In this document: positions 1 through 64,000 of the stretch, one piece after another | Layout: each line of letters opens with the position of its first letter | Position numbering within the stretch: position 1 is the stretch's first letter | Source: Streptomyces sp. TG1A-8 | GTDB lineage: Bacteria > Actinomycetota > Actinomycetes > Streptomycetales > Streptomycetaceae | Direction: 5' to 3' | Length of the DNA: 64,000 bases | Assembly (NCBI RefSeq): GCF_030499535.1 | Contig: NZ_JASTLB010000001.1 | Span: 7,035,321-7,099,320 of the forward strand | Made by a program: the position numbers and the translations under genes | The notes under the pieces: generated by a model | What the model saw: the letters and a program-made list of their open reading frames with translations, nothing else | What the model was told of the DNA's origin: nothing | Database searches by the model: none

Positions 1-547
1 TGCTGCACCGGCTCGACGACGCCGGCCTCATCGACGTCACCCGCGTGGTCCTGGACTCCGCCCACGTGAGGGCTGAAAAGGGGGCGGACACACAGGTCCG
101 AGTCCCGTGGACCGGGGCAAGCCGGGTTCCAAAAGGTACATCCTGTCGGACGCGAACGGACTGCCCCTTCTCGTCGGCGTCTCCGCCGCGAACGTCCACG
201 ACGGCGAAGGGCTGAAGCCCATGGCCGAGGGTCACCAAACGAGACACGACCCCCACCGCGGCCGCCACTTCAAGCCCCAGCCTCTGCATGCGGACAAGGC
301 TTACGATGTGCCTCACCTGCGTAAACGGCTACCTGGCAAACGCATCGGCGTGCGGATCGCCCGCAAAGGGATCGAGTCCAGCGAACGACCGGGCCGCCGC
401 GGGGTCATCGAACGGACCCTCTCCTGGCTGTCCGGCTACCGCCGCCTGAGCCCTCGCTACGAGCGCGATCCCCGCGACCACCTGGCCTTCCTCGGCCTCG
501 CCGCCGCCCTGTGCTGCTACAAACGACTCATCCGCCTCACCACATAG
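1..547 (+). pseudogene. IS5-family transposase remnant (left-truncated)
   Basis: The window opens inside an IS5-type DDE transposase. An early stretch ending in VLDSAHVRAEKG reads in a different frame from the rest, which runs from about position 107 to the TAG at 545-547. The second part has LSDANGLPLLVGVSAANVHD, ADKAYD and a C-terminal VIERTLSWLSGYRRL block carrying the catalytic Glu. The frame change near 90-107 shows a small indel, so this copy should be inactive. The N-terminus lies outside the window. Confidence 0.8.
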
Positions 548-559
548 GACACGCTCCAG

Positions 560-580
560 ATACGCGAGCCCACCAGTACC
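560..580 (+). repeat. 21-nt direct repeat, copy 1
   Basis: The core GAGCCCACCAGTACC (566-580), preceded by ATACG and one variable base, recurs in the same orientation at 4185-4205. This copy lies 12 nt after the IS5 transposase stop, so it may be an IS end. The pair brackets the TetR/MFS/hydrolase module and an integrase remnant. Confidence 0.6.
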
Positions 581-586
581 AACCCC

Positions 587-1177
587 CTAGTCACGCGCGT
601 GCAACGCCTGTGAGAGCGCGCCGACGGTCACGTTCACTATGGCCTGGAGTTGTGCGGGGCTCGCCCCGGCTCTGCTCATGACGGCGAGGGACTGGTTCAC
701 GGCCGCCACGTGGACGGCGAAGGTCTCGGCGTCCTGGTCGGTCAGTCGGCCGGCCTTTAGCGCGGCGCGCAGGCGCGTGAGCTGGAAGTCGAGCGCCTGC
801 CGGGCGTGCGCCGCGACGGCCGGGCTCAGCACCGGAGTCGCCATGGCCGACTGGGCGATCAGACAGCCGTCGGGCAGTCCGGGATCGGCGATGCGCCTGA
901 GGGTGACGTCGAAGAACGCGCGGACCGCTGCCAGGGGCTCGGTGGCCGCACCCGATAGGGCGGCGTCGTACTTGTCGCCGTAGCGCGCGGCGTAGCGGTC
1001 CAGGCAGCGCAGGAACAGCGTGTCCTTGTCGCCGAGCGAGGAGTAGATCGAACTGCGGTTCAGGCCGGTCGCCCGGGACAGGTCGTCGACCGAGGTGTCG
1101 GCGTAGCCGGCGCGCCAGAACTGGATCATCGCGGCGTCGAGCACCGTGTCCATGTCGAACTGTTTCTTGCCCGCCAC
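587..1177 (-). CDS. TetR-family repressor of the adjacent MFS gene
   Basis: A 196-aa TetR-type one-component regulator. The N-terminal helix-turn-helix is clear (VDDLSRATGLNRSSIY), followed by an all-helical ligand-binding domain with the block GCLIAQSAMA. I chose the GTG at 1177 because AGGGAAG lies about 8 nt upstream and the protein then begins just before the HTH; the frame stays open to an ATG at 1270, but that would overlap the likely operator. It is divergent from an MFS transporter gene, with a perfect inverted repeat between them, so it probably represses that transporter and the hydrolase behind it until an inducer binds. The ligand is unknown. Confidence 0.85.
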   Translation of the reverse strand: MAGKKQFDMDTVLDAAMIQFWRAGYADTSVDDLSRATGLNRSSIYSSLGDKDTLFLRCLDRYAARYGDKYDAALSGAATEPLAAVRAFFDVTLRRIADPGLPDGCLIAQSAMATPVLSPAVAAHARQALDFQLTRLRAALKAGRLTDQDAETFAVHVAAVNQSLAVMSRAGASPAQLQAIVNVTVGALSQALHARD

Positions 1178-1248
1178 GTGCCACTTCCCTGCCGGTGTTT
1201 CGGTATGCCGGTGTTCCGGGTGGTGCCCACCGATACTGCCCATCATCT

Positions 1249-1274
1249 CATCTTGAACTGATTGTTTCAAGATG
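1249..1274. promoter_or_regulatory. Probable TetR operator
   Basis: Perfect 9-bp inverted repeat CATCTTGAA / TTCAAGATG with an 8-nt spacer, located 17 nt upstream of the MFS start codon and upstream of the divergent TetR gene. Position and symmetry fit a TetR-dimer operator controlling both genes. Confidence 0.6.
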
Positions 1275-1290
1275 TGTTAGCCTTCGGAGC

Positions 1291-2568
1291 ATGATCAGGG
1301 CCAGGCGTCCCCCGTGCATCGAGACAGCGCGACGAGCGCGCCACGCGCCCCCGGCCGGCGCCACCGCCGTCGTCTTCCTCTACACCGTCGTCATGGCCGG
1401 CGGGAACCTGACCATCCCGCTCTACAGCCTGTGGGCGTCGCAGTTCGGCTTCGGGCCCGTCACCACCACCCTCGTCTTCATCGCCTACGTCGTGGGAGTC
1501 GCCGGCACGCTGCTCGTGGCTGGCTCGCTGTCCGATGCGATCGGGCGCCGTCCCGTCCTCGCGCTGGCACTCGCGCTCGCGGCGCTCAGCACCCTCGGAT
1601 TCGCGCTCGCCGAAGGCCTGCCCGTCCTGCTGGCCTCACGGGTTCTCAGCGGCATGGCGACTGGTCTCGTCACCGCGGCGGCGACCTCCTCGATCGCGGA
1701 GGTCGTGCCCGGCCGCAAGACCGCGTCGGTGCTGGCCACCGCCGCCAACGTCGGCGGTTTGAGTCTCGGTGTGATCGCCGCGGGCCTGCTCGCGCAGTTC
1801 GCCCCGGCGCCGACCCGCACCGTGTTCTGGTGCTACCTGGCCGTCTGCGCCGCAGCGGGCATCGCCTGGTCGGCAGTCTCCGAGACTGCCGGGTCAGGGA
1901 CGCGCTGGCAGCCCCGGATCCGCCGCCCCGCATTTCCTTCCGGCGCGGGCCGGGCCCGCTCGTTCCTCGCCTCCGGCGTGCTCGCCGCAGCCGCCTCCGG
2001 CGTGAACGGATTCTTCTCGTCCCTAGCCCCCGCATTCCTCCGCGATGACCTGGGCATAGCGAACCTGGCCGTCATCGGCGCAGGCATCGGAACCCTGTTC
2101 GCCGGTGCACTGCTGTCTCAGGTCGTCGCCCCGCCGGCCCTCCTGCGACGCGACACCGGGACAGCCCTGCTGGTCATCGGGGTGACCGTCATCGAGGCGG
2201 CGCTCTGGATCCGCTCCGCGCCTGTCTTCGCCGTCGGCACCGTCCTCGCCGGGGCAGCCGTGGGAATCCTGTTCCGCCACGGCCTCGGCGTCACGGACGC
2301 ACTGTGCGATCCCGGCAACCGGGCCGAGCTCAGCGCGACGTACTTCCTGTTCATCTACTCCGGGCTCACCGTCCCCGTCCTGCTGCTGGGCCTCGTCGAT
2401 CAGGCCGCCGGGACCCGGATCTCCAGCACCATCCTGGCCGCCCTCGTCATCTGCATCGCCCTCGCGGGCCTTGCCCTCGGGCAGACCGCCGGACCAGCAC
2501 ACCCCCACACGCACACCAACAACACCGATAACACCGATGGAGAATCCCATGACCGTCTCCGCAAGTAA
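1291..2568 (+). CDS. MFS transporter (drug-efflux type)
   Basis: A 425-aa major facilitator superfamily membrane protein with about 12 hydrophobic segments. The loop after the second segment carries the family motif GSLSDAIGRRPVL (residues 79-90). It probably exports a small toxic molecule using the proton gradient. Start ATG 1291 sits next to GGAG; upstream in-frame starts would run through the operator. The stop overlaps the next gene's start (2549), so the two are co-transcribed and translationally coupled. The His/Thr/Asn-rich tail (about residues 403-425) is an odd hydrophilic extension. It resembles the MFS gene at 40434, which sits in a module of the same design. Substrate unknown. Confidence 0.85.
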   Translation: MIRARRPPCIETARRARHAPPAGATAVVFLYTVVMAGGNLTIPLYSLWASQFGFGPVTTTLVFIAYVVGVAGTLLVAGSLSDAIGRRPVLALALALAALSTLGFALAEGLPVLLASRVLSGMATGLVTAAATSSIAEVVPGRKTASVLATAANVGGLSLGVIAAGLLAQFAPAPTRTVFWCYLAVCAAAGIAWSAVSETAGSGTRWQPRIRRPAFPSGAGRARSFLASGVLAAAASGVNGFFSSLAPAFLRDDLGIANLAVIGAGIGTLFAGALLSQVVAPPALLRRDTGTALLVIGVTVIEAALWIRSAPVFAVGTVLAGAAVGILFRHGLGVTDALCDPGNRAELSATYFLFIYSGLTVPVLLLGLVDQAAGTRISSTILAALVICIALAGLALGQTAGPAHPHTHTNNTDNTDGESHDRLRK

Positions 2569-3463
2569 CCCCGTCCCCGGCCTGCCCCTGGACGACCTGA
2601 CCGGATTCACCCACCGCTGGGTCGACGCGGACGGCATCCGCCTCCATGCCGTCGAGGGCGGCCGGGCGGACGGCCCGGCTGTCGTCCTGCTCGCCGGGTT
2701 CCCGCAGACCTGGCGGGCCTGGCGGAAGGTCATGCCCCGCCTCGCCGACCGGTCCCGCGTCATCGCCATCGACCTGCCGGGCCAGGGCCACTCCGAGCGC
2801 CCGGAGCGCAGCTATGACACCCACACGGTCGCCGCCCACGTCCACGCCGCCGTGCAGGCCCTCGAAGTGCCGGCCTACTGGCTGGTCGCCCACGACATCG
2901 GCGCCTGGGTGGCCTTCTCCCTCGCCCTGAGCCACGAGAGCCGACTGCGCGGGCTCGCCCTGCTCGACGCCGGGATTCCCGGCATCACCCTGCCGGAATC
3001 GATCCCCACCGATCCGGCCCGGGCGTGGAAGACCTGGCACTTCGCGTTCCACCTGGTGCCCGACCTGCCCGAGAGCCTGCTCGCCGGCCGCGAGCGGGAG
3101 TACGTCGACTGGTTCCTGAACGCGAAGGCCCATGCTCCCGGCACGTTCGACGACGCCGATCTCGACCACTACGCAGCGTCCCTCGCCGCCGACGGCGGCC
3201 TCCGCGCCTCCCTCGCCTACTACCGGGACGCCGCCGAGTCGGCGCGCAGGAACCACCGGGCGCTCGACCGGCAGCACCTGACCGTGCCCGTCCTCGGCAT
3301 CTCCGGCAGCCACGGCTCCGTCCCGGACATGGCGGCCTCCCTCAACCCGTGGGCCGACCGCACCAGCGGGGTTACCGTGCCCGGCGCCGGGCACTTCATC
3401 CCCGATGAGCAGCCCGCAGCCGTCGCTGCCGCGATAGCCGACTTCATCACCGGCACCGACTGA
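2549..3463 (+). CDS. Alpha/beta hydrolase with Asp nucleophile (epoxide hydrolase / dehalogenase-like)
   Basis: A 304-aa cytoplasmic alpha/beta-hydrolase. The nucleophile elbow reads VAHDIGAW (Asp about residue 116) rather than G-x-S-x-G, the form found in epoxide hydrolases and haloalkane or haloacetate dehalogenases. The strand-turn VIAIDLPGQGHSERP precedes it, and the catalytic His is in GAGHFIPDE (about 282). The ATG at 2549 has GGAGA 5 nt upstream and overlaps the end of the MFS gene by 20 nt. Sitting in a TetR-controlled efflux operon, it probably detoxifies the compound that the pump exports; that is inference, and the substrate cannot be read from the sequence. Confidence 0.8.
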   Translation: MTVSASNPVPGLPLDDLTGFTHRWVDADGIRLHAVEGGRADGPAVVLLAGFPQTWRAWRKVMPRLADRSRVIAIDLPGQGHSERPERSYDTHTVAAHVHAAVQALEVPAYWLVAHDIGAWVAFSLALSHESRLRGLALLDAGIPGITLPESIPTDPARAWKTWHFAFHLVPDLPESLLAGREREYVDWFLNAKAHAPGTFDDADLDHYAASLAADGGLRASLAYYRDAAESARRNHRALDRQHLTVPVLGISGSHGSVPDMAASLNPWADRTSGVTVPGAGHFIPDEQPAAVAAAIADFITGTD

Positions 3464-3790
3464 CACCACTCAGGCCCGCACCGCCGGGTCCGAACTGCCG
3501 GGTCCAGGACCGTGCGCGCCCCGGATGCGCCTACCACCGCGGCCGTTCCGGAACATGTGGCGGCACATCCGGGCCTGGCGGGGGACGCAGACGGGCCGCA
3601 CCACTGTCGCAGCTTCCACGGCGCAACTCCGCGACTGCGACCCCGGGGTTCCTGAGGCGTCGGACCGCGCCGGGCCGGCCACCACCGCCGAGAACGCCGG
3701 CGTCCGCAAGACCGCCACCGGCGCCCCTCCCACCCCGTCCGCGAACGTCGCCAAGCTCCGCCCCCGCGCGGCCCGCATCCTGCCCGACGC

Positions 3791-4177
3791 ATGACCCGCC
3801 CCTACGCCACCGACGAACAGTACGAACGCGGGTTCATGGCCGTTTGCTGCCGATGTGGTCCCCGCAGGCACAAGGTCGGCACCTGCTCGGACCGAGCCGC
3901 CAGGACACGAGGCGCCTGCCCGGGATGCGGCCAGCCCCTCGGCCCCAACCACCTCTCCACGCTCCTGAACCAGGTCGGAATCCCGATCGCCGCTGCCCGG
4001 GATGCCGCCATCCGGCAGCAACTCCTCGAACTGCCCGCACCCATCGTCGCGGACGCTCTCGGCTACCACGACCAGACCACCAGCCGCCTCCGCAACGAGA
4101 CCGCCGTAACCCGGAACCATACACCGCTCGCGATCACGCACTGTCATGACCGGTTGGAATCCTGGGCGAACTCGTGA
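3791..4177 (+). pseudogene. Integrase/recombinase-like C-terminal remnant
   Basis: This 128-aa frame has zinc-ribbon-like cysteines (CCRCG, CPGCGQPL) followed by IPIAAARDAAIRQQLLELPAP and VADALGYH. That pattern is the C-terminal end of a Streptomyces site-specific recombinase-like family. The tail after ALGYH looks garbled and related sequence continues in another frame, so it is probably a decayed end piece. An upstream frame (3525-3794, 89 aa, Arg/Ala-rich, no recognisable domain) overlaps it by ATGA and may be part of the same decayed gene. I recognise the fragment but not a working enzyme. Confidence 0.4.
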
Positions 4178-4184
4178 CAGTTGA

Positions 4185-4205
4185 ATACGAGAGCCCACCA
4201 GTACC
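4185..4205 (+). repeat. 21-nt direct repeat, copy 2
   Basis: Second copy of the repeat at 560-580, identical except for one base between ATACG and the GAGCCCACCAGTACC core (4191-4205). It lies directly after the integrase-like remnant. Confidence 0.6.
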
Positions 4206-4338
4206 GAAGGCCACAGCGCCCGAGACCGGACTGGCAGCCAGGAGAGCCGACGGCTGTCCGGGCGCCAAGGTGCCGGCGGCCATGGCCTCGACCGGCGCCC
4301 CCGAGTGGTGACGGACGCCAAGGAGATATTCATAGACG

Positions 4339-4370
4339 ACCGGTCTGATTCCTCTAGCCAACCGGTCTAC
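4339..4370. promoter_or_regulatory. Two ACCGGTCT operator boxes upstream of the TetR gene
   Basis: GACCGGTC (4339-4346) and AACCGGTCTA (4361-4370) are centred about 22 bp apart just before the TetR start at 4391. The same core forms a perfect palindrome before the downstream amidase (5024-5035). The boxes resemble the TAGACC/GGTCTA elements I recall for the LmrA/YxaF branch of TetR proteins, and they suggest autoregulation. Confidence 0.65.
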
Positions 4371-4390
4371 TCAGATGCTACGGTTGCGAC

Positions 4391-4984
4391 ATGCCAGTCA
4401 CCAAGGCGGAAACACGCCAGAGCCTGCTCGACGCCGCACGACGACTCGTAGTCACCAAGGGCTACACCGCCGTCGGCATCAACACGATCCTGACCGAGGC
4501 CGGTGTCCCGAAGGGGTCCTTCTACCACCACTTCGATTCCAAGGACGCCTTCGGCGAGGCGATGCTGCAGAGCTACTTCGACGAATACCTCACCACCATG
4601 GACGCGATCGTCGCCGACAGTGGCAAGAACTCCGCGGAGCATCTGCGGAAGTACTGGCAGAACTTCTACGACACTCAAGTCGTGGACAACTGTCAGGGAG
4701 GGTGTCTGGTCGTCAAGCTCAGCGCCGAAATCGCCGACCTCTCCGAGGTGATGCGCCTTGCCACCAAGGCCGGCACCACGGCGATCGTCGACCGGCTGGA
4801 GCGGATGATCATCGCGGGCACCGCGGAGGGGTCCGTGTCCGTCGACGACACCCCTCGCACGACAGCCGAGGCCCTCTACAACCTGTGGCTCGGGGCGAGC
4901 GTGATGGCGAAGATCCACCGAAGCGCCGCCTACCTCGACCACGCCATGGCACTCACACTAAAGACCCTTCACCTGCCCTCCTGA
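4391..4984 (+). CDS. TetR-family regulator (LmrA/YxaF or AcuR-like)
   Basis: A 197-aa TetR regulator. The HTH is INTILTEAGVPKGSFYHHF at about residues 31-48, and the effector domain has the branch signature GGCLVVKLSAEIADLSEVMR. Both gene start and operator boxes lie within about 50 bp, and no convincing ribosome-binding site precedes the ATG, so a leaderless or very short-leader transcript is possible. An identical box lies before the amidase gene 63 bp downstream, so the regulator probably represses itself and the amidase and NAD(P)-binding genes. The inducer is unknown. Confidence 0.85.
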   Translation: MPVTKAETRQSLLDAARRLVVTKGYTAVGINTILTEAGVPKGSFYHHFDSKDAFGEAMLQSYFDEYLTTMDAIVADSGKNSAEHLRKYWQNFYDTQVVDNCQGGCLVVKLSAEIADLSEVMRLATKAGTTAIVDRLERMIIAGTAEGSVSVDDTPRTTAEALYNLWLGASVMAKIHRSAAYLDHAMALTLKTLHLPS

Positions 4985-5023
4985 CGCCCTCGCCCGCGCA
5001 TGGCGGAGACATCACCTGCAAAG

Positions 5024-5035
5024 TAGACCGGTCTA
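5024..5035. promoter_or_regulatory. Perfect TAGACCGGTCTA operator before the amidase gene
   Basis: A 12-bp perfect palindrome TAGACCGGTCTA ends 12 nt before the amidase ATG and just before its GGAAGG ribosome-binding site. It shares ACCGGTCTA with the boxes before the TetR gene, which makes it the best-resolved member of a three-site operator set. Confidence 0.7.
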
Positions 5036-5047
5036 GGAAGGACCGTC

Positions 5048-6454
5048 ATGACTGCCGACCTCATCCGTTCCGACGCGACGGAACTCGCCGAACTGATCCG
5101 CACCGGGAAGGTGACCTCCGTCGAGGTGGTCCAGGCGCACCTGGACCGCATCAAGGCCGTCGATCCGCAGATCAATGCCGTCGTCACGCTGGCGGACGGT
5201 GCTCTTGAGGCGGCGAAGGCCGCGGACGAGGCGCTGGCGGCGGGCGTGGAGGCCGGGCCGTTGCACGGGGTGCCGTTCACGGTCAAGGACTCCTTCGACA
5301 CCGCCGGGGTGCTGACGCAGCGCGGTTCCCCGATCTTCAAGGGCCGCATCCCGGACACCGACGCCACCAGCGTGGCCCGGATGAAGTGCGCCGGCGGCAT
5401 CCTCATCGCGAAGACCAACCTCCCGGAGTTCTCCTACTCGACGGAGTCGGACAATCTGCTCACGGGCAGGACGAACAATCCCTGGAACCTGGAGCGCACG
5501 CCCGGCGGCTCCAGCGGAGGGGAGTCCGCGGCGATCGCGGCGGGGATGTCGCCGCTCGGCCTCGGCAGCGATCTGGCCATCTCGGTACGCGGACCGGCCG
5601 CCCACACCGGCATCGCCGCCCTCAAGCCCACCCACGGACGTATCCCCATGACGGGGGTCTGGCCGCGGGCGCCGCGCCGTGACTGGCACGTCGGACCGAT
5701 GGCCCGCACCATCCGCGACCTCGCACTGGCCTACTCGATCCTCTCTGGCCCCGACGGCGCCGACGGCTTCGCCACCACCCCGCCCGCCTTCGACACCGGC
5801 CTCGGCACATCGCCCGACCGGCCCGTGCGCGTCGGCTGGCTGGTCGACTCCGGACTCGGCCCCATCGACCCTCAGGTCGCCGCCACCGTGCAGAACGCCG
5901 CTGAGGCGCTGAAGGGCGCCGGAGTCCAAGTCGAGGCCGTGAGCATCCCGGCGTTCGAACGGGACAATCCCCTCGACCTCTTCTACCGCCAGCACGTCAT
6001 GGAGGTGAAGCCGGCCTTCCGGGACGTCACCACCGGCTACGAGGACCGGATGGGCAAGGTCTCCACCGCCATGCTCGCCGGCCCCGACACCTCCATCGAG
6101 GACTACGTCCTGGCCGAACAGGGCATCGAACGCCTCCGCGACGCCTTCACCGACTACTTCACCCGGTACGACGTCCTCCTCCTCCCGGTCCTGCCCATCC
6201 CCGCCCACGAACACGGACTGACCCACTTCACCATCAACGGCCAGACGGTGGACGCCGCCCACATCCAGACCGCCACCATCCCCTTCAACCTGACCGGCCT
6301 ACCCGCCCTGTCCATGCGCTTCGGCACCAGCAACGACGGCCTGCCCATCGGCGTACAACTCGCAGCCACCTGGCACGCCGAATCCACCATCCTGCACATC
6401 GCCGCACTCCTGGAAACCCTCAGCCCCGTCCGCGACCAGCACCCCACCCTCTGA
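5048..6454 (+). CDS. Amidase (amidase-signature family)
   Basis: A 468-aa cytoplasmic amidase-signature hydrolase. The Ser-cisSer-Lys triad is visible: Lys80 in VPFTVKD, cis-Ser in [10 protein letters not shown] (155-156), and the nucleophile Ser179 in [16 protein letters not shown]. The last motif usually reads GSDxGGSxRxPA, so LAISVRGPA is a variant around an intact Ser. Length is normal for the family. It would hydrolyse an amide to acid plus ammonia or amine; the amide is unknown. It is under the palindromic TetR box and followed 148 bp later by a small NAD(P)-binding protein gene. Confidence 0.85.
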
Positions 6455-6602
6455 CGGGCAGACAACAGCACCACGGCGGTTTCGAAGAGCATGGCCCTCG
6501 CGCCCCTCGAAGCCGCCGTGTCCGCTGAGCGGATGACGTCGTCTCCCGACCGCGACGTTCCCCGCCTCATCCACTGAACATGCCAACGAAGGAAACCGCA
6601 TC

Positions 6603-7259
6603 ATGAAGACGTTCATCATCGGGATCGCCGGCGGGGTCGGGTCCCTGCTGGCACGCGAACTGATCGCTCGGGGCGACGACGTCAGCGGCCTCGTCCGACG
6701 ACCGGAGCAGCAGGAGGCGCTCGGGGGGACCGGGGTCCGCGGCGAGCTGGGCGATCTCACAGAGATCTCGGCAGCTGAGCTGGCAAAACTGATCGGTCCG
6801 GCCGACGCTCTCGTGTTCAGCGCAGGTGCCGGCGGCACGGGCAAGGAAGCCACCACCGCCATCGACGGCGACGGAGTCGTCAAGGCGATCGAGGCCGCAC
6901 GTTTCGCCGGTGTCACCCGTTTCGCCCTGGTGTCGGTGTTCCCCGAGGCGTGGCGCGAGCGCAACCTCGGAGAGCAGTTCGATCACTACATCGCCGTGAA
7001 GAAGTCTGCCGACATCGCCCTCACCCAGAGCGGACTCGACTGGATCATCCTCCGGCCGGCCGTTCTCCTGAACCGTCCTGGTCAGGGAACCGTCGCCCTC
7101 GGCCCCGCCCAGCGACACGAGGAGATCTCCCGGGCGGACGTGGCCGCGACCCTCGCGGAACTCCTCCACGAGCCGCGGATCACCGGTCAGATACTCGAGC
7201 TGACCGCCGGTGACACCCCGATCCCGGACGCCGTGCGCGCGAACGTGCGCGACCGCTGA
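6603..7259 (+). CDS. NAD(P)-binding atypical SDR (NmrA/YwnB-like)
   Basis: A 218-aa Rossmann-fold protein. The nucleotide-binding loop is IIGIAGGVGSLLARELIARG at the N-terminus, and the later block GLDWIILRPAVLLN is typical of the atypical SDR / NAD(P)H-binding family that includes YwnB- and NmrA-like proteins. There is no clear YxxxK pair (the nearest is HYIAVKKSAD), so either a reductase or a redox sensor is possible. The start is supported by GAAGGA about 10 nt upstream. It probably belongs to the TetR-amidase transcription unit. Confidence 0.75.
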   Translation: MKTFIIGIAGGVGSLLARELIARGDDVSGLVRRPEQQEALGGTGVRGELGDLTEISAAELAKLIGPADALVFSAGAGGTGKEATTAIDGDGVVKAIEAARFAGVTRFALVSVFPEAWRERNLGEQFDHYIAVKKSADIALTQSGLDWIILRPAVLLNRPGQGTVALGPAQRHEEISRADVAATLAELLHEPRITGQILELTAGDTPIPDAVRANVRDR

Positions 7260-7309
7260 GACGCACAAGTCCGCGCCAGACCAGGCGGCCGGCCGTCACC
7301 CGCGTCGGA

Positions 7310-7558
7310 GTGCTGCACCGGGCGCCCGTCGACCACGCGGGTGGCGGCCCGCTTGAGTCTGCCGAGCAGCGGGACGGTCTCCGCGTGGATCACGCCGGGC
7401 AGGGAACCCAGCTGTTCGGTGACATAGCTGAACAGCTCGTCGCCGGCACGGCAGGTCGCCGCGGCCGCGATGTTCCCGGGGCCCGTGACCGCGGCGACCG
7501 AGCTGGTCCGCCGGTGCGAGGAAAGGGCCTCGGCGACCGTGGGCATGAAGTTCGGCAT
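7310..7558 (-). pseudogene. Lrp/AsnC effector-domain remnant
   Basis: Only the ligand-binding (RAM) half of an Lrp-type regulator is readable: VAAVTGPGNIAAAATCR, then LFSYVTEQLGSLPGVIHAET and LLGRLKRAATRVV. The HTH is missing and an in-frame stop lies just upstream of the readable part, so it is a remnant next to the IS6 insertion. Confidence 0.6.
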
Positions 7559-7629
7559 GCTGGAAGCGTTCGGCTACCGCACCTCGGCCACACTGTTCCG
7601 CAGTGCGCCCCTCCAGGAGATGCCGTTCC

Positions 7630-8493
7630 GGCGCTGTCACGTTGTTGGGTGTCTGGGTCTTTGACGGCGCGTCGGAATGTGGCGCGGGTCGGGTTTCGGG
7701 CCGGCGCTCAGGCCTCGGCGGGCAGGTCAGCGGCGCCGGTGATCTGGTCCCGGACGGCGAAGCGGACGGTCGTCTCGGCGCGGTGGTCGGTGGCGGTCAT
7801 CAGGTGGCGGCGGGCCGGAAGTGGGGTGAGATGCCGCTGAACGCGGACGGGAACCGCTGCGCCCCGCCGGCCGAGCGCCAAGCCCTTCATCGCGCGTTCG
7901 CGCCGACGGGTGGGCCGGTGGCTGTTCTCCGCCCGGTTGTTCAGACACTTCGACTGCCGGTGCTCGACGCAGGGCATGACCTCACGGTGGGCGGCACCGT
8001 AGGAACGGAGTTCATCGGTGACGACCACTTGCGGGACCGCACGTGTCCTCTTCGTCAGGCGGCGGAAGAACCGCCTGGCCGCGGTCTTGTCCCGGCGGTT
8101 GTGCACGAGGATGTCCAAGATCGTTGCCGTTTTGGTCGACGGCCCGCCACCGGTACCTCTGCTCACCGTTGACCTGGATGAAGACTTCGTCCAGGTGTCA
8201 CTTGTCCCCGGGCCGAGGCTGCCGGCGGCGCAGCGCGCCTGCGCAGGCCTGCCCGAACTTCGCGCACCGGCGGCGGACCGTTTCACAGGAGACGACGACC
8301 CCGCGCTCGAGCAGGAGCTCCTCCACCTCGCGCAACGACAGCGGGAAGCGGTGGTACAGCCACCCACAGGGGGAGACGACCTCCACCGGGTACCGCTGAC
8401 CCTGGCACGACAACGACGCGCCCCCCACGGACCACCCTTCCCAGACTGATCAACCCGAAGATCACCCCACCGGTCAGCCAACGTGACAGCGCC
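7630..8493 (-). mobile_element. IS6-family element, copy A (864 bp)
   Basis: Bounded by a perfect 15-bp terminal inverted repeat, GGCGCTGTCACGTTG at 7630-7644 and its complement at 8479-8493. It holds a frameshifted IS6 transposase. The 8-bp flanks do not match, so the target duplication typical of the family is missing, which suggests rearrangement after insertion. Closely related to the copy at 19859-20724. Confidence 0.85.
7708..8428 (-). pseudogene. IS6-family transposase, frameshifted
   Basis: The N-terminal part (YPVEVVSPCGWLYHRFPLSL, then the HTH-like ETVRRRCAKFGQ) is in one frame. The DDE part, with ILVHNRRDKTAARRFFRR, VVTDELRSYGAA (second Asp) and NNRAENSH (Glu), is in another, and the last 50 or so residues shift again. 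At least two frameshifts make it inactive. Confidence 0.85.
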
Positions 8494-8597
8494 CGGTTTC
8501 TCGTTCGGCCGGCCCAGGCTGAGCCACGGCGGCTCCCACCAGCGGCCTCGTCGTTTGCCGGGGCGGCCCCCGGTACTGCGCTTCGAACCCCTTCCGG

Positions 8598-10271
8598 CTA
8601 CTCCCTGACGAACCAGACCGTCCCGTCGGCCGGTAGTTCGTCGCCGACCGTCGTGGAGGCGATCAGCACCCGGGCCCCGGGCGGCAGCGGTACCGGTCCG
8701 GTGGTGAGGTTGGCCAGCACCTCGACGGGGCCGTTGGTGAAATGCAGCAGCCCGGGTGGGGACTGCACCCAGCGAAGCTCTCCCGCGCCCAGCCCGTACC
8801 GGCGTCGCAGTCGCAGCAGGTGGCGGTAGAGGCTGAGGGTCGAATCGGGGTCGCCGCGTTGGGCGTCGGCCGCGTAGGAGGCGTAGCAGGAAGGTTGCGG
8901 CAACCAGGTGTCGGGGGTGCTGCTGAAGCCCAGGGCGGGGCCGTCGGCGGTCCAGGGCAGGGGGACCCGGCAGCCGTCGCGGCCGCGGATGCGGTGGCCG
9001 GAGCGTTCCCAGACGGGGTCCTGACGGGCGGTGTCGGGCAGGTCGGTGGCTTCGGGGAGGCCGAGTTCCTCGCCCTGGTAGACGTAGGCGGAGCCGGGCA
9101 GGGCGAGCATCAGTGCGGTCGAGGCCCGGGCGCGGCGCAGGCCGAGCGCGCGGTCGGGCTGGGGGTCGTCGGCGCCGACGCCGTGTTCCAGGGCGACAGG
9201 ACCGTCGTAGCCAAAGCGGCTGGCGTGGCGCATGACGTCGTGGTTCGACAGGACCCAGGTGGTGGGGGCGCCCACGGCGTCGTTGGCGGCCAAGGAAGCG
9301 TCGATGACACGGCGCACGGCGGCCGGCTGCCACGGGGTCTCCAGGAAGCGGAAGTTGAAGGCCTGGTGCATCTCGTCGGGGCGGACGATGCGGGCGGCGC
9401 GCTCGGGGGGCAGCCAGGCCTCGGCGCACAGGATGCGATGGCCGTCGTAGCCGTCCAGCAGCCGGCGCCAGGCGCGGAAGATGTCGTGGATGCCGTCCTG
9501 GTCCCACATGGGCGGCATCACACCGTCGACCGGTTCGATGACCCCGTGGGTGGGGTGCGGCCAGTCCGGCAGGCCGGGGGCTTTGACGAGGGCGTCGCAG
9601 ACGTCGACGCGGAAGCCGTCGACACCTCGGTCGAGCCAGAACCTGAGCGTCGTCTCGAAGTCCTCGCGCACGGCGGGGTTGTCCCAGTTCCAGTCGGGCT
9701 GGCCGGGGTCGAACAGGTGGAGGTACCACTGCCCGGGGCTGCCGTCGGCCTCGGTGACGCGGGTCCAGGCGGGGCCCTCGAACATCGACGTCCAGTCGTT
9801 GGGCGGCAGGTTGCCGTCCGGGCCGCGGCCGTCGTGGAAGTGGAACAGGGCCCGCTCGGTGCTGCCGGGCGGCGCGGCCAACGCCGCCTGGAAGGACGGG
9901 TGCTGTGTGGAGCAGTGGTTCGGCACGAGGTCGACGACGACACGGAGGTCCAGCGCGTGGGCGCGGGCCAGCAGGGCGTCGAAGTCGTCGAGGGTTCCGT
10001 ACCGCGGGTCGACGCCCCGGTAGTCGGCGACGTCGTAGCCGCCGTCCACCTGCGGGGACGGGTAGAACGGCGAGAGCCACAGGGCGTCGACGCCGAGGTC
10101 GGCCAAATGGTCCAGACGGGCGGTGATACCGGGCAGGTCGCCGGTGCCGTCGCCGTCGCTGTCGGCGAAGGAGCGCGGGTAGATCTGGTAGATGACGGCG
10201 GTGCGCCACCAGGTGTCGTCCGCCGCGAGGCGGGTGTGCGCCGGCGCGGGCGTGGTGTCGGCTGACGTCAT
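8598..10271 (-). CDS. GH13 alpha-glucosidase
   Basis: A 557-aa cytoplasmic glycoside hydrolase family 13 enzyme (alpha-amylase fold) of the alpha-glucosidase / oligo-1,6-glucosidase type. The conserved regions are present: VVVDLVPNHC (112-120), GFRVDV with nucleophile Asp223, LCAEAW with acid/base Glu284 and SNHD with Asp345. There is no signal peptide, so it acts on imported sugar. Its ATG overlaps the stop of the nitrilase-like gene (ATGA at 10268-10271), and it is the last gene of the sugar ABC operon. It probably releases glucose from the transported glucoside; linkage preference is unknown. Confidence 0.9.
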   Translation of the reverse strand: MTSADTTPAPAHTRLAADDTWWRTAVIYQIYPRSFADSDGDGTGDLPGITARLDHLADLGVDALWLSPFYPSPQVDGGYDVADYRGVDPRYGTLDDFDALLARAHALDLRVVVDLVPNHCSTQHPSFQAALAAPPGSTERALFHFHDGRGPDGNLPPNDWTSMFEGPAWTRVTEADGSPGQWYLHLFDPGQPDWNWDNPAVREDFETTLRFWLDRGVDGFRVDVCDALVKAPGLPDWPHPTHGVIEPVDGVMPPMWDQDGIHDIFRAWRRLLDGYDGHRILCAEAWLPPERAARIVRPDEMHQAFNFRFLETPWQPAAVRRVIDASLAANDAVGAPTTWVLSNHDVMRHASRFGYDGPVALEHGVGADDPQPDRALGLRRARASTALMLALPGSAYVYQGEELGLPEATDLPDTARQDPVWERSGHRIRGRDGCRVPLPWTADGPALGFSSTPDTWLPQPSCYASYAADAQRGDPDSTLSLYRHLLRLRRRYGLGAGELRWVQSPPGLLHFTNGPVEVLANLTTGPVPLPPGARVLIASTTVGDELPADGTVWFVRE

Positions 10272-11125
10272 AGCCGGGGGCTCTCCTGGGCGTAGAGGTC
10301 GGTTCGGCGGTCGCGGAGCAGGTCGTTGTGCGGAGAGAGGGACTTGTCCCGGGCCAGGTGGAGGAAGAGGTCGGTGACGGCCCGGTGCCGTGTGGCGGAG
10401 GTTGCGGTGGCGGTGATCCAGCCGTACTGGTTGATGACGGCCGTGCCCTGTGTCCAGACCTGCCCGCGTTCGGTGCCGCTGCGGTCCGTGCAGGCGATGT
10501 AGACGCCGTTGGCGCGTGCGGCGGCCTGGGCCTGGACGATCTCGGCGGGGCGTTCGCCGGCCGGGTGCTCCTCCAGGGGCCAGTTGGTCGGTACGGCGAT
10601 CAGGTCGGCGCCCGCCGTGGCCAGTCGGCGGGGCATCTCCGGGAACTCCAGGTCGTAGCAGATCAGTACGCCGATACGGCCGTGCGGTGTGGCGACGACG
10701 GGGGCCATGTGCTCACCGGGGGTGAAGAACAGCGTCTCGCGGTCCCACAGGTGGGTCTTGCGGTACACGGCACGTACGCCGTCGGCGTCGACGACGGCGG
10801 CGCTGTTGTACAGGGTGTGGCCGCCGTCCTCACAGAAGCCGAGCACGACGACGCTGCGGGTGCCGGCCAGCAGACGGGTGAGATCGGTGAAGAAGGCGTC
10901 ACCCGGGGTGATCGACAGGTGTCGCGCCTCGTCCGTATCGGTGAACACGTAGCCGGACGTGGCGAGTTCGGGCAGGACGACGATGTCCGCACGCTCGGAG
11001 CGGGCGCGCCGGACGGCGTCGAGGACCAGTTCCTTGTTGTGGGCCAGATCGCCGACGCGGGGTGCGAGTTGTTCGCACACGACGCGTGTGACGCCGCTGT
11101 CCGGGGCGAGGGCGGGCGAGGTCAT
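10268..11125 (-). CDS. Carbon-nitrogen hydrolase (nitrilase superfamily)
   Basis: A 285-aa nitrilase-fold enzyme with the Glu-Lys-Cys triad at Glu53 (VVLPELATSGY), Lys123 (YRKTHLWD) and Cys156 (IGVLICYDLEFPEM). Members hydrolyse nitriles, amides or N-carbamoyl groups; the sequence resembles the amidase and carbamoylase branches more than true nitrilases, but I cannot fix the substrate. It overlaps both neighbours by 4 nt, so it is translationally coupled inside a sugar-uptake operon. That placement is unusual and hints at a substrate with both a glycosidic and a C-N bond. Confidence 0.8.
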   Translation of the reverse strand: MTSPALAPDSGVTRVVCEQLAPRVGDLAHNKELVLDAVRRARSERADIVVLPELATSGYVFTDTDEARHLSITPGDAFFTDLTRLLAGTRSVVVLGFCEDGGHTLYNSAAVVDADGVRAVYRKTHLWDRETLFFTPGEHMAPVVATPHGRIGVLICYDLEFPEMPRRLATAGADLIAVPTNWPLEEHPAGERPAEIVQAQAAARANGVYIACTDRSGTERGQVWTQGTAVINQYGWITATATSATRHRAVTDLFLHLARDKSLSPHNDLLRDRRTDLYAQESPRL

Positions 11126-11931
11126 TTGACGGCTCCTTCAGTCAGGCCGCTGATCAGGCGCCGCTGCAGGAAGACGTAGGCCAGCAGCACCGGCAGGGCG
11201 ACAAGGACGGCGGCGGCCGCGGTCACGGCCGGGTCACTGGAACGGGCGGCCCCGGAGAAGAAGGACAGCGCCAGCGGCACGGTCTGCACCGCAGGGTTGT
11301 CGGGGACGAGGATGAGCGCGAGGAGGAACTCGTTCCATGTGAACAGGAACAGCACGGTGCTCAAGGTGGTGATCGCGGGCCCGGCGATGGGCAGGACGAC
11401 CAGGCGCAGGCTCTGCAGGCGGCTCGTGCCGTCGATGCGCGCCGCTTCCAGCAGCTCCACCGGGACGGAGGCGAAGAACGACCGCATCCACAGCACGCCC
11501 AGCGGCACCGACAGCGCGATCTGCGGCAGGATCAACGCCCAGTAGGTGTCGACGAGATGCCATCCGGTGAGCAGCTCGTACAACGGCAGCACGGTCACCT
11601 CGTAGGGCAGGACCAGTCCCAGGAGCAGCAGCGCCACGATGATCTTGCCGCCAGGCACCCGCATGGTGGCGAGCGCGTAGCCGGCCAGGGCGGCCAGCAC
11701 CACGGTGGCCACGACGACGGTGACCGAGACCAGCGCGCTCGACAGCAGGGCGGAGCCGAAGCGGCCCTGGGTCCAGGCCGTGGAGTAGGCGGCGAAGGAC
11801 AGCCCGCCGGAGGAGCCGGCCACCCCCTGCAGCGACGAGACGACGATCGACGCCAGGGGGAAGACGGCGATGACGGACGCGAGGACGAGCAGCGCGTGGG
11901 TGGCGATGCTCTCGCTCCGGGCGATCCTCAT
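11122..11931 (-). CDS. Sugar ABC transporter permease (MalG type)
   Basis: A 269-aa inner-membrane permease with six hydrophobic segments. The EAA loop that docks the ATPase is ELLEAARIDGTSRLQSLRLV at about residue 173. The ATG at 11931 overlaps the stop of the preceding permease (ATGA at 11928-11931). It pairs with the permease at 11928-12950 to form the channel. No ATPase is encoded in the operon; in Streptomyces many such systems use the shared ATPase MsiK. Confidence 0.9.
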   Translation of the reverse strand: MRIARSESIATHALLVLASVIAVFPLASIVVSSLQGVAGSSGGLSFAAYSTAWTQGRFGSALLSSALVSVTVVVATVVLAALAGYALATMRVPGGKIIVALLLLGLVLPYEVTVLPLYELLTGWHLVDTYWALILPQIALSVPLGVLWMRSFFASVPVELLEAARIDGTSRLQSLRLVVLPIAGPAITTLSTVLFLFTWNEFLLALILVPDNPAVQTVPLALSFFSGAARSSDPAVTAAAAVLVALPVLLAYVFLQRRLISGLTEGAVK

Positions 11932-12950
11932 GACGACTGCACCTTCCTGTCCGGCGTGCGCGGCCTGGTGAACCGGCGGCGCGGGCCCTCGCGTTCGCGC
12001 AGCGCCAGCTGGACGACCACCACGACCAGGAGGATGACCAGGGTCAGCACGATGGCCAGCGCGGAGGCCCGGCCGAGCATGCGGTTCTGGAACGCGTCCT
12101 CGTAGACGTACAGGCTGGGGACGGTTGTGCTGCTGCCCGGGCCGCCCCGGGTGGTGTTCCAGATCAGGTCGAAGTTGCGCAGCGCGAAGGTGATCGTGAG
12201 GATCAGCGCGATCGAGATCTGCGGGCGCAGGGCGGGCAGCGTGATGGCGAAGAACTCCCGCACCGGCCCGGCGCCGTCGAGACGGGCCGCCTCGTAGGTG
12301 GAGCGGTCGATGGCGACGATGCCGCTGAGGAAGAGCACCATGCACAGCCCGTACTCCACCCAGGTGCCGATCACGCCGATCGACGGCAGGGCGGTGTCGA
12401 AGTCGCCCAGCCAGCTGGTGGCGAACCGGCCCAGCCCCACGGCCCGGAGCACCGCGTTGACGGGGCTGTCCTCGGCGAGCAGGTTCCGCCAGGCGACCGC
12501 GACGACGACGCTGGACAGGATCTGCGGCAGGAACAGCGCCGCCCGCAGCACCGTCAATCCGTACACCCGGATCCGGGACATGGCCCCGGCCAACAGCAGG
12601 CCGACGCACACCGGCAGCGCGGCGTAGAAGAACAGCAGGACCAGTGAGTGCAGCAGCGCTGTGCGCAGATGGCTGTCGGTGAAGACGGCCGTGTAGTTGC
12701 CCCAGCCGACCGGCGTGCCCACGCTCAGACCGTCGTAGGCGTAGAACGAGTACCAGACGGAGATGCCGATGGGGTAGAGCACGAAGACGCCGAAGAAGAG
12801 CAGGGCCGGGGCGACGTACAGCAGCGAGGTCCAGGACAGGGACGACAGGCGGGCGATGGGGGAGGGGCGGCGCCGGCGGCCGGCGCCGCCGGTGGCGGGC
12901 GGCGCGGGGGTGGCCGTGCCGTGTCGGGTGGTGGGGACGGCGGTGCTCAT
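11928..12950 (-). CDS. Sugar ABC transporter permease (MalF type)
   Basis: A 340-aa permease with a basic, Pro-rich N-terminal tail, six main transmembrane segments, and an EAA loop containing YEAARLDGAGPVREFFAITL. The start at 12950 overlaps the TGA of the binding-protein gene (12947-12950). It forms a heterodimer with the next gene's product. Longer in-frame upstream starts run through the binding-protein gene and were rejected. Confidence 0.9.
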   Translation of the reverse strand: MSTAVPTTRHGTATPAPPATGGAGRRRRPSPIARLSSLSWTSLLYVAPALLFFGVFVLYPIGISVWYSFYAYDGLSVGTPVGWGNYTAVFTDSHLRTALLHSLVLLFFYAALPVCVGLLLAGAMSRIRVYGLTVLRAALFLPQILSSVVVAVAWRNLLAEDSPVNAVLRAVGLGRFATSWLGDFDTALPSIGVIGTWVEYGLCMVLFLSGIVAIDRSTYEAARLDGAGPVREFFAITLPALRPQISIALILTITFALRNFDLIWNTTRGGPGSSTTVPSLYVYEDAFQNRMLGRASALAIVLTLVILLVVVVVQLALREREGPRRRFTRPRTPDRKVQSS

Positions 12951-14308
12951 TGCGCCTGCCTCGCCTTCCGCCAGGACGCCTGGACCGCCTTCAGGAACTC
13001 CGCGCTGTCGGTGCGGCCGGCCATGACCTCCTGCAGCTTGCCGCCCATGACGTTGAGCATGTCGGTGGCGGTCCAGTCGTAGTAGCCGACCTGGGTTCCG
13101 GCGGCGATCGTGTGCTTGAGCGCGTCGAGGGTCTGGCTCTGCAGGCTGTTGCCGCCCTTCACACCGTCGGTGACGACGGGCAGCCGGCCGGTGTCGAGGA
13201 TCTTCTGGCCGGTCTGCGGGGTGTGCAGGGCGGCGAGGAAGGCGACCGCGGCGGGGGTGACCTTCGAGGAGGCGGAGATGTGCCAGGGCGAGGCGGTGGC
13301 GCCGGCGCCACCGGTGGTCAGGGCGCCGAAACCGAACTTCTCGGGGGCGAGCGTGGCACCGTTCCACGAGCCGCCGACGAAGAAGACGCCGGCGCCCTTG
13401 GCGAAGCGGGAGATGGCGTCCTCGTTGCTCAAGCCGTCGTAGCCGGAACCGAAGTACCCCTTCTTCGCCCAGTCGGCCATCGTGTCGGCCGCCTTCGCGT
13501 TGCCCGGGGTGACGAAGGTGGTGCCCGCCTTGCCGCCGATCCAGTCCCGGATCGAGGCCGGCGACTGCTCGGTGACGGCGAGGTCGGAGAAGATGTGGGT
13601 GGCGGCGTACTGGTCGCTGTTGCCCAGCATGATCGGCTGTTTGCCGGCCTTCTTGACGAACGGCAGGTCCTTCTCCAGGTCGGCGAGGGACCGCGGCGGC
13701 CGCAGGCCGAGTTCCTTGAGTTGGGCCTTGTTGTAGTAGATGCCCTGGACCTCGCTGATGGGCGACATGCCGTAGAGGTTGCCGTTGCCGAAGGCGGTGC
13801 CCGAGCCGTTCCAGCGGGCGGGGGCCAGGGTGCTGGCACCGGTGCCCGTGATCCAGCCGTAGGCGGCCGCCACGTCGTCCAGCGGCCGGACCAGCTTGGC
13901 CTTGACCAGGGCTCCGTCGACCGCGTAGCCGATATTGCCCTCGAACAGGTCGGGCGGGTTGGTGCCGGAGGCGGCGTTGACGACGGTGGCGACGAGGTCG
14001 TCGAAGCTCTTGTAGGTGATGTCGACCTTGACGTTCGGATACCGCTTCTCAAAGGCCGGCACCACGGACTTCATCAGCGGCTTCTCCGCCTGGTCCGCCC
14101 ACATCCGCAGCGTGACCTCGCCGAGCCCGGCGACCTGCTCGGGCGTCACCGGATCGGTGACGGCCGGCTGGTTCGCCCCGGCGGGGCCCTTGTCCGCCCC
14201 GGGCGGGCTGCATCCGGCGCAGGCCAGCAGGGCCGCCAGCGCGGCGGCCGTGGCGGTGACGGGGACGAACCGGGGCGGGCCCGCCCCTTGACGACGTACG
14301 GATCTCAT
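12947..14308 (-). CDS. Sugar-binding lipoprotein of the ABC transporter
   Basis: A 453-aa extracellular solute-binding protein (family 1). It starts with a basic n-region, a hydrophobic stretch and a lipobox-like LLACAGC near residues 28-34, so it should be lipid-anchored outside the membrane. The body has the usual VTLRMWADQAEKPLMKSVVP and FEKRYPNVKVDITY blocks. I chose the ATG at 14308 because it gives a proper signal sequence. It delivers the ligand to the two permeases encoded next. The HisD-like gene lies 178 bp upstream on the same strand and is probably co-transcribed. Confidence 0.9.
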   Translation of the reverse strand: MRSVRRQGAGPPRFVPVTATAAALAALLACAGCSPPGADKGPAGANQPAVTDPVTPEQVAGLGEVTLRMWADQAEKPLMKSVVPAFEKRYPNVKVDITYKSFDDLVATVVNAASGTNPPDLFEGNIGYAVDGALVKAKLVRPLDDVAAAYGWITGTGASTLAPARWNGSGTAFGNGNLYGMSPISEVQGIYYNKAQLKELGLRPPRSLADLEKDLPFVKKAGKQPIMLGNSDQYAATHIFSDLAVTEQSPASIRDWIGGKAGTTFVTPGNAKAADTMADWAKKGYFGSGYDGLSNEDAISRFAKGAGVFFVGGSWNGATLAPEKFGFGALTTGGAGATASPWHISASSKVTPAAVAFLAALHTPQTGQKILDTGRLPVVTDGVKGGNSLQSQTLDALKHTIAAGTQVGYYDWTATDMLNVMGGKLQEVMAGRTDSAEFLKAVQASWRKARQAQ

Positions 14309-14486
14309 GGATGTACCGGTTCTCTGTACGGGATGTCTGGGTCGGGGGTGGGGGGTGTGAGCGGGCCGGACCGTCCGGGGGCGGCGAGGGTCCGCTGAGA
14401 GCGGGGTACGGCGTGTCGCCGGACGGGACGCGGCGGCGGGGATGCCCAGGGAGGGGAGGGATCCCGGCGCGGCGGAGCGGGCGGGG

Positions 14487-15806
14487 TCAGCCCGCGTAGG
14501 TCCGCAGCCGCAGGGCGGCCGTGGCCTCGTGGGCCGACATGCCTTCACTCGCGGAGATGACTTGCACGGCCTCGGCGAGGAGCGGGGTCGCCTCGCGGGT
14601 GACGCGCTGGTAGGTGAGCGGCTTGAGGTAGCGGGAGACGGACAGCCCGGCGCTGTGCTTGGCACCCCCCGCGGTCGGCAGGGTGTGGTTCGTGCCGGCC
14701 ATGCCCTTGTCCGAGTAGGCCACCGTGCTCCAGTGACCGAGGAAGAGGGAGCCATAGTTGTGCAGCGCGTCGTGGTACCAGTCGTCCTCGGCCGTGTGCA
14801 CCTCCAGGTGCTCGGGGGCGAGTTCGTCCATCACCGCCACGGCGTCCTCCCGGCTGCCGACCAGGATCACCGCCCCGTAGTCGCGCCAGGCGGGGCCGCA
14901 GATGTCCCGCGTCGACAAGGTCGTCAGCTGGCGTTCCACGGCCGCGATGACGTCTCGTCCCAGCCGTTCGGAGGTGGTGACGAGGGCGGCCGGGGACGTC
15001 GGGCCGTGCTCGGCCTGACCGAGCAGGTCCGCCGCGACGGCCTCGGCGTCGGCTGTCCCGTCCGCGATGACGGCGACCTCGGAGGGGCCCGCGAGCAGGT
15101 CGATGGCGACCGTGCCGAACAGCTGACGCTTGGCCTCGGCCACGTAGGCGTTGCCCGCGCCGACGATCATGTCGACGGGCGGCCGGTCCAGCAGGCCGAA
15201 CGCCATGGCGGCCAGGGCCTGCACACCTCCGAGGACGTAGAGGTGGTCGATTCCGGACAGGTGTGCGGCGTAGGTGACGGCGTCGTTGGCGCGGCCGTCC
15301 GGCTGTGGCGGGGTGCAGCCCACCACCGTCGGGACGCCCGCGACCTTGGCCACGCCCACCGTCATGAACGCGCTGGCGGTGAGCGGAAAGCGCCCGGCCG
15401 GCAGATAGGCGCCGACCGCGCCGACCGGTACGTACCGCTGTCCGACCCGCAGCCCGGGGGCTATCTCCTCCTCGAAGTCCGTCAGGTGCGCGCGCTGGAG
15501 CGCGGCGAAACTCCGGGTGCGCTCGGCACCGAGTTCGATCGCCTCCCGCAGGGCCTTGGGTAGCCGGTCGCCGCTGCCGGCCACCTCCGCCGCGCCGAGT
15601 TCGACCGGACCGTCGGACTGGCCGTCGAGGGAGCTCGCGTAGCGGCGGATCGCGTCCATGCCGTGGCACTCGATGTCCGACAGCATGCGGCTGACGGTCT
15701 CGATCACCTCGGGGTCGCGCTGGGCCGGGGGAGCGTCCACCTCGGCAGCCTTGAGCAGGGTGAAACGGTCGGCGAAGGCGGTGGTGAAGCGGTGGCTCAA
15801 TTTCAT
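14487..15806 (-). CDS. Histidinol-dehydrogenase-like polyol dehydrogenase (HpsN-like?)
   Basis: A 439-aa zinc- and NAD-dependent dehydrogenase of the HisD fold. Zinc and catalytic positions are conserved: Gln264/His267 (GQAEHGPTSPA), Glu332/His333 (LAPEHLEVH), Asp366 and His426. It sits in a sugar operon far from any his genes and opposite a LysR regulator, which points to a catabolic paralogue such as sulfopropanediol dehydrogenase (HpsN) rather than histidine synthesis. It would oxidise a polyol-type alcohol in two NAD-dependent steps. Start ATG 15806 lies just below two palindromes in the divergent promoter region. Exact substrate unknown. Confidence 0.75.
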   Translation of the reverse strand: MKLSHRFTTAFADRFTLLKAAEVDAPPAQRDPEVIETVSRMLSDIECHGMDAIRRYASSLDGQSDGPVELGAAEVAGSGDRLPKALREAIELGAERTRSFAALQRAHLTDFEEEIAPGLRVGQRYVPVGAVGAYLPAGRFPLTASAFMTVGVAKVAGVPTVVGCTPPQPDGRANDAVTYAAHLSGIDHLYVLGGVQALAAMAFGLLDRPPVDMIVGAGNAYVAEAKRQLFGTVAIDLLAGPSEVAVIADGTADAEAVAADLLGQAEHGPTSPAALVTTSERLGRDVIAAVERQLTTLSTRDICGPAWRDYGAVILVGSREDAVAVMDELAPEHLEVHTAEDDWYHDALHNYGSLFLGHWSTVAYSDKGMAGTNHTLPTAGGAKHSAGLSVSRYLKPLTYQRVTREATPLLAEAVQVISASEGMSAHEATAALRLRTYAG

Positions 15807-15835
15807 ACAGCCGAGCCTGAAGCAGCACCTTCTCT

Positions 15836-15856
15836 AGGACAACCCCGAATTGTCCT
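15836..15856. promoter_or_regulatory. Inverted repeat in the hisD-like / lysR spacer
   Basis: AGGACAA and TTGTCCT form perfect 7-bp arms separated by 7 nt, 30 bp upstream of the dehydrogenase start. The dimensions suit one half of a LysR tetramer site. Confidence 0.5.
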
Positions 15857-15864
15857 CGATCCCT

Positions 15865-15881
15865 CATAGGGTCGCCCTATG
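15865..15881. promoter_or_regulatory. LysR-type box ATAGG-N7-CCTAT
   Basis: CATAGGG-TCG-CCCTATG is a perfect 7-bp inverted repeat containing the T-N11-A form bound by LysR regulators. It ends 14 nt before the LysR start at 15896 and is consistent with autorepression and divergent activation. Confidence 0.6.
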
Positions 15882-15895
15882 GGAGGATGTCCGGC

Positions 15896-16813
15896 ATGCC
15901 TGCTTCCCCCACCGCTGTGATCACCCTCAACCAGTTGCGCGCCTTCCTCGCCTCTGCCCGGCTGGGCACGTTCTCCGCCGCGGCGACCGAGCTGCGGACC
16001 ACCCAGCCCTCGGTCTCGGAGCTGATCAAGCGCATGGAGGAGCACTACCGGGTGCCCCTGTTCACCCGCGGTCCGCGCCGGCTGGTCCTGACCACCGCCG
16101 GTGAGGAACTCCTGCCCTACGCCCAGCAGGCGATCGAAGCGGCCGACGGCGCCGACCGCGCCCTGCGCTCACTGACCTCTCTCGACGGCGGTGTCGCCAC
16201 CTTCGGACTGCTGCGCAACGCCGACTACTACTTCCTGTCCGAACTGCTGGACACCTTCCACGCCCGTCACCCCAAGGTGCGGCTGCGGATCGTCGGCCTG
16301 AACTCCGTGGAGGTCGCGGAAGCCGTCAGCGCCGGCGACCTGGAAGCCGGGCTCGTGGTGCTGCCTATCGACGCCGAGGGCCTCGACGTGACCCCCCTCA
16401 TGCGGGACGAGGTCGTCTACACCTCCGCCGACCCCGGACGCACCGCACGGCCCGTCACCATGACCGATCTCGCGGCGGCCAACCTCATCCTTTACGACGC
16501 CCACTACGGCTGGCGGGACCCCACCCGCCGCCAACTCGCCGAACGTGCCCAGGTGGAGGGCGTCACCCTCTCCGCGGCCATCGAGGTCGAGCACGTCGAA
16601 TCGGCGCTGCACATCGTGGCCCGGGGGGCTGGCGACACGATCGTCTCCCGCGCGGTCGCCCGCAGCCGCGCCTTCCCCGACACTCTCCATACCGTCGGCT
16701 TCGCCGAGCCCCTCTACGACACGATCGCGGTGGTCCGCAGACAGGGCTCGGTGCTGTCACCGGCGACGCGAGAGATCACCCGCCTGGTCCGGCGGATGCT
16801 GCTGGCGCACTGA
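15896..16813 (+). CDS. LysR-family regulator of the sugar operon
   Basis: A LysR-type transcription factor of about 305 aa. The winged HTH near the N-terminus has ITLNQLRAFLASARLGTFSA and TTQPSVSELIKRMEE, followed by a periplasmic-binding-protein-like effector domain. I prefer the ATG at 15896 because GGGAGG lies 9 nt upstream; an ATG at 15887 touches the same Shine-Dalgarno and is too close. It is divergent from the HisD-like gene with two palindromes between. It probably activates the ABC/dehydrogenase/glucosidase operon when the substrate or a breakdown product is present. Confidence 0.85.
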   Translation: MPASPTAVITLNQLRAFLASARLGTFSAAATELRTTQPSVSELIKRMEEHYRVPLFTRGPRRLVLTTAGEELLPYAQQAIEAADGADRALRSLTSLDGGVATFGLLRNADYYFLSELLDTFHARHPKVRLRIVGLNSVEVAEAVSAGDLEAGLVVLPIDAEGLDVTPLMRDEVVYTSADPGRTARPVTMTDLAAANLILYDAHYGWRDPTRRQLAERAQVEGVTLSAAIEVEHVESALHIVARGAGDTIVSRAVARSRAFPDTLHTVGFAEPLYDTIAVVRRQGSVLSPATREITRLVRRMLLAH

Positions 16814-16911
16814 GCCCGGTGTCTCCGTCCGCTGTTGCGGGCGTCGCGTGCAGGTGGCCCACGACGTCGGCGTGCACGATGCTCAGGCGTGGCGCGAGGT
16901 GCCCGTACAGG

Positions 16912-17758
16912 GGCACTGTCACGTTATTGAGTGGTTTTCTGGCAGCGCGTGAGGCATGGGGCGGGGCCGGGTTTCGAAGCGGTGTTCAGGTCCCGGCGGC
17001 GCTGGTGGCCTGGTCCCAGATTGCAAAGCGGATGGTCGTCTCGGCTCGGTAGCCGGGAGCGGTCATCAGGTGGCGGTGGGGCCGGAAGTGCGGTGAGATG
17101 CCGCTGAAGGCAGCCAGGAACCGTTGGGCCCCACCGGTACTGCGGAAGCCTTTCATCGCGCGTTCACGCTGCCTTGTCGGCTGATGACTGTTCTCTGCCC
17201 GGTTGTTCAGGCCCTTGTGCGAGGGGTGCTCAACGGAGGGCATGACCTCGCGGTGGGCCGCGCTGCAGGAGCGCAGCTTGTCGGTGACGGCCACCCTGGG
17301 CACCGTATGGGTCTTCTTCAGCAGCCTGCGGAAGAAGCGCCGGGCCGCAGCGGTGTCCCGTCGGCTCTGTACGAGGGTGTCCAAGACGGTGCCGTCGGCG
17401 TCCACGGCCCGCCACAGGTACTTCCGCTCTGCGTTGATCTTCATGAAGACCTCATCCAGGTGCCATTTGTCCCCGGGGCGGGCAGCCGGCGACGCAGGCC
17501 GTTGGCGTAGGTCTGCCCGAACTTGGCGCACCAGCGGCGGACCGTCTCATAGGAGACGAGCACGCCGCGCTCCAGCATCAGTTCCCCGACCCCGCGAAAG
17601 CTGAGCGGGAAGCGAAAGTACAGCCACACGCAGTGCGCGATCACCTCGACCGGGTATCGGGGCCCCTTGTACGACGGCGGCGCGCTGTCCACGGACGACC
17701 CCTCCCGGCATGACCAACCAGAAGATCATCTCACCCGGTCAGTCAACGTGACAGTGCC
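16912..17758 (-). mobile_element. IS6-family element, copy B (847 bp)
   Basis: Perfect 14-bp terminal repeats GGCACTGTCACGTT (16912-16925) and complement (17745-17758). Flanking 8-bp sequences differ, so there is no target duplication. Its right end cuts into an IS5-type transposase tail (17760-17867). Confidence 0.85.
16986..17692 (-). pseudogene. IS6-family transposase, single frameshift
   Basis: The DDE half (WHLDEVFM, VAVTDKLRSC, NNRAENSHQP) is intact to the C-terminus. The N-terminal half (YPVEVIAHCVWLYFRFPLSF, ETVRRWCAKFGQ) is in another frame, and the switch falls next to a GC-rich stretch near 17470-17490. A single-base indel is the simplest explanation. It is the best preserved of the complete IS6 copies. 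Confidence 0.8.
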
Positions 17759-17759
17759 G

Positions 17760-17867
17760 TTCAGACGACTCCGCACCCGCTACGAGCGCCGCGCCGACCT
17801 CCACCAGGGTTTGCTCGGACTGGCCTGCAGCCTCATATGCCTCCGCCGCCTCCGAATCTCATTCTGA
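17760..17867 (+). pseudogene. IS5-type transposase C-terminal scrap
   Basis: The reading RLRTRYERRADLHQGLLGLA then LICLRRL is the C-terminal end of an IS5-family transposase. Its upstream part is gone where IS6 copy B begins. Confidence 0.6.
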
Positions 17868-17967
17868 AACGATCAGTAACTGAGCGTTTGAGTTGGCCCC
17901 TTTGAGCGTCACAGTTGGCCGGCGGACGACGCGAGCCTCGGCACTCGCGGTGATCCCACGGTGTCGA

Positions 17968-18405
17968 TCACACGCGAGGCCGGTTCAACAGCCGGGAGAG
18001 CACGATGGCGCTCTCGGTCCGTTCGACAGGAGCGGTGGCGCGCACGCGTTGGATGGCCTGTTCCAGGTGGTGGATGTCTCTGGCGAGCATGTGGACGACT
18101 GCGTCGGCGGCGCCGGAGACGGTACAGGCTTCGACGACCTCGGGGATGTCCTTCAGGGCTTGGCAGAGTTCGGCGGGGGTGGGATTGCCGATGCAGTAGA
18201 CCTCGACGAAAGCCTCGATATGCCAGGCCAACGCCTGAGGATCGATGAGAGCGGTGAAACCGCGGATCGCGCCGGTGGCCACCAGGCGGTCGAGACGCCG
18301 CTTGGCGGCGGGTGCGGATAGCCCGGCCGCCTTGCCGATCTGGGCGTACGTGGCACGCGCGTTGTGCAGCACGCAGCGGATGATCGCTTCATCGATGGCG
18401 TCCAT
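17968..18405 (-). CDS. Lrp/AsnC-family regulator
   Basis: A 145-aa Lrp-type regulator. N-terminal HTH (IGKAAGLSAPAAKRRLDRLV, residues 23-42), then the RAM effector fold (FVEVYCIGN..., EACTVSGAADAVVHMLARD). Start ATG 18405 has GGAGTGAGG upstream; longer in-frame starts read through the divergent promoter. Next to a divergent M20 deacylase gene with a long inverted repeat between, it probably controls that gene in response to an amino acid or peptide-like ligand. Confidence 0.85.
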   Translation of the reverse strand: MDAIDEAIIRCVLHNARATYAQIGKAAGLSAPAAKRRLDRLVATGAIRGFTALIDPQALAWHIEAFVEVYCIGNPTPAELCQALKDIPEVVEACTVSGAADAVVHMLARDIHHLEQAIQRVRATAPVERTESAIVLSRLLNRPRV

Positions 18406-18464
18406 GACCTCACTCCAGACGTCAGAGCCTGCTACGCAGCGCAAGAAGTAGCCATGAACCCGCT

Positions 18465-18519
18465 GACATTGCAAGAAAGTGACAGTAACTAGCAGCAAAT
18501 GGCGATTGCTTGCATTGTC
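18465..18519. promoter_or_regulatory. Inverted repeat in the lrp / M20 spacer
   Basis: GACATTGCAAG (18465-18475) and CTTGCATTGTC (18509-18519) match inverted at 10 of 11 positions with 33 nt between. This spacing could place two Lrp dimers on the divergent promoter. Confidence 0.5.
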
Positions 18520-18573
18520 TGCCGAACATAGTCTCCGGCTTGTCCTGATGTCACGTGCCGGGAGCAGTGTGAG

Positions 18574-19848
18574 ATGACAGCAAGCCTGAGCGATGTGGAA
18601 GCCTCGGCACTGGCCGCGGTGGACGAGGCGGCCATCGCCCGGTTGCTGCTGGAACTTCTCGCTGTTCCGAGCGTGACGGGGAGCGCCGCGGAGTCCGAGC
18701 TTCAGCACGTCCTGGCCCGGCATCTGGAGCGGATGGACCTCGATGTCGACCTGTGGTCCATGAACCTGCCCGAGCTTCGTGCCCACCCCGATTTTCCCGG
18801 CAGCGAGGCCCCGCGCACGGAGGCGTGGGGCCTGGTGGGCGGCACGCGGCCCCACGGCGACGGGCCGACCCTGGTCCTCCAAGGGCACGGCGACGTCGTC
18901 CCTCCCGGGGACCTGGCGCAATGGGAGGGTGACCCTTTCCGCCCCCGGGTTACCGGGGACGTGGTGCACGCACGAGGAGCGTGCGACATGAAGGCGGGGA
19001 TGGTGGCGATACTCGCCGCCCTGGCCGCGATACGGGAGACGGGCGCAAGGCTACGCGGCCAGGTGTCCGCGCACTTCGTAGTCAGCGAAGAGGACGGAGG
19101 ACTCGGAGCGTTCGGCACCCTCCAACGCGGCCACACCGGTGACGCCTGCATCATCACCGAACCGACCAGCGGCACGCTCATGACTGCGAACGCCGGCGCC
19201 CTGACCTTTCGCATCCAAGTAGCCGGCCGGGCCACCCACGGCAGCACCAGATACGTGGGAGTGAGCGCCATCGACGCATACCTGCCCATCCACCGCGCGC
19301 TCGCCCATCTGGAAGTCCACCGCAACGCCGGCGCCGACCCGCTCATGTCCCAGTACCCCATCCCCTACCCGCTGTCCGTCGGCACCGTCCATTCCGGCGA
19401 CTGGGCCAGCAGCGTGCCCGACCTGCTGGTGGCCGAAGGAAGACTGGGCGTCCGGCTGGGCGAGGACCCGGCCCAGGCACGCACCGAACTGGAGGCGTGC
19501 GTGGCCGACGCCTGCGCGGCCGACCCCTGGCTGCGCTCCCACCCCGCCACGGTGACGTGGCCCGGCGGACAGTTCGCCAGCGGACGGCTGCCGGCCGGGC
19601 ATCCGCTTGTGGCCCAGGTCGGCGACGCGCACGCCGACGTCACCAGCGGCCCGCGGCCTTCTGAACGAGGCGCCCCTTACGGCAGTGACCTGCGACTGTA
19701 CTCCGGGGCGGGCATCCCCACGCTGCAATACGGCCCCGGCGACGTACGCCTCGCACACGGTCCACAGGAACAGGTCCGCGTGAGCGAAGTCGTCACCGCC
19801 ACCCAGGCACTGGTGCTCGCCACACTGCGCACGGTCGGCACCAAGTAG
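18574..19848 (+). CDS. M20 metallopeptidase (ArgE/DapE/carboxypeptidase type)
   Basis: A 424-aa M20-family zinc hydrolase. Metal and catalytic residues are visible: His105 and Asp107 in GHGDVVP, Asp138 in GACDMKAG, Glu172/Glu173 in SEEDGG, Glu196 in IITEPTSG and a late His in DVRLAHGPQEQ. The dimerisation domain lies in the middle, about residues 205-320. It removes an acyl or amino-acid group from a small amide such as an N-acyl amino acid; the exact substrate is not readable. It is divergent from the Lrp-type gene and followed immediately by IS6 copy C. Confidence 0.85.
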   Translation: MTASLSDVEASALAAVDEAAIARLLLELLAVPSVTGSAAESELQHVLARHLERMDLDVDLWSMNLPELRAHPDFPGSEAPRTEAWGLVGGTRPHGDGPTLVLQGHGDVVPPGDLAQWEGDPFRPRVTGDVVHARGACDMKAGMVAILAALAAIRETGARLRGQVSAHFVVSEEDGGLGAFGTLQRGHTGDACIITEPTSGTLMTANAGALTFRIQVAGRATHGSTRYVGVSAIDAYLPIHRALAHLEVHRNAGADPLMSQYPIPYPLSVGTVHSGDWASSVPDLLVAEGRLGVRLGEDPAQARTELEACVADACAADPWLRSHPATVTWPGGQFASGRLPAGHPLVAQVGDAHADVTSGPRPSERGAPYGSDLRLYSGAGIPTLQYGPGDVRLAHGPQEQVRVSEVVTATQALVLATLRTVGTK

Positions 19849-19858
19849 TAACCGCCAG

Positions 19859-20724
19859 GGCGCTGTCACGTTGGCTGACCGGTGGGGTGATCTTCGGGTT
19901 GATCAGTCTGGGAAGGGTGGTCCGTGGGGGGGCGCGTCGTTGTCGTACCAGGGTCAGCGGTACCCGGTGGAGGTCGTCTCCCCCTGTGGGTGGCTGTACC
20001 ACCGCTTCCCGCTGTCGTTGCGCGGGGTGGAGGAGCTGATGCCCGGGCGCGGGGTCGTCGTCTCCTGTGAAACGGTCCGCCGCCGGTGCGCGAAGTTCGG
20101 GCAGGCCTGCGCAGGCGCGCTGCGCCGCCGGCAGCCTCGGCCCGGGGACAAGTGGCACCTGGACGAAGTCTTCATCCAGGTCAACGGTGAGCAGAAGTAC
20201 CGGTGGCGGGCCGTCGACCAAAACGGCAACGATCTTGGACATCCTCGTGCACAACCGCCGGGACAAGACCGCGGCCAGGCGGTTCTTCCGCCGCCCGCTG
20301 AAGAAGACCGGTGCGGTGCCGCGGGTTCTGGTCACCGGCAAGCTCCGCTCCTGCCGAGCGGCCCACCGCGAGGTCATGCCCTACCGTCGAGCACCGCTGT
20401 CACAAGGGCCCGAACAACACGGCGGACAACAGCCACCCGCCCACCAGGCAGCGTGAACGCGCGATGAAAGGCTTTCCGCTCCAGGGGCGCAGCCCAGCGG
20501 TTGCTGTCCGCGTTCAGCGGCATCCCGCCCCACTTCCGCCCCCGCCGACACCTGATGACCGCCACCACCCACCGCGCCGAGATGAGCACCCGCTTCACGA
20601 TCTGGGACCAGATCACCGGCACCGCCGGCCTTGCCGCCACCGCCTGACCACAGGCCCGGCTCCCCAACCCACCACGCCCCCACGCACCGCCAGGCAGCCA
20701 CACACCCAACAACGTGACAATGCC
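19859..20724 (+). mobile_element. IS6-family element, copy C (866 bp)
   Basis: Left end GGCGCTGTCACGTTG (19859-19873); right end CAACGTGACAATGCC (20710-20724), two mismatches from perfect. Closest in sequence to copy A but in the opposite orientation. No 8-bp target duplication. It begins 11 nt after the M20 stop. Confidence 0.8.
19931..20646 (+). pseudogene. IS6-family transposase, frameshifted and catalytically mutated
   Basis: The N-terminal half up to WHLDEVFIQVNGEQKYRW is intact, then the frame shifts after DQNGN. The DDE region continues in another frame with VLVTGKLRSC where the family has VTDELRS, so the second catalytic Asp is replaced by Gly. A further shift follows before the C-terminus. 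Confidence 0.8.
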
Positions 20725-20913
20725 CCCGGGCATGCAGGCATCCAGTCACAGAGGCCGGTGAACACAGGGCCGGTGCGGGTGCATCCCGGCGTATGGCGAA
20801 GCGCGCCCGGATGTGTGCGGCCAAATTCCGGTCAGCGGGCCGGCATGTGTCGGCGGTCTCTGAACCTGTACCCCTTTGGGGTTGATGACTTTTGACCCCA
20901 TATGTGCAGTTGT

Positions 20914-21150
20914 TCACCCGGCTGCCGCACTCGATGTGCGGCCGATGTCGCGGTCTTTGAGCCGGTAGGAGTCTCCCTTCAAGGAGAGCACATCGGTGTG
21001 GTGAACGAGGCGGTCAATCATGGCGGCGACGGTGTCGTCACCGAAGACTTCGCCCCAGCGTCCGAAGGGCTTGTTGCTGGTGACGATCACGGACGCGCGT
21101 TCGTAGCGGCCGGAGATCAGCTGGAAGAACAGGTTCGCCGCTTTTGGCGA
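20914..21150 (-). pseudogene. istB: IS21 IstB helper C-terminal remnant
   Basis: Reads NLFFQLISGRYERASVIVTS, then FGRWGEVFGDDTVAAMIDRL, the C-terminal end of IstB, the ATP-dependent helper of IS21 transposition. The Walker motifs are missing. Homology stops near 21150, where a different, oppositely oriented gene fragment begins. Confidence 0.75.
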
Positions 21151-21157
21151 CAAGCGC

Positions 21158-21607
21158 GTGCACCCGCATGAAGCGGTGATGGGCATGCTCGCTCTGCTGC
21201 ATGTCGCCTCCAGCTCCGAGGTGCGGATGCTGAAGGTCGACGTCATCGACGAGCAGACCCATGTTGTCCGGCGAGGGAAGCGGCCCCATCCCGTCCCCCT
21301 GGACCCCGCTTCCTGGACGGTGCTGCAGCGGTGCCTGGCCCACCGTGAGGCATGGCGGACGGACAACCCGCACGTCATGGTCACCAAAGGAACAAAGGCC
21401 GGACGAAGCCCGGCCTCAACTGTCTATCTTTCCCACATCCTTGACGACTGCGACTTCCCGCCCCGCATGATCCGCAGCCCCCGTCTCGTCGACCTGGTGA
21501 ACACCATGGACCCCAAGCTCGTCGCCGCGGCCTTCGGCATGGACCCGCAAGCCACCCTGATCTATCTCGCCGACCACGTCGACCCCGGGCGCCTGCCCGA
21601 TTGCTGA
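21158..21607 (+). pseudogene. Site-specific recombinase-like C-terminal remnant
   Basis: 149 aa with DEQTHVVRRGKRPHPVPLD, NPHVMVTKGTKAGR, RSPRLVDLVNTMDPKL and YLADHVDPGRLP. It resembles the C-terminal half of a Streptomyces integrase-like family. No complete Arg-His-Arg-Tyr set can be seen, and the N-terminus is lost at the junction with the IstB piece, so it is probably a remnant. Confidence 0.5.
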
Positions 21608-21934
21608 GCGTCGGCCGGCGTCAAAGAATCCGCTGGTCAGCGCTCTCGCCATCCCTCAGACTCGGATGGTGCGCGGAGCCCTCGGTGATCAGCGCAGGGA
21701 ACCCATGACTGGAGGAGGGGAACGACGATGGCCCACCTACGACTCGCCTGGGTCCTGTCCGGACGTGGTTGGGCCGACTGCATCGTCAGCGACCACCAGG
21801 CGGAAGCCGAAATCACTGAGGGTTTTCAGCTCGGCCGCTGATCGGGTGACGTTGGTGGCGTGCGCAACGCACGAGGCTCCCGTGCCGTTGGGAGGAGGTG
21901 TTCGAAGTCTCAACCCACAGGCACAGGAGCCGCG
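21608..21934. other. Spacer with no supported gene
   Basis: I see no convincing reading frame. It lies between two mobile-element remnants and may contain the left end of the IS5-type element that follows. Confidence 0.5.
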
Positions 21935-22685
21935 TTGATTCCGTATTCTGCCGCACTCGACCTGCCCCACGCCCTGGTCGAGTGGGTCACCATGCTCATC
22001 GTCACCCGCGAGGGTGGCCGCCGCTGCAAGCTCCCGCCGCACCAGCGTGCTCTGGCCGGCCTGGTGTACCTGCGCAGGCACGACACCCTCGCCCAGATCG
22101 CCGCGGGTTTCGGTATCTCTGTCGGCACCGCCCACGCCTACGCGTCGGCCGGCATCAATCTGCTCGCCGACCGAGCGCCCGGCCTGCCGCGTGCCCTGCG
22201 CGAAGCCGACCCGGACCACGTCCTGCTGGACGGCACTCTCGCGGAGTGCGACCGAGTCGGCGACAGCCGGGCCGACTACTCCCGTCAAGCACCGCCGGCA
22301 CGGAGTGGACGTGCAGGTGGTGACCGATCCAGCCGGCGGGCTGCTGTGGCTCTCGCCCGCATTGCCCGGCCGGGCCCGCGACCTGAGGGCGGCTCGCACC
22401 CACCGGATCATCCGGATCTGCGAACGCCAGGGCTCCCCGGTCCTCGCTGACCGGGCCTACATAGGTGCCGACCCATGGGTGACGCCACCCCTCAGACGCC
22501 CACCCGGCCGCGAACTGACACCAACCCAGCAAACCGACAACCGCACGCTGTCCGCGGCACGAGCACCAGTCGAGCGTGGCGTCACACGACTGAAGTCGTG
22601 GCGGATCTTCCACCGGTCCCGATGCAGCCCGAATCGAATGACGTCAATCTCCGCCGCCATCCTCACCCTGGAGCGGCAACACTGA
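21935..22685 (+). pseudogene. IS5-family (DDE_4 type) transposase, frameshifted
   Basis: Starts at a TTG with AGGAG upstream. The first part has [35 protein letters not shown] (HTH) and DGTLAECDR; the second, in another frame from about 22290, has [30 protein letters not shown] and VERGVTRLKSWRIFHR. The single shift near 22280 separates the DDE residues into two frames, so it is probably inactive. Confidence 0.75.
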
Positions 22686-22863
22686 AAGAGCTCACTAATT
22701 GAAATACAAGCCCTACCTGGGCACCGGAGCTGACGCCGGCACGTCGGCGGCCGTCCTCTGGGCTGTCACGCCGCACAAGCTGATCGAGTCGTTTCCCCAT
22801 CCCCTTCGGCAGACTCGACGCGGCCCCGGGCAAGGCTGGTGATGGCACGCCGTCAGGGACCCG

Positions 22864-23895
22864 TCAGCGCAGAACCTGCTCGCGGTAGCGCGCGACCTGT
22901 GCGGCGTCCCACCACTCGGCCGACACGTACTGTGGCGCGCATCGCGGGAGCCGGTGACTCACCAGTGTCGAGATGTGCCGGCTCTGTTCCGTCGCGATGC
23001 TGGTTGCCGCGACTCCGACCGGGATCCGCACGAAGTCGCCCGGCTGGAGTTCGACGCTGCCGTGCTGGGTCACCAGCAGGCGGGTGCCCGACACCTGGAA
23101 CTGGATGTCGTCGGCGTTGCGGTGTCGGGTGTAGACGAGCCCGGGGTCGCGGTCGAGGTCGACCACCTCGATCAGGGCTGTCGCCCCTCGCCAGATCACC
23201 GACGTGGCGCATGTGCCCGTCGCCGGTTGCGGTACCCGCAGGACCGCGAGGCGTTCCTTCTCCTGATGGACCTGCTCAAGGATCAGCCGCTCGTCCGAGC
23301 GGTGGGCGGCCACGTCATGGTCCGGTTCGCTGCTGCCGAGACAGTCGGTGATCATTTCGTTGACGATCGCAGGCTCCCAGCCCTCGAACGGCGGGATCCT
23401 GGCCTCGGAGACCGACACGGGCTCGCGTTCCTCGGTGTAACCCTCGGGCAGGTACCAGATCACATGGATGTCGTTGCGGCCCCAGTTGTCGTGGCACACC
23501 CCGCAGGGGATGCGCACGAAGTCGCCGGGTCGCAGCTCGGCGGTACCGAGCTCCGTCATCAGCGTGCGGTGGCCGGTGACCTGGTAGGCCATCTCGTCGA
23601 CGTCGAGATTGCGGTGGTAGATCGGCTGACGGGAATTCATGTTCGTCCACTCGATGCGGCCTCCGGGCCCCTGGTAGATCCACCGCGGGGGCGCGAACTC
23701 CTGGTCACGGAAGGTGGCCCCGGCGCGCACGACCTGGACGAGCTCGACGTCGGACCACATGGCGCCGTGCGGCCCCGGGCCCGGCTGCGCGCGCTGGAGC
23801 AGCAGCCGCTCGCTGCGCCGCAGCGTGCGGGCCGGCGTGGTGTAGGGGAACACCGCGAGACGCTCCTGGACGATGGTGTCCTCGGTATCGGACAT
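22864..23895 (-). CDS. Bicupin oxygenase-like protein (homogentisate-dioxygenase-like)
   Basis: A 343-aa protein with two cupin barrels. The first has IYHRNLDVDEMAYQVTGHR and LRPGDFVRIPCGVCHDNWG; the second repeats the plan with DDIQFQVSGTRLLVTQHG and LQPGDFVRIPVGV. The YHRN...E pattern resembles the iron-binding region of homogentisate 1,2-dioxygenase, so a ring-cleaving or related iron oxygenase is likely, but the substrate is unknown. The second barrel lacks an obvious His cluster and is probably structural. It is the last gene of a three-gene minus-strand set with a formamidase-like hydrolase and a SnoaL-like protein. Confidence 0.65.
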   Translation of the reverse strand: MSDTEDTIVQERLAVFPYTTPARTLRRSERLLLQRAQPGPGPHGAMWSDVELVQVVRAGATFRDQEFAPPRWIYQGPGGRIEWTNMNSRQPIYHRNLDVDEMAYQVTGHRTLMTELGTAELRPGDFVRIPCGVCHDNWGRNDIHVIWYLPEGYTEEREPVSVSEARIPPFEGWEPAIVNEMITDCLGSSEPDHDVAAHRSDERLILEQVHQEKERLAVLRVPQPATGTCATSVIWRGATALIEVVDLDRDPGLVYTRHRNADDIQFQVSGTRLLVTQHGSVELQPGDFVRIPVGVAATSIATEQSRHISTLVSHRLPRCAPQYVSAEWWDAAQVARYREQVLR

Positions 23896-24068
23896 CGGTC
23901 AGCACACCTTTCCATGAGTGCGACCAGTCGCCGACGCGCACGCCTGTCCTGCGCGCGGCCTGCGGATATCGGTCATGGGAGTGGAGCGGCGAGTCGCATG
24001 AGGGGGCCGCCGCGGGACATACGTCGATCACTCGTACCCGCATCCGGGCAGCGAGGCTTGTCGCGTGT

Positions 24069-25100
24069 TCATGCCTCCGTGTGCAAGAGCCGGAGAATGT
24101 CCTGGAGGCTTTCCCAGATCATGTCGCCCCTCTCCCACGGTGCCGCGTGTCCTTCCCTGCACCGGTGCCCCTCGACGAGGCGAAGCCCGTCCACGTGGCC
24201 GAGATGCGCTGCGAACCGCTCTTTCTGGTTCATGGGCACGAGCATGTCCTCGGAGCTCTGGTCCAGCACGATCAGCTGTGGTGCTCTGCCCTCTCGGATC
24301 CGCCGGGCGATGTCCGCCGGGTCGAAGCGCGCCGGGCTCGCGGCGGCCCACGTCGTCCTCTCGGCACCGAAGGCGTTCGACAGCAGCGTCCCGTACTCCT
24401 GACGGAGATGCTCGTGCGAGTCGCCGAGTCCGTCGGTCAGCTCCGGAAGGTCGTACAGGCCGTTGAGGCCGACCAGCGCGGCCGGGCAGGGAGCGTCAGG
24501 AAGCTCCAGCCCGTGATGGAGCGGTGCCTGGAGGATTGCCTGGAACGCGATGCAGGCGCCACAGCTGTGGCCCGAGAGGATGTACGAGCGGTCGGTGAGG
24601 CCGAACGAACGCAGCAGAGCCAGCCCATGCAGGACGTCGCTCACGTGGTCGGGGTGGACGGCCTCACGGGCGGGATCCGCGTGGTTGTCCCTGACGGCGT
24701 CGTAGGGCAGGGAAGGGTGCGTGGGGAACTGCGAGACCCGGTAATTGAGCGAGGCGACGGCGGTGATCGGCTGTGCCGGGCCGGAGAAGGCGTGGGCGAC
24801 GGTCGGCTCGATCGACGCGGAGGTGAGCTGGGGGTCGCGCCAGGCACCTCCGTGGATGTGGACGTGGTAGCGCGGCACGGCAGGGCCGGGGGCCGCCACC
24901 GGAAGACGCTCGGCCGCGGTGCCGACCAGGTCCAGCGTCTCCGGCGTCCTGGGCAGATAGATGCTGAGGGTCTGGAAGCGATCGGCATGAGGGAAATACG
25001 GGATGTCCTCGGCCACGACAACGGGTACTTGCTGAGCAAGCAGAGGGCTCGTAACCTCGGCGAGTCGCCATTTCACCGGCCCGGAGCCTTCGACGTTCAT
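24069..25100 (-). CDS. Alpha/beta hydrolase, kynurenine-formamidase-like
   Basis: A 343-aa hydrolase. The oxyanion-hole motif HGGAW (83-87) and the nucleophile elbow GHSCG with Ser179 match the esterase / BNA7-type kynurenine formamidase branch. The catalytic Asp is probably in SSEDMLVP and the His in the EGH...GH segment near residues 314-321. Start ATG 25100 is the first Met followed by a normal domain start. Placed between the SnoaL-like and bicupin genes it may open an amide or ester of an aromatic compound before ring cleavage. That role is inference. Confidence 0.7.
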   Translation of the reverse strand: MNVEGSGPVKWRLAEVTSPLLAQQVPVVVAEDIPYFPHADRFQTLSIYLPRTPETLDLVGTAAERLPVAAPGPAVPRYHVHIHGGAWRDPQLTSASIEPTVAHAFSGPAQPITAVASLNYRVSQFPTHPSLPYDAVRDNHADPAREAVHPDHVSDVLHGLALLRSFGLTDRSYILSGHSCGACIAFQAILQAPLHHGLELPDAPCPAALVGLNGLYDLPELTDGLGDSHEHLRQEYGTLLSNAFGAERTTWAAASPARFDPADIARRIREGRAPQLIVLDQSSEDMLVPMNQKERFAAHLGHVDGLRLVEGHRCREGHAAPWERGDMIWESLQDILRLLHTEA

Positions 25101-25245
25101 TGCGGTGCCCACTTTCTTCGAGGTGTTCGTCAACAGCGCGGAAACGACGGTTGTGGCGTGCTCGGGAAGATTCCGTCCGTCTCGCGGTGCCTGGCACGCC
25201 CGGATTTCACGGGCGCGCCCATCAAACGGCGGTTGCCGACCGGAA

Positions 25246-25713
25246 TCAGAATCCGGCGGGCAGCTTGAAGGCGTTGCCGGTGAACGGGGACGTGTCGAGC
25301 CAGAGGTACTGGAAGGAGCGGCTGGTGAAGACCCAGCCGTTTTCCGAGCGCCTGAGGCGGTCCACGGCGACGCTGTGGTTCCGGTAGTACGTCTCGCCCG
25401 GTCCGCGCGCGGCCTCGTGGCAGATGATGCTGGTGGTCGCCTCGTCGCCGTGGATCTCGATCGGGCCCGGTACCGCGAACTGCACGAAGAAGTCCCGCTC
25501 GTCTCGCAGCTTCCGGAACGTGGAAACGATGTCGTCCACGCCGACGGCATGCACGCGCTCGCCGATCGTCCACTCCGCGTCCTCGGCCCAGGTCGCGCGG
25601 AAACGGTCGGTGTCGCCCCGGGTGGCGGCGTCGGCGAAGCGAGCGACGGTGTCCCGGATTGCTGCTTCGTCCAGCAGACGAGACAGTGCGTTCTCGATAT
25701 CTGTCGTGGTCAT
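25246..25713 (-). CDS. SnoaL/NTF2-like protein
   Basis: A 155-aa protein of the SnoaL-like alpha+beta barrel family, which includes isomerases, dehydratases and small subunits of ring-hydroxylating oxygenases. Typical blocks are AIRDTVARFADAATRGDTDR, WAEDAEWTIG and a C-terminal WVFTSRSFQYLWLD. Start ATG 25713 has AGGAG 5-6 nt upstream; earlier in-frame Mets lie in the divergent promoter region. It is the first gene of the set with the hydrolase and bicupin. Function within the pathway is unknown. Confidence 0.75.
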   Translation of the reverse strand: MTTTDIENALSRLLDEAAIRDTVARFADAATRGDTDRFRATWAEDAEWTIGERVHAVGVDDIVSTFRKLRDERDFFVQFAVPGPIEIHGDEATTSIICHEAARGPGETYYRNHSVAVDRLRRSENGWVFTSRSFQYLWLDTSPFTGNAFKLPAGF

Positions 25714-25899
25714 GAGTTTCTCCTGCATGGTGGACAGCTGGTCCGGCCGGGAAGTCCGAGAAGGCCCGGGTCCGGTGTTCGTCGTGTTCTTCATGGTGAG
25801 GCCGCCGTGGCATACGCACCAGAGACGCTTCGACGGTAGGAAGAGCCGTACCACCCTCGCGTTACCGGAGTGACCGGCAATGAGGGAAAATCGGTGACC

Positions 25900-26763
25900 A
25901 TGACGACGACACCCGACAGCGGCCTGGGCGCGATGATCCGCACGTGGCGCGACCGGCTGCCTCCGTCGGCCGCCGGACTGCCGGCGGCCCCGGGGCGCCG
26001 TGCCACCGGACTGCGGCGTGAGGAACTGGCCGACCTCGCGGGCATGTCGGTCGACTACGTCGTGCGCCTGGAGCAGGGAAGGGCCACCACCCCTTCGGCG
26101 TCGGTGGTGGCGTCCCTGGCCCGTGCCCTACAGTTGTCCACCGCCGAACGGGACCACCTGTACCGGCTGGCGCAGCTCGCCCCTCCGGCGGACGGCATGA
26201 TCTCCGACCACCTCCCGCCCGGCGTGCAACGGGTCCTTGCCCGGCTCGGGGACGTCCCGGTAGCCGTCTTCGCCGCGGACTGGCAGTTGGTGTGGTGGAA
26301 CCGCGGATGGGCGGGCCTTCTGGGTGCCCCCTCAGCGTCGCCGACGCATCTGCGCAACTTCGCCCGCGACAGATTCCCCGTGGACGAGGGGCCCGCCCGG
26401 CTCGCGCTGTGGCCGGTGACCGAGGCGGACCGTGAGGCCACCGACGCTGCCGTCGTCTCCGACCTGCGCCGCGCCACCGGCCGCTACCCCGGGGAGAAGC
26501 GTCTTGCCAGGCTGATCCGTGATCTGAGCGAGAACGCGAGGTTCGCCAGGTTGTGGGCGACCGGAGAAGTGGCCGCACACCGTGAGGACGCGAAGACGAT
26601 CGACCATCCCACGGTGGGCCGCGTCACCGTGGACTGCGACGTCCTGACCGACGGCGACCTCGACCTCAAGATCGTGATCATGACTGCCGCGCCCGGTAGC
26701 GAGGACGAGACCAAGCTCCGGCTCACCGCCATCGCCGGCCAGCCGGCTACCACGCCCGGATGA
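25900..26763 (+). CDS. XRE-family regulator with MmyB-like ligand domain
   Basis: A 287-aa regulator. The Cro/XRE HTH spans about residues 22-75 (RREELADLAGMSVDYVVRLE, then SVVASLARALQLS). The C-terminal half is the MmyB-like PAS-type domain with VFAADWQLVWWNRGWAGLLG. This architecture is common in Streptomyces next to short-chain metabolic operons. Start ATG 25900 has GAGGGAAAA upstream; an in-frame GTG at 25870 is possible. It is divergent from the SnoaL/hydrolase/bicupin set and probably regulates it through a small ligand. Confidence 0.85.
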   Translation: MTTTPDSGLGAMIRTWRDRLPPSAAGLPAAPGRRATGLRREELADLAGMSVDYVVRLEQGRATTPSASVVASLARALQLSTAERDHLYRLAQLAPPADGMISDHLPPGVQRVLARLGDVPVAVFAADWQLVWWNRGWAGLLGAPSASPTHLRNFARDRFPVDEGPARLALWPVTEADREATDAAVVSDLRRATGRYPGEKRLARLIRDLSENARFARLWATGEVAAHREDAKTIDHPTVGRVTVDCDVLTDGDLDLKIVIMTAAPGSEDETKLRLTAIAGQPATTPG

Positions 26764-26860
26764 CCCGGATGCCGACCGTCGGCAGGCGACCGCACGGCGG
26801 CTCGTTGCCGGCGGCCGGTGGGGGGTCTGTCAAACGAACGGTGTGACCAGGGCAGTCGGA

Positions 26861-27648
26861 TTACTGGCGGGCTGCTGGGAGCCGGCCGTCGACGGTGATG
26901 TCGAAGGCGTTCAGCGCGGTCTTCCAGCGCATGGTCCAGCGGGCCTGGCCCTTGCCGGTGGGGTCGAGCGACATGATGGCCGTGTTAGACGCACTGTAGG
27001 GCGGCTTGCTCGGTGGGGAAGTGTCCGCGGGCCTTGACCGCCCGGCGGATCCGGGCGTTGACCGACTCGATCGCGTTCGTTCGTGCAGACGATGCGGCGG
27101 ATCTCGGTGTCGAACCGCAGGAACGGGGTGAACTCCTCCCACGCGTTCTCCCACAGTTTGACGATCGCCGGATACTTCCGGCCCCAGGCGTCGGCGAACT
27201 CGGCGAACCGCTCCAGGGCCGCTTCCTCGGCCGGCGCGGTGGAGACGGGCTTCAAAAGCTTGGCGATCTTGTCCCGGTCCCGGCGGGCGGCACAGCGGAA
27301 GGAGTTCCGCAGCAGATGCACCACACAGGTCTGCACGATCGTCTTCGGCTAGACGGTCTCCACCGCTTCGGGCCGGCCCTTGAGGCCGTCGCCGACCAGC
27401 ATCAGCACATCGGTCACGCCACGGTCCCTGATCTCGGTGAGGAGGTGCAGCCAGTGCTTGGCGCCCTCGCCGCCGTCGCCGGCCCACCACCCGAGGATCT
27501 CCCGCCGGCCCTCGGTCGTGACGGCCAGGGCCACATAGACGGGCCGGTTGGCGACCGCGCCGTCACGGATCTTGGTTCTGTCGACGATCTTGTGATCCGG
27601 ATGGTCTGCCTCATGGTGCGAGCAGGACGCGTTTGCGAAGGAGATCAA
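26861..27648 (-). pseudogene. IS256-family transposase remnant
   Basis: Pieces of a Mutator-type transposase lie in three frames: VYVALAVTTEGRREILGWW and GVTDVLMLVGDGLKGRPEAV (catalytic Asp region); CVVHLLRNSFRCAARRDRDK; and the tail AIMSLDPTGKGQARWTMRWK. The N-terminus is missing where an IS701 fragment begins on the other strand near 27650. Inactive. Confidence 0.8.
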
Positions 27649-27659
27649 GGCTGGCTCGG

Positions 27660-28114
27660 CTGAACATCGGACGCTTCAGCATCTTCAGCGACCCGACCGA
27701 GATCGCTTACTACGTGTGCCACGGCCCGGTCGGCACGCGGCTGAGGGACCTGGCCCGGGTGGCCGGGGCCCGGTGGCAGGTCGAGGAATGCTTCCAAGCC
27801 GCGAAGAACGAGTGCGGCCTGGACCACTACCAGGTCCGACGTTACGACGCCTGGCACCGGCACATCACCCTGTCCATGGCCGCACTCGCCGCACTGACCG
27901 CCCTCCGTGCCCAGGAACCGTCAAAGGGGGCAGCGATCTTGGGCAAACCCGCCTGATACCCCTGTCCCTCGCGGAGATCCGCCACCTGACCGGGCTGCTC
28001 CTACGCCCACGACACCTCACCCCGACGCACCATCTGCGCTGGTCATGGTGGAGACGGCTCAGTCAGGCTCGCACTCGCCTCAGCCACTACAATCGGCGAG
28101 GCCAAACCCCATAA
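27660..28114 (+). pseudogene. IS701-family transposase C-terminal fragment with -1 frame tail
   Basis: Carries the C-terminal third of an IS701 transposase: DPTEIAYYVCHGPVGTRL, WQVEECFQAAKNECGLDHYQ (catalytic Glu region) and HRHITLSMAALAALTA. The zero frame stops at 27956, but the basic tail (LIPLSLAEIRHL, RWSWWRRLSQARTRLSHYNR) continues in the -1 frame from the heptamer at 27923 to 28114. The same arrangement is seen in the IS701 copy at 47732-49023. The N-terminal two thirds are missing. Confidence 0.75.
27923..27929 (+). promoter_or_regulatory. Slippery heptamer A_AAG_GGG (candidate -1 frameshift site)
   Basis: In zero-frame phase the codons are TCA AAG GGG, giving X_XXY_YYZ = A_AAG_GGG. 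Slippage by -1 joins LRAQEPSK directly to GGSDLGQTRLIPL, the family tail. Confidence 0.55.
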
Positions 28115-28348
28115 CTGTGATTGCAGTACTAGAAGCCGTATCTCAACCGATCTTGGAACGTGTGGGTCGAACGGAGTTCCTGGTCGGGTGATCTTCCGGC
28201 CGTATGCGCATGAAGGCAGGGCCTCCTGGTAGCTCGGGGGTGCGATCCCATTCCGAGCGGTTCCCGGAGGCGCTGTTGTCGTTGTCGTACGCGCCCGAGC
28301 CCGTTGACTTCAACTCGTCCGCCCTGTCGTGCGATTGCCTCGCGCACG

Positions 28349-28744
28349 TGCACCCTCGGTCTGCTCCTGGTCGTCTGCGTCACCGCCGCGAACATCGGCG
28401 ACCGGGACGCCGCCACGGGCCTGCTGGACCAGCTGCGCCGCCTGCACCGCGACATCACCCTCGTCTGGGCCGACGGCGGCTACACCGGCTCCCTCGTCGA
28501 CTGGTACCGTCAAAAACTGGCGCTGACCTTGGAGATCGTCAAGCGCACCGGCGACATGACCGGGTTCGTGGTGCTGCCCAGGCGTTGGGTGGCAGAGCGC
28601 ACGTTCGCGTGGCTGATGCATTCGCGTCGTCTGGCCCGGGACTACGAGACCCTGCCCGCCGCCAGCGAGGCGATGATCCGGTGGTCGATGGTCACGCGGA
28701 TGAGCCGGCGCCTGGCACGGCCACGGGTCGCCGGCCGGCACTGA
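28349..28744 (+). pseudogene. IS5-family transposase C-terminal part
   Basis: Reads LGLLLVVCVTAANIGDRDAA, WADGGYTGSLVDWY (catalytic Asp) and RRWVAERTFAWLMHSRRL (catalytic Glu). The N-terminal half, including the first Asp, is absent: upstream sequence between 28150 and 28349 does not continue the protein. Probably an internal deletion of the element. Confidence 0.75.
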
Positions 28745-29268
28745 AGGCCCCCGACGCCTCCTGCACGAGCCACTCGCGCTCCGCCAGGCGCCGGGCCTTC
28801 GACCGCACCGCCTCGACCTTCGCCGGCGTCGCGTCAAGGCCCAGCTCCACCGCGATCTCCTTGGCTCGAAGCGGCCCGTGACCCGTGGATCGCTGCTGCT
28901 CCAGCACGCCCAGAATCCGCTGACAGTCCGGCGCCAGAACCGTCACCGGCAGCCCTTCCCGCCAGGGCGGCACCGCCGAGCCCGGCACCCGTGCGAGCGA
29001 CGGCACCGGGCTCCTCCCCCGCCTCGGCCGTGGTCACGGCGGTGGACTCGGCCGCGGAGACCGCCAGGGCCTCGAGCAGTTCCTCCCGCGCGATCACCCG
29101 CCGGTCCAGCTCGATCTCCGCGGCCTCCAGCACCTCAGCCAGCCGCGCGGCTTCCTCCCGCAAACCCTCCACCCGCACCCGGGCAGCCGCCTCCCGCTCC
29201 TCCAGCATCCCCAGCACCGACGCCACCGCGCACCCCTCGACCATGAAGCGGACACAAGACGCCGGCAT
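28692..29268 (-). pseudogene. Coiled-coil / winged-helix-like passenger gene, frameshifted
   Basis: The N-terminal part (ASVLGMLEEREAAARVRVEG, then LEAAEIELDRRVIAREELLE) is a strongly charged heptad-like helix. The C-terminal part, in another frame, has PPWREGLPVTVLAPDCQRIL and LRAKEIAVELGLDATPAKVE, which looks like a small winged helix. One frameshift near 29000 splits them. I do not know a function; similar proteins occur near IS elements in Streptomyces as far as I recall. It overlaps the transposase tail convergently. Confidence 0.5.
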
Positions 29269-29353
29269 GCCTCCCTCAACCGGAGCAAAACCATGCCTGA
29301 CCAGCAGAAATCAAGGAACCACGTTCGGTTGAGATACGGCTTCTTACAACGGT

Positions 29354-29851
29354 GTCAGCGCAGTAGAGGAAAGGATCGCGGCACTGGGCCTGAAGCTGCC
29401 CGAGGTTGTGCCGCCGCTGGCCACATACCAACCCGCCGTCCGCTCGGGTGCGTATGCCTTCACTTCCGGCCAGTTGCCCATGGTCGATGGCGTGGTGCCC
29501 GTCGCCGGCAAGGTCGGCATCGAGGTCAGTGCGGAGCAGGCCAAGGAACTCCCGGCGGTCAGCGTGCTCAACGCACTCGCCGCCGTGAAGTCTGTCGTCG
29601 GTGACCTCGACAGAATTGTGCGGGTGGTGAAGGTAGTCGGTTTCGTAGCCTCCGCGCCGGACTTCACCGGCCAGCCGGGCGTCGTCAACGGCGCGAGTGA
29701 ACTGCTCGGGAAGGTGCTGGGCGAAAGCGGCGTACACGCCCGCTCCGCGGTCGGTGTGGCCGTGCTGCCCCTCGACGCCCCGGTGGAAATCGAGGTCCAA
29801 GTCGAGGTTCGGGACCATGAGCTGTCCGACGGTTCACCCTCGCATCCCTAG
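29354..29851 (+). pseudogene. ridA: RidA-family protein gene without a proper start codon
   Basis: The reading from 29357 (SAVEERIAALGLKLPEVVPP) continues through ATYQPAVRSGAYAFTSGQLP to a C-terminal YjgF/RidA fold ending at 29851. RidA proteins deaminate reactive enamine/imine intermediates. The codon where Met is expected before SAVEER is GTC (29354), and no in-frame start exists between the IS end at 29344 and that point; the first usable start is GTG at 29408, which removes about 18 conserved residues. The gene is therefore probably silenced or truncated. The protein body itself shows no stop or frameshift. Confidence 0.7.
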
Positions 29852-29981
29852 CCGGATCGAGGCGGGGTGATCGTTCCCGTGCACAACGCAGGGACGCGCC
29901 ACCTTTGCCGAGCGTGACCATCCCCGCCGATGTGCGAATCGCCTCGGCCCATCGGCCACGTACTTCACACACCTGCGATGT

Positions 29982-31148
29982 TCACGCCTCCAGACCTCCT
30001 CGCTTGACCAGCTGGCTCGCGATGACGTTGCGCTGGATCTCGTTAGTGCCCTCTCCGACGATCATCAACGGGGCGTCACGGAAGTAGCGTTCGACGTCGA
30101 ACTCGGTGGAGTAGCCGTAACCGCCATGGATGCGGACGGCGTTGAGAGTGATCTGCATGGCCGTCTCAGAGGCGAACAGCTTCGCCATCCCCGCCTCCAT
30201 GTCTACTCGCCGCCCGGCGTCCGCCTCGCGCGCCGCGTACAGGGTCAGCTGCCGGGCAGCTGTCAGTGAAGTCGCCATGTCCGCCAGGTAGTTACCGATC
30301 GACTGGTGCTGCCAGATCGGCTTGCCGAACGACTCCCGCTCCTGGGCGTAGATCAGCGCGTCCTCCAGCGCCGCACGGCCGACCCCAAGCGCGCGGGCTG
30401 CGACCTGCAACCGCCCGGTCTCCAGGCCCTTCATCATCTGCCCGAAGCCCTTGCCCTCCACCCCGCCGAGCAGGGCGTCGGCCGGCGCCCGATAGTCCTT
30501 GAAGGACAGTTCGCAGCTCTCCACACCTTTGTAGCCGAGCTTGGGCAGGTCACGGGAGACTGTCAGCCCCGGCCCGTGCTCGACCAGGAGGATGGAGATG
30601 CCCCGGTGTGCGGGAGCGGCCTCGGGGTCCGTCTTACACAGCAGGGCGATCAGCTGCGAGCGGCGGGAGTTAGTGATCCACGTCTTGGCCCCGTTGACGA
30701 CATAACCGTCGCCGTCCCTGCGGGCGACCGTGCGCATCGCCTGCAGATCCGAGCCGCCGCCCGGCTCCGTCAGGGCCATGGTCGCCCGGATCTCGCCGGT
30801 GGCCATTCTGGGCAGGTACCGCCGCTTCTGCTCCTCGGTGCCAAAGTGGAGCAGCAGCTTGGACACGACCGTGTGGCCTCCCATCGCGCCGGCCAGGCTC
30901 ATCCACCCGCGGGCCAGCTCCTCGGTGATCAGCACATAGCAGGGGCCGGAGACAGGGGTGCCGCCATACTGCTCGGGGACGGCAAGGCCGAAGATACCGA
31001 GCTGCTTCATCTGCTCGATCAGGGCTACGGGGTAGGTGTTGGCGTGCTCCAGCTCCTGGACGACCGGTTTGACCTCCTTGTCCACGAAGTCGTGCACCGT
31101 GCGGACGATGAACCGCTCGTCCTCGGACAGGGTGTCGAGAGTGCTCAT
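29982..31148 (-). CDS. Acyl-CoA dehydrogenase
   Basis: A 388-aa FAD-dependent acyl-CoA dehydrogenase of normal length. The FAD/substrate motifs MALTEPGGGSDLQAMRT and WITNSRRS are in the middle domain, and the catalytic Glu (about 366) is in IVGEGTNEIQRN. It oxidises an acyl-CoA to the enoyl-CoA. It lies 31 bp downstream of a CoA-transferase gene, in a cluster that also has a MaoC-type hydratase and a CitE-type lyase. I recall an acyl-CoA dehydrogenase gene also accompanying the itaconate cluster of Pseudomonas aeruginosa; its exact step there is not settled as far as I know. Confidence 0.9.
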   Translation of the reverse strand: MSTLDTLSEDERFIVRTVHDFVDKEVKPVVQELEHANTYPVALIEQMKQLGIFGLAVPEQYGGTPVSGPCYVLITEELARGWMSLAGAMGGHTVVSKLLLHFGTEEQKRRYLPRMATGEIRATMALTEPGGGSDLQAMRTVARRDGDGYVVNGAKTWITNSRRSQLIALLCKTDPEAAPAHRGISILLVEHGPGLTVSRDLPKLGYKGVESCELSFKDYRAPADALLGGVEGKGFGQMMKGLETGRLQVAARALGVGRAALEDALIYAQERESFGKPIWQHQSIGNYLADMATSLTAARQLTLYAAREADAGRRVDMEAGMAKLFASETAMQITLNAVRIHGGYGYSTEFDVERYFRDAPLMIVGEGTNEIQRNVIASQLVKRGGLEA

Positions 31149-31179
31149 GATGTGTCGCTCCTGAAAGTGGGGGCCGACG

Positions 31180-32379
31180 TCAAAGGACGCGGTCGGCTCG
31201 TAGGTCCTGGATCTCGGCCGGGCCGTATCCCAGTTCGGCGAGGAGAGGCTCGGTGTGCTCGCCCGTGGCAGGCACGGCGTCCATGCGGGGTGTCACGCCT
31301 GCCAGGTCGGCCGGGGGAAGCAGGGCCGGCACCACCATTCCCCCAGGAATCGGCACGTCCCGCCAGCGGCCGCGTGCGGTGAGCACCGGGTGGGCGAGGA
31401 AGTCCTCGATGTCGTTGACTCCGGCGTTGGCGATGGCGGACTCGTCCAGCAGTCTCATCGCCTCGGCGCTGTCCGTCTCCGCGAACCGTTCGGCCACGAT
31501 CGCATTCAGTTCCTCGCGGTGGGTGACGCGTGCCGAGCCGGTGGCGAAGCGCGGGTCGTCGACCAGGCCGGGGGCGTCGAGGAAGCGCTCGCACAGCGCG
31601 GCCCACTCGCGTTCGGTCTGGACGGAAACCAGGACGTCCTTGCCGTCGGCGCAGGTGTAGGCGCCGTAGGGGGCGATGGTGGCGTGCTGGGTACCGACCC
31701 GCGGGGGCTGGGTGCCGCCGAAGCGGGTGTAGTACGCGGGCTGGCCCAACCACTCCGCCAGCGCCTCGAACAGCGACACCTCCACAGGTCGGACGGCACC
31801 CGTGGTGGCCCTGGTGAACAGAGCCGTGAGGATGCCCGAGTAGGCGTACATGCCGGCCGCGATGTCGGCGATGGAGATGCCCACCCTGGCGGGCGCCTCC
31901 GGGCTTCCAGTGAGGGTGACGAGTCCGGTCTGGCACTGCACCAGCAGGTCATACGCCTTGCGTTCGGCCCAGGGTCCGGTGGCGCCGTAGCCGGAGATCG
32001 AGCAGGGGATCAGTGACGGGAAACGCTCGCGCAACGCGTCTGCTCCCAGACCCATCCTCGCGGCCGCTCCGGGCGTCAGATTTTGCACGAACACATCGGC
32101 TCGGGCAAGGAGTTGTTCCAGGATGTTTCGTCCCCGCCCGGACTTCAGGTCGAGGGTCAGGGACTCCTTCGAGCGGTTGAGCCAGACGAAATAGCTGGAC
32201 TCACCGTGCACGCTTGTGTCGTACCGGCGGGCGAAGTCACCTCCTCCCGGGCGCTCCACCTTGATCACCCGGGCACCGAGGTCGGCGAGTTGTCGCGTGG
32301 CGAAGGGGGCCGCCACCGCCTGCTCGACACTGACGACGGTGACACCGGACAAGGGGAGGGTTTCGGGGTTCTCGGGCAT
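31180..32379 (-). CDS. Family III CoA-transferase (itaconate CoA-transferase-like)
   Basis: A 399-aa CaiB/BaiF-type CoA-transferase. N-terminal LSGVTVVSVEQAVAAPFATR and LGARVIKVERPGGGDFAR bind the CoA, and NRSKESLTLDLKSGRGR follows. At the place of the nucleophilic Asp of formyl-CoA transferase the sequence reads VEVSLFEALAEW, i.e. Glu; I am not certain of that alignment. Start ATG 32379 has GGAGG upstream. With the hydratase and lyase genes across the divergent LysR gene it fits Ict/RipA, which activates itaconate (or mesaconate/citramalate) with succinyl-CoA. Confidence 0.8.
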   Translation of the reverse strand: MPENPETLPLSGVTVVSVEQAVAAPFATRQLADLGARVIKVERPGGGDFARRYDTSVHGESSYFVWLNRSKESLTLDLKSGRGRNILEQLLARADVFVQNLTPGAAARMGLGADALRERFPSLIPCSISGYGATGPWAERKAYDLLVQCQTGLVTLTGSPEAPARVGISIADIAAGMYAYSGILTALFTRATTGAVRPVEVSLFEALAEWLGQPAYYTRFGGTQPPRVGTQHATIAPYGAYTCADGKDVLVSVQTEREWAALCERFLDAPGLVDDPRFATGSARVTHREELNAIVAERFAETDSAEAMRLLDESAIANAGVNDIEDFLAHPVLTARGRWRDVPIPGGMVVPALLPPADLAGVTPRMDAVPATGEHTEPLLAELGYGPAEIQDLRADRVL

Positions 32380-32420
32380 GCGTTGGCCTCCGGGAGTGGA
32401 CTCGAGCCGCCGAAGTACCA

Positions 32421-32436
32421 TCATGAGCACTCATGA
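32421..32436. promoter_or_regulatory. Palindrome TCATGAGCACTCATGA between CoA-transferase and lysR
   Basis: Perfect 7-bp arms with a 2-nt centre in the divergent spacer. The core AGCACTCATGA is repeated at 33548-33558 before the hydratase/lyase genes, so it is a good candidate for the LysR target. Confidence 0.6.
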
Positions 32437-32500
32437 CAATAGGAGTGAAATATCAAACCGTGATGGCATCATGCCGGGTGCGGATGGTGAGGGGAGAGCC

Positions 32501-33433
32501 GTGGACGTCAAACAGCTCAAAGCGCTCGTCACGGTCGCCGAGGTAGGAAGCGTGACCCGGGCTGCGGAGCTGCTGCACCTGGTGCAGCCGGCCGTAACCC
32601 GGCAGATCCGCACCCTGGAGCAGGAGCTCGGCGTCCCACTCTTCGAGCGGACCCGACTGGGCATGCGCCCTACTGAGGCCGGCTCGATCATGGTGGACCG
32701 GGCACGGCGGGCGCTGAACGAGCTGGAGCGGGCCCGCGTCGAGGTGCGGCCCGCACCCGACGCTGTCACGGGCATCGTCAACGCCGGCCTACTCGAGAGC
32801 ACGACCGATCTGCTGGCCGAACCACTGGTCTCCACCCTCGCCAGGGAGTACCCCGGTATCGAGCTGCGCCTGATGACGGCCTACTCGGGGCACCTCCAGC
32901 GATGGCTCGACGACGGGGACCTGGACCTGACGCTCCTGTACAACCTGGACAGCACCCCGTCGCTCAACACCCGGCCGCTGGTGCGCGAACACCTGTGGGT
33001 GGCAGCCCCGCCCTCCGCCGGCCTGAATGTCGATCATCCCGTGCCCTTTGCCGAGGTGGCCGACCATCCAATGGTCCTGCCCACCTCCGGCCATGCCCTG
33101 CGCGCACTGATCGACGCCGCTGCGGCGCGCGCGCAGGCCGACATGGACGTCGTCGTCCAGACCAACTCCATGCGGGTGCAGAAACAGCTCGTACTGGCCG
33201 AGCACGGCTGGACCGTGCTGCCCGGGGTCGGCATCGCCGAGGACGTCGCGAACGGCACGCTGAGCGCCGCGCCGCTCACCGAGCCGGCTGTGTGGCGTTC
33301 AATCGTCCTCGCGACCCCGAGGTCCGGCCGGACGCCACCCGCCGTGGAAGTCGTCGCTCGGGAACTTGTGCGACAGATCAGCGTGGCCGTGCATGAGGGC
33401 CGATGGCCGTCCGCGCAGCCCCAGGGCGAGTGA
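32501..33433 (+). CDS. LysR-family regulator (RipR-like)
   Basis: A 310-aa LysR regulator beginning at GTG 32501 with GGGGAGAG upstream. HTH: VDVKQLKALVTVAEVGSVTR and LLHLVQPAVTRQIRTLEQEL. The effector domain covers about residues 90-295. It is divergent from the CoA-transferase and acyl-CoA dehydrogenase genes and upstream of the hydratase and lyase genes, and a shared motif lies before both arms. It probably activates both arms in response to itaconate or a related C5 diacid. Confidence 0.85.
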   Translation: MDVKQLKALVTVAEVGSVTRAAELLHLVQPAVTRQIRTLEQELGVPLFERTRLGMRPTEAGSIMVDRARRALNELERARVEVRPAPDAVTGIVNAGLLESTTDLLAEPLVSTLAREYPGIELRLMTAYSGHLQRWLDDGDLDLTLLYNLDSTPSLNTRPLVREHLWVAAPPSAGLNVDHPVPFAEVADHPMVLPTSGHALRALIDAAAARAQADMDVVVQTNSMRVQKQLVLAEHGWTVLPGVGIAEDVANGTLSAAPLTEPAVWRSIVLATPRSGRTPPAVEVVARELVRQISVAVHEGRWPSAQPQGE

Positions 33434-33543
33434 CGTTGTCCAGCCCCGTGCCAGTCCCGGACCGGACAACGTCCCCCTGCTGGCCGTGCAGTCATACAGG
33501 CCGGGCATACCTGCATCATGCCTTTCTATTGTTCAGCCCCATC

Positions 33544-33560
33544 CATCAGCACTCATGATG
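33544..33560. promoter_or_regulatory. Second copy of the LysR-type motif
   Basis: CATCAGCACTCATGATG has CATCA/TGATG arms and contains AGCACTCATGA, identical to the core of the palindrome at 32421-32436. It lies about 110 bp before the hydratase start. Confidence 0.55.
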
Positions 33561-33671
33561 TGCGGCATGAACGAGACACCCGCTCCCGCGCCACCCTCCC
33601 GGGCGGCACCTGCGCCCCCCCGTACGGCCGCCGCGCGCTGGCCCTGCAGGTCACCCCGATAAGAGGAAACC

Positions 33672-34541
33672 ATGCCCCTGCCTGCGCCCCTCGCCTCCTA
33701 TGTGGAGTCCTGGCATCCCGAACCGGTGACTGACAAGGACCTCCTGCCGCCCATCCCGGCGGCGGCCCTGTCGAACCTGCTGGACCTCCCCGGCACCGCC
33801 GCCGAGTCCGGCGATCCGCTGCCCCCTCTGTGGCAGTGGCTCTACTTCCTGCAGTGGGCTCCCCAGCAGGGCCTCGGCCCCGACGGACACCTGCGCGACG
33901 CCCGCAATCTGCCGCCCATCCCGGACCGCCGGCGCATGTTCGCCGGTGGACGCTGTGAGATCACCGAGCCCCTGCGTCTCGGCGAGCCGGCCGAACGCAC
34001 CAGCAGCCTGGCCGCCGTCACCCCCAAGCACGGCCGCAGCGGCGAGCTGCTGGTCGTCACCGAGCGCCAGGAGTTCCGGCAGCACGGCCGCCTCTGCATG
34101 GTGGAGGAGCAGGACATCGTCTACCGGTCGGGCGACGGCAACGCGCCCCGGCACCCGGCCACGCTCGACTTCTCGGCTGTACCAGAGGCGGAGGGGGCGT
34201 GGCAGCTGCGGCTCCGGCCGGCCGAGACCTTGCTGTTCCGGTTCAGCGCGCTCACCGCGAACGCCCACCGCATCCACTACGACACTCCGTACGCGCGAGA
34301 TGTGGAGGGTTATCCGCGTCTCGTCGTCCACGGCCCGCTGCTGGCCCTGCTCATGCTGGAACTCGCGCGCAGAAACGCCCCGGAGCGGCAGGTACGGTCG
34401 CTTTCCTACCGGCTGCACCGGCCGGCGTTCGTCGGCGAGCACCTCCTCGCCGACGGCACACCCACCGAAGGACAGGCACGGCTGCGCGTCGCCACCTACC
34501 GCGAGGCCCGGCACGCCACCGCCGAGGTGACCTTCGCATGA
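33672..34541 (+). CDS. MaoC/HTD2-type acyl-CoA hydratase (itaconyl-/mesaconyl-CoA hydratase-like)
   Basis: A 289-aa double-hot-dog dehydratase/hydratase. The N-terminal half is the FAS1-like dehydratase domain with PLPPLWQWLYFLQWAP; the C-terminal half has the catalytic region SALTANAHRIHYDTPYAR followed by GYPRLVVHGPLLALLM. The architecture matches HTD2 and mesaconyl-C4-CoA hydratase, and the Ich/RipB enzyme of itaconate breakdown. It would hydrate itaconyl-CoA to citramalyl-CoA. Its TGA overlaps the ATG of the lyase gene, so the two steps are translationally coupled. Confidence 0.8.
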   Translation: MPLPAPLASYVESWHPEPVTDKDLLPPIPAAALSNLLDLPGTAAESGDPLPPLWQWLYFLQWAPQQGLGPDGHLRDARNLPPIPDRRRMFAGGRCEITEPLRLGEPAERTSSLAAVTPKHGRSGELLVVTERQEFRQHGRLCMVEEQDIVYRSGDGNAPRHPATLDFSAVPEAEGAWQLRLRPAETLLFRFSALTANAHRIHYDTPYARDVEGYPRLVVHGPLLALLMLELARRNAPERQVRSLSYRLHRPAFVGEHLLADGTPTEGQARLRVATYREARHATAEVTFA

Positions 34542-35368
34542 GCCAACCGGACAGCGACCGCATCACCGCCGCGCGAACCCTGCTTTTTGTTCCGGGCAAC
34601 CGGCCCGACCGCTTCGACAAGGCAGCCTCATCCGGCACCAACCTCATCATCATCGATCTGGAGGACGCCGTCGCCCCGGACGACAAGGACAGTGCCCGCG
34701 ACAACGCGAGCGCCTGGCCGGCCGTTGGCACCACAGCCGTCGTACGCATCAATCCGCCCGGCACCCCCTGGTTCGAGGCGGACTTGGCACAAGCGGCCGC
34801 CCGCGGCTGCCCTGTCATGGTGCCCAAGGCCGAGGACCCGTACGTCCTGGCAGAGATCGCCGACCGTGCGGCCGGACGCTGTCCGCTGATCCCGCTGGTC
34901 GAGACGGCTCTCGGCATCGAGCGGGCCCATGAGGTGTGCTCCGTCCCCGGAGTCGTGCGCGTCGCCTTCGGCAACATCGATCTGGCCGCTCAGCTGGGCG
35001 TGGCACCAGACGACCATGTCGCCCTCACCCATGCCCGTTCCCGACTGGTGCTCGCCTCCGCGGCGGCCGGCCTCCACCCGCCCGTCGACGGTGTCACCAC
35101 CGCCGTACGAGATGCCGGTGCGCTCGATGCCGACATCGCGCACGCCCGGCGCCTGGGCTTCACCGGCAAGCTGTGCGTCCACCCTGCTCAGGTGCGGCCC
35201 ATCGCCGACGGGTTCGCTCCCACCGCCGACGAACTGCGCTGGGCACGCAGTGTCCTGGGCGTCGGCGATTCGGTCACCGTGGTCGACGGACAGATGGTCG
35301 ACCGGCCGGTACTAGAACGGGCAAGGGGCGTCCTGGCCCGGGCAGAAGAAGCGCACACCGCACCTTGA
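34538..35368 (+). CDS. CitE-type lyase (citramalyl-CoA lyase-like)
   Basis: A 276-aa HpcH/HpaI/CitE-family TIM-barrel lyase. Key blocks: TLLFVPGNRPDRFDKA, LIIIDLEDAV (Mg-binding acids), VVRINP, MVPKAED, PLVETALGIERA and VAFGNIDLA. It cleaves a CoA-ester such as (S)-citramalyl-CoA into pyruvate and acetyl-CoA (Ccl/RipC role). The start ATG overlaps the hydratase stop by 4 nt. Other substrates such as malyl-CoA or hydroxymethylglutaryl-CoA are possible from the family alone; the context favours citramalyl-CoA. Confidence 0.8.
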   Translation: MSQPDSDRITAARTLLFVPGNRPDRFDKAASSGTNLIIIDLEDAVAPDDKDSARDNASAWPAVGTTAVVRINPPGTPWFEADLAQAAARGCPVMVPKAEDPYVLAEIADRAAGRCPLIPLVETALGIERAHEVCSVPGVVRVAFGNIDLAAQLGVAPDDHVALTHARSRLVLASAAAGLHPPVDGVTTAVRDAGALDADIAHARRLGFTGKLCVHPAQVRPIADGFAPTADELRWARSVLGVGDSVTVVDGQMVDRPVLERARGVLARAEEAHTAP

Positions 35369-35542
35369 CACCGACCCCGGCGGACCCGGATCCGCCGGGC
35401 ACGTGCGGTGTGATGCGAGGACCGGGGGCAGGTGGTGACTGAGGGAGTCCCGGAGCCGACCGGATGACGCTCGAGCCTGGCCGTGCTGGAACGTTCATGG
35501 GCAGTCGAGCAGAAGGCCGCGACGGTGATGGGTCCGGCTTGG

Positions 35543-36241
35543 TCAGCCGACGTCGGTTCTCTGGTGCTCGGACCGCTGTGCGGCGAGCTGGGCCAGTGCG
35601 GTCGCCGCGGCATTGCGGACGTGGATCTCGCACGCTTCACGAGCGGCACCGGCATCACCGCGCACGGCCGCGGCATCGTAGATGGCGGCAAGTTCCCGGA
35701 CGGTCTCCGGTTCCCGCCCCTCAGCCTGCATGGACAGCCCACGCAGCATCTGCACGCGTGCGTGGATGCCGCGGAGGGTCGAATCAATGATCGGATTCCC
35801 CGCCCCGGCGGTGAGGATGTCGTAGAACTCGTCCTTCATCGCGAGCCGCTCGCTCAGGTCGGCCTTGCGGTAGGTGCGTGAGAAACGGCGAACCAACTCA
35901 CCCATCTGCTCACGCTGTTCGGGGGTGGCCCGCTCGGCGAAAAGGGCCCCGGCCAGGCCCTCCAGCGCGCATCGCACCTCGTAGAGCGCCTTGGCGTCGA
36001 AGGCCGTCAGTTCGGTGATGACCGGACCGCGGTTCGGTACCATGGTCACAAGTCCTTCGGACTCAAGCTGTCGCAAGACCTCACGGATCACCGTCCGGGA
36101 GACCTCGTACCGTGCGCACAGCCGCGCCTCGACCAGCCGCTCCCCGGGCGTGAACTCCGCTGCCAGGATGTCTTGACGGAGCAGTTCGAGCACCTGGGAC
36201 CGCAGTGGCGCGGCTACACGCTGTACTCGCTGCCCTGCCAC
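35543..36241 (-). CDS. GntR-family regulator (FadR/FCD subfamily)
   Basis: A 232-aa GntR regulator. The winged HTH has GERLVEARLCARYEVSRTVI and REVLRQLESEGLVTMVPNRG; the FCD effector domain has ALYEVRCALEGLAGALFAER with metal-binding His late in the protein. GTG start 36241 has AAGGAGG 8 nt upstream. A box 33 bp upstream of the start also occurs 33 bp upstream of the gene at 38896-39315, so it probably represses itself and that pair. Confidence 0.85.
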   Translation of the reverse strand: MAGQRVQRVAAPLRSQVLELLRQDILAAEFTPGERLVEARLCARYEVSRTVIREVLRQLESEGLVTMVPNRGPVITELTAFDAKALYEVRCALEGLAGALFAERATPEQREQMGELVRRFSRTYRKADLSERLAMKDEFYDILTAGAGNPIIDSTLRGIHARVQMLRGLSMQAEGREPETVRELAAIYDAAAVRGDAGAAREACEIHVRNAAATALAQLAAQRSEHQRTDVG

Positions 36242-36274
36242 GCGGCCGCCTCCTTCTCGTCACCGATTTCAATC

Positions 36275-36289
36275 ATAGTACTGTAATAC
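36275..36289. promoter_or_regulatory. GntR operator, site 1
   Basis: ATAGTACTGTAATAC lies 33 bp upstream of the GntR start. The reverse complement of 39348-39362 (ATAATACTGTATTAC) matches at 13 of 15 positions, and both contain the TAC-TGTA core. Confidence 0.65.
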
Positions 36290-36408
36290 AACGGTTCCGC
36301 GAAGCTGGTCACGACACTGCCGCGCTGTTCGAGGAGACCTACGTAGTGCTTGGTCAGGTGCGTTCGGTGGTGGCGTGTCCGTTTGATGGGGTGTGTCGTT
36401 GACCGGAT

Positions 36409-37775
36409 GTGCTGGGTGGGGAGGTGGCCGCGGTCCGGTGTGATCTGGAGGACTTCGCGGCGGAGATGTTCGAGCCGTTCGCGCGGGCGGATCAGCGCCG
36501 GTGGGGCCAGGTGTATCTGCGGGGCCTGCTGCCGGACGGGCGGCGCAGATCGGTGGAACCGATGGCCGCCCGGCTGGGAGAGGACGGCAACCGGCAGGCT
36601 CTGGCCCACTTCATCACCAGCAGCCCGTGGGGTGCGGCGCATGCGCGCGCCCGCCTCGCCTGGCGAATGCAGCAGGTGATCAAACCGACCGCGCTGATCG
36701 TGGACGACACCGGCTTCCTCAAGGACGGGGACGCCTCGGCGTGCGTGGCCAGGCAGTGCACCGGCACCGCGGGCAAGGTCACCAACTGCCAGGACGGGGT
36801 GTCGCTGCGCCTGGCCTCCGACGCGGCGTCGGCGGCCGTGGACTGGCGCCTGTTCCCGCCCGAGAGCTGGGACCCCGCTTCGCCGAAGGCCGATCCGGCC
36901 AAGGTGACCCGCCGCGCCCCGTGCGGCATCCCCGAAGAGGTCGGTCATGTCGAGAAGTGACAGCTGGCCCCGGACATGACCGACGAGACGAAGTCGTGGG
37001 GCATCGAGGTTCCGCTCGTCGTCGCCGACGGCGGATACGGCGTTGCCGCAGCCTTCCACCTCGACCTGGAAGAACGCGCCCCTGAGTACGTGGGGGGCAT
37101 TTCCACCACGACCACTGCCCAGCCGGAGGAAGCCAGGCCCGCATCCCGACCTATGGCGGTCGCGGGCCCCGGCCGCAGCCCGTTTACCCCGAGTCGGCCC
37201 AAGCCGTGAAGAAGCTGGTCATCGAGGCCGGCAAGCGGGCCGCGAAGCCGCTGCCCGGGCGGGAAGAGGCTCCCGCCCGGGCAGCGGCCACAGCGGCGTC
37301 AAGCGGATGTACTCGCGCTTTGTGGCCTGCGCATCCGACCCGCCGGACGCGAGATCCGCAAGAGCATCGACGGCCCGGAACTGCCCGTGCGCCGGCTGCT
37401 GGCCGAATGACCCGCCGCCGAGCCCGAACCCGTGCAGTTCTGGCTGTCCAACCTGCCCGCCGACACCCCGCTGGCCACCCTCGTGCGCACCGCGAAGCTG
37501 CGCTGGCGCATCGAGCACGACTACCGCGAGATGAAGCAGGTCCTGGGCCTGGCCCCCTTCGAGGGCCGCACCTGGAGGGGGTGGCACCACCACGTCACCC
37601 TCGTCTCCGCCGCCCACGCCTTCTGTACTCTCCAGCGCATCACACGGCCCCCAAAAGAGACGGCGCCAGCCTGAGCCTCTACCAGGTCACCCGCGAACTG
37701 CAGCTACTCCTCGCGCTCTGGACCGGCGCCTGCCCCACCTGTCACCGCGACATGCCGGAACCCATACCGACATGA
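36409..37775 (+). pseudogene. IS701-family transposase with nonsense and frameshift mutations
   Basis: The N-terminal part reads normally: LEDFAAEMFEPFARADQRRW, VYLRGLLPDGRRRSVEPMAA, ALIVDDTGFLKDGDASACVA (catalytic Asp). In GHVEK the next codon is TGA (36958-36960) where relatives have Trp, then the same frame continues with SWGIEVPLVVADGGYGVAAA. Frameshifts follow after about 37110. The Glu region (LRWRIEHDYREMKQVLGLAP) is readable from 37432 and stops at 37674, while the family tail LSLYQVTRELQLLLALWTGA plus CPTCHRD runs on in the -1 frame to 37775. Confidence 0.8.
37650..37656 (+). promoter_or_regulatory. Slippery heptamer C_CCA_AAA (candidate -1 frameshift site)
   Basis: Zero-frame codons are CCC CCA AAA, i.e. 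X_XXY_YYZ = C_CCA_AAA. A -1 slip enters the frame encoding LSLYQVTRELQ...CPTCHRD, the expected end of this IS701 subgroup. Confidence 0.5.
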
Positions 37776-37814
37776 CCAAGCGCTACTAGACGGGCAGCTC
37801 ACGTCGGCGGCGCG

Positions 37815-38717
37815 TCATCGGGTGAGGTCGACACCGGTCGTCGTCGCCATGTATCGGGCGATTTCGGACTGATCCGGGTTCTCCCCGTCGAGGCCGGCGA
37901 GCGCCGCTTGGCAGAACCGGACACAGGCCTGCGACACCTCCGGTGACAGGTCCAGTGACGTCGACAGGTCCAGGGCGGTGGTGATGTCCTTGACGGTCAG
38001 CGGGAGCGAGAACCCGACCTGGAACCGTCCGTCCAGCACCTCCGGCCCGATCTTGACCTCGGTCGACTGGTTGCGACCGGTGGACCGGTTGATGACGTCG
38101 AGCATGATCCGGGGGTCCAGGCCGAATTTGGTTCCCGCGGTGAGCACCTCGAGCGCCCCGACCAGACCGATGGCCGACAGCAGGTTGTTGAGCGCCTTCA
38201 ATGCGTGCGCGGACCCGGCCGGGCCGACATGTGTCACCGACGTACCCATCGCGCGCAGGAGCGGCAGGGCCCGCTCGTAGTCGTCGACCGGCCCACCCGC
38301 CATGATCGTCAGCTCGGCCGTCGCCGCTTTGCGCGGGCCACCGGATACCGGCGCGTCGACCATCCCCACTTCTCGCTCCCGGAGCCGCTCGGCCAGCTGC
38401 TGAGTGGCCCGGGGCGCCGACGAGCCCATGTCGACGACGAGTGCGCCCGGACGCAAGCGGCCGGCGAAGCTTTCGGGGTCTTCCGGATCGCCGAGCACGC
38501 GCTCGACGACCGTGCTGTTGGGGAGCATGAGGATCACAACGGCGGCGCCGACCCCACCGTTGAGACCCGTCAATGCCGTCACGCCGTCGTTCCGGGCGGC
38601 GACGGCGATCGCCTCGGGGTCGGCGTCGTAGACCGCTACCGGCACGGATCGCGCGAGGTTGCGGACCATGGGCTGTCCCATCGTGCCCAAGCCGATGAAA
38701 GTGACGGTGTCCGTCAT
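37815..38717 (-). CDS. 3-hydroxyisobutyrate-dehydrogenase-family oxidoreductase
   Basis: A 300-aa beta-hydroxyacid dehydrogenase. N-terminal dinucleotide site FIGLGTMGQPMVRNLAR (8-24), substrate-binding signature DAPVSGGPRKAATAELTIMA (121-140) and catalytic Lys174 in HALKALNNLL. Members reduce or oxidise 3-hydroxyisobutyrate, tartronate semialdehyde, glyoxylate or similar acids with NAD(P)H. It follows a CMD-family gene on the same strand after 178 bp and probably belongs to the GntR regulon. Confidence 0.85.
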   Translation of the reverse strand: MTDTVTFIGLGTMGQPMVRNLARSVPVAVYDADPEAIAVAARNDGVTALTGLNGGVGAAVVILMLPNSTVVERVLGDPEDPESFAGRLRPGALVVDMGSSAPRATQQLAERLREREVGMVDAPVSGGPRKAATAELTIMAGGPVDDYERALPLLRAMGTSVTHVGPAGSAHALKALNNLLSAIGLVGALEVLTAGTKFGLDPRIMLDVINRSTGRNQSTEVKIGPEVLDGRFQVGFSLPLTVKDITTALDLSTSLDLSPEVSQACVRFCQAALAGLDGENPDQSEIARYMATTTGVDLTR

Positions 38718-38895
38718 GTCTGTCCTACTTCCTTTTCGGTCCTGGACGGGAGGGAAACCTGGCCGCCAGGAGCTGTCTGACCACTCGACCGCAGGCGGGA
38801 ATGCACGACGCGATCACTGCGGGCGTCGGCGAGGGGCCTTCAAGGAGCCAGGCGCAGCGTGGTGATCGACGCAGGTGACCCTGGATTCCAGGACG

Positions 38896-39315
38896 TCAGG
38901 CGGCTCCCGACCCTCCCTGGAAAGCCTCCACGGTCGGCTCCAGACCGTCAGCCCCCACGACCTCACGCCAGGCCTCGAAGCCAGTCTGAAAGGCTACGAC
39001 GCCGGCCTCGGGCAGGCTGATCTCAATCGCTTCGAGGATCTCCTGCGGAGTGATTCCCAGGTCGAGCGCGACCCTGATGTGACTCTGGATGTGCCCCTTC
39101 GAGGCACGCATCACCGTGAGACTGACGATAAAGATGAGTTCCTTCGTCTTACGGTCCAGCGCCCGCTGGTCGAGATACGCGGCACCGACGAGACCGTTGG
39201 CGGCCTGCAGCACGGCGAAGTCGTGCTTGGCCATCACCTTGTGATAGTCGAGAACATAGCCCCGCTTGCGCGCCATCTCGTCGATGTACTGCTGCGGATC
39301 ATCAGCCGTGGTCAT
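38896..39315 (-). CDS. Carboxymuconolactone-decarboxylase-family protein
   Basis: A 139-aa all-helical CMD/AhpD-fold protein. The core reads KTKELIFIVSLTVMRASKGH then IQSHIRVALDLGITPQEILE. The AhpD-type CxxC pair is absent (the position reads MRASKGH), so a disulphide-reductase role is unlikely and a gamma-carboxymuconolactone decarboxylase or related role fits better. Start ATG 39315 has AAGGAG upstream. The GntR box is 33 bp before the start. Confidence 0.75.
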   Translation of the reverse strand: MTTADDPQQYIDEMARKRGYVLDYHKVMAKHDFAVLQAANGLVGAAYLDQRALDRKTKELIFIVSLTVMRASKGHIQSHIRVALDLGITPQEILEAIEISLPEAGVVAFQTGFEAWREVVGADGLEPTVEAFQGGSGAA

Positions 39316-39347
39316 GCGTGCTCCTTCGTTCGGCGACCTCGATTACC

Positions 39348-39362
39348 GTAATACAGTATTAT
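39348..39362. promoter_or_regulatory. GntR operator, site 2
   Basis: TAATAC-A-GTATTA (39349-39361) is a perfect 6-bp palindrome; in reverse complement the 15-mer matches the GntR-gene box at 13 of 15 positions. Confidence 0.65.
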
Positions 39363-39738
39363 CAGATGTGCTAGGGCTCCCAGTCCCAGCGATGACAGGG
39401 CGACGCCAGGCGCAGTTGCCCGCCCGGCGACGGCTCGAGTCGTAGAGGAGGAGGCAGATCGCCCCGAGAAGGGGGTGCCAGGACCAAGTGAAGCGGCAGT
39501 CACCCAACCGCAACGACGTCACGCGACTCATCCCCCGCCGGAGATGGTGTCGTCACCGCACCGAAAGCGGGGCAGGCCCCGCTGCCGGCCGGATGCGGTT
39601 CCCGCAGCCTGCGGCTACGGCCACGCCACATACCGGCGCCTGGCGCGCGGGCAGCGGCGTCCGTGCGCGTGGATCTCGTTCTCGGATGACGGGGTCGCTG
39701 GGTGGCGGCGTCATGGACTGCCGATGGTGAGGATGCCG
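39363..39738. other. Spacer with no supported gene
   Basis: No frame here looks like a protein on either strand. It separates the GntR-linked genes from the next TetR module and may be scar sequence. Confidence 0.5.
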
Positions 39739-40311
39739 TCAGCCCGGGAGCAGGCGGGACACGAGGGCGCGTGTCCATTCGGGGGTGAGGGGGAGGTTGG
39801 TGAAGACGGCGCGGTAGTACAGAGGGGCGAGCACGGCGTCTGTGGCGTGTTCGAGGGTCGGGGTCTGATTGCCCCGGGCCTGCTCCCGTCCGAGTACGGC
39901 TTCGAGCTGTTGTTGGCGTTCTCCGCGACATGCGGCGGCGCCTTGTTCTCCGCCCGTGCCGATGGTGGCGCGCACCAGGGCGAGGGTGTCCGGGTCACTG
40001 AGGTCCTTGGCGAGGTCGGATGCATAGCGTTCGAGATCCCCGCGAAGGCTGCCGGTGTCCGGCACCACGATATCGCCGGAGAAACGGCTGGTCATGACAT
40101 CGGCGAGCAGGTCGGCAACGGAGCCCCAGCGGCGGTAGACCGTGGTGGCGTGCACTCCCGCGCGGGCTGCTACGACCGGGATCGTGAGTTGTTCGCCGGC
40201 CCCCTCGGCGACCAGTTCCTTGACGGCCCGGTGGACGGCTGCGCGCACTCGGGCGGAGCGGCCGCCTGGGCGGCTGCCGACATGGGGCGATGGGGAAGCC
40301 ATAGCGGTCAT
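39739..40311 (-). CDS. TetR-family repressor (second efflux module)
   Basis: A 190-aa TetR regulator: LTIPVVAARAGVHATTVYRR is the HTH recognition region, followed by the effector domain with ALVRATIGTGG and DAVLAPLYYRAVFTNLPLT. Start chosen at ATG 40311; a second ATG at 40302 is possible and neither has a strong ribosome-binding site. It is divergent from an MFS gene, with four operator-like repeats in the spacer. Effector unknown. Confidence 0.85.
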   Translation of the reverse strand: MTAMASPSPHVGSRPGGRSARVRAAVHRAVKELVAEGAGEQLTIPVVAARAGVHATTVYRRWGSVADLLADVMTSRFSGDIVVPDTGSLRGDLERYASDLAKDLSDPDTLALVRATIGTGGEQGAAACRGERQQQLEAVLGREQARGNQTPTLEHATDAVLAPLYYRAVFTNLPLTPEWTRALVSRLLPG

Positions 40312-40323
40312 GCGACCAGTATT

Positions 40324-40423
40324 GCACTGATCACTGCTTTTTTGTTGCATCGATCACTGCGTTTATTTTGCATCGATCACTGCGTTTGTGCTACCTTCGA
40401 GTCGCTAACGCAACGATCACTGC
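40324..40423. repeat. Four operator-like repeats GCAnnGATCnnTGC
   Basis: Copies at 40324-40337, 40347-40360, 40370-40383 and 40410-40423; the middle two are identical (GCATCGATCACTGC) and the outer two differ by one or two bases. Start-to-start spacings are 23, 23 and 40 bp. Each has the symmetric skeleton GCA..GATC..TGC. They fill the spacer between tetR and the MFS gene and probably bind TetR cooperatively. Confidence 0.7.
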
Positions 40424-40433
40424 GAGGCCAAAC

Positions 40434-41690
40434 ATGTCTGTGCAATCTACCGCCCCCACGCCACCATCCCTTGGCGACCTGCATCGCGTGCCACCGAAGG
40501 GTGCCTTCCCCGCAGTGGCCGCCCTTCTCGTCCTCTTCCTCGCCGCGTCCAGCGCACCGTCCCCGCTCTACGTGATCTATCAGCAGCAATGGCAGTTCAC
40601 GGCGTGGGTGCTGACCGTCGTCTTCGCCCTTTACGTGGTCGGCCTGCTGGGTTCGCTGCTCGTCATCGGGGCACTGTCGGACCACCTCGGCCGCCGCCCG
40701 GTGCTCGCCGCGGCGATCGGACTGGAGATAGTGGCGCTCATTTTGTTCCTTTCCGCCGGGAACGTGTTCGTATTGGCCATCGCCCGGGTACTGCAGGGCG
40801 TCGCGACCGGCGCGGCGACGACCACCCTGAGTGCCACCATCGTCGATCTCGAACCGTCGCACGCCCGCGGGCGCGCAGGCGTCATCACGTCGGTGGCTCC
40901 CCTGACCGGGCTCGCTCTCGGAGCCCTCGGCTCCGGAGCGCTGGTGCAGTTCGGTCCCGCTCCCACCCGGCTGATCTACGCGCTGCTGCTCGGCGCAATG
41001 GTGCTGGCGGCAGTGGTCGTCGCCCTGATACCGGAGACGTCGCCGCGCCGGCCGGGAGCCGTCGCCTCCCTGCGCCCACGGGTCGCGATGCCGGCGTATC
41101 TGCGCGCAGACATCGTCCCGGTGGTGCCGGCGATGATCGCCGGCTGGGGCCTGGCCGGGCTCTACCTCTCGCTCGGCCCGTCCGTCGCGGCCGAGTTGCT
41201 GGGGCTGCACAACCGCCTGATCGGCGGCGTCGTCGTGATGCTCCTGGCAGGCACCGGAGCGCTCGCGATCGCCCTGCTCCGCTCCCGTCCCACGACCTCG
41301 TTGCTGGCTCCTTCGTCCGCACTGCTGGGGCTCGGCACCCTGATATCGCTTGCCGGTACGGCGGGGAACCTCGCCTGGCTGGCCGCCGTCGGCACCGTCG
41401 TCGCAGGTCTCGGTTTCGGCGCATCGGTACTGGCAACGTTCGGTACCTTCGCCCGGATCGCCAAGCCGCACGAGCGCAGCGCCATCTTCGCCCTGGCCAA
41501 CATCATCGGCTACCTCGGAAACAGCGTGCCCGCCGTACTCGGAGGAATCGCCGTCACCGCCCTGGGCCTGAGGACCGCCACCGAGATCTACGGGCTGGCG
41601 ATCGTGGTACTCACCTTCTCCGCCTTCGCACTGCGCCTGAACCAGATGCGGATGCAGCGCCGTGCCGTCGTGACCCCGTCGCCCCGGTGA
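40434..41690 (+). CDS. MFS transporter (second efflux module)
   Basis: A 418-aa membrane transporter with about 12 hydrophobic segments and the loop motif GALSDHLGRRPVLAAA. The mid-protein block QFGPAPTRLIY parallels QFAPAPTRTVF in the MFS protein encoded at 1291-2568, so the two belong to the same subfamily. Start ATG 40434 has GAGG about 6 nt upstream and follows the last operator repeat by 10 nt. It is followed 110 bp later by an alpha/beta hydrolase gene. Probably a TetR-controlled efflux pump; substrate unknown. Confidence 0.85.
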   Translation: MSVQSTAPTPPSLGDLHRVPPKGAFPAVAALLVLFLAASSAPSPLYVIYQQQWQFTAWVLTVVFALYVVGLLGSLLVIGALSDHLGRRPVLAAAIGLEIVALILFLSAGNVFVLAIARVLQGVATGAATTTLSATIVDLEPSHARGRAGVITSVAPLTGLALGALGSGALVQFGPAPTRLIYALLLGAMVLAAVVVALIPETSPRRPGAVASLRPRVAMPAYLRADIVPVVPAMIAGWGLAGLYLSLGPSVAAELLGLHNRLIGGVVVMLLAGTGALAIALLRSRPTTSLLAPSSALLGLGTLISLAGTAGNLAWLAAVGTVVAGLGFGASVLATFGTFARIAKPHERSAIFALANIIGYLGNSVPAVLGGIAVTALGLRTATEIYGLAIVVLTFSAFALRLNQMRMQRRAVVTPSPR

Positions 41691-41800
41691 CGCGCCGGCC
41701 ACGGCAGAGGCCCCGGTCGGCCACGCTTCCCGCCAGACCGGCTCAGAACCGACATTCCGCCAATGCGGAACAAAAACTCAAGAACTATGGAGGCATCCTG

Positions 41801-42598
41801 ATGCCTGCAAGCAGGAACAAGAAGAACCTCCAGGTCCAGCGATCTGACCACACGACGATCTGGTACACGGTCAGCGGTCCGGCCGAAGGTCCGACCCTGG
41901 TCCTCATCCACGGCTGGGCCTGCAACCGCGGCGACTTCGACGCGGTGACCGACCATCTGCCCGCGAACTACCGCGTCCTCGCGATCGACCTCGCCGAGCA
42001 TGGCGAGTCACGGTCGACGCGAGACGTCTGGACCATGGAAGAGTTCGCTCGTGACGTGGCGGCAGTGCTGGAAGCCGAGTCGGTGGACACAGCTGTCGTA
42101 GCCGGGCACTCCCTCGGCGGGGCGGTCGCCGTCGAAGTCGGCCGACTCCTCCCCGACAACGTCTCACATGTGGTCGCACTCGACTCGCTCACCTATCTGT
42201 CCCTCTTCCCGGCGCAGAGTCAAGAGCAGACCGCCGCGATGGTGCACATGTTCCGTGAGGACTTCGCTGCCGGAGTGCGAGGCCTCGTCGAAGGAGGCTC
42301 GCCGGCAGGCTTCGACTCAGCTCTCAAGAACTCGTACTTCGAGAAGATGGTCGCGGTGCGGCAGCCCGCTGGTCTGCGTTCCATCGAGGGCCTGGTCCAC
42401 TGGGACATGGACGCAGCACTGCGCGAGACAAAGCAGCCGATCACCGTGTTCGCGGTACGTGCCTTCGCGACGCAGGAAGCGATCGATCGCTACGGGGACC
42501 GATTTGACATCGTCCTCGTCGACCTGGGCAGCCACCACTTCCCGGTGGAAGCACCTGAGGGCACGGCGAAGCTCCTGGCCAGCGTGACAACCGAGTAA
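41801..42598 (+). CDS. Alpha/beta hydrolase with Ser nucleophile
   Basis: A 265-aa hydrolase: oxyanion region LVLIHGWACN, then VLAIDLAEHGES, nucleophile elbow AGHSLGG (Ser104) and a final His in GSHHFPVE. Start ATG 41801 has GGAGG 7 nt upstream. It could be an esterase, lactonase or C-C hydrolase. Its place after an MFS efflux gene mirrors the first module, but its nucleophile is Ser where the other has Asp, so the two modules probably handle different compounds. Confidence 0.8.
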   Translation: MPASRNKKNLQVQRSDHTTIWYTVSGPAEGPTLVLIHGWACNRGDFDAVTDHLPANYRVLAIDLAEHGESRSTRDVWTMEEFARDVAAVLEAESVDTAVVAGHSLGGAVAVEVGRLLPDNVSHVVALDSLTYLSLFPAQSQEQTAAMVHMFREDFAAGVRGLVEGGSPAGFDSALKNSYFEKMVAVRQPAGLRSIEGLVHWDMDAALRETKQPITVFAVRAFATQEAIDRYGDRFDIVLVDLGSHHFPVEAPEGTAKLLASVTTE

Positions 42599-42686
42599 GG
42601 ACCGACGCGATTCGGCTCGCCCACCTCCGGCACCGGAATCCCCAGCGGAGACCCGATGAGACGACGGTGCCGAGATGGGAGAGCCG

Positions 42687-43378
42687 GGCGTTGTCAACTT
42701 GGTTGGTGGGCTGAGTCCCTGGGATGATTCTCGGGTCGTTGGGCATCGGGAGGGGGCGCCGTGGCGCCGTCGTACAAGGGGTTCCGGTACCCGGCGGAGA
42801 TCATCGCGCACTGCGTGTGGTTGTACCACCGCTTCCCGCTCAGCTTCCGCGAGGTCGAGGAGCCCATGCCCGCCTGCGGCATGGTCGTCTCCCATGAGAC
42901 GGTCCGGCAGTGATACGCGGCGTTTGGGCCCGGATATGCCCGTGAACTGCGGCACCGGCGTCCCCGGCCCGGCGACAAGTGGCATCTGGACAAGGTCTTC
43001 ATCACCATCAACGGGGAACGGCAATACCTGCGGCGGGCGGCCGACCAGGACGGCAACGTGCTCGACGTCCTCGTCCAGTCCCGCCGGGACACGGCCGCGG
43101 CCAGGCGTTTCTTCCGCCCACTCCTCAAGAAGACCGGTGCGGTGCCCCGTGTGATCATCACCGATGAGCTCCGCTCCTACGGTGCCGCTCACCGCGAGGT
43201 CAGGCCCTCGGTGGAGCACCGCTCCCACAAGGGCCTGAACACCCGGGCGGAGAACAGCCACCAGCCAACGAGACAGCGCGAACGGGCGGCGATGAAGGGC
43301 TTCCGCTCCGCCGGCGCGGCCCAGCGGTTCCTGCCGGCGTTCAACGGGATCTCACCCCACTTCCGTCCCCGCCGCCAC
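42687..43378 (+). mobile_element. IS6-family element, copy D (right end missing)
   Basis: The left end GGCGTTGTCAACTT is a variant of the IS6 terminal repeat. Homology to the other IS6 copies ends inside the transposase C-terminus at about 43378 and passes directly into the Rhs gene, so the right terminal repeat was deleted. Confidence 0.65.
42761..43378 (+). pseudogene. IS6-family transposase with one nonsense codon and lost C-terminus
   Basis: From GTG 42761 (GGGAGG upstream) the frame has IIAHCVWLYHRFPLSFREVE and HETVRQ, then a TGA (42911-42913) where other copies have Trp or Arg. The same frame continues with WHLDKVFITINGERQYL, VIITDELRSYGAA and RAENSHQPTRQRE, so catalytic residues are retained. 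The last residues are replaced by rhs sequence read out of frame. Confidence 0.8.
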
Positions 43379-46300
43379 CCACACCCGCACCCACATCACC
43401 AGCAAGCTCACCCCGTTCGACCGGGTGCACACGGTGAAGACGACCTACGACGACTACGGCATGGCCGACACCGTCGAGGACGAAGGCGACGACTCGATCG
43501 CGGGCGACGAAAAGTGCACCCGCACCTGGTACGCACGCAACGACGACATGGGCATCAACGCCCTCGTCTCCCGCACCCGCACCGTCGCCGCCGGCTGCGC
43601 GACCACGGACGCGGCACTCGACCTCCCAGCCGACTCCACGCGCCCCGGCGACGTCATCTCCGACACCGCCGCCGTCTACGACAGCACGACGGCCACCGCC
43701 TGGACCGCATCACAAAAACCGGTCAAGGGAGACGCCAACTGGACCGGGCGCGCAAAGGGATACGGCACTGACGACGCCCCGGCATGGCAGAAGACGTCCA
43801 CGACGACGTACGACACCCTCGGGCGTCCGCTGGTCGTCAAGAACACCGATGACCTGGCGGTCTCCACCACCACCTACGTCCCACCGGCCTCGGGCCCTGT
43901 GACGTCGACGGCGGTCGCCGACGCCAAGACGTACAAGACCACCACGACAGTGGACTTCGCGACCGGTGCCACACTGAAGATCACCGACCCCAACAACAAG
44001 GTGAGCGAAAGCGAGTACGACAGCCTCGGCCGCATCACCAAGGTCTGGCTGCCCAACCGCTCCAAAGTCCTGGGCAAGACCCCCAACTACGTTTACGACT
44101 ACCACGTCACCAGCGCCGACATGTCCTGGGTGGCGACCGGAACTCTCAAGAACGACGGCTCGGGCTACAACACCAGCTACGAGTTCTACGACTCCCTGCT
44201 GCGCTCGCGCCAGGTCCAGGCACCCACCCCGCAGGGCGGCCGGATCATCTCTCTGACGCTCTACGACTCACGCGGCCTCGCGGTCAGCCAGCAGACCGAC
44301 ATCTGGGACAGCACCTCCCTGCCCAGCACCCAGGCCGCAGAGGTATCCGGCGGCCAGGCGCCCATCCAGACGGACACGACGTACGACGGCGCCGCCCGCC
44401 CCAAGACGGCGGTGACCAAGGTCCACGGGGTTACCCGCTGGACCACCGACACCACCTACACCGGCGATACCGTCGCCACCACCGCCCCGACCGGCGGCCA
44501 GGCCACCGCCGTCGTCACCAACGCACTGGGCCAGACGACACAGCGCCGCGAGTACGCCGGCCCCACACCGACCGGCACGGACTACACCGCCACCGACTAC
44601 ACCTACACCCCCGCAGGCCAGCCGAAGACCGTCACCGGCCCCGACCAAACCAAGTGGACGTACACGTACGACCTTTTCGGCCGGCAGACCGCGACGACCG
44701 ACCCGGACAAGGGCAAGTCGAGTACCGAGTACAACAACCTCGACCAGGTCGCCAGCACCACACCGAACGACGACGCTTCCAAAAAGCTGCTGTTCGAGTA
44801 CGACGATCTGGGCCGCAGGACGGGCATGTGGCAGAGCGACAAGAGCGACGCCAACAAGCTCGCCGCCTGGGGATTCAACTCCGTGGCCAAGGGCCAGCAG
44901 GATATCGCCACCCGCTACGACGGCGGCGTGAGCGGCAAGGCCTACACCGAGAAGGTCACCGCCTTCGACTCGATGTACAACGCGACCGGCAACCAGCTGC
45001 TCCTGCCCGACACCGAGCCGCTGGTCACCGGCGGCTACGTGCCGAAGACGCTGTCGTTCACCACGGGCTACAACCTGGACGGCACCGTCAGCCAGTACTC
45101 GGCCCCAGCCGCGGGCGGCCTGGCGGCCGAGACGGTCTCCTACACCTCCGGTGCCCTGGGCCAGCAGCTCACCGCCAAGGGCACCACCGGCTACCTGCAG
45201 GGTGCCGCCTTCTCCCCGCAGGGTGACCTGCGCCAGCTCACCTTGGGCATGGACGGCTCGTCCTCGGCGAAGAAGGCCTACCTCAACTGGAACGAGGAGG
45301 GCACCCGCCGCCTGACCCGCTCCTATGTCACCGACGACGTCCACGGCTACATGCCACAGGAACTGAAGTTCACGCAGGACGACGCCGGCAACGTCACCTC
45401 GATCTTCGACGCCACCACCCAAGGCGGCACGGCCAAGGCCGACTACCAGTGCTTCACCTACGACGGCAACCGCCGCATGACCGAAGCCTGGACCCCGAAA
45501 ACCGCCGACTGCGCCACCACCGGCCGCACGACCGCCAACCTCGACGGCGCGGCCCCCTACTGGACGTCCTACACCTACACCGGCGCCGGCCAGCGCAAGA
45601 CGGAAACCCAGCACACCACCACCGGCGACAGCTCCACGACGTACACCTACGACGACACCACCAAGGACAGCAAGCCGCACACGCTGGACAAGACGACGGG
45701 CGCCCGCGCGGCCGCCTACTCCTACGACACCAGCGGCAACACCACCTCCCGCCCCGGCTCCACGGCTCAGCAGACGCTCGCCTGGAACACCGAGGGCGAC
45801 CTGTCCAAGCTCACCGAGGGCACCAAGGAGACAAGCTACCTCTACGACGCCGACGGCGAGCTGCTCATCCGCCGCGCCAAAGCAGACGGCGAGACTATCC
45901 TCTACCTCGGCGCCGGCACAGAACTGCACCTCACGACCAAGGGCACCACCAAGACCGCCTCTGGCATCCGCTACTACACCGCCAACGGTCAGACCATCGC
46001 GGTCCGTACCGCAACGTCCGGAGTCACCGGAACCAAGCTGAGCTTCCTGGCCAGTGACCACCACGGCACCTCCAGCACCGCCCTCGACGCGACGTCGTAC
46101 GCGATCACCAAGCGCTACACCACACCCTTCGGCGCACCCCGAGGCGCCAAACCAGCCTTCTGGCCCGACGACAAGGCATTCCTCGGCAAGCCCGCCGACG
46201 ACGCAACCGGCCTCACCCACGTGGGCGCCCGCGAATACGACCCCACCACCGGCCAATTCGTCAGCGTCGACCCGGTCCTGTCGACCGACCAGCACCAGTC

Positions 46301-47255
46301 CCTCAACGGCTACAGCTACGCCAACAACACACCCGTCACCATGTCCGACCCATCTGGCATGTGCATGGCCGATGCATGCGGCGTCGGCGTGCCCAAGGGC
46401 CGCGTGGTCTTCGACGACGACAAGCCCGGCGAAATCATCACGGACGGCCCGATCGACCCAGGCAACAATAGTGCCGGAAGCTGCCACCACGGAAGCTGCG
46501 GCAAGGTTCACTACAACAGCACGGGTACCGCGCACACCAGCAGCAGCGGCAACACCTCAAGCGGTGGTGCCGGGGGCTCTTTCACGGGCTGGCTGTCAGG
46601 TGCCAAGGACACGTTCGTCAATTACGGCAGTGCGGTCGTCTCCCAGCCCGACATCTGGATAGGCAGCGCCGAAACCGTCGGCAGCATGATGCTGATGGGC
46701 CTCGGCGGAGACGCCACCATCACCGGCGCCGGCATCTGCCTCACCGGAGTCGGCTGCCTCGCCGGCGCCCCTATCGCCGCGGGCGGCGTCGCCATGATCG
46801 GCGCCGGAGCATACGGTGTAGGGGACGGCATCGGGCGGATCAACGATGGTTTAGGGAAAGCGCTCCGTGAAGCGGACGCGGAAAAAGGCACCTCAACCAA
46901 TAATGGTATGGGTTCGCTGGTGAAGGTCAATAAACCAGATCCGTCGGCCGATGCCCTGGCGGAACGTCTGAATGGTGAATCTCGGGTCAAGTTTGCAAAT
47001 GACCCCGAGGGGCGTGAGTTCGATGCCGTCAGTGATACGTATGTCGCACAGGCTAAGCCTGCCAACTTTCAATTGGGTAAGGCCTTTCGGCGACAGGATC
47101 AGGCAACATTCAAGATGGCTGGCACCACCGGTCGCGTTCCCTATTTCCAGTTCGATGGTTCCCCGGGGCCAGGTATAGTGGACGCCATCAAGCGTTATTC
47201 GCAAAGGTATCGCATGCCGGCAGTGATCGATACGCAACCGATCGTTCTGCCTTAA
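43377..47255 (+). CDS. Rhs/YD-repeat polymorphic toxin, 5'-truncated
   Basis: About 1,290 readable residues. Most is YD-repeat shell (recurring YDxxGR / TxYTYDxxG units), ending in the RHS core with FLGKPADDATGLTHVGAREY, DPTTGQFVSVDPV and NGYSYANNTPVTMSDPSG. Then comes a Gly/Ser linker, a hydrophobic GAGICLTGVGCLAGAPIAAG segment and a C-terminal tip of about 110 residues with FANDPEGREFDAVSD, YVAQAKPANFQLGKAFRRQD and VPYFQFDGSPGPG. The tip resembles a restriction-endonuclease-fold toxin, with FDAVSD and QAK as likely PD-(D/E)xK residues. The N-terminal delivery part is missing because IS6 copy D abuts in place of the 5' end. The tip is less GC-rich than the shell, a usual sign of tip exchange. 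Confidence 0.8.
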   Translation, partial: THTRTHITSKLTPFDRVHTVKTTYDDYGMADTVEDEGDDSIAGDEKCTRTWYARNDDMGINALVSRTRTVAAGCATTDAALDLPADSTRPGDVISDTAAVYDSTTATAWTASQKPVKGDANWTGRAKGYGTDDAPAWQKTSTTTYDTLGRPLVVKNTDDLAVSTTTYVPPASGPVTSTAVADAKTYKTTTTVDFATGATLKITDPNNKVSESEYDSLGRITKVWLPNRSKVLGKTPNYVYDYHVTSADMSWVATGTLKNDGSGYNTSYEFYDSLLRSRQVQAPTPQGGRIISLTLYDSRGLAVSQQTDIWDSTSLPSTQAAEVSGGQAPIQTDTTYDGAARPKTAVTKVHGVTRWTTDTTYTGDTVATTAPTGGQATAVVTNALGQTTQRREYAGPTPTGTDYTATDYTYTPAGQPKTVTGPDQTKWTYTYDLFGRQTATTDPDKGKSSTEYNNLDQVASTTPNDDASKKLLFEYDDLGRRTGMWQSDKSDANKLAAWGFNSVAKGQQDIATRYDGGVSGKAYTEKVTAFDSMYNATGNQLLLPDTEPLVTGGYVPKTLSFTTGYNLDGTVSQYSAPAAGGLAAETVSYTSGALGQQLTAKGTTGYLQGAAFSPQGDLRQLTLGMDGSSSAKKAYLNWNEEGTRRLTRSYVTDDVHGYMPQELKFTQDDAGNVTSIFDATTQGGTAKADYQCFTYDGNRRMTEAWTPKTADCATTGRTTANLDGAAPYWTSYTYTGAGQRKTETQHTTTGDSSTTYTYDDTTKDSKPHTLDKTTGARAAAYSYDTSGNTTSRPGSTAQQTLAWNTEGDLSKLTEGTKETSYLYDADGELLIRRAKADGETILYLGAGTELHLTTKGTTKTASGIRYYTANGQTIAVRTATSGVTGTKLSFLASDHHGTSSTALDATSYAITKRYTTPFGAPRGAKPAFWPDDKAFLGKPADDATGLTHVGAREYDPTTGQFVSVDPVLSTDQHQSLNGYSYANNTPVTMSDPSGMCMADACGVGVPKGRVVFDDDKPGEIITDGPIDPGNNSAGSCHHGSCGKVHYNSTGTAHTSSSGNTSSGGAGGSFTGWLSGAKDTFVNYGSAVVSQPDIWIGSAETVGSMMLMGLGGDATITGAGICLTGVGCLAGAPIAAGGVAMIGAGAYGVGDGIGRINDGLGKALREADAEKGTSTNNGMGSLVKVNKPDPSADALAERLNGESRVKFANDPEGREFDAVSDTYVAQAKPANFQLGKAFRRQDQATFKMAGTTGRVPYFQFDGSPGPGIVDAIKRYSQRYRMPAVIDTQPIVLP

Positions 47256-47287
47256 CCGTTCGCACGCGCGGACGTCACTGCTATGAT

Positions 47288-47326
47288 CGACAGGCCAGGC
47301 ATCGTGTAATGATGCCTGGCCTGTCG
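47288..47326 (+). terminator. Strong hairpin between toxin and immunity genes
   Basis: A perfect 16-bp stem (left arm 47288-47303, right arm 47311-47326) with a 7-nt loop, built on GGCCAGGCATC / GATGCCTGGCC. No T-run follows, as is common in Streptomyces terminators. It lies 33 bp after the toxin stop and 29 bp before the immunity start. Confidence 0.7.
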
Positions 47327-47354
47327 CAATAATGGCTAATGATTGGGTGATTCA

Positions 47355-47720
47355 ATGGCTGTGTATGTGTCAATCAGGGGTTGGTTGGAGTGTGATCGAG
47401 AACAGCTGACCCAAATTAAGGGCATTATATCAAAAAATGCTGAAGGCCATTATTCTGGCGGCTGGGCCTTCCCGGGGCAACCGTTCAATTGGACCTCGTA
47501 TGTGTTTTACGGTGGCGACATTCAAGAGGGTGATACGTCCTGGCTGCATGGTCAATTGGAAGAGATTTCCAGGATTTCTTCAAGTGACAGTTCAATGGGC
47601 GTGCAGGGGTTGTTCATTGCAACGTCCGAGGTTGATGGTGCAGTCGAGTGGCAAATCCGTGACGGTGGCATTCACGTTCTACCCATCCCTGGTGAACTTC
47701 AGTATCTAGGTCCTGAATAA
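47355..47720 (+). CDS. Probable immunity protein for the Rhs toxin tip
   Basis: A 121-aa acidic, Trp/Gly-rich soluble protein (SIRGWLECDREQL, GGWAFPGQPFNWTSYVFYGG, EVDGAVEWQIRDG). I do not recognise a named family with certainty. It is called immunity from its position directly after a toxin tip, small size, negative charge and the same lower GC content as the tip. Start ATG 47355 is preceded by a weak GGGTGA; a TTG at 47343 is also in frame. It should bind and block the nuclease tip in the cytoplasm. Confidence 0.65.
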   Translation: MAVYVSIRGWLECDREQLTQIKGIISKNAEGHYSGGWAFPGQPFNWTSYVFYGGDIQEGDTSWLHGQLEEISRISSSDSSMGVQGLFIATSEVDGAVEWQIRDGGIHVLPIPGELQYLGPE

Positions 47721-47731
47721 TCCAATCAAAA

Positions 47732-49023
47732 TTAGTACTGCAACGACACTTCGTGATTTCCTCTGCGTTTGTGGTGGCTGATGCGGGCTCGTGCTTGGCT
47801 TCTTCTTCGCCATAGTGACCATGCGAGTACGTGTCGGATGTGGTGGCGGAGGGGAGAGGAGATGCGGGTGAAGAGCCGCCGGGCTTCGTTCGTGGTCAGG
47901 GGTATGAGGGGTTGATCACTGCCGGTGTCCGGGTCCCCTTTTTTGCCTCTGCCCGCAGGATGGCGAGGAAGGCGAGGGCGGCCATGGACAAGGTTATGTG
48001 CCGGTACCAGGCGGTGTAGCCGCGGACTTGATAGTGATCGAGTCCGGTTTCGTTCTTCGCGGTCTGGAAGCATTCCTCGACCATCCACCGGGACCCTGCG
48101 ATCCGCGCGAGTTCCTCCAACAGGGTCCCGGCCGGGCAGAAGCAGATGTGGTAGGCGAGGTCCGTGGGATCGGTGAGGCTGCGCCGTGCCAGTACCCAGT
48201 GGTCCCAGCCTTCCCGCCGCCAGGGCCGGATCGGGGCCGCCGCCCAGTCGTACTCGCGCGGCCCGTGAGCACCGTCACCGCAGCTCAGACGCGCCCAAGC
48301 GTCGCCGGGGAGTTCGCTGACCAGCTGGTGTGCGCGGGCCTGGCCGAAGAATTCCATGGTCATGACCATCTGGGATTTCGGGACGGCCAGAACATGGGGG
48401 ATGTCATGTTCTTCCAGCCACATCCGGATCCGGCTCCTCTGGCCGTAGACCTCGTCGGCGGTCACCCACCCGAAAGGGATCCCCGACTCCACAGCACGCT
48501 GGAGCATCCGCAGGCCCAGGTCCGGCTGGGTGGCGAACTCGACATCGTCACCGATGCCTGCGGCCCGGCACCGCTCGCGGTCCGGTATCCAGCCCTTCGG
48601 GAGATACAGCTCGCGGTCGATCAGGGCCCGCCCCCGGTCGGATCCGTAAGCCAGGAAAACTCCGATCTGGGAATTCTCGATCCGGCCGGCCGTCCCCGAG
48701 TACTGCCGGGCCACCCCCGCCGACTTGATGCCCTTCTTCAAAAAGCCCGTCTCATCGAGGATCAAAATTCCCCGGTCGGGACCTGCGATGTGCTCCACGA
48801 CCGCGTCGCGGACGTCGTCCCGCAGAGCATCGGCATCCCACAGGTAGTAGTTCAGCAGCCGCTGCATCCCCTGAGGACCGTCATCGCCGGCGGCTTCGGC
48901 CAGGGTCCAGCCGTTCTTCCGTTCCGCCTCGCTGAGCAGTCCCCGCAGATAGGACACCATGCACCGTCTCGGCTCCACCCGCCCGAAGCGTCCCGCGAAC
49001 CGCGCCACGAAGTCACCGAACAC
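47732..49023 (-). CDS. IS701-family transposase, near intact, with -1 frame C-terminal tail
   Basis: Zero frame (49023 to 47896) encodes 375 aa with the DDE residues visible: ILILDETGFLKKG, VTADEVYGQRSR and WMVEECFQTAKNETGLDHYQ. It ends RAEAKKGTRTPAVINPSYP. From the heptamer at 47938-47944 the -1 frame continues GDPDTGSDQPLIPLT...WSLWRRRSQARARISHHKRRG to 47732, the basic tail that also ends the fragment at 27660-28114. TAGTACTGCAA (47733-47743) matches, inverted, the end of that fragment (28121-28131) and is probably the terminal repeat. The other end abuts an IS630 piece. Confidence 0.8.
47938..47944 (-). promoter_or_regulatory. Slippery heptamer A_AAA_AAG (candidate -1 frameshift site)
   Basis: On the coding strand the zero-frame codons are GCA AAA AAG, giving the classic bacterial heptamer A_AAA_AAG in the correct phase. 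A -1 slip links AEAKK to GDPDTGSDQPLIPL. Confidence 0.65.
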
Positions 49024-49047
49024 ACCTGACCAACCGTCAGCTATTGA

Positions 49048-49402
49048 TCAGAAACTTATGGGGTTCTCGTCCAGGACGTAGCGGACGTGCGGGCCGCCGA
49101 AGTAGTCGCGGACGATGTGCGGCTGACGCTGGCGTCGGCGGAAGAAGTGGCGGGTCTCGGCGGTGAGTTCGGCCTGATCACGGGCTCGGTGCTGCCGGGG
49201 CAGGCTGTGCTTGAGGTCGGCGTTGACCAGTTCGTCGGGGTTCAGCTCGGGTGAGTACGGCGGCGGGAAGTGCAGTTCGACGTCGTCGGGGTGGGCGGCG
49301 AGCCAGTCGCGGACTTTCTTGGAGCGGTGGGCGCGGTGCCCGTCGGCCACGAGGTGGACCTTGTGGTCGAAGTGGCCGGCGAGCCGGTCCAGGAAGCGGC
49401 AC
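49048..49402 (-). pseudogene. IS630-family transposase C-terminal fragment
   Basis: Reads HLVADGHRAHRSKKVRDWLA, LHFPPPYSPELNPDELVNAD and a basic tail, the last two acidic residues of the IS630 (DDE_3) catalytic set. The N-terminal part is cut off at 49403 by the IS5 element. Confidence 0.8.
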
Positions 49403-50342
49403 GGCCTGTTGCGAAAGTGCTGGTCACAGCCATTCGTTGATGGCCGCGACCAGCACGGTCGCTTCGTAGCGGACGGCGAGTTTGTCGTACCTGGTGGCGA
49501 CGGCCCGGTGGCGCTTGAGGCGGTTGATCCCGCACTCGACCGCATGCCGCTGCTTGTAGTCGTCCCTGTCGAACTTCGGCGGCCGCCCGCCGCGCGAGCC
49601 GCGCTTCTGCCGGTTACGGACGCGGTCCGCCGGGATGGGGATCGTGGCCTTGATCCCGCGTCTGCGCAGGTAGGAGCGGTTGACGCGGGAGTCGTACGCC
49701 TTGTCGGCTCGTACCCGGTCCGGCCGCTTGCGTGGCCTGCCGGGTCCGATCCGGGGCACGCGGATCGCCTCGAGGACGGGCCCGAACTGCGGCGAGTCGC
49801 CCCGCTGCCCGGCCGTGACCACGACGGACAAGGGCTTTTGGCCCTGCTCGACCGCGAGGTGGATTTTGCTGGTCAGGCCGCCCCGGGAGCGTCCGAGGCC
49901 GTGGTCGGCCGGCTCGGCGAAGACACCGCCGGGCGGCTCCTTCTGGAGGTCCCCCTTTTCGCCGCCCCTGCGGCGTGCTGATGGGCCCGGCAGACGGTGG
50001 AGTCGACGTTCACGTCCCAGGTGATCAGGCCCTTCGCATCGGCCTCGGCCTGGAGCCGGGTGAGGATGCCAGCCCAGGTGCCGTCCCGCTGCCAGCGCCG
50101 GAACAGGTCATAGACCCGGTCCCATGGGCCATAGCGCTCGGGCACGTCACGCCACGGGGCGCCGGTCCGGGTCCGCCACCGTATGCCGTCTATCAGCTGC
50201 CGCCGCGTCCACACCTGCGGCCGGCCCGGCTTGATGCCCCGCGGCAGCAGTGGCTCAAGCCGGGCCCACTGGCCGTTCGTCAGATCCCCACGTCCCACAG
50301 GACATGATCATGAACGAACAAGATCCACTTTCGCAACAGACC
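49403..50342 (-). mobile_element. IS5-family (IS427-like) element, about 940 bp
   Basis: Terminal repeats GGCCTGTTGCGAAAGTG (left, about 49403-49419) and CACTTTCGCAACAGACC (50326-50342) match inverted at 16 of 17 positions. It carries one two-frame transposase. No matching target duplication was seen, and it separates the IS630 fragment from a non-coding stretch. Confidence 0.8.
49424..50298 (-). CDS. IS5-family transposase in two overlapping frames
   Basis: The first frame (50298 to 49873, 141 aa) has [40 protein letters not shown] and the first catalytic Asp in [20 protein letters not shown]. The second frame picks up at about 49960 with [11 protein letters not shown], through [25 protein letters not shown] and [20 protein letters not shown] to 49424. 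The switch is -1 near an AAAAGGGGG run. IS427-group IS5 elements commonly have this two-frame layout, so this copy may be functional. Confidence 0.75.
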
Positions 50343-51147
50343 CTAGTGGCAGGCTCTTCCATGCGAAGTGCTTCAGGTCGGACATGAACTTGGTGAACAC
50401 GTCTGCAGTCGATCAGGTATGCAAACCGGTACAACCTTGTGCAGTTGCTGGATAGATATGTCCCACCAAGGGGTACACCGTTTGCTCAACGCAACGGCCA
50501 GCGTAACCGATCGATTCCCGAAGGAAATTGAACAGACCGCGCCACGGCCCGTTCGCTCCGTCAAAATCAAGACAACCTGATCAAGACGCTCTACGGGTAG
50601 GCAAACTCCGCTTTCCTGGCACACTGCTGCAAGGGCTTACTGCGCGGTGCGGAATGAAGATTCCGCTTGACCGCGGCGTGCGGGACCGATCCGGCCAGGC
50701 GCATTCTCGGCGCTGTCTGACCCGTGACTAGTGCAACTACAGTGACCGGAGTGACACGGCGGAACATCCTGCCTCGGTGCACGCATAGAGGTCACGGACC
50801 GAAGACCGTCTCACGCTCGGCGCTCATCTGGGGGGATCGTGTTTCCGAGAAGCACTGCAAGGCTGTCAAACAGCCACGCCCTTACACAGGCACCTGCACT
50901 GCGATTTCTTCGAGGCAGCACTGGGTTCGCGACCGGTTGCGGTTCCACGGCATGGTGATCGTGCGTCTCACCCAATGCGTTGAAATCCCCTGACCTATCG
51001 TCCTCTGCTCAGCACCGGGATATCGACTGCCCGGTCGCAGTCCCTCATCGCCAGCTCCTGGAGAGCAGTCGGGCAACGGCCCTCTCCTTCCCATCCGGCC
51101 AGCTCACGCTGTCTGATCAAATCGACTACTTCCCAGGGAGATCACAC
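50343..51147. other. Non-coding or decayed stretch, lower GC
   Basis: About 800 bp without a supported gene. Short frames on both strands lack family features. Next to the IS end the minus strand reads VFTKFMSDLKHFAWKSLP, which might be a scrap of a broken gene. The last part holds the promoter region of the secreted I36-like gene. Confidence 0.5.
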
Positions 51148-51852
51148 GTGCGCATTCGCCATCTCGTTATTGCCGTTGCCATCGTGCTCGCGGCCACCAC
51201 GGCCCCCGCCGTTGCGGCAGACACAGAGGAGACACCCGCTGTGATCACGGATGTCCTCTCACCTGAGGAGGAGGCCGCAGTGCATGCCGCGGCCGATCCG
51301 GATCTCAAGGTGGACATGTACTACAACGGCGAGAAGATCGATCCGGCCGGCGACTGGGGGGGCGCCCAGATCTGCGCCGAGGTCGACGAGGACGGCACCA
51401 TGGAGTGCTTCGACGACAACACCGAGGCCAACAGCCGTCTGGCCAGCGTCGCCCCCACCAAGGAGGCTCGACAGGGAGCAGCCGCTGCCCTCAAGGGGCA
51501 GGCGAGACAGGCCACGGACAGTGCCTCCGTGCTCGCCTATGACGACTGCCGCACTGGGTGGGTCTGTCTGTGGCAAGACTCCAACTACAAGGGACGCCGC
51601 CTGCAGTGGCCCACCTACGACACATCCAAGACCCGCCACCTCGACATATACTCGCCCTCCTTCCGGGACAAGGCGTCCAGCGCGGCCGTCATGCGCTCCC
51701 AGCGCGGTGTCACCCTGTACGACTTCCGCTCCGGTCTGCCGGACCCGCGCCTGATCCTCGCTTCCGGCTACACCCTGTGGTCCAACTTCAGTAACTACGA
51801 CTACACCTACGGCGGCAGCTGGAACGACAAAGCCGACGCCATCCTGTTCTGA
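51148..51852 (+). CDS. Secreted peptidase-inhibitor-I36 / crystallin-like protein
   Basis: A 234-aa exported protein. Residues 1-24 are a signal peptide (MRIRHLVIAVAIVLAATTAP, then AVAA). The C-terminal third has GWVCLWQDSNYKGRRLQWPT, FRDKASSAAV and YDFRSG, the beta-gamma-crystallin-like repeat used by Streptomyces I36 metallopeptidase inhibitors. Start GTG 51148 has GGGAG about 8 nt upstream. It probably acts outside the cell on a protease or binds calcium; which is not shown. A clear terminator follows. Confidence 0.75.
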   Translation: MRIRHLVIAVAIVLAATTAPAVAADTEETPAVITDVLSPEEEAAVHAAADPDLKVDMYYNGEKIDPAGDWGGAQICAEVDEDGTMECFDDNTEANSRLASVAPTKEARQGAAAALKGQARQATDSASVLAYDDCRTGWVCLWQDSNYKGRRLQWPTYDTSKTRHLDIYSPSFRDKASSAAVMRSQRGVTLYDFRSGLPDPRLILASGYTLWSNFSNYDYTYGGSWNDKADAILF

Positions 51853-51867
51853 CACACTGAGTCCTGC

Positions 51868-51900
51868 GCCCTTCCGGGCTTCGGCATCGGAAGGGCTCTT
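51868..51900 (+). terminator. Terminator after the I36-like gene
   Basis: Stem GCCCTTCCG / CGGAAGGGC (51868-51876, 51888-51896) with an 11-nt loop, followed by TCTT. Confidence 0.7.
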
Positions 51901-51924
51901 CTCGTCCCCCACGCTGGAGAGACC

Positions 51925-52353
51925 ATGCGCGCAATGATCATCCCGCTGTTGGGCATCGCAGCTACGGCCGCGCTACTCACCGGATGCAATCTTCAAGACG
52001 ACTCCGTCGAGCCTGGCCCCACCGGCGTGGCCACGAAACTCCCCCAGGACAGTGATCGAGCCAAGTCCTCCAAGCAGGCGCAGGAGTTCCGGTCGTGGGT
52101 GGATAAGCACGGCAACGCGAGTCAGCAGAAGGCAGCCTCACGAGTCCAGAGAATCATCGGTGACTCGGACGACAAATCCGGAACAGTCTTCATCTCCACC
52201 GACATCAACGGCGGCCCAAACCCAGTCACGGATCCCACGTCCACGGCGGAGGCCATCGTGAAGACGTTCACCGCTTACACAAAACCGCAGAGAACCCGCG
52301 TCAGCGTCTACGACGTCTTCGGTCAGGTGCTTGCCGACAACGCAGGGACCTGA
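51925..52353 (+). CDS. Small lipoprotein of unknown function
   Basis: A 142-aa protein with a lipoprotein signal ending in the lipobox LLTGC (about residues 17-21). The mature part is hydrophilic: SSKQAQEFRSWVDKHGN and TVFISTDINGG are its clearest blocks. I do not recognise the family. Start ATG 51925 has GGAGAG upstream. It lies between two other exported-protein genes and may be expressed on its own, since a terminator precedes it. Confidence 0.7.
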   Translation: MRAMIIPLLGIAATAALLTGCNLQDDSVEPGPTGVATKLPQDSDRAKSSKQAQEFRSWVDKHGNASQQKAASRVQRIIGDSDDKSGTVFISTDINGGPNPVTDPTSTAEAIVKTFTAYTKPQRTRVSVYDVFGQVLADNAGT

Positions 52354-52692
52354 GCTCGGCATCGTGTGCCGGGACCGCACCGTTCAGGGATGCGCCAACC
52401 TACGGTGACCCAGACACCGGCGTACAAGCCAGAGACCGATAGCGCACATCCAAATCCCGCCACTGCAAAGTTCCGGCCGGGCTGAGGTCATGTCCGCCAC
52501 GGAAGCCGGCACAACGATTACTCGCCCGCTTGTGGCAGGCACCCTCTGCCCACAAGCGTTCTGCTGCACCCGATTCCCAGATCGGTACGTCACCACCTAA
52601 TCGTCCATCAAGTATGTGGCGTGAACATGGTCGCCTGCACCCCCTGGCCAGATAGCGTGCACAGTCCAGTTGTCGAGCCGGAAGAGGCCAGA
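52354..52692. other. Spacer with no supported gene
   Basis: I see no convincing frame. It probably contains the promoter of the HNH gene. Confidence 0.5.
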
Positions 52693-53442
52693 GTGCGGAA
52701 CGTGAACCATGAACAGCGGCGACGGACGTGGGGGCTGGCAGTGGCCGTTTTGGCCGTCACGCTGACAGGGTGTTCGACGGTGACCGAGCCGACCCCCGAC
52801 GCCAGCGGCGTCACACCTGCAGGCGCCGCCGCTCCCACTGAAGACAGCGCCGCAGGAGCAGAAGGTAGGCAAACGGAGACAGCGTCGAGGCTACCCGGGC
52901 TTCCAAGCGCTGAAGAGGCCCGCACCGCGCTGGATAGTCTGAGAGTGGCAATTCAGGGGTCGATGGCGGGCTACAGCCGCGCAAAATTCCCTCACTGGGC
53001 CGCCCAAGGGGAAAGCTGCGACACTCGCGAAATGATCCTTCAGCGCGACGGCACCGGTGTACAGCGCGACGCCGAGTGCAGGGCCGTGTCCGGGAAGTGG
53101 GTGAGCGTCTACGAGAACAAGACCTTCACCGTTACTGCCGACCTCGACATCGACCACACTGTGCCCCTAGCCAACGCCTGGCGCTCTGGCGCCGACGCCT
53201 GGAAACAGGACGAGCGCGAAGCATTCGCCAATGACCTCACCCATCCGCAACTGCTGGCCGTATCCGCCGCCACGAGCCGCTCGAAGGGCGACCAAGGCCC
53301 GGACGAGTGGCAGCCACCGAATCGCTCCTACTGGTGTACCTACGGCCGCTCCTGGGTCGCCGTCAAGGCCGCGTACAAACTGACCGTCACCCAGGATGAG
53401 AAAGCCATGCTCACTAAGATGATCGACACCTGCACGCTATGA
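52693..53442 (+). CDS. Secreted/lipid-anchored HNH-family nuclease
   Basis: A 249-aa protein. The N-terminus is a lipoprotein signal (TWGLAVAVLAVTLTGC), then a Thr/Ala/Glu-rich linker. The catalytic part has DIDHTVPLANAWRSGADAW (His-Thr-Val-Pro metal motif) and LTHPQLLAVSAATSRSKGDQ followed by GPDEWQPPN, typical of DUF1524-type HNH nucleases. GTG 52693 has GAAGAGG 5 nt upstream; GTG 52702 is an alternative. It probably degrades extracellular DNA or RNA for nutrition or competition. It overlaps the next gene by 4 nt. Confidence 0.8.
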   Translation: MRNVNHEQRRRTWGLAVAVLAVTLTGCSTVTEPTPDASGVTPAGAAAPTEDSAAGAEGRQTETASRLPGLPSAEEARTALDSLRVAIQGSMAGYSRAKFPHWAAQGESCDTREMILQRDGTGVQRDAECRAVSGKWVSVYENKTFTVTADLDIDHTVPLANAWRSGADAWKQDEREAFANDLTHPQLLAVSAATSRSKGDQGPDEWQPPNRSYWCTYGRSWVAVKAAYKLTVTQDEKAMLTKMIDTCTL

Positions 53443-53729
53443 ATACGCCCTCGGCGCCGGACAAACCGGAGCGGCTGGCAGACACTGTGAAGGCTGGCCC
53501 CGGCGGAGCCATGACCGACGAGGTCGGCATCGTCACCGGTGACCTCACTGTCGCCACCACTCTCCAACCCGGCGGTCGCGCCGCCCTCACCGTCCAGTAC
53601 GCCGACGCCGAGGACTGGTACCACCTCACCGGCAGCCCCGCTCCCCTACCGCCCGCAGGGCTCGCTGCCCTCCACTGCGATGTCCTTAAGCGCATCCGGG
53701 CAGGCGGTGGAGCTCAGGCACCAAGCTGA
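53439..53729 (+). CDS. Small protein coupled to the HNH nuclease gene
   Basis: A 96-aa acidic protein with no signal peptide: GAMTDEVGIVTGDLTVATTL, GRAALTVQYADAEDWYHLTG. It starts with the ATG that overlaps the nuclease stop (ATGA at 53439-53442), so the two are translationally coupled. I do not recognise a family. An immunity or accessory role is possible but untested, since the nuclease is exported and this protein appears cytoplasmic. Confidence 0.6.
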   Translation: MNTPSAPDKPERLADTVKAGPGGAMTDEVGIVTGDLTVATTLQPGGRAALTVQYADAEDWYHLTGSPAPLPPAGLAALHCDVLKRIRAGGGAQAPS

Positions 53730-53858
53730 AACCCGCCTAAAGTTCCCCCTGCCAGTCGGACAGCTTGATACTGGGACGGATGGTCCCGGAGGAAGCAGTC
53801 ACAGGTGGTGGGCAAGAAAAGCGCAGAGCATGGGCGGGGCCGCTGTGCGTCAGCGCGT

Positions 53859-53890
53859 GGGACCATCCCCGCGCCCGCGGGGATGGTCCC
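53859..53890. repeat. Solitary CRISPR-repeat-like palindrome
   Basis: A 32-nt sequence with perfect 14-bp arms (GGGACCATCCCCGC and complement) and a 4-nt centre. It looks like an actinobacterial type I-E CRISPR repeat, but only one full copy is present; a shorter GGATGGTCCC occurs about 100 bp upstream. It could equally be a terminator stem. Confidence 0.4.
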
Positions 53891-53922
53891 CTATTCAAGC
53901 TCCTAACCTCGATCTTTCTTGA

Positions 53923-53953
53923 GGGTCCGCCGACGGAGTCGGTGGACCCTTTT
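53923..53953 (+). terminator. Rho-independent terminator
   Basis: A 12-bp stem (GGGTCCGCCGAC / GTCGGTGGACCC with one G-U pair), a 3-nt loop and TTTT. It closes the HNH nuclease transcription unit. Confidence 0.8.
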
Positions 53954-54065
53954 GCTTTCCGGAGCTGATGGTGGGCAGGCCGGTGGCCCGGCTATCGCGT
54001 CGGGTGGGCGCCGGGTTCCACTGCCCGGGGCGGGTGATGCTGTCGCAGGGACGGTGGGTTGCTGG

Positions 54066-55442
54066 TCAGCCGGGGTCGGGCAGGAGCGCGAGCCGTTCGA
54101 GGGCGGCGGTGATCTCGCCGGTCCAGGGCCAGTGCCGGGCGAGGCGGAGAATCCTGCGCCAGCCGGTGGTGACGAGCTGGCCGGCTGCGGAGAACAGGCG
54201 GAACCGCAAGCGACGCGGTTCCCAGAGCCTGGCCCGGCCGGTCAGGGCGAGCATGGGCATCCAGGCCAGCAGGTCGAGCGCGATCTGGACGATCTCCATC
54301 CAGACCCGGTTCTGGGCGGTGTTGTGCAGAGGCAGGTTGCGCAGGCCGGTGGCACGGGCGGTCCGGATCCGGTCCTCGGCCCGTGCCCGGAGCCGGTGGC
54401 GCAGTTCGAGCTCGGCGATCGGTCGGCCGGTGGTGTCGGTCGCGAAACACGTGATCCGCATGCCGTCTGCGTCCGTGATCCTCAACTGGGCGCCGGGATG
54501 GGGCCGTTCTTTGCGGACGATGAGCCGCATGCTCTTGGGCCAGCCGTGAAGGAGCCTGCCGGTGAGCTCGGCGACCCAGGCCCCGTCCCGGGCCTCAGCG
54601 TCGGCCTCGACGGCCGGGGTCCAGGCCGAGCCGGGGACCTTCAGCACGTGTTCGTGGATCGCTTCGGTGACCGTCATGCCGACCGAGTAAGACAGCCATC
54701 GGCCCCGCTTCGCGAGCCAGGACACGAAGTCGTGGGTGCCGCCGGCGGAGTCCGTGCGGATCAGCGTCTGCCGTCCTCGTCGGTAGCGCTTGGGCAGTTG
54801 GGCCAGGGCGAGTCGGGCGGTGGTGGTGTGGTCGGCTGCGGTGCTGGAGCCCGCGCTTCCCGGTCTGAGGAGGGCTGCGACGGGCTCTCCGGTTCCGCCC
54901 GGTCCGTGGTCGACGAAGGCCGTCAGCGGGTGATGGCCGTAGGTCTTCTTCCAGGTCGGGGCCGCGTTCTCCTTGTCGGAGTGCGCGATCACGAAGACGC
55001 CATCGAGGTCGACGGTGACCTGGCCATCGGCGTCCGGGGCGTTCTCGCCGGCCAATGACCAGGCACAATGGCGGACTTCGGAGCGTGCGGACCGGATGGC
55101 CTGCAGGGCTTTGTCGCCGGAGGCGGCGAGGGTGTCGATCAGGCGGGAGACGGTCGGGTCGGGGGCGACCGGGCCGAAGACGGCCGGCTCACACCGCAGC
55201 AGGACGACGTCCGCGAGGCAGTCTCCGCCCAGTGCGACCGCCAGGGCGACGTCCAAGAGGATCTTGCCGGGATCGTGGACGGCCCGCGGCTTGCGCCACG
55301 GAGCCAGAGCTGCAGATATCGCCTGGTCAAGGCCCGTTTTGCGGACCGTCTCCAGCAGCAGGACCGCACCGGCCTGTGAGACCACCTGCCGACCGTCTTC
55401 CTGGACACGGACACGCGGGTACGACGAGATAGGCTCTCTCAC
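54066..55442 (-). CDS. IS1380-family transposase, intact
   Basis: A 458-aa transposase without stops. Typical blocks: GAVLLLETVRKTGLDQAISA, VALGGDCLADVVLLR, VTVDLDGVFVIAHSDKENAA (catalytic Asp region), TLIRTDSAGGTHDFVSWLAK and AEDRIRTARATGLRNLPLHN near the C-terminus. Length fits IS1380. I could not fix the terminal repeats with confidence. It appears to be the only full-length single-frame transposase here besides the ISAs1 one. Confidence 0.85.
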   Translation of the reverse strand: MREPISSYPRVRVQEDGRQVVSQAGAVLLLETVRKTGLDQAISAALAPWRKPRAVHDPGKILLDVALAVALGGDCLADVVLLRCEPAVFGPVAPDPTVSRLIDTLAASGDKALQAIRSARSEVRHCAWSLAGENAPDADGQVTVDLDGVFVIAHSDKENAAPTWKKTYGHHPLTAFVDHGPGGTGEPVAALLRPGSAGSSTAADHTTTARLALAQLPKRYRRGRQTLIRTDSAGGTHDFVSWLAKRGRWLSYSVGMTVTEAIHEHVLKVPGSAWTPAVEADAEARDGAWVAELTGRLLHGWPKSMRLIVRKERPHPGAQLRITDADGMRITCFATDTTGRPIAELELRHRLRARAEDRIRTARATGLRNLPLHNTAQNRVWMEIVQIALDLLAWMPMLALTGRARLWEPRRLRFRLFSAAGQLVTTGWRRILRLARHWPWTGEITAALERLALLPDPG

Positions 55443-55900
55443 CTGGAAAGTGCTCTTTTCCTTGCAGCCAACAGGCCCCTCAGCAAATCCTATCGTTGCA
55501 GGTCAAGGGCGCTTTCAGTGTTTCTGATCAACTCTCGGACAGCCCACCTCGTGAAAGCGCGAGGCTAAAGAGGGCTTGGCTACCCCTGCCCCGGCGCGAA
55601 CGCTGCCCGCACACATGGACTGCCTGGAGGCCGGACAAAGCAACGACTCTCTGTACCTGACCCAGCCCGATGACCGCGTCCACCGCATCAAGTATCCCCA
55701 CCCTTCACCGGCTGTAGGGGGCGAGCTGCGGGGCTTCGACGGGGATGCTGGCGGACTTGCACCTCTGGCGGCCCGTGGCCGTTTCTGGTCCCTAGCCGCC
55801 GTGCTGCGCTCTTCAGGTGTGCGGGGGAATGGGGGTGAGCCCCGGAGCGGTGTCCGGGGCTCACCTCGTCATGGCCGCCGGCCCGTGGATGCGGCGGCGG
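55443..55900. other. IS1380 flank and unassigned sequence
   Basis: No supported gene. The part next to the transposase probably contains the IS1380 end; the rest is GC-rich sequence running into the broken gene that follows. Confidence 0.5.
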
Positions 55901-56387
55901 TCATTCCGCTCGGACGGAGGCGCCGTAGTCGTCGCGCTGGCGGAGTACCGCAGTCTCCTGGGCTGGTGCGGGCCATACCTGGATGAGGTACCGCTCGGTG
56001 ACGTCGTCCGGGGCGAGGTCGACGGCGCTGTCGCGGCCGCGCGCGTGGATGCGCAGCCGGTAGTCGCCGGGGCCGGCGAAGGACAGTGCGGGCAGTTCCT
56101 CGTCGAGGTCGGCCATCAGGCCGCGCACCATCAACTCGCCCGATAGCGAGTGCAGCGAGATTTCGACGATTTCCTCCATCCGGTGTCTCCCGGCTGGGGG
56201 GCGTTGGTGTGGAAGGTGACGTCGACGTCGCCGGTGTGGATGCCGGTGAGGATGGTGGCGATGCCGTCTTCGGTCTCGACCAGGCCGTTGTGCGTGCGGG
56301 GCAGGTAGGGGCCGGCCTCGTCGCTAATCCTGAACTGGTGGTAGTGCACGGGCACGAGCTGCTGTGCGTGCACGGCCTGTTCGGTCA
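55901..56387 (-). pseudogene. Conserved hypothetical gene with one frameshift
   Basis: The first frame from ATG 56387 reads MTEQAVHAQQLVPVHYHQFR through GIATILTGIHTGDVDVTFH to PGDTGW, then goes off. The second frame continues EEIVEISLHSLSGELMVRGL, GDYRLRIHARGRDSAVDLAP and RYLIQVWPAP to 55901. Restoring one G near 56183 would give one protein of about 162 aa. Function unknown. It lies at the left edge of the IS3 element. Confidence 0.65.
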
Positions 56388-56877
56388 TGGCATGTCCGGG
56401 CCTGCTGCATGATCGGGTGACAGCGGGGTTTATGCAGCCAAGGCTGCGGCTGGGGTCATGATGGTCTCGTACTCGACGGGGGTCAATCGGGCCAGGCGTC
56501 TTTGACGCCGGCGTCGGTGATAGGTGCGCTCGATCCAGGTGACGATCGCGATCCGCAGCTCCTGGCGGGTGGCCCAGGCACGGCGGTCGAGGACGTTCTT
56601 CTGCAGCAGCGCGAAGAAGCTCTCCATGGCCGCGTTGTCGCCGGCCGCACCGACCCGGCCCATGGAGCCGACCATGTTGTGACGTACGACAACGGACACG
56701 AACTTCCGTGAGCGGAACTGCGACCCGCGGTCGGAATGAACAATGCATCCGGCGACCTGGCCGCGACGGGCCACTGCGGATTCAAGGGCTCTCACCGCGA
56801 GGCTGGATTTCATTCGGGCGTCGATGGAATAGCCCACGATGCGGCCGGAGTACACGTCCTTGATGGCACACAGATAC

Positions 56878-58211
56878 CAGGGCTGATTCAAAGTCCTGGT
56901 GATCACGAAGCGTTGCTGGTCACGGAGGTGTGACGGGGTGGCCGGTGGGCCGTCACGAAGACAACGAGGCTCCAGTTGACGGGGTGACCTACCAAGTCGC
57001 CCTGTATCACCGGAGCCTCGATGTGCCGCCAGTCTGCCACTGTCTGCCTGACCAAGTCGCCCTCGCCGCGCCAGCGTGAACTGCCCGACGTCGCCGAGCG
57101 GTTGGCGACACTGCTCGACCTGCGCGACCGCCGTGGCCGTCGGCACTCGCTGGTGTCGGTCCTGCTCACCGCGGCCTGCGCGGTGCTGGCCGGGGCCCGC
57201 TCCTACCTGGCCATCGGCCAGTGGGCGCGCAATGCCCCGCAGGACTGTCTCGCCCGTCTCGGCATCCCGTCCCGGGGCCCGCTCGGCATCCGGCGCGCGC
57301 CTGCCACATCCACGATCCGCCGTGTGCTCACCCTGGTGTGCCCCGGCGGGCTGGCCGATCTGCTCGGCTCCGCCCCGGTGGGCGCCGAGCAGGTGGCCGT
57401 GGACGGCAAGACCGCCCGCGGCTCGCGCACCGACACCGACGACGCCGTTCACCTGCTGTCTGCCCTGACCGGCTCCGGACGCGTGGTCTCCCAGCTCCCG
57501 GTGCCGGACAAGACCACCGAGGTCACCGCCCTGCCCGCGCTGCTGGCGCCCTTCGACCTGATCGGCTGCACGGTCACCGCCGACGCGCTGCACACCAGCC
57601 GCGAACAGGCCCGCTACCTGGTACAGGAGAAGAAGGCCCATTTCGTGCTCGTGGTCAAGCGCAACCAGCCGCGCCTGCACACCGCGCTGCGCGCCCTGCC
57701 GTGGAAGGAATGCACCGCGGTGCGCCACGACCGCGAGCAGGGACACGGCCGGCACGAGACCCGCTCGGTGCGTGCGCTGACCGTCACCGGCCTCGGCCTG
57801 GACTTCCCGCACGTCGCGCAGGCCGTGAAGATCCACCGTTACCGCACCGACGTCAAGAGCGGGAAGACCACCCGGCAGACGGTCTATGCGATCACCGACA
57901 TGACCTCCCGTCAGGCATCCCCGCAGCATCTCGGGCAACTCGCCCGCGCACACTGGGGCATCGAGTCCGTGCACCACGTCAGAGATACAACCTTCGCCGA
58001 GGACGCATCCAAGGTCCGCACCGGGCACGGCCCGGCGAACATGGCCACACTGCGGAACCTCGCGGTCAACACGCTCCGCGACGCCGGTCACCGCAGCATC
58101 GCCGCCGGGCTACGGCAGGTTTCCTACGCGCCCTTCACTCACCCGCTCGACCTGCTCGGACTCGCTTGACCTGCACCGATACATGATCACCAGGACTTTG
58201 AATCAGCCCTG
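56878..58211 (+). mobile_element. ISAs1-family element, complete (1,334 bp)
   Basis: Perfect 28-bp terminal inverted repeats at 56878-56905 and 58184-58211 (ends CAGGGCTGATTC and GAATCAGCCCTG), flanked on both sides by the 10-bp target duplication ACACAGATAC (56868-56877 and 58212-58221). It carries an intact transposase. Exact ends and an intact duplication indicate a recent, unrearranged insertion into the IS3 orfB. Confidence 0.9.
57021..58169 (+). CDS. ISAs1-family transposase, intact
   Basis: A 382-aa transposase. N-terminal LATLLDLRDRRGRRHSLVSV, catalytic Asp in QVAVDGKTARGS, second Asp in TVTADALHTSREQARYL and Glu in HWGIESVHHVRDTTFAEDAS. Length and motif order are normal for ISAs1. 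No frameshift or stop is present, and the terminal repeats are perfect, so it is the element in this window most likely to be mobile today. Confidence 0.9.
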   Translation: MCRQSATVCLTKSPSPRQRELPDVAERLATLLDLRDRRGRRHSLVSVLLTAACAVLAGARSYLAIGQWARNAPQDCLARLGIPSRGPLGIRRAPATSTIRRVLTLVCPGGLADLLGSAPVGAEQVAVDGKTARGSRTDTDDAVHLLSALTGSGRVVSQLPVPDKTTEVTALPALLAPFDLIGCTVTADALHTSREQARYLVQEKKAHFVLVVKRNQPRLHTALRALPWKECTAVRHDREQGHGRHETRSVRALTVTGLGLDFPHVAQAVKIHRYRTDVKSGKTTRQTVYAITDMTSRQASPQHLGQLARAHWGIESVHHVRDTTFAEDASKVRTGHGPANMATLRNLAVNTLRDAGHRSIAAGLRQVSYAPFTHPLDLLGLA

Positions 58212-58660
58212 ACACAGATACAGCTTGCCCTCGCCGGTTGGGTGCTCGGTGATGTCTGTCAGCCACAACCGGTTCGGCCCGTCGGTGGTGAAGTTCCGCC
58301 GCACCAGGTCATCGTGGACCGGTGGCCCGGCTTTGGCGTTCTTGCCGCGGCCTCTTCGCTTGCCGAAGGCGCTCCACCAGCCGTTGTCCCGGCAGATCCG
58401 CCAGGCGGTCCGCTCGGCCATCGCCTCGCCGGCGGCGCGGGCCTCGTCGAGCAGGAAGCGGTGGCCGAACTCTGGATCGTCGCGGTGCGCGTCGAACAGG
58501 GCGTTGGCCCGGTATGCCTCGGCCATCTCGGCGTCGGTGACCGGTCTGGTCAGCCACCGGTAGTAGGGCTGGCGGGCCAGCCCGAGCACCCGGCACGTCA
58601 CCGCCACCGGCACCCGGTGAGGGGCAGCGGCGACGGCCAGCTCGCGGACGAGCGGGTACA

Positions 58661-58954
58661 TCATTTTGCCGGCAGGTTCGCCTGCGATAGATACGCCGCT
58701 GCCCTTCTGAGGACCTCGTTCTCCTGCTCCAGCAGCCGGATGCGCTTGCGGGCCTCGCGCAGCTGGGCCGACTCACCCGACGCCGCTGCCGGCCTGGCGC
58801 CCTCGTCGGTGTCGGCACGGCGCAGCCACTTCGACAGAGTGATCGGGTGGACGCCGAAGTCGGCGGCGATCTGTTCCAGCGTGACGCCGGGCTCGCGGTT
58901 ACGCGCGACCCGCACGATGTCCTCGCGGAACTCCTTCGGATACGGCTTGGGCAC
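58661..58954 (-). CDS. IS3 orfA (DNA-binding subunit)
   Basis: A 97-aa protein with the IS3/IS911-type HTH (FREDIVRVARNREPGVTLEQ, DFGVHPITLSKWLRRA) and a C-terminal leucine-zipper helix (LLEQENEVLRRA). Its TGA overlaps the ATG of orfB (AAAATGATG), so orfB lies in the -1 frame; coupling or frameshifting would give OrfAB. Intact itself, but its orfB partner is interrupted. Confidence 0.85.
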   Translation of the reverse strand: MPKPYPKEFREDIVRVARNREPGVTLEQIAADFGVHPITLSKWLRRADTDEGARPAAASGESAQLREARKRIRLLEQENEVLRRAAAYLSQANLPAK

Positions 58955-59027
58955 TGCGACATCCTTCCAGGCCGCCTCTCAGCAAGCCAGGTCAGGTGTC
59001 ACCTATCCGTGCAGCAGTCCCTCCCAC

Positions 59028-59447
59028 ATGCTCATCGCCCTGGGCACCGAGGCCGCCATGAAGGGCTACCGCGTCCGCTACACGCTGGCCACCAAGCTCG
59101 TGAACGAGCTGGTCGAAGCTGCCGACGAGAAGCAGCTGAACAAGACCATCGCCCGCTACGGACGCGTCGACCTCCTCTGCATCGACGAGCTCGGCTACAT
59201 GGAACTCGACCGGCACGGAGCCGAACTCCTCTTCCAAGTTTTGACCGAACGCGAGGAGAAGAACAGCGTCGCCATCGCCTCCAACGAGTCCTTCGGCGGC
59301 TGGACCAAGACCTTCACCGACCCCCGCCTCTGCGCGGCCATCGTCGACCGCCTCACCTTCAACGGCACCATCATCGAAACCGGCACCGACTCCTACCGCC
59401 TCGCCAGCACCCGAGCACGAACCGAGGAGCCCGCCAAGGCCGGCTGA
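59028..59447 (+). pseudogene. istB: IS21 IstB helper, N-terminally truncated
   Basis: Reads MLIALGTEAAMKGYRVRYTL, then Walker B in YGRVDLLCIDELGYMELDR, AIASNESFGGWTKTFTDPRL and RLTFNGTIIETGTDSYRLAS. Full IstB is about 250 aa; only about 140 remain. The break lies immediately before SHMLIALG, i.e. inside the Walker A P-loop, where the IS3 end now sits, so ATP binding is lost. Confidence 0.8.
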
Positions 59448-59516
59448 CCGCTGCCGCTACCTACCTCGATGTGCAGCCGCCCTGGCAGGCGGCTGCACAT
59501 CTCGCCTCAAACTGTC

Positions 59517-60128
59517 TCAGCTGATCTGATCCGAAGTTACGCGTCGGTCGGCTTCCTGAGCTGCATGCTCCAGCCGGCTCCGATGGTTCTCCCACCACGC
59601 CGAGTCGCCAGGCGCCATGCTGTCGTTGCCCTTGTTCATCCCCACGGCACCATCCATGAGCTCCCGGATGATGTCGGCATGACCGGCGTGCCGGTGCGTG
59701 TCAGCGATCACGCGCACCACGGCGTGGTGCAACGTCACCTCGTCCTTACCGCTGGGCCACCACGGCACCTTGCCGATCGTGTCCAGCGCCAGCGCGTCGA
59801 GCGTCGCGTCCGCGTGGGTCCACGCTCGGCGGTAGAGCTCAACGATGTACTCGCGTGACTCGTCGGCGGTGACCCACATATCCGCGTTGGGCTCGGCACC
59901 GTCTTCTAGCCAGGGCAGCGGTTCACCGGACGGCCGTCCGAAGGTGTCGCCGAGATAGCCCAGCTCCACGCTCGCCGCGTGCTTCACCAGGCCGAGAAGG
60001 TTGGTGCCGGTCGGCGTCGACGGACGGCGGAGGTCGTACTCCGAGAGCCCTTCGAGCTTCCATAGCAGGGCATCACGGGCGGACTGCAGATAAAAGTGAA
60101 GATCAGCCTTGGGATCTGATGCGGTCAT
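59517..60128 (-). CDS. DinB-like (DUF664) protein
   Basis: A 203-aa four-helix-bundle protein of the DinB/DUF664 group. Metal-binding His positions are in LLGLVKHAASVELGYLGDTF and in VIADTHRHAGHADIIRELMD. Many Streptomyces relatives act as mycothiol- or bacillithiol-dependent S-transferases, but the specific reaction is not shown here. The start ATG at 60128 agrees with the conserved N-terminus (LHFYLQSARDALLWKLEGLS). It stands alone between IS remnants and the TnsA-like gene. Confidence 0.8.
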   Translation of the reverse strand: MTASDPKADLHFYLQSARDALLWKLEGLSEYDLRRPSTPTGTNLLGLVKHAASVELGYLGDTFGRPSGEPLPWLEDGAEPNADMWVTADESREYIVELYRRAWTHADATLDALALDTIGKVPWWPSGKDEVTLHHAVVRVIADTHRHAGHADIIRELMDGAVGMNKGNDSMAPGDSAWWENHRSRLEHAAQEADRRVTSDQIS

Positions 60129-60287
60129 GGGGCAAGTCTGCCGCGCGCATGATCTCTATCCACCACCGGCGGCGAACCAGATCGTCTTACGCAACGAGCG
60201 AACCGGACATGCGCCGTCGTTTCTCCTCAACATTCGCGAGCCGCTTGATCATCAACTGCCTTCGCAACCCACCGACAAACGCTGTTC

Positions 60288-60866
60288 CTAGACATCAACG
60301 AAGCCAGTACACCAGATCGACCGGCCCCAGCACCGCCAGCCCACCGACGCACACACCTCGCCGACCACCGCCGCGAGGGACCGCTGCCGCCGAGAAAGCT
60401 CCCCTCTGGCGGTGCAGTCCGCCAAGACCCCCTGGCCGTCGGTGAGCCGGAGCATCACCTGCGGGACATGCGTACGCACCCCGTCCGGCGCACGCCACCG
60501 CAGTTCAAGCGGCCGACTGGCCAGGCCTTGGACGCGTGGATCGCGGTCGAGCAGCATCAGATGCAGCCGCATCGCCCCAGACCCGTAATGCACGAGCCGT
60601 CCGGTGGTCGCCGACCACCACCATCCCGGCGCCATGCGCTTGCCCTTGCGGGCTGAAAACGGCCTCAGAGGCGGACACTGCTCAAAGGGCACTTCGGCGG
60701 CCGCCGCCTGCCACGACGAACACTCCGTCGTCCCGCCCGCAGCCAAGAACCGTACGTCCACAGCTCTGACATCGGCCGACCCGGCCTTTGCCACATCCCA
60801 TTCCGCGCTCCGCACACAGAGCCAAACGTCTTTTCGGCTCATCCGGTAATGGGCATAACAAGCCAA
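60288..60866 (-). pseudogene. TnsA-like endonuclease-fold protein, decayed
   Basis: A 192-aa frame. The central part reads APGWWWSATTGRLVHYGSGA, MRLHLMLLDRDPRVQGLASR and RTHVPQVMLRLTDGQGVLAD, which resembles the TnsA-like transposase endonuclease subunits of Streptomyces. Where active relatives have Ser-x-x-Glu and His-x-Pro-Asp, this has GSGAMR and HVPQ, so nuclease residues appear lost. The C-terminus also seems frameshifted: LGPVDLVYWLR is in the next frame just before the stop. Inactive or repurposed. The family assignment comes from recalled similarity only. Confidence 0.45.
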
Positions 60867-60925
60867 AGGGAACCAGAGACCAGATCCAGGTTCTGCCAGG
60901 CGTCCCTGACACCGCAGACGTGCTG

Positions 60926-63586
60926 TCAGCTGCGCTCGGGCTGCTCTTCGGCCCAGGCGTAGCCCAGCTGAGCGAAGGCTGCTCGTTGCTCGGCATCCAG
61001 CCGGTCACGCCTGGCTTTCTGGTTACTCAGAAACACACCCAGCTTGATCGCCGAACCGTCCGGCAACTCCTCAATGTGCGCCCTTCCAACGACGGTTCTG
61101 CCTTCCCGCTGGATGTACTGGCTGAGGGCCGCGAGACCGCGCTGGAAGGCTGATACCTTCCCGGTGCCCTTCGCGGCCGGGGCCGGTGCGGGCGGTTCGG
61201 CTGGTGTTACCCCCAGCGCGGTCAGCCGTTGCTGCTGTTCCTCGGAGAGTTCCGCCCAGCTGCGTCGTTGCCGCTGGAGCCATTTGCCGAGGTCGTCGCC
61301 TTCGAACTGCACGCCGGGCTCGATGGCCGGGAGGGTGCCGTCGGGTTCGTCGGCGGTGAGGTCGGCGAGGACGCGGTAGTGGCGTTGCCAGTCCAGGGGC
61401 CAGGGGCAGTTCCAGTCAGGGTCGATCGCGGCCAGCTGCGCGGCCCGCGTTGCGGCGCGCTGCGGGTTCTTGCCGAGGCCATCTTTTCGGCGGAGGTTGG
61501 CCATGTGTTCCCCGACCGGGACCAGTTCGCTGTCGGCGGCGCCCCATACGGCGTCGCGTCTGGGGGCGAGGTGGCCGTGGGCGCGGTGGAAGGAGCGCAG
61601 GGCTGCGAGTTTGTTCTCCCAGGCTTCGTCGCCGGGTTCCCACACCATCCCGGCCTCGTCGAGCAGTGTCTTGCGGTGGGGATCGAGTTCACCGGCACGG
61701 TAGGTGCGGCGCTGCTGGTGGACCCAACGCCCCAGCGGGAACGCCTTGGTGACGCTGGCCTCGGTCTCGGTGTCGTAGGGGACGGCGTACAGGCCGGTGA
61801 TGTGGTTGTCCTTCCGCCAGCGGAGCAGGGCCTGGTAGCCCTCCAGCCAGACCAGGGTCTCGGGCCGGTACACCCGGGCGCGCAGGAACGCCGCGATCGT
61901 CGCCGCGTCCCTCGGGGTGGAGAAGTGCAGCAGCGCTGACTCCACCGCGCCCTCGCTCTCGTCCTGCCCGCCCTCCTTTTCGGCCGTGGCGCCGATGATC
62001 CGCCCGTCCTCGTCCCGCTTCACGTGCACCTGCCGCCGCCCGCTGCTCAGCGCCCGGCTGGCGAGCTGCTCGACGAGGCGTTCGGAGTGTGAGCGCAAGC
62101 CTTGGAGGACCGCTACCAGGGGTGCGAACGAGGCGGAGGCGACCATGCCGGTCGGGTCCTCGCCGGGCTTAAGGAAGACAGGCACGATGATCCTGGCCAC
62201 CTTGTTCGTGCCGTCGGGGTTCGGGCGCAGGGCCCGGCCGATGTTCTGCACGATCTCCACCTGAGAGCCGCGGGTGTCGGCGAAACACACCGCCTCCACA
62301 CCCCGCTCGCCGACGATGTCGACGCCCTCGCCCAGGACCCGCACGCTGGCCAGGAACGCCCGGTGCACGCGCTTGTTGCCGGCGTCGAGGCCGTCGGCGA
62401 ACTGGCGCAGGACCTCCCGGCGTTCGGCGACGAGGTGGTCACCGCACAGCCACGCCGCCCACACTCGGTCCGGGGGCACGTGGCGGCCGGCCTCCAGCGG
62501 GTAGAACTCTGCATCGATCGACGACTTCGGCAGCAAGTCCGCGTCGGCCAGGGCCTTGTCGGAGACCTCGGCCGCGTACAGCTCGGCGGCCGTCTGGGGC
62601 ATCGTCTCCGCGAACGCCATCGCCTCCTCCACCCGTTGGTGGAAGGTCATGACCGTGCGCAGGTTCCGCGCGGCGGCGTGCTCCAGGAGCGCAGTCTGCA
62701 GCAGCGCCAGTCGCCGGCCCCGCTGCGCCTCCTCTGATAGTGCCTGGGCGGGGGAGGGGTCGTGGATCTCCAGCACGTCGATCTCGAACCCGGCGAGGAT
62801 GCCGCGCTCGATCGCCTCGGACAGTTCGAGCTCGTAGATCCACTCGCCGTACGGGCCGTCCGGATCGGACGCCATGGTCGCGATCTCCAGCTCCTGCCCG
62901 TCCCTGCCCTTCTGCGGGCGAGGGGAGGCGAGGATGCGCGGGGTGGCGGTGAGGTAGAGCCGGAAGTCCGCCGGGATGCGGGTGTTGTCGTGGATCGCCG
63001 CCCACGGCCGCCCAAGATCACCCGTGGTTGAGTGGGCTTCGTCGACGACGGCGATGTCGAACGGGGCCATCGTCTGTCCGTACAGCCGCTCTCCGCCTGC
63101 CAGAGCAGCCTCCAGCGGCCCGCGAACGCGTCCCTGACCCAACGGGTCCTCCGCGTCGTCGCGGTCCACGAGAGAGGCGTACGTGGCGAACACGACCACC
63201 GGCCCATGCCCCGCCCACAGCGCCAACTGGATCGCGTTCGTAGTGGTCCGTACGCCCAGCTGCTCCAGGACGTCGTCCTTCTCCAGCGAGCACACCCCGA
63301 CCATCGGCCCCCTGTGACCGACCCTCCGCCACGCCTGAACGGTCTGCACGAGCAGATCGAGGGTAGGGACCATGACGAGGATCCGCCCGCCACGGAAGCA
63401 CTCCAGCGCAGCCCACGCAGCCGTGATCGTCTTGCCAGACCCCGTGGCGGACACCACTGTGGCGCGCGCCCCTTCCGCGGGCACAGAGGACCTTGCAGGG
63501 AATCCGACCCAGTGACGGATACGCGCAGTCGCATCCACCTGGTGCTCTCTGAGCACGATTCTATGCATTCCAAACTGTCCTGTCAT
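60926..63586 (-). CDS. SF2 DEAD/DEAH helicase with C-terminal HA-like repeats
   Basis: An 886-aa superfamily 2 helicase. Motif I SATGSGKT (46-53), motif II VVDEAH (181-186), motif III LTATP (213-217) and motif VI QNIGRALR (about 465) are intact. The C-terminal 300 residues contain repeated Trp-rich units (WVHQQRRTYRAGELDPHRKT, LGKWLQRQRRSWAELSEEQQ) of the helicase-associated (HA) type. Such helicases are frequent near Streptomyces chromosome ends and on plasmids, including telomere-linked helicases. Role here is unproven: terminal maintenance, conjugation or defence are all open. The first Met is at 63586; Met7 is a possible alternative. Confidence 0.8.
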   Translation of the reverse strand: MTGQFGMHRIVLREHQVDATARIRHWVGFPARSSVPAEGARATVVSATGSGKTITAAWAALECFRGGRILVMVPTLDLLVQTVQAWRRVGHRGPMVGVCSLEKDDVLEQLGVRTTTNAIQLALWAGHGPVVVFATYASLVDRDDAEDPLGQGRVRGPLEAALAGGERLYGQTMAPFDIAVVDEAHSTTGDLGRPWAAIHDNTRIPADFRLYLTATPRILASPRPQKGRDGQELEIATMASDPDGPYGEWIYELELSEAIERGILAGFEIDVLEIHDPSPAQALSEEAQRGRRLALLQTALLEHAAARNLRTVMTFHQRVEEAMAFAETMPQTAAELYAAEVSDKALADADLLPKSSIDAEFYPLEAGRHVPPDRVWAAWLCGDHLVAERREVLRQFADGLDAGNKRVHRAFLASVRVLGEGVDIVGERGVEAVCFADTRGSQVEIVQNIGRALRPNPDGTNKVARIIVPVFLKPGEDPTGMVASASFAPLVAVLQGLRSHSERLVEQLASRALSSGRRQVHVKRDEDGRIIGATAEKEGGQDESEGAVESALLHFSTPRDAATIAAFLRARVYRPETLVWLEGYQALLRWRKDNHITGLYAVPYDTETEASVTKAFPLGRWVHQQRRTYRAGELDPHRKTLLDEAGMVWEPGDEAWENKLAALRSFHRAHGHLAPRRDAVWGAADSELVPVGEHMANLRRKDGLGKNPQRAATRAAQLAAIDPDWNCPWPLDWQRHYRVLADLTADEPDGTLPAIEPGVQFEGDDLGKWLQRQRRSWAELSEEQQQRLTALGVTPAEPPAPAPAAKGTGKVSAFQRGLAALSQYIQREGRTVVGRAHIEELPDGSAIKLGVFLSNQKARRDRLDAEQRAAFAQLGYAWAEEQPERS

Positions 63587-63646
63587 CAGTTCCTCTTGCC
63601 GAGAGCGACGCTGCAGCCCGATGTCTCATCGATGGCAGGTGATCTC

Positions 63647-64000
63647 TTAAACGCCGAGTCCTTTGAGGCCCCATTCATCGAGCCCGGAGTAGACCGTTGC
63701 CGTCCGGCACTGCGGTGCCAACATGCACTCAGCTTCCCCGCGGTAGACGGCCACAAGAGAGTCAGCTCCTCGCCACCAGGTGTCTGCGCGTCCGGCAACC
63801 TCCAAGACCGGCTCGAAACCCTCGAGTTGCAGCGCCTCCACGGCTTCACCAGTCACCGTAGTGGTAGTGCGGGCGCACCGGCGGGCGTGATCTGCGAGAG
63901 CCACCGACTCCACCCATCCCTCGATGCTGCCGTGCAGAGGCACCCAGGTGCCGGCATGGATGCCGAACTCTCCCTCGGAGCCAATCATGAAGGCGTAGGG
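63647..64000 (-). CDS. Partial gene at the right edge, unknown function
   Basis: At least 117 residues on the minus strand, open to the window edge (the codons before the first Met are PYAF). Blocks: GTWVPLHGSIEGWVESVALA, RTTTTVTGEAVEALQLEGFE and DSLVAVYRGEAECMLAPQCR. I do not recognise the family. Its stop at 63647 lies 60 bp upstream of the helicase start, so the two may be co-transcribed. Confidence 0.6.
   Translation of the reverse strand, partial: PYAFMIGSEGEFGIHAGTWVPLHGSIEGWVESVALADHARRCARTTTTVTGEAVEALQLEGFEPVLEVAGRADTWWRGADSLVAVYRGEAECMLAPQCRTATVYSGLDEWGLKGLGV

Follow-up and report, generated by a model that had tools for sequence, protein, structure and literature searches.

In the insertion sequences of the IS3 and IS1 families (IS911, IS3 and IS1), a -1 shift at an X_XXY_YYZ or Z_ZZN site is presumed to limit the amount of transposase, according to the relevant parts of PMC5009743 and PMC4066793. 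The families listed as frameshifting in the corresponding part of that 2016 review are IS1, IS3, IS5 and IS630, and IS701 is not among them (PMC5009743). The IS701 family was split from the IS4 family, which PMC2266710 describes as having no frameshift in the transposase gene. We found no report of IS701 frameshifting in the literature searched, including parts of PMC7371123 and PMC7335449; prior notice in ISfinder or in the 2011 Sharma study is possible.

We analysed a stretch of 64,000 nucleotides of the Streptomyces sp. TG1A-8 genome (hereafter, the window) that harbours three IS701-type elements. A sequence-only reading of the window had proposed programmed -1 frameshifting in this group of elements, and a family-level survey, the conservation of the sites and the selection acting on the tail all support it. 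Thus, programmed -1 ribosomal frameshifting very probably operates in two actinobacterial IS701 subfamilies, shortly before the transposase gene ends, and would append a C-terminal domain.

Three IS701 copies in the window

The features of the three copies, called A, B and C, are as follows.

27633-28132: copy A, total extent
27633..27956, + strand: copy A, zero-frame C-terminal fragment of an IS701 transposase (ORF; NF033540 positions 284-363 of 363, 104.9 bits)
27923..27929, + strand: copy A, slip heptamer A_AAG_GGG, in phase; identical motif at the homologous spot of many relatives
27954-27956, + strand: copy A, zero-frame stop
27923..28114, + strand: copy A, tail in the -1 frame, basic, A-type
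28119..28132, + strand: copy A, right IS end GATTGCAGTA plus CTAG target-like tetranucleotide, from comparison with L003-type ends
36409-37789: copy B, total extent
36409..37674, + strand: copy B, decayed IS701 transposase, open in 36409-36960 and 37432-37674 with frame breaks between
37650..37656, + strand: copy B, slip heptamer C_CCA_AAA, in phase
37672-37674, + strand: copy B, zero-frame stop
37650..37775, + strand: copy B, tail in the -1 frame, CPTC-type
47732-49044: copy C, total extent
47896..49023, - strand: copy C, 375-aa zero-frame IS701 transposase (NF033540, 448.8 bits)
47938..47944, - strand: copy C, slip heptamer A_AAA_AAG, overlapped by an in-phase A_AAG_GGG at 47935-47941
47898-47896, - strand: copy C, zero-frame stop
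47732..47944, - strand: copy C, tail in the -1 frame, with a TAA stop within CTAA at the right end of the element

The heptamers AAAGGGG (27923-27929, +), CCCAAAA (37650-37656, +) and AAAAAAG (47944-47938, -) had been reported correctly in sequence, position and phase, and each of them does form the junction of an IS701 transposase in the zero frame with a -1-frame tail. As reckoned from the ORFs, the first base of the heptamer is position 3 of a zero-frame codon in all three copies, and the tails, counted from the slip site, comprise 41, 63 and 70 residues in order of increasing length. The three copies are DDE_5 matches, and the curated IS701 model NF033540 (cut-off 150 bits) recognizes copy C and the N-terminal part of copy B (176.1 bits); the copy A fragment and the C-terminal part of copy B (109.2 bits) fall below that cut-off.

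It had been argued that random mutations would not hit a proper heptamer at the same place three times. Strict in-phase X_XXY_YYZ heptamers occupy 72 of 46,250 codon positions in the bodies of related transposases, i.e. ~0.0185 per 12-codon window, and three out of three is therefore very unlikely by chance. However, the three cases are not all independent. Copy C also harbours an in-phase AAAGGGG (47941-47935), homologous in place to the site of copy A, which suggests a common ancestral slip site for A and C, with B as the separate case.

All three copies are damaged: A is reduced to its C-terminal part, B has several frame breaks and C lacks its left end. Because of this damage, decay and programming are not decidable from the window copies alone, and their families decide.

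As to the surroundings of copy C, homology to full-length copies does not extend past 49044, and the element therefore lacks a left inverted repeat. This truncated side is abutted by pieces of other transposase genes (DDE_3, DUF4096) at 49048-50298 on the - strand, with the DDE_3 match at 49048-49545 adjoining the cut. On its other side, the window codes for a 1276-aa RHS protein with a C-terminal Tox-REase-3 domain (43425-47255, +). A 125-aa ORF devoid of a Pfam match lies 3' of the RHS gene (47343-47720, +) and may be the immunity gene of the RHS/Tox-REase-3 protein.

Tail frame among relatives

With the body of copy C as query, the search covered 150 genomes at the family level, 293 at the order level and 394 at the class level, in overlapping sets; with the N-terminal part of copy B, it covered 197 genomes at the order level. 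The survey consists of the loci returned and of regions picked from lists, and is biased to near-complete copies. In a first pass over distinct elements, including those of the TG1A-8 genome itself, the tail was in the -1 frame in 93, in frame 0 in 63 and in +1 in 5, with no tail in 4. A second pass covering both subfamilies yielded 225 loci with body and tail and 8 without; partial bodies, scores under 250 and identical rows were dropped to give 188 rows, and removal of near-copies left 185. Of these 185 non-redundant elements, 118 have a -1 tail, 60 a frame-0 tail and 7 a +1 tail. The binomial p value for -1 versus +1 is 4e-27 under an assumption of independent rows, which these rows are not. 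Membership of the IS701 family was also found for the relatives L003, L059, L079 and L203, which score 398-453 bits with NF033540.

We placed the elements on a FastTree phylogeny, leaving out the +1 rows. On this quick tree, in which 58 of 182 inner branches are poorly supported, the distribution of frames 0 and -1 needs 5 changes and that of slip types needs 29 (counting all states, including frame 0 and 'none'). Thus, tail frame follows the tree, while the slip type keeps changing. The check proposed beforehand, i.e. a conserved -1 tail with a varying heptamer across many relatives, therefore came out positive. Frame-0 tails are concentrated in a separate sister clade, in which 57 of 60 rows are in frame 0. 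Relatives with the tail in frame and no heptamer, which had been named as evidence against programming, thus do exist, but almost wholly in that separate clade rather than scattered among close relatives.

The named relatives of the group belong to Streptomyces and other Actinomycetes. From the best 80 of 503 hits in a scan of genome contigs, we obtained 79 loci from named organisms, comprising 62 distinct elements with body and tail, 9 duplicates and 8 without body or tail. The tail of these 62 elements (best 80 of 503) is in the -1 frame in 55, in frame 0 in 5 and in +1 in 2, and the -1 sites are A_AAG_GGG (31), A_AAA_GGG (9), A_AGG_GGG (7), C_CCA_AAA (2) or none (6). In a sampled check, at least 18 of the 79 loci share exact 80-mers with earlier loci, and hence this set is not a fully independent test. 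Hosts of -1 elements include Streptomyces, Kitasatospora, Catenulispora, Streptacidiphilus, Sphaerimonospora, Spongiactinospora and Pseudonocardia, and plasmid pGA1 of Rhodococcus sp. GA1 has GAA AAG GGG followed by a -1 tail.

We checked six plasmid elements for their annotation. A -1 tail is present in five of them. Of these, L331, L333 and L336 are annotated with a CDS that covers the zero frame only, and for L332 and L334 the PLSDB table, from which pseudogenes are omitted, lists no CDS over the element. The sixth, L335, has a CDS and no recognized tail. The entries with a -1 tail thus lack the probable C terminus, since the CDS ends at the zero-frame stop in three of five and none is listed in the other two.

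Slip sites and their conservation

The 118 rows with a -1 tail have C_CCA_AAA (33), A_AAG_GGG (25), A_AAA_GGG (12), A_AGG_GGG (5), A_AAA_AAG (3) or G_GGA_AAG (1) at the junction. Thus, 79 of 118 harbour an in-phase slippery site of these six types. The expectation of a canonical heptamer in every member did not hold: by label, strict X_XXY_YYZ sites are found in 62 of the 118 rows, and a further 17 have only A_AAA_GGG or A_AGG_GGG, which are not strict heptamers. The remaining 39 are devoid of a recognized slippery site; 32 of them have GCAGAAACG and 7 have other sequences, and 30 of the 39 belong to one clade, described below. Within the 25 codons that precede the tail, 63 of 118 -1 rows have a strict heptamer of one kind or another, versus 2 of 60 frame-0 rows.

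In the A/C subfamily, the site is A_AAG_GGG and variants thereof. Of the 35 distinct -1 copies of the B subfamily, 33 have C_CCA_AAA, one (L224) has G_GGA_AAG and one (L230) has an upstream frame break; three further copies (L216, L220 and L250) fall in other frames. C_CCA_AAA is found beside both types of tails, as L182, L183 and L185 combine it with an A-type tail. In 34 site-aligned copies of the B subfamily, CCCAAAAG is 97-100% conserved, compared with 47-85% for the eight bases before it and 38-64% for the six after it. This profile is nearly free of motif selection, as it includes 34 of the 35 copies; in the A type, conservation around the site is by construction since the rows were chosen by their motif.

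No consistent folding signal was found that would identify a downstream RNA structure as a stimulator in either set, and the hairpin suggested beforehand is thus not a general feature by folding z-score. In the A set, the mean z-score 5-10 nt after the site is about +0.5 (n=45), and in the B set, values of -0.43 to -0.95 at 0-40 nt (n=32) are no lower than the -1.13 of the upstream control window.

The frames might alternatively be joined by transcriptional slippage at homopolymer runs rather than by ribosomal slippage, a mechanism that the GeneTack authors, in the part of PMC3711429 concerned, favour for several transposase families. Copy C has six consecutive A residues, A_AAG_GGG sites contain short runs of A and G, and two rare relatives, L289 and L305, are fused in frame through one extra base in the slip-site run. 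The extra base of L305 is possibly a sequencing error, since it is missing from L304, a near relative from the same strain. In contrast, the runs at C_CCA_AAA and G_GGA_AAG do not exceed about five bases in the junctions listed, the C_CCA_AAA motif keeps its codon phase in the B type and the direction is nearly always -1, a single conserved direction being a mark of ribosomal slippage in the same part of PMC3711429. We therefore regard transcriptional slippage as improbable, although it is the best of the alternatives to ribosomal frameshifting.

Related copies in the TG1A-8 genome

A profile search of the genome of Streptomyces sp. TG1A-8 returned 41 DDE_5 matches. They include 19 near-identical copies (L003 to L021) of another element with a 426-aa zero frame and an A_AAG_GGG junction in 19 of 19; the copies viewed have the tail in the -1 frame. 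Matching TTAG or CTAA tetranucleotides (YTAR) flank both sides in 14 of the 17 L003-type copies inspected, corresponding to a 4-bp target duplication; the flanks of L007 and L020 are unmatched, and the left side of L010 is not readable. The 19 near-identical copies with their matching target duplications suggest that an element with the frameshift layout has spread recently. A larger duplication accounts for some of them, as L003 and L015 have common flanks. Other copies in the genome have the tail in frame 0 (L024 to L027 and L036). Two other C-type copies are full length but have a TGA inside the -1 tail.

In the L003-type and C-type elements (47732-47735 in the window for the latter), the -1 frame stays open until the element ends, and the stop codon that closes it falls within the 4-bp target duplication (TA|Y TAR). 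The host target therefore completes the transposase. Many other -1 elements stop earlier than the end of the element.

Selection on the tail

We determined dN/dS ratios for the part of the tail that follows the zero-frame stop. Read in the -1 frame, they amount to 0.197 for the AAARGGG group (15 of 16 matched pairs used), 0.283 for the 404 group described below (13 pairs) and 0.32 for the B subfamily (14 matched pairs), and in the other two frames, they range from 1.26 to 2.69. Differences between pairs fall mainly on the third codon position of the -1 frame (20/37/88, 41/28/88 and 47/41/94 for positions 1/2/3). For the in-frame tails of the sister clade, dN/dS is 0.374 (17 pairs). The -1 tail is thus under purifying selection.

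These data bear on the idea that out-of-frame tails result from ordinary indel decay of transposase genes. Decay stays true for single copies: it fits the state of the three window copies and the 7 rows of 185 with a +1 tail, of which L047, L068 and L160, together with L148, a frame-0 row within a -1 clade, have indels near or in the tail and look like indel copies. At the level of the family, it is opposed by the 118 to 7 bias to -1, the clade-wide conservation, the selection on the -1 tail and the 19 near-identical copies with target duplications, which leaves it slightly less probable still than transcriptional slippage.

Production of the tail as a separate small protein, by internal initiation or translational coupling, would be in keeping with the zero-frame TGA found just after the slip site in most B-type copies. 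It is very improbable, as an ATG, GTG or TTG in the -1 frame is present near the tail in only 13 of 118 rows and none of these is preceded by a Shine-Dalgarno-like site; an independent start of the tail is ruled out for these three start codons only. A vestigial tail, with only the tail-less zero-frame product in use, could account for the stop in the two full-length C-type copies, but it is hardly credible, as only the -1 frame has dN/dS values of 0.20-0.32, which are comparable to, or below, the 0.37 obtained for the in-frame tails.

A clade devoid of strict heptamers

In a clade of 31 rows in the body tree, most of which have a 404-aa zero frame, the selected tail is out of frame, in -1 in 30 rows and in +1 in L068, an indel copy. 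Examples are L059 and L121, and genomes G322, G327 and G390 hold several copies each. A strict heptamer is absent from every one of the 31 rows, and in the stretch searched, an in-phase Z_ZZN tetramer is absent from 27 of the 30 -1 rows, the exceptions (L122, L123 and L130) having C runs elsewhere. All 31 rows have the 16 bases GCAGAAACGGATCCTC, directly preceded by AAA in 30, and identity at the zero-frame third positions just upstream of this block drops to ~50% (29 rows). As the 404 group used for third-position identity had first been defined by the string AAAGCAGAAACG, the recount was done on the body-tree clade. In four rows, a -1 stop lies only 19 bases before the motif, and the shift must therefore fall in or after that 19-base stretch.

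GCAGAAACG is also found in a different clade, within the linker. We considered recombination of a clade-1 tail into the 404 clade on the basis of this common sequence, and rejected it because the tail tree, built on 54 columns only, groups the 404 tails with clade 2.

The 404 block is possibly an undescribed recoding signal, e.g. one in which the upstream block would set a tandem slippage of proline tRNAs at T_CCT_CCN, with U:G re-pairing at the first position; L059 has T_CCT_CTC. In a broader form of this reading, IS701 frameshifting would attach a C-terminal domain to a complete DDE transposase in two subfamilies with different tails. We put this reading forward tentatively, as somewhat less probable than its opposite.

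Predicted structure and proposed mechanism

We predicted the structure of the frame-0 relative L079 (448 aa) from a 43-row alignment, with a pLDDT of 83.2 and a pTM of 0.85. The model comprises the DDE core, a helix (352-376), a coil (377-397, with a pLDDT of 55 at 381-390) and two tail helices (398-409 and 416-444), and its closest solved fold is that of the Tn5 transposase (4dm0, E 5e-10; 1muh, 1e-9). The slip sites of L032, L003, L203, L224 and L183 map to residues 376-384 of L079. D110, D211 and E332, taken as the DDE triad, precede the slip sites and are identical in these five relatives. The slip site would thus be located directly after the DDE domain, where helix 352-376 ends and the predicted coil linker begins. 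Because the site is at the start of the linker between core and tail, both products could fold.

The gene would accordingly give rise to a short and a long transposase. Normal decoding would end at the zero-frame stop, and the resulting short protein would already include the DDE catalytic domain in full. At the conserved site, i.e. A_AAG_GGG and its variants or C_CCA_AAA/G_GGA_AAG depending on the subfamily, a fraction of the ribosomes would slip back by one base. The slip would add either an A-type tail of two predicted helices, the second of which is long and basic, or a B-type tail with a CPTC-containing segment. The long form is probably the active transposase, since elements of the sister clade encode the A-type tail in frame with the body. 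Its amount would be limited by the slip, and the excess of tail-less protein may be inert or inhibitory.

Comparison with known systems

The elements described here have the features of the IS701 family, namely the match to the NF033540 profile and the 4-bp target duplication; the tail lies beyond the end of the 363-position model. Genes of this kind are frequent among the genomes of the Streptomyces group that were searched. If our interpretation is correct, IS701 joins the frameshifting transposon families with a reversed layout, in which the full catalytic domain comes first and an optional C-terminal domain second. Frameshifting without a known slippery motif, if true, would bear on the recognition of recoding sites in high-GC bacteria.

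Two forms of one transposase are also made by Tn5, whose short form comes from an internal start and has no N terminus; in contrast, the short form proposed here would lack the C terminus. Frameshifting in dnaX takes place at A_AAA_AAG and gives two products from one gene, the shifted one being the shorter, whereas the shifted product of the IS701 elements would be the longer one. They resemble the IS3 and IS1 families in being mobile elements with a predicted -1 shift at an X_XXY_YYZ- or Z_ZZN-type site. In those families, the shift generally joins an upstream DNA-binding ORF to a catalytic ORF, while in the IS701 elements, the zero-frame product has the whole DDE domain and the shift would add a C-terminal tail.
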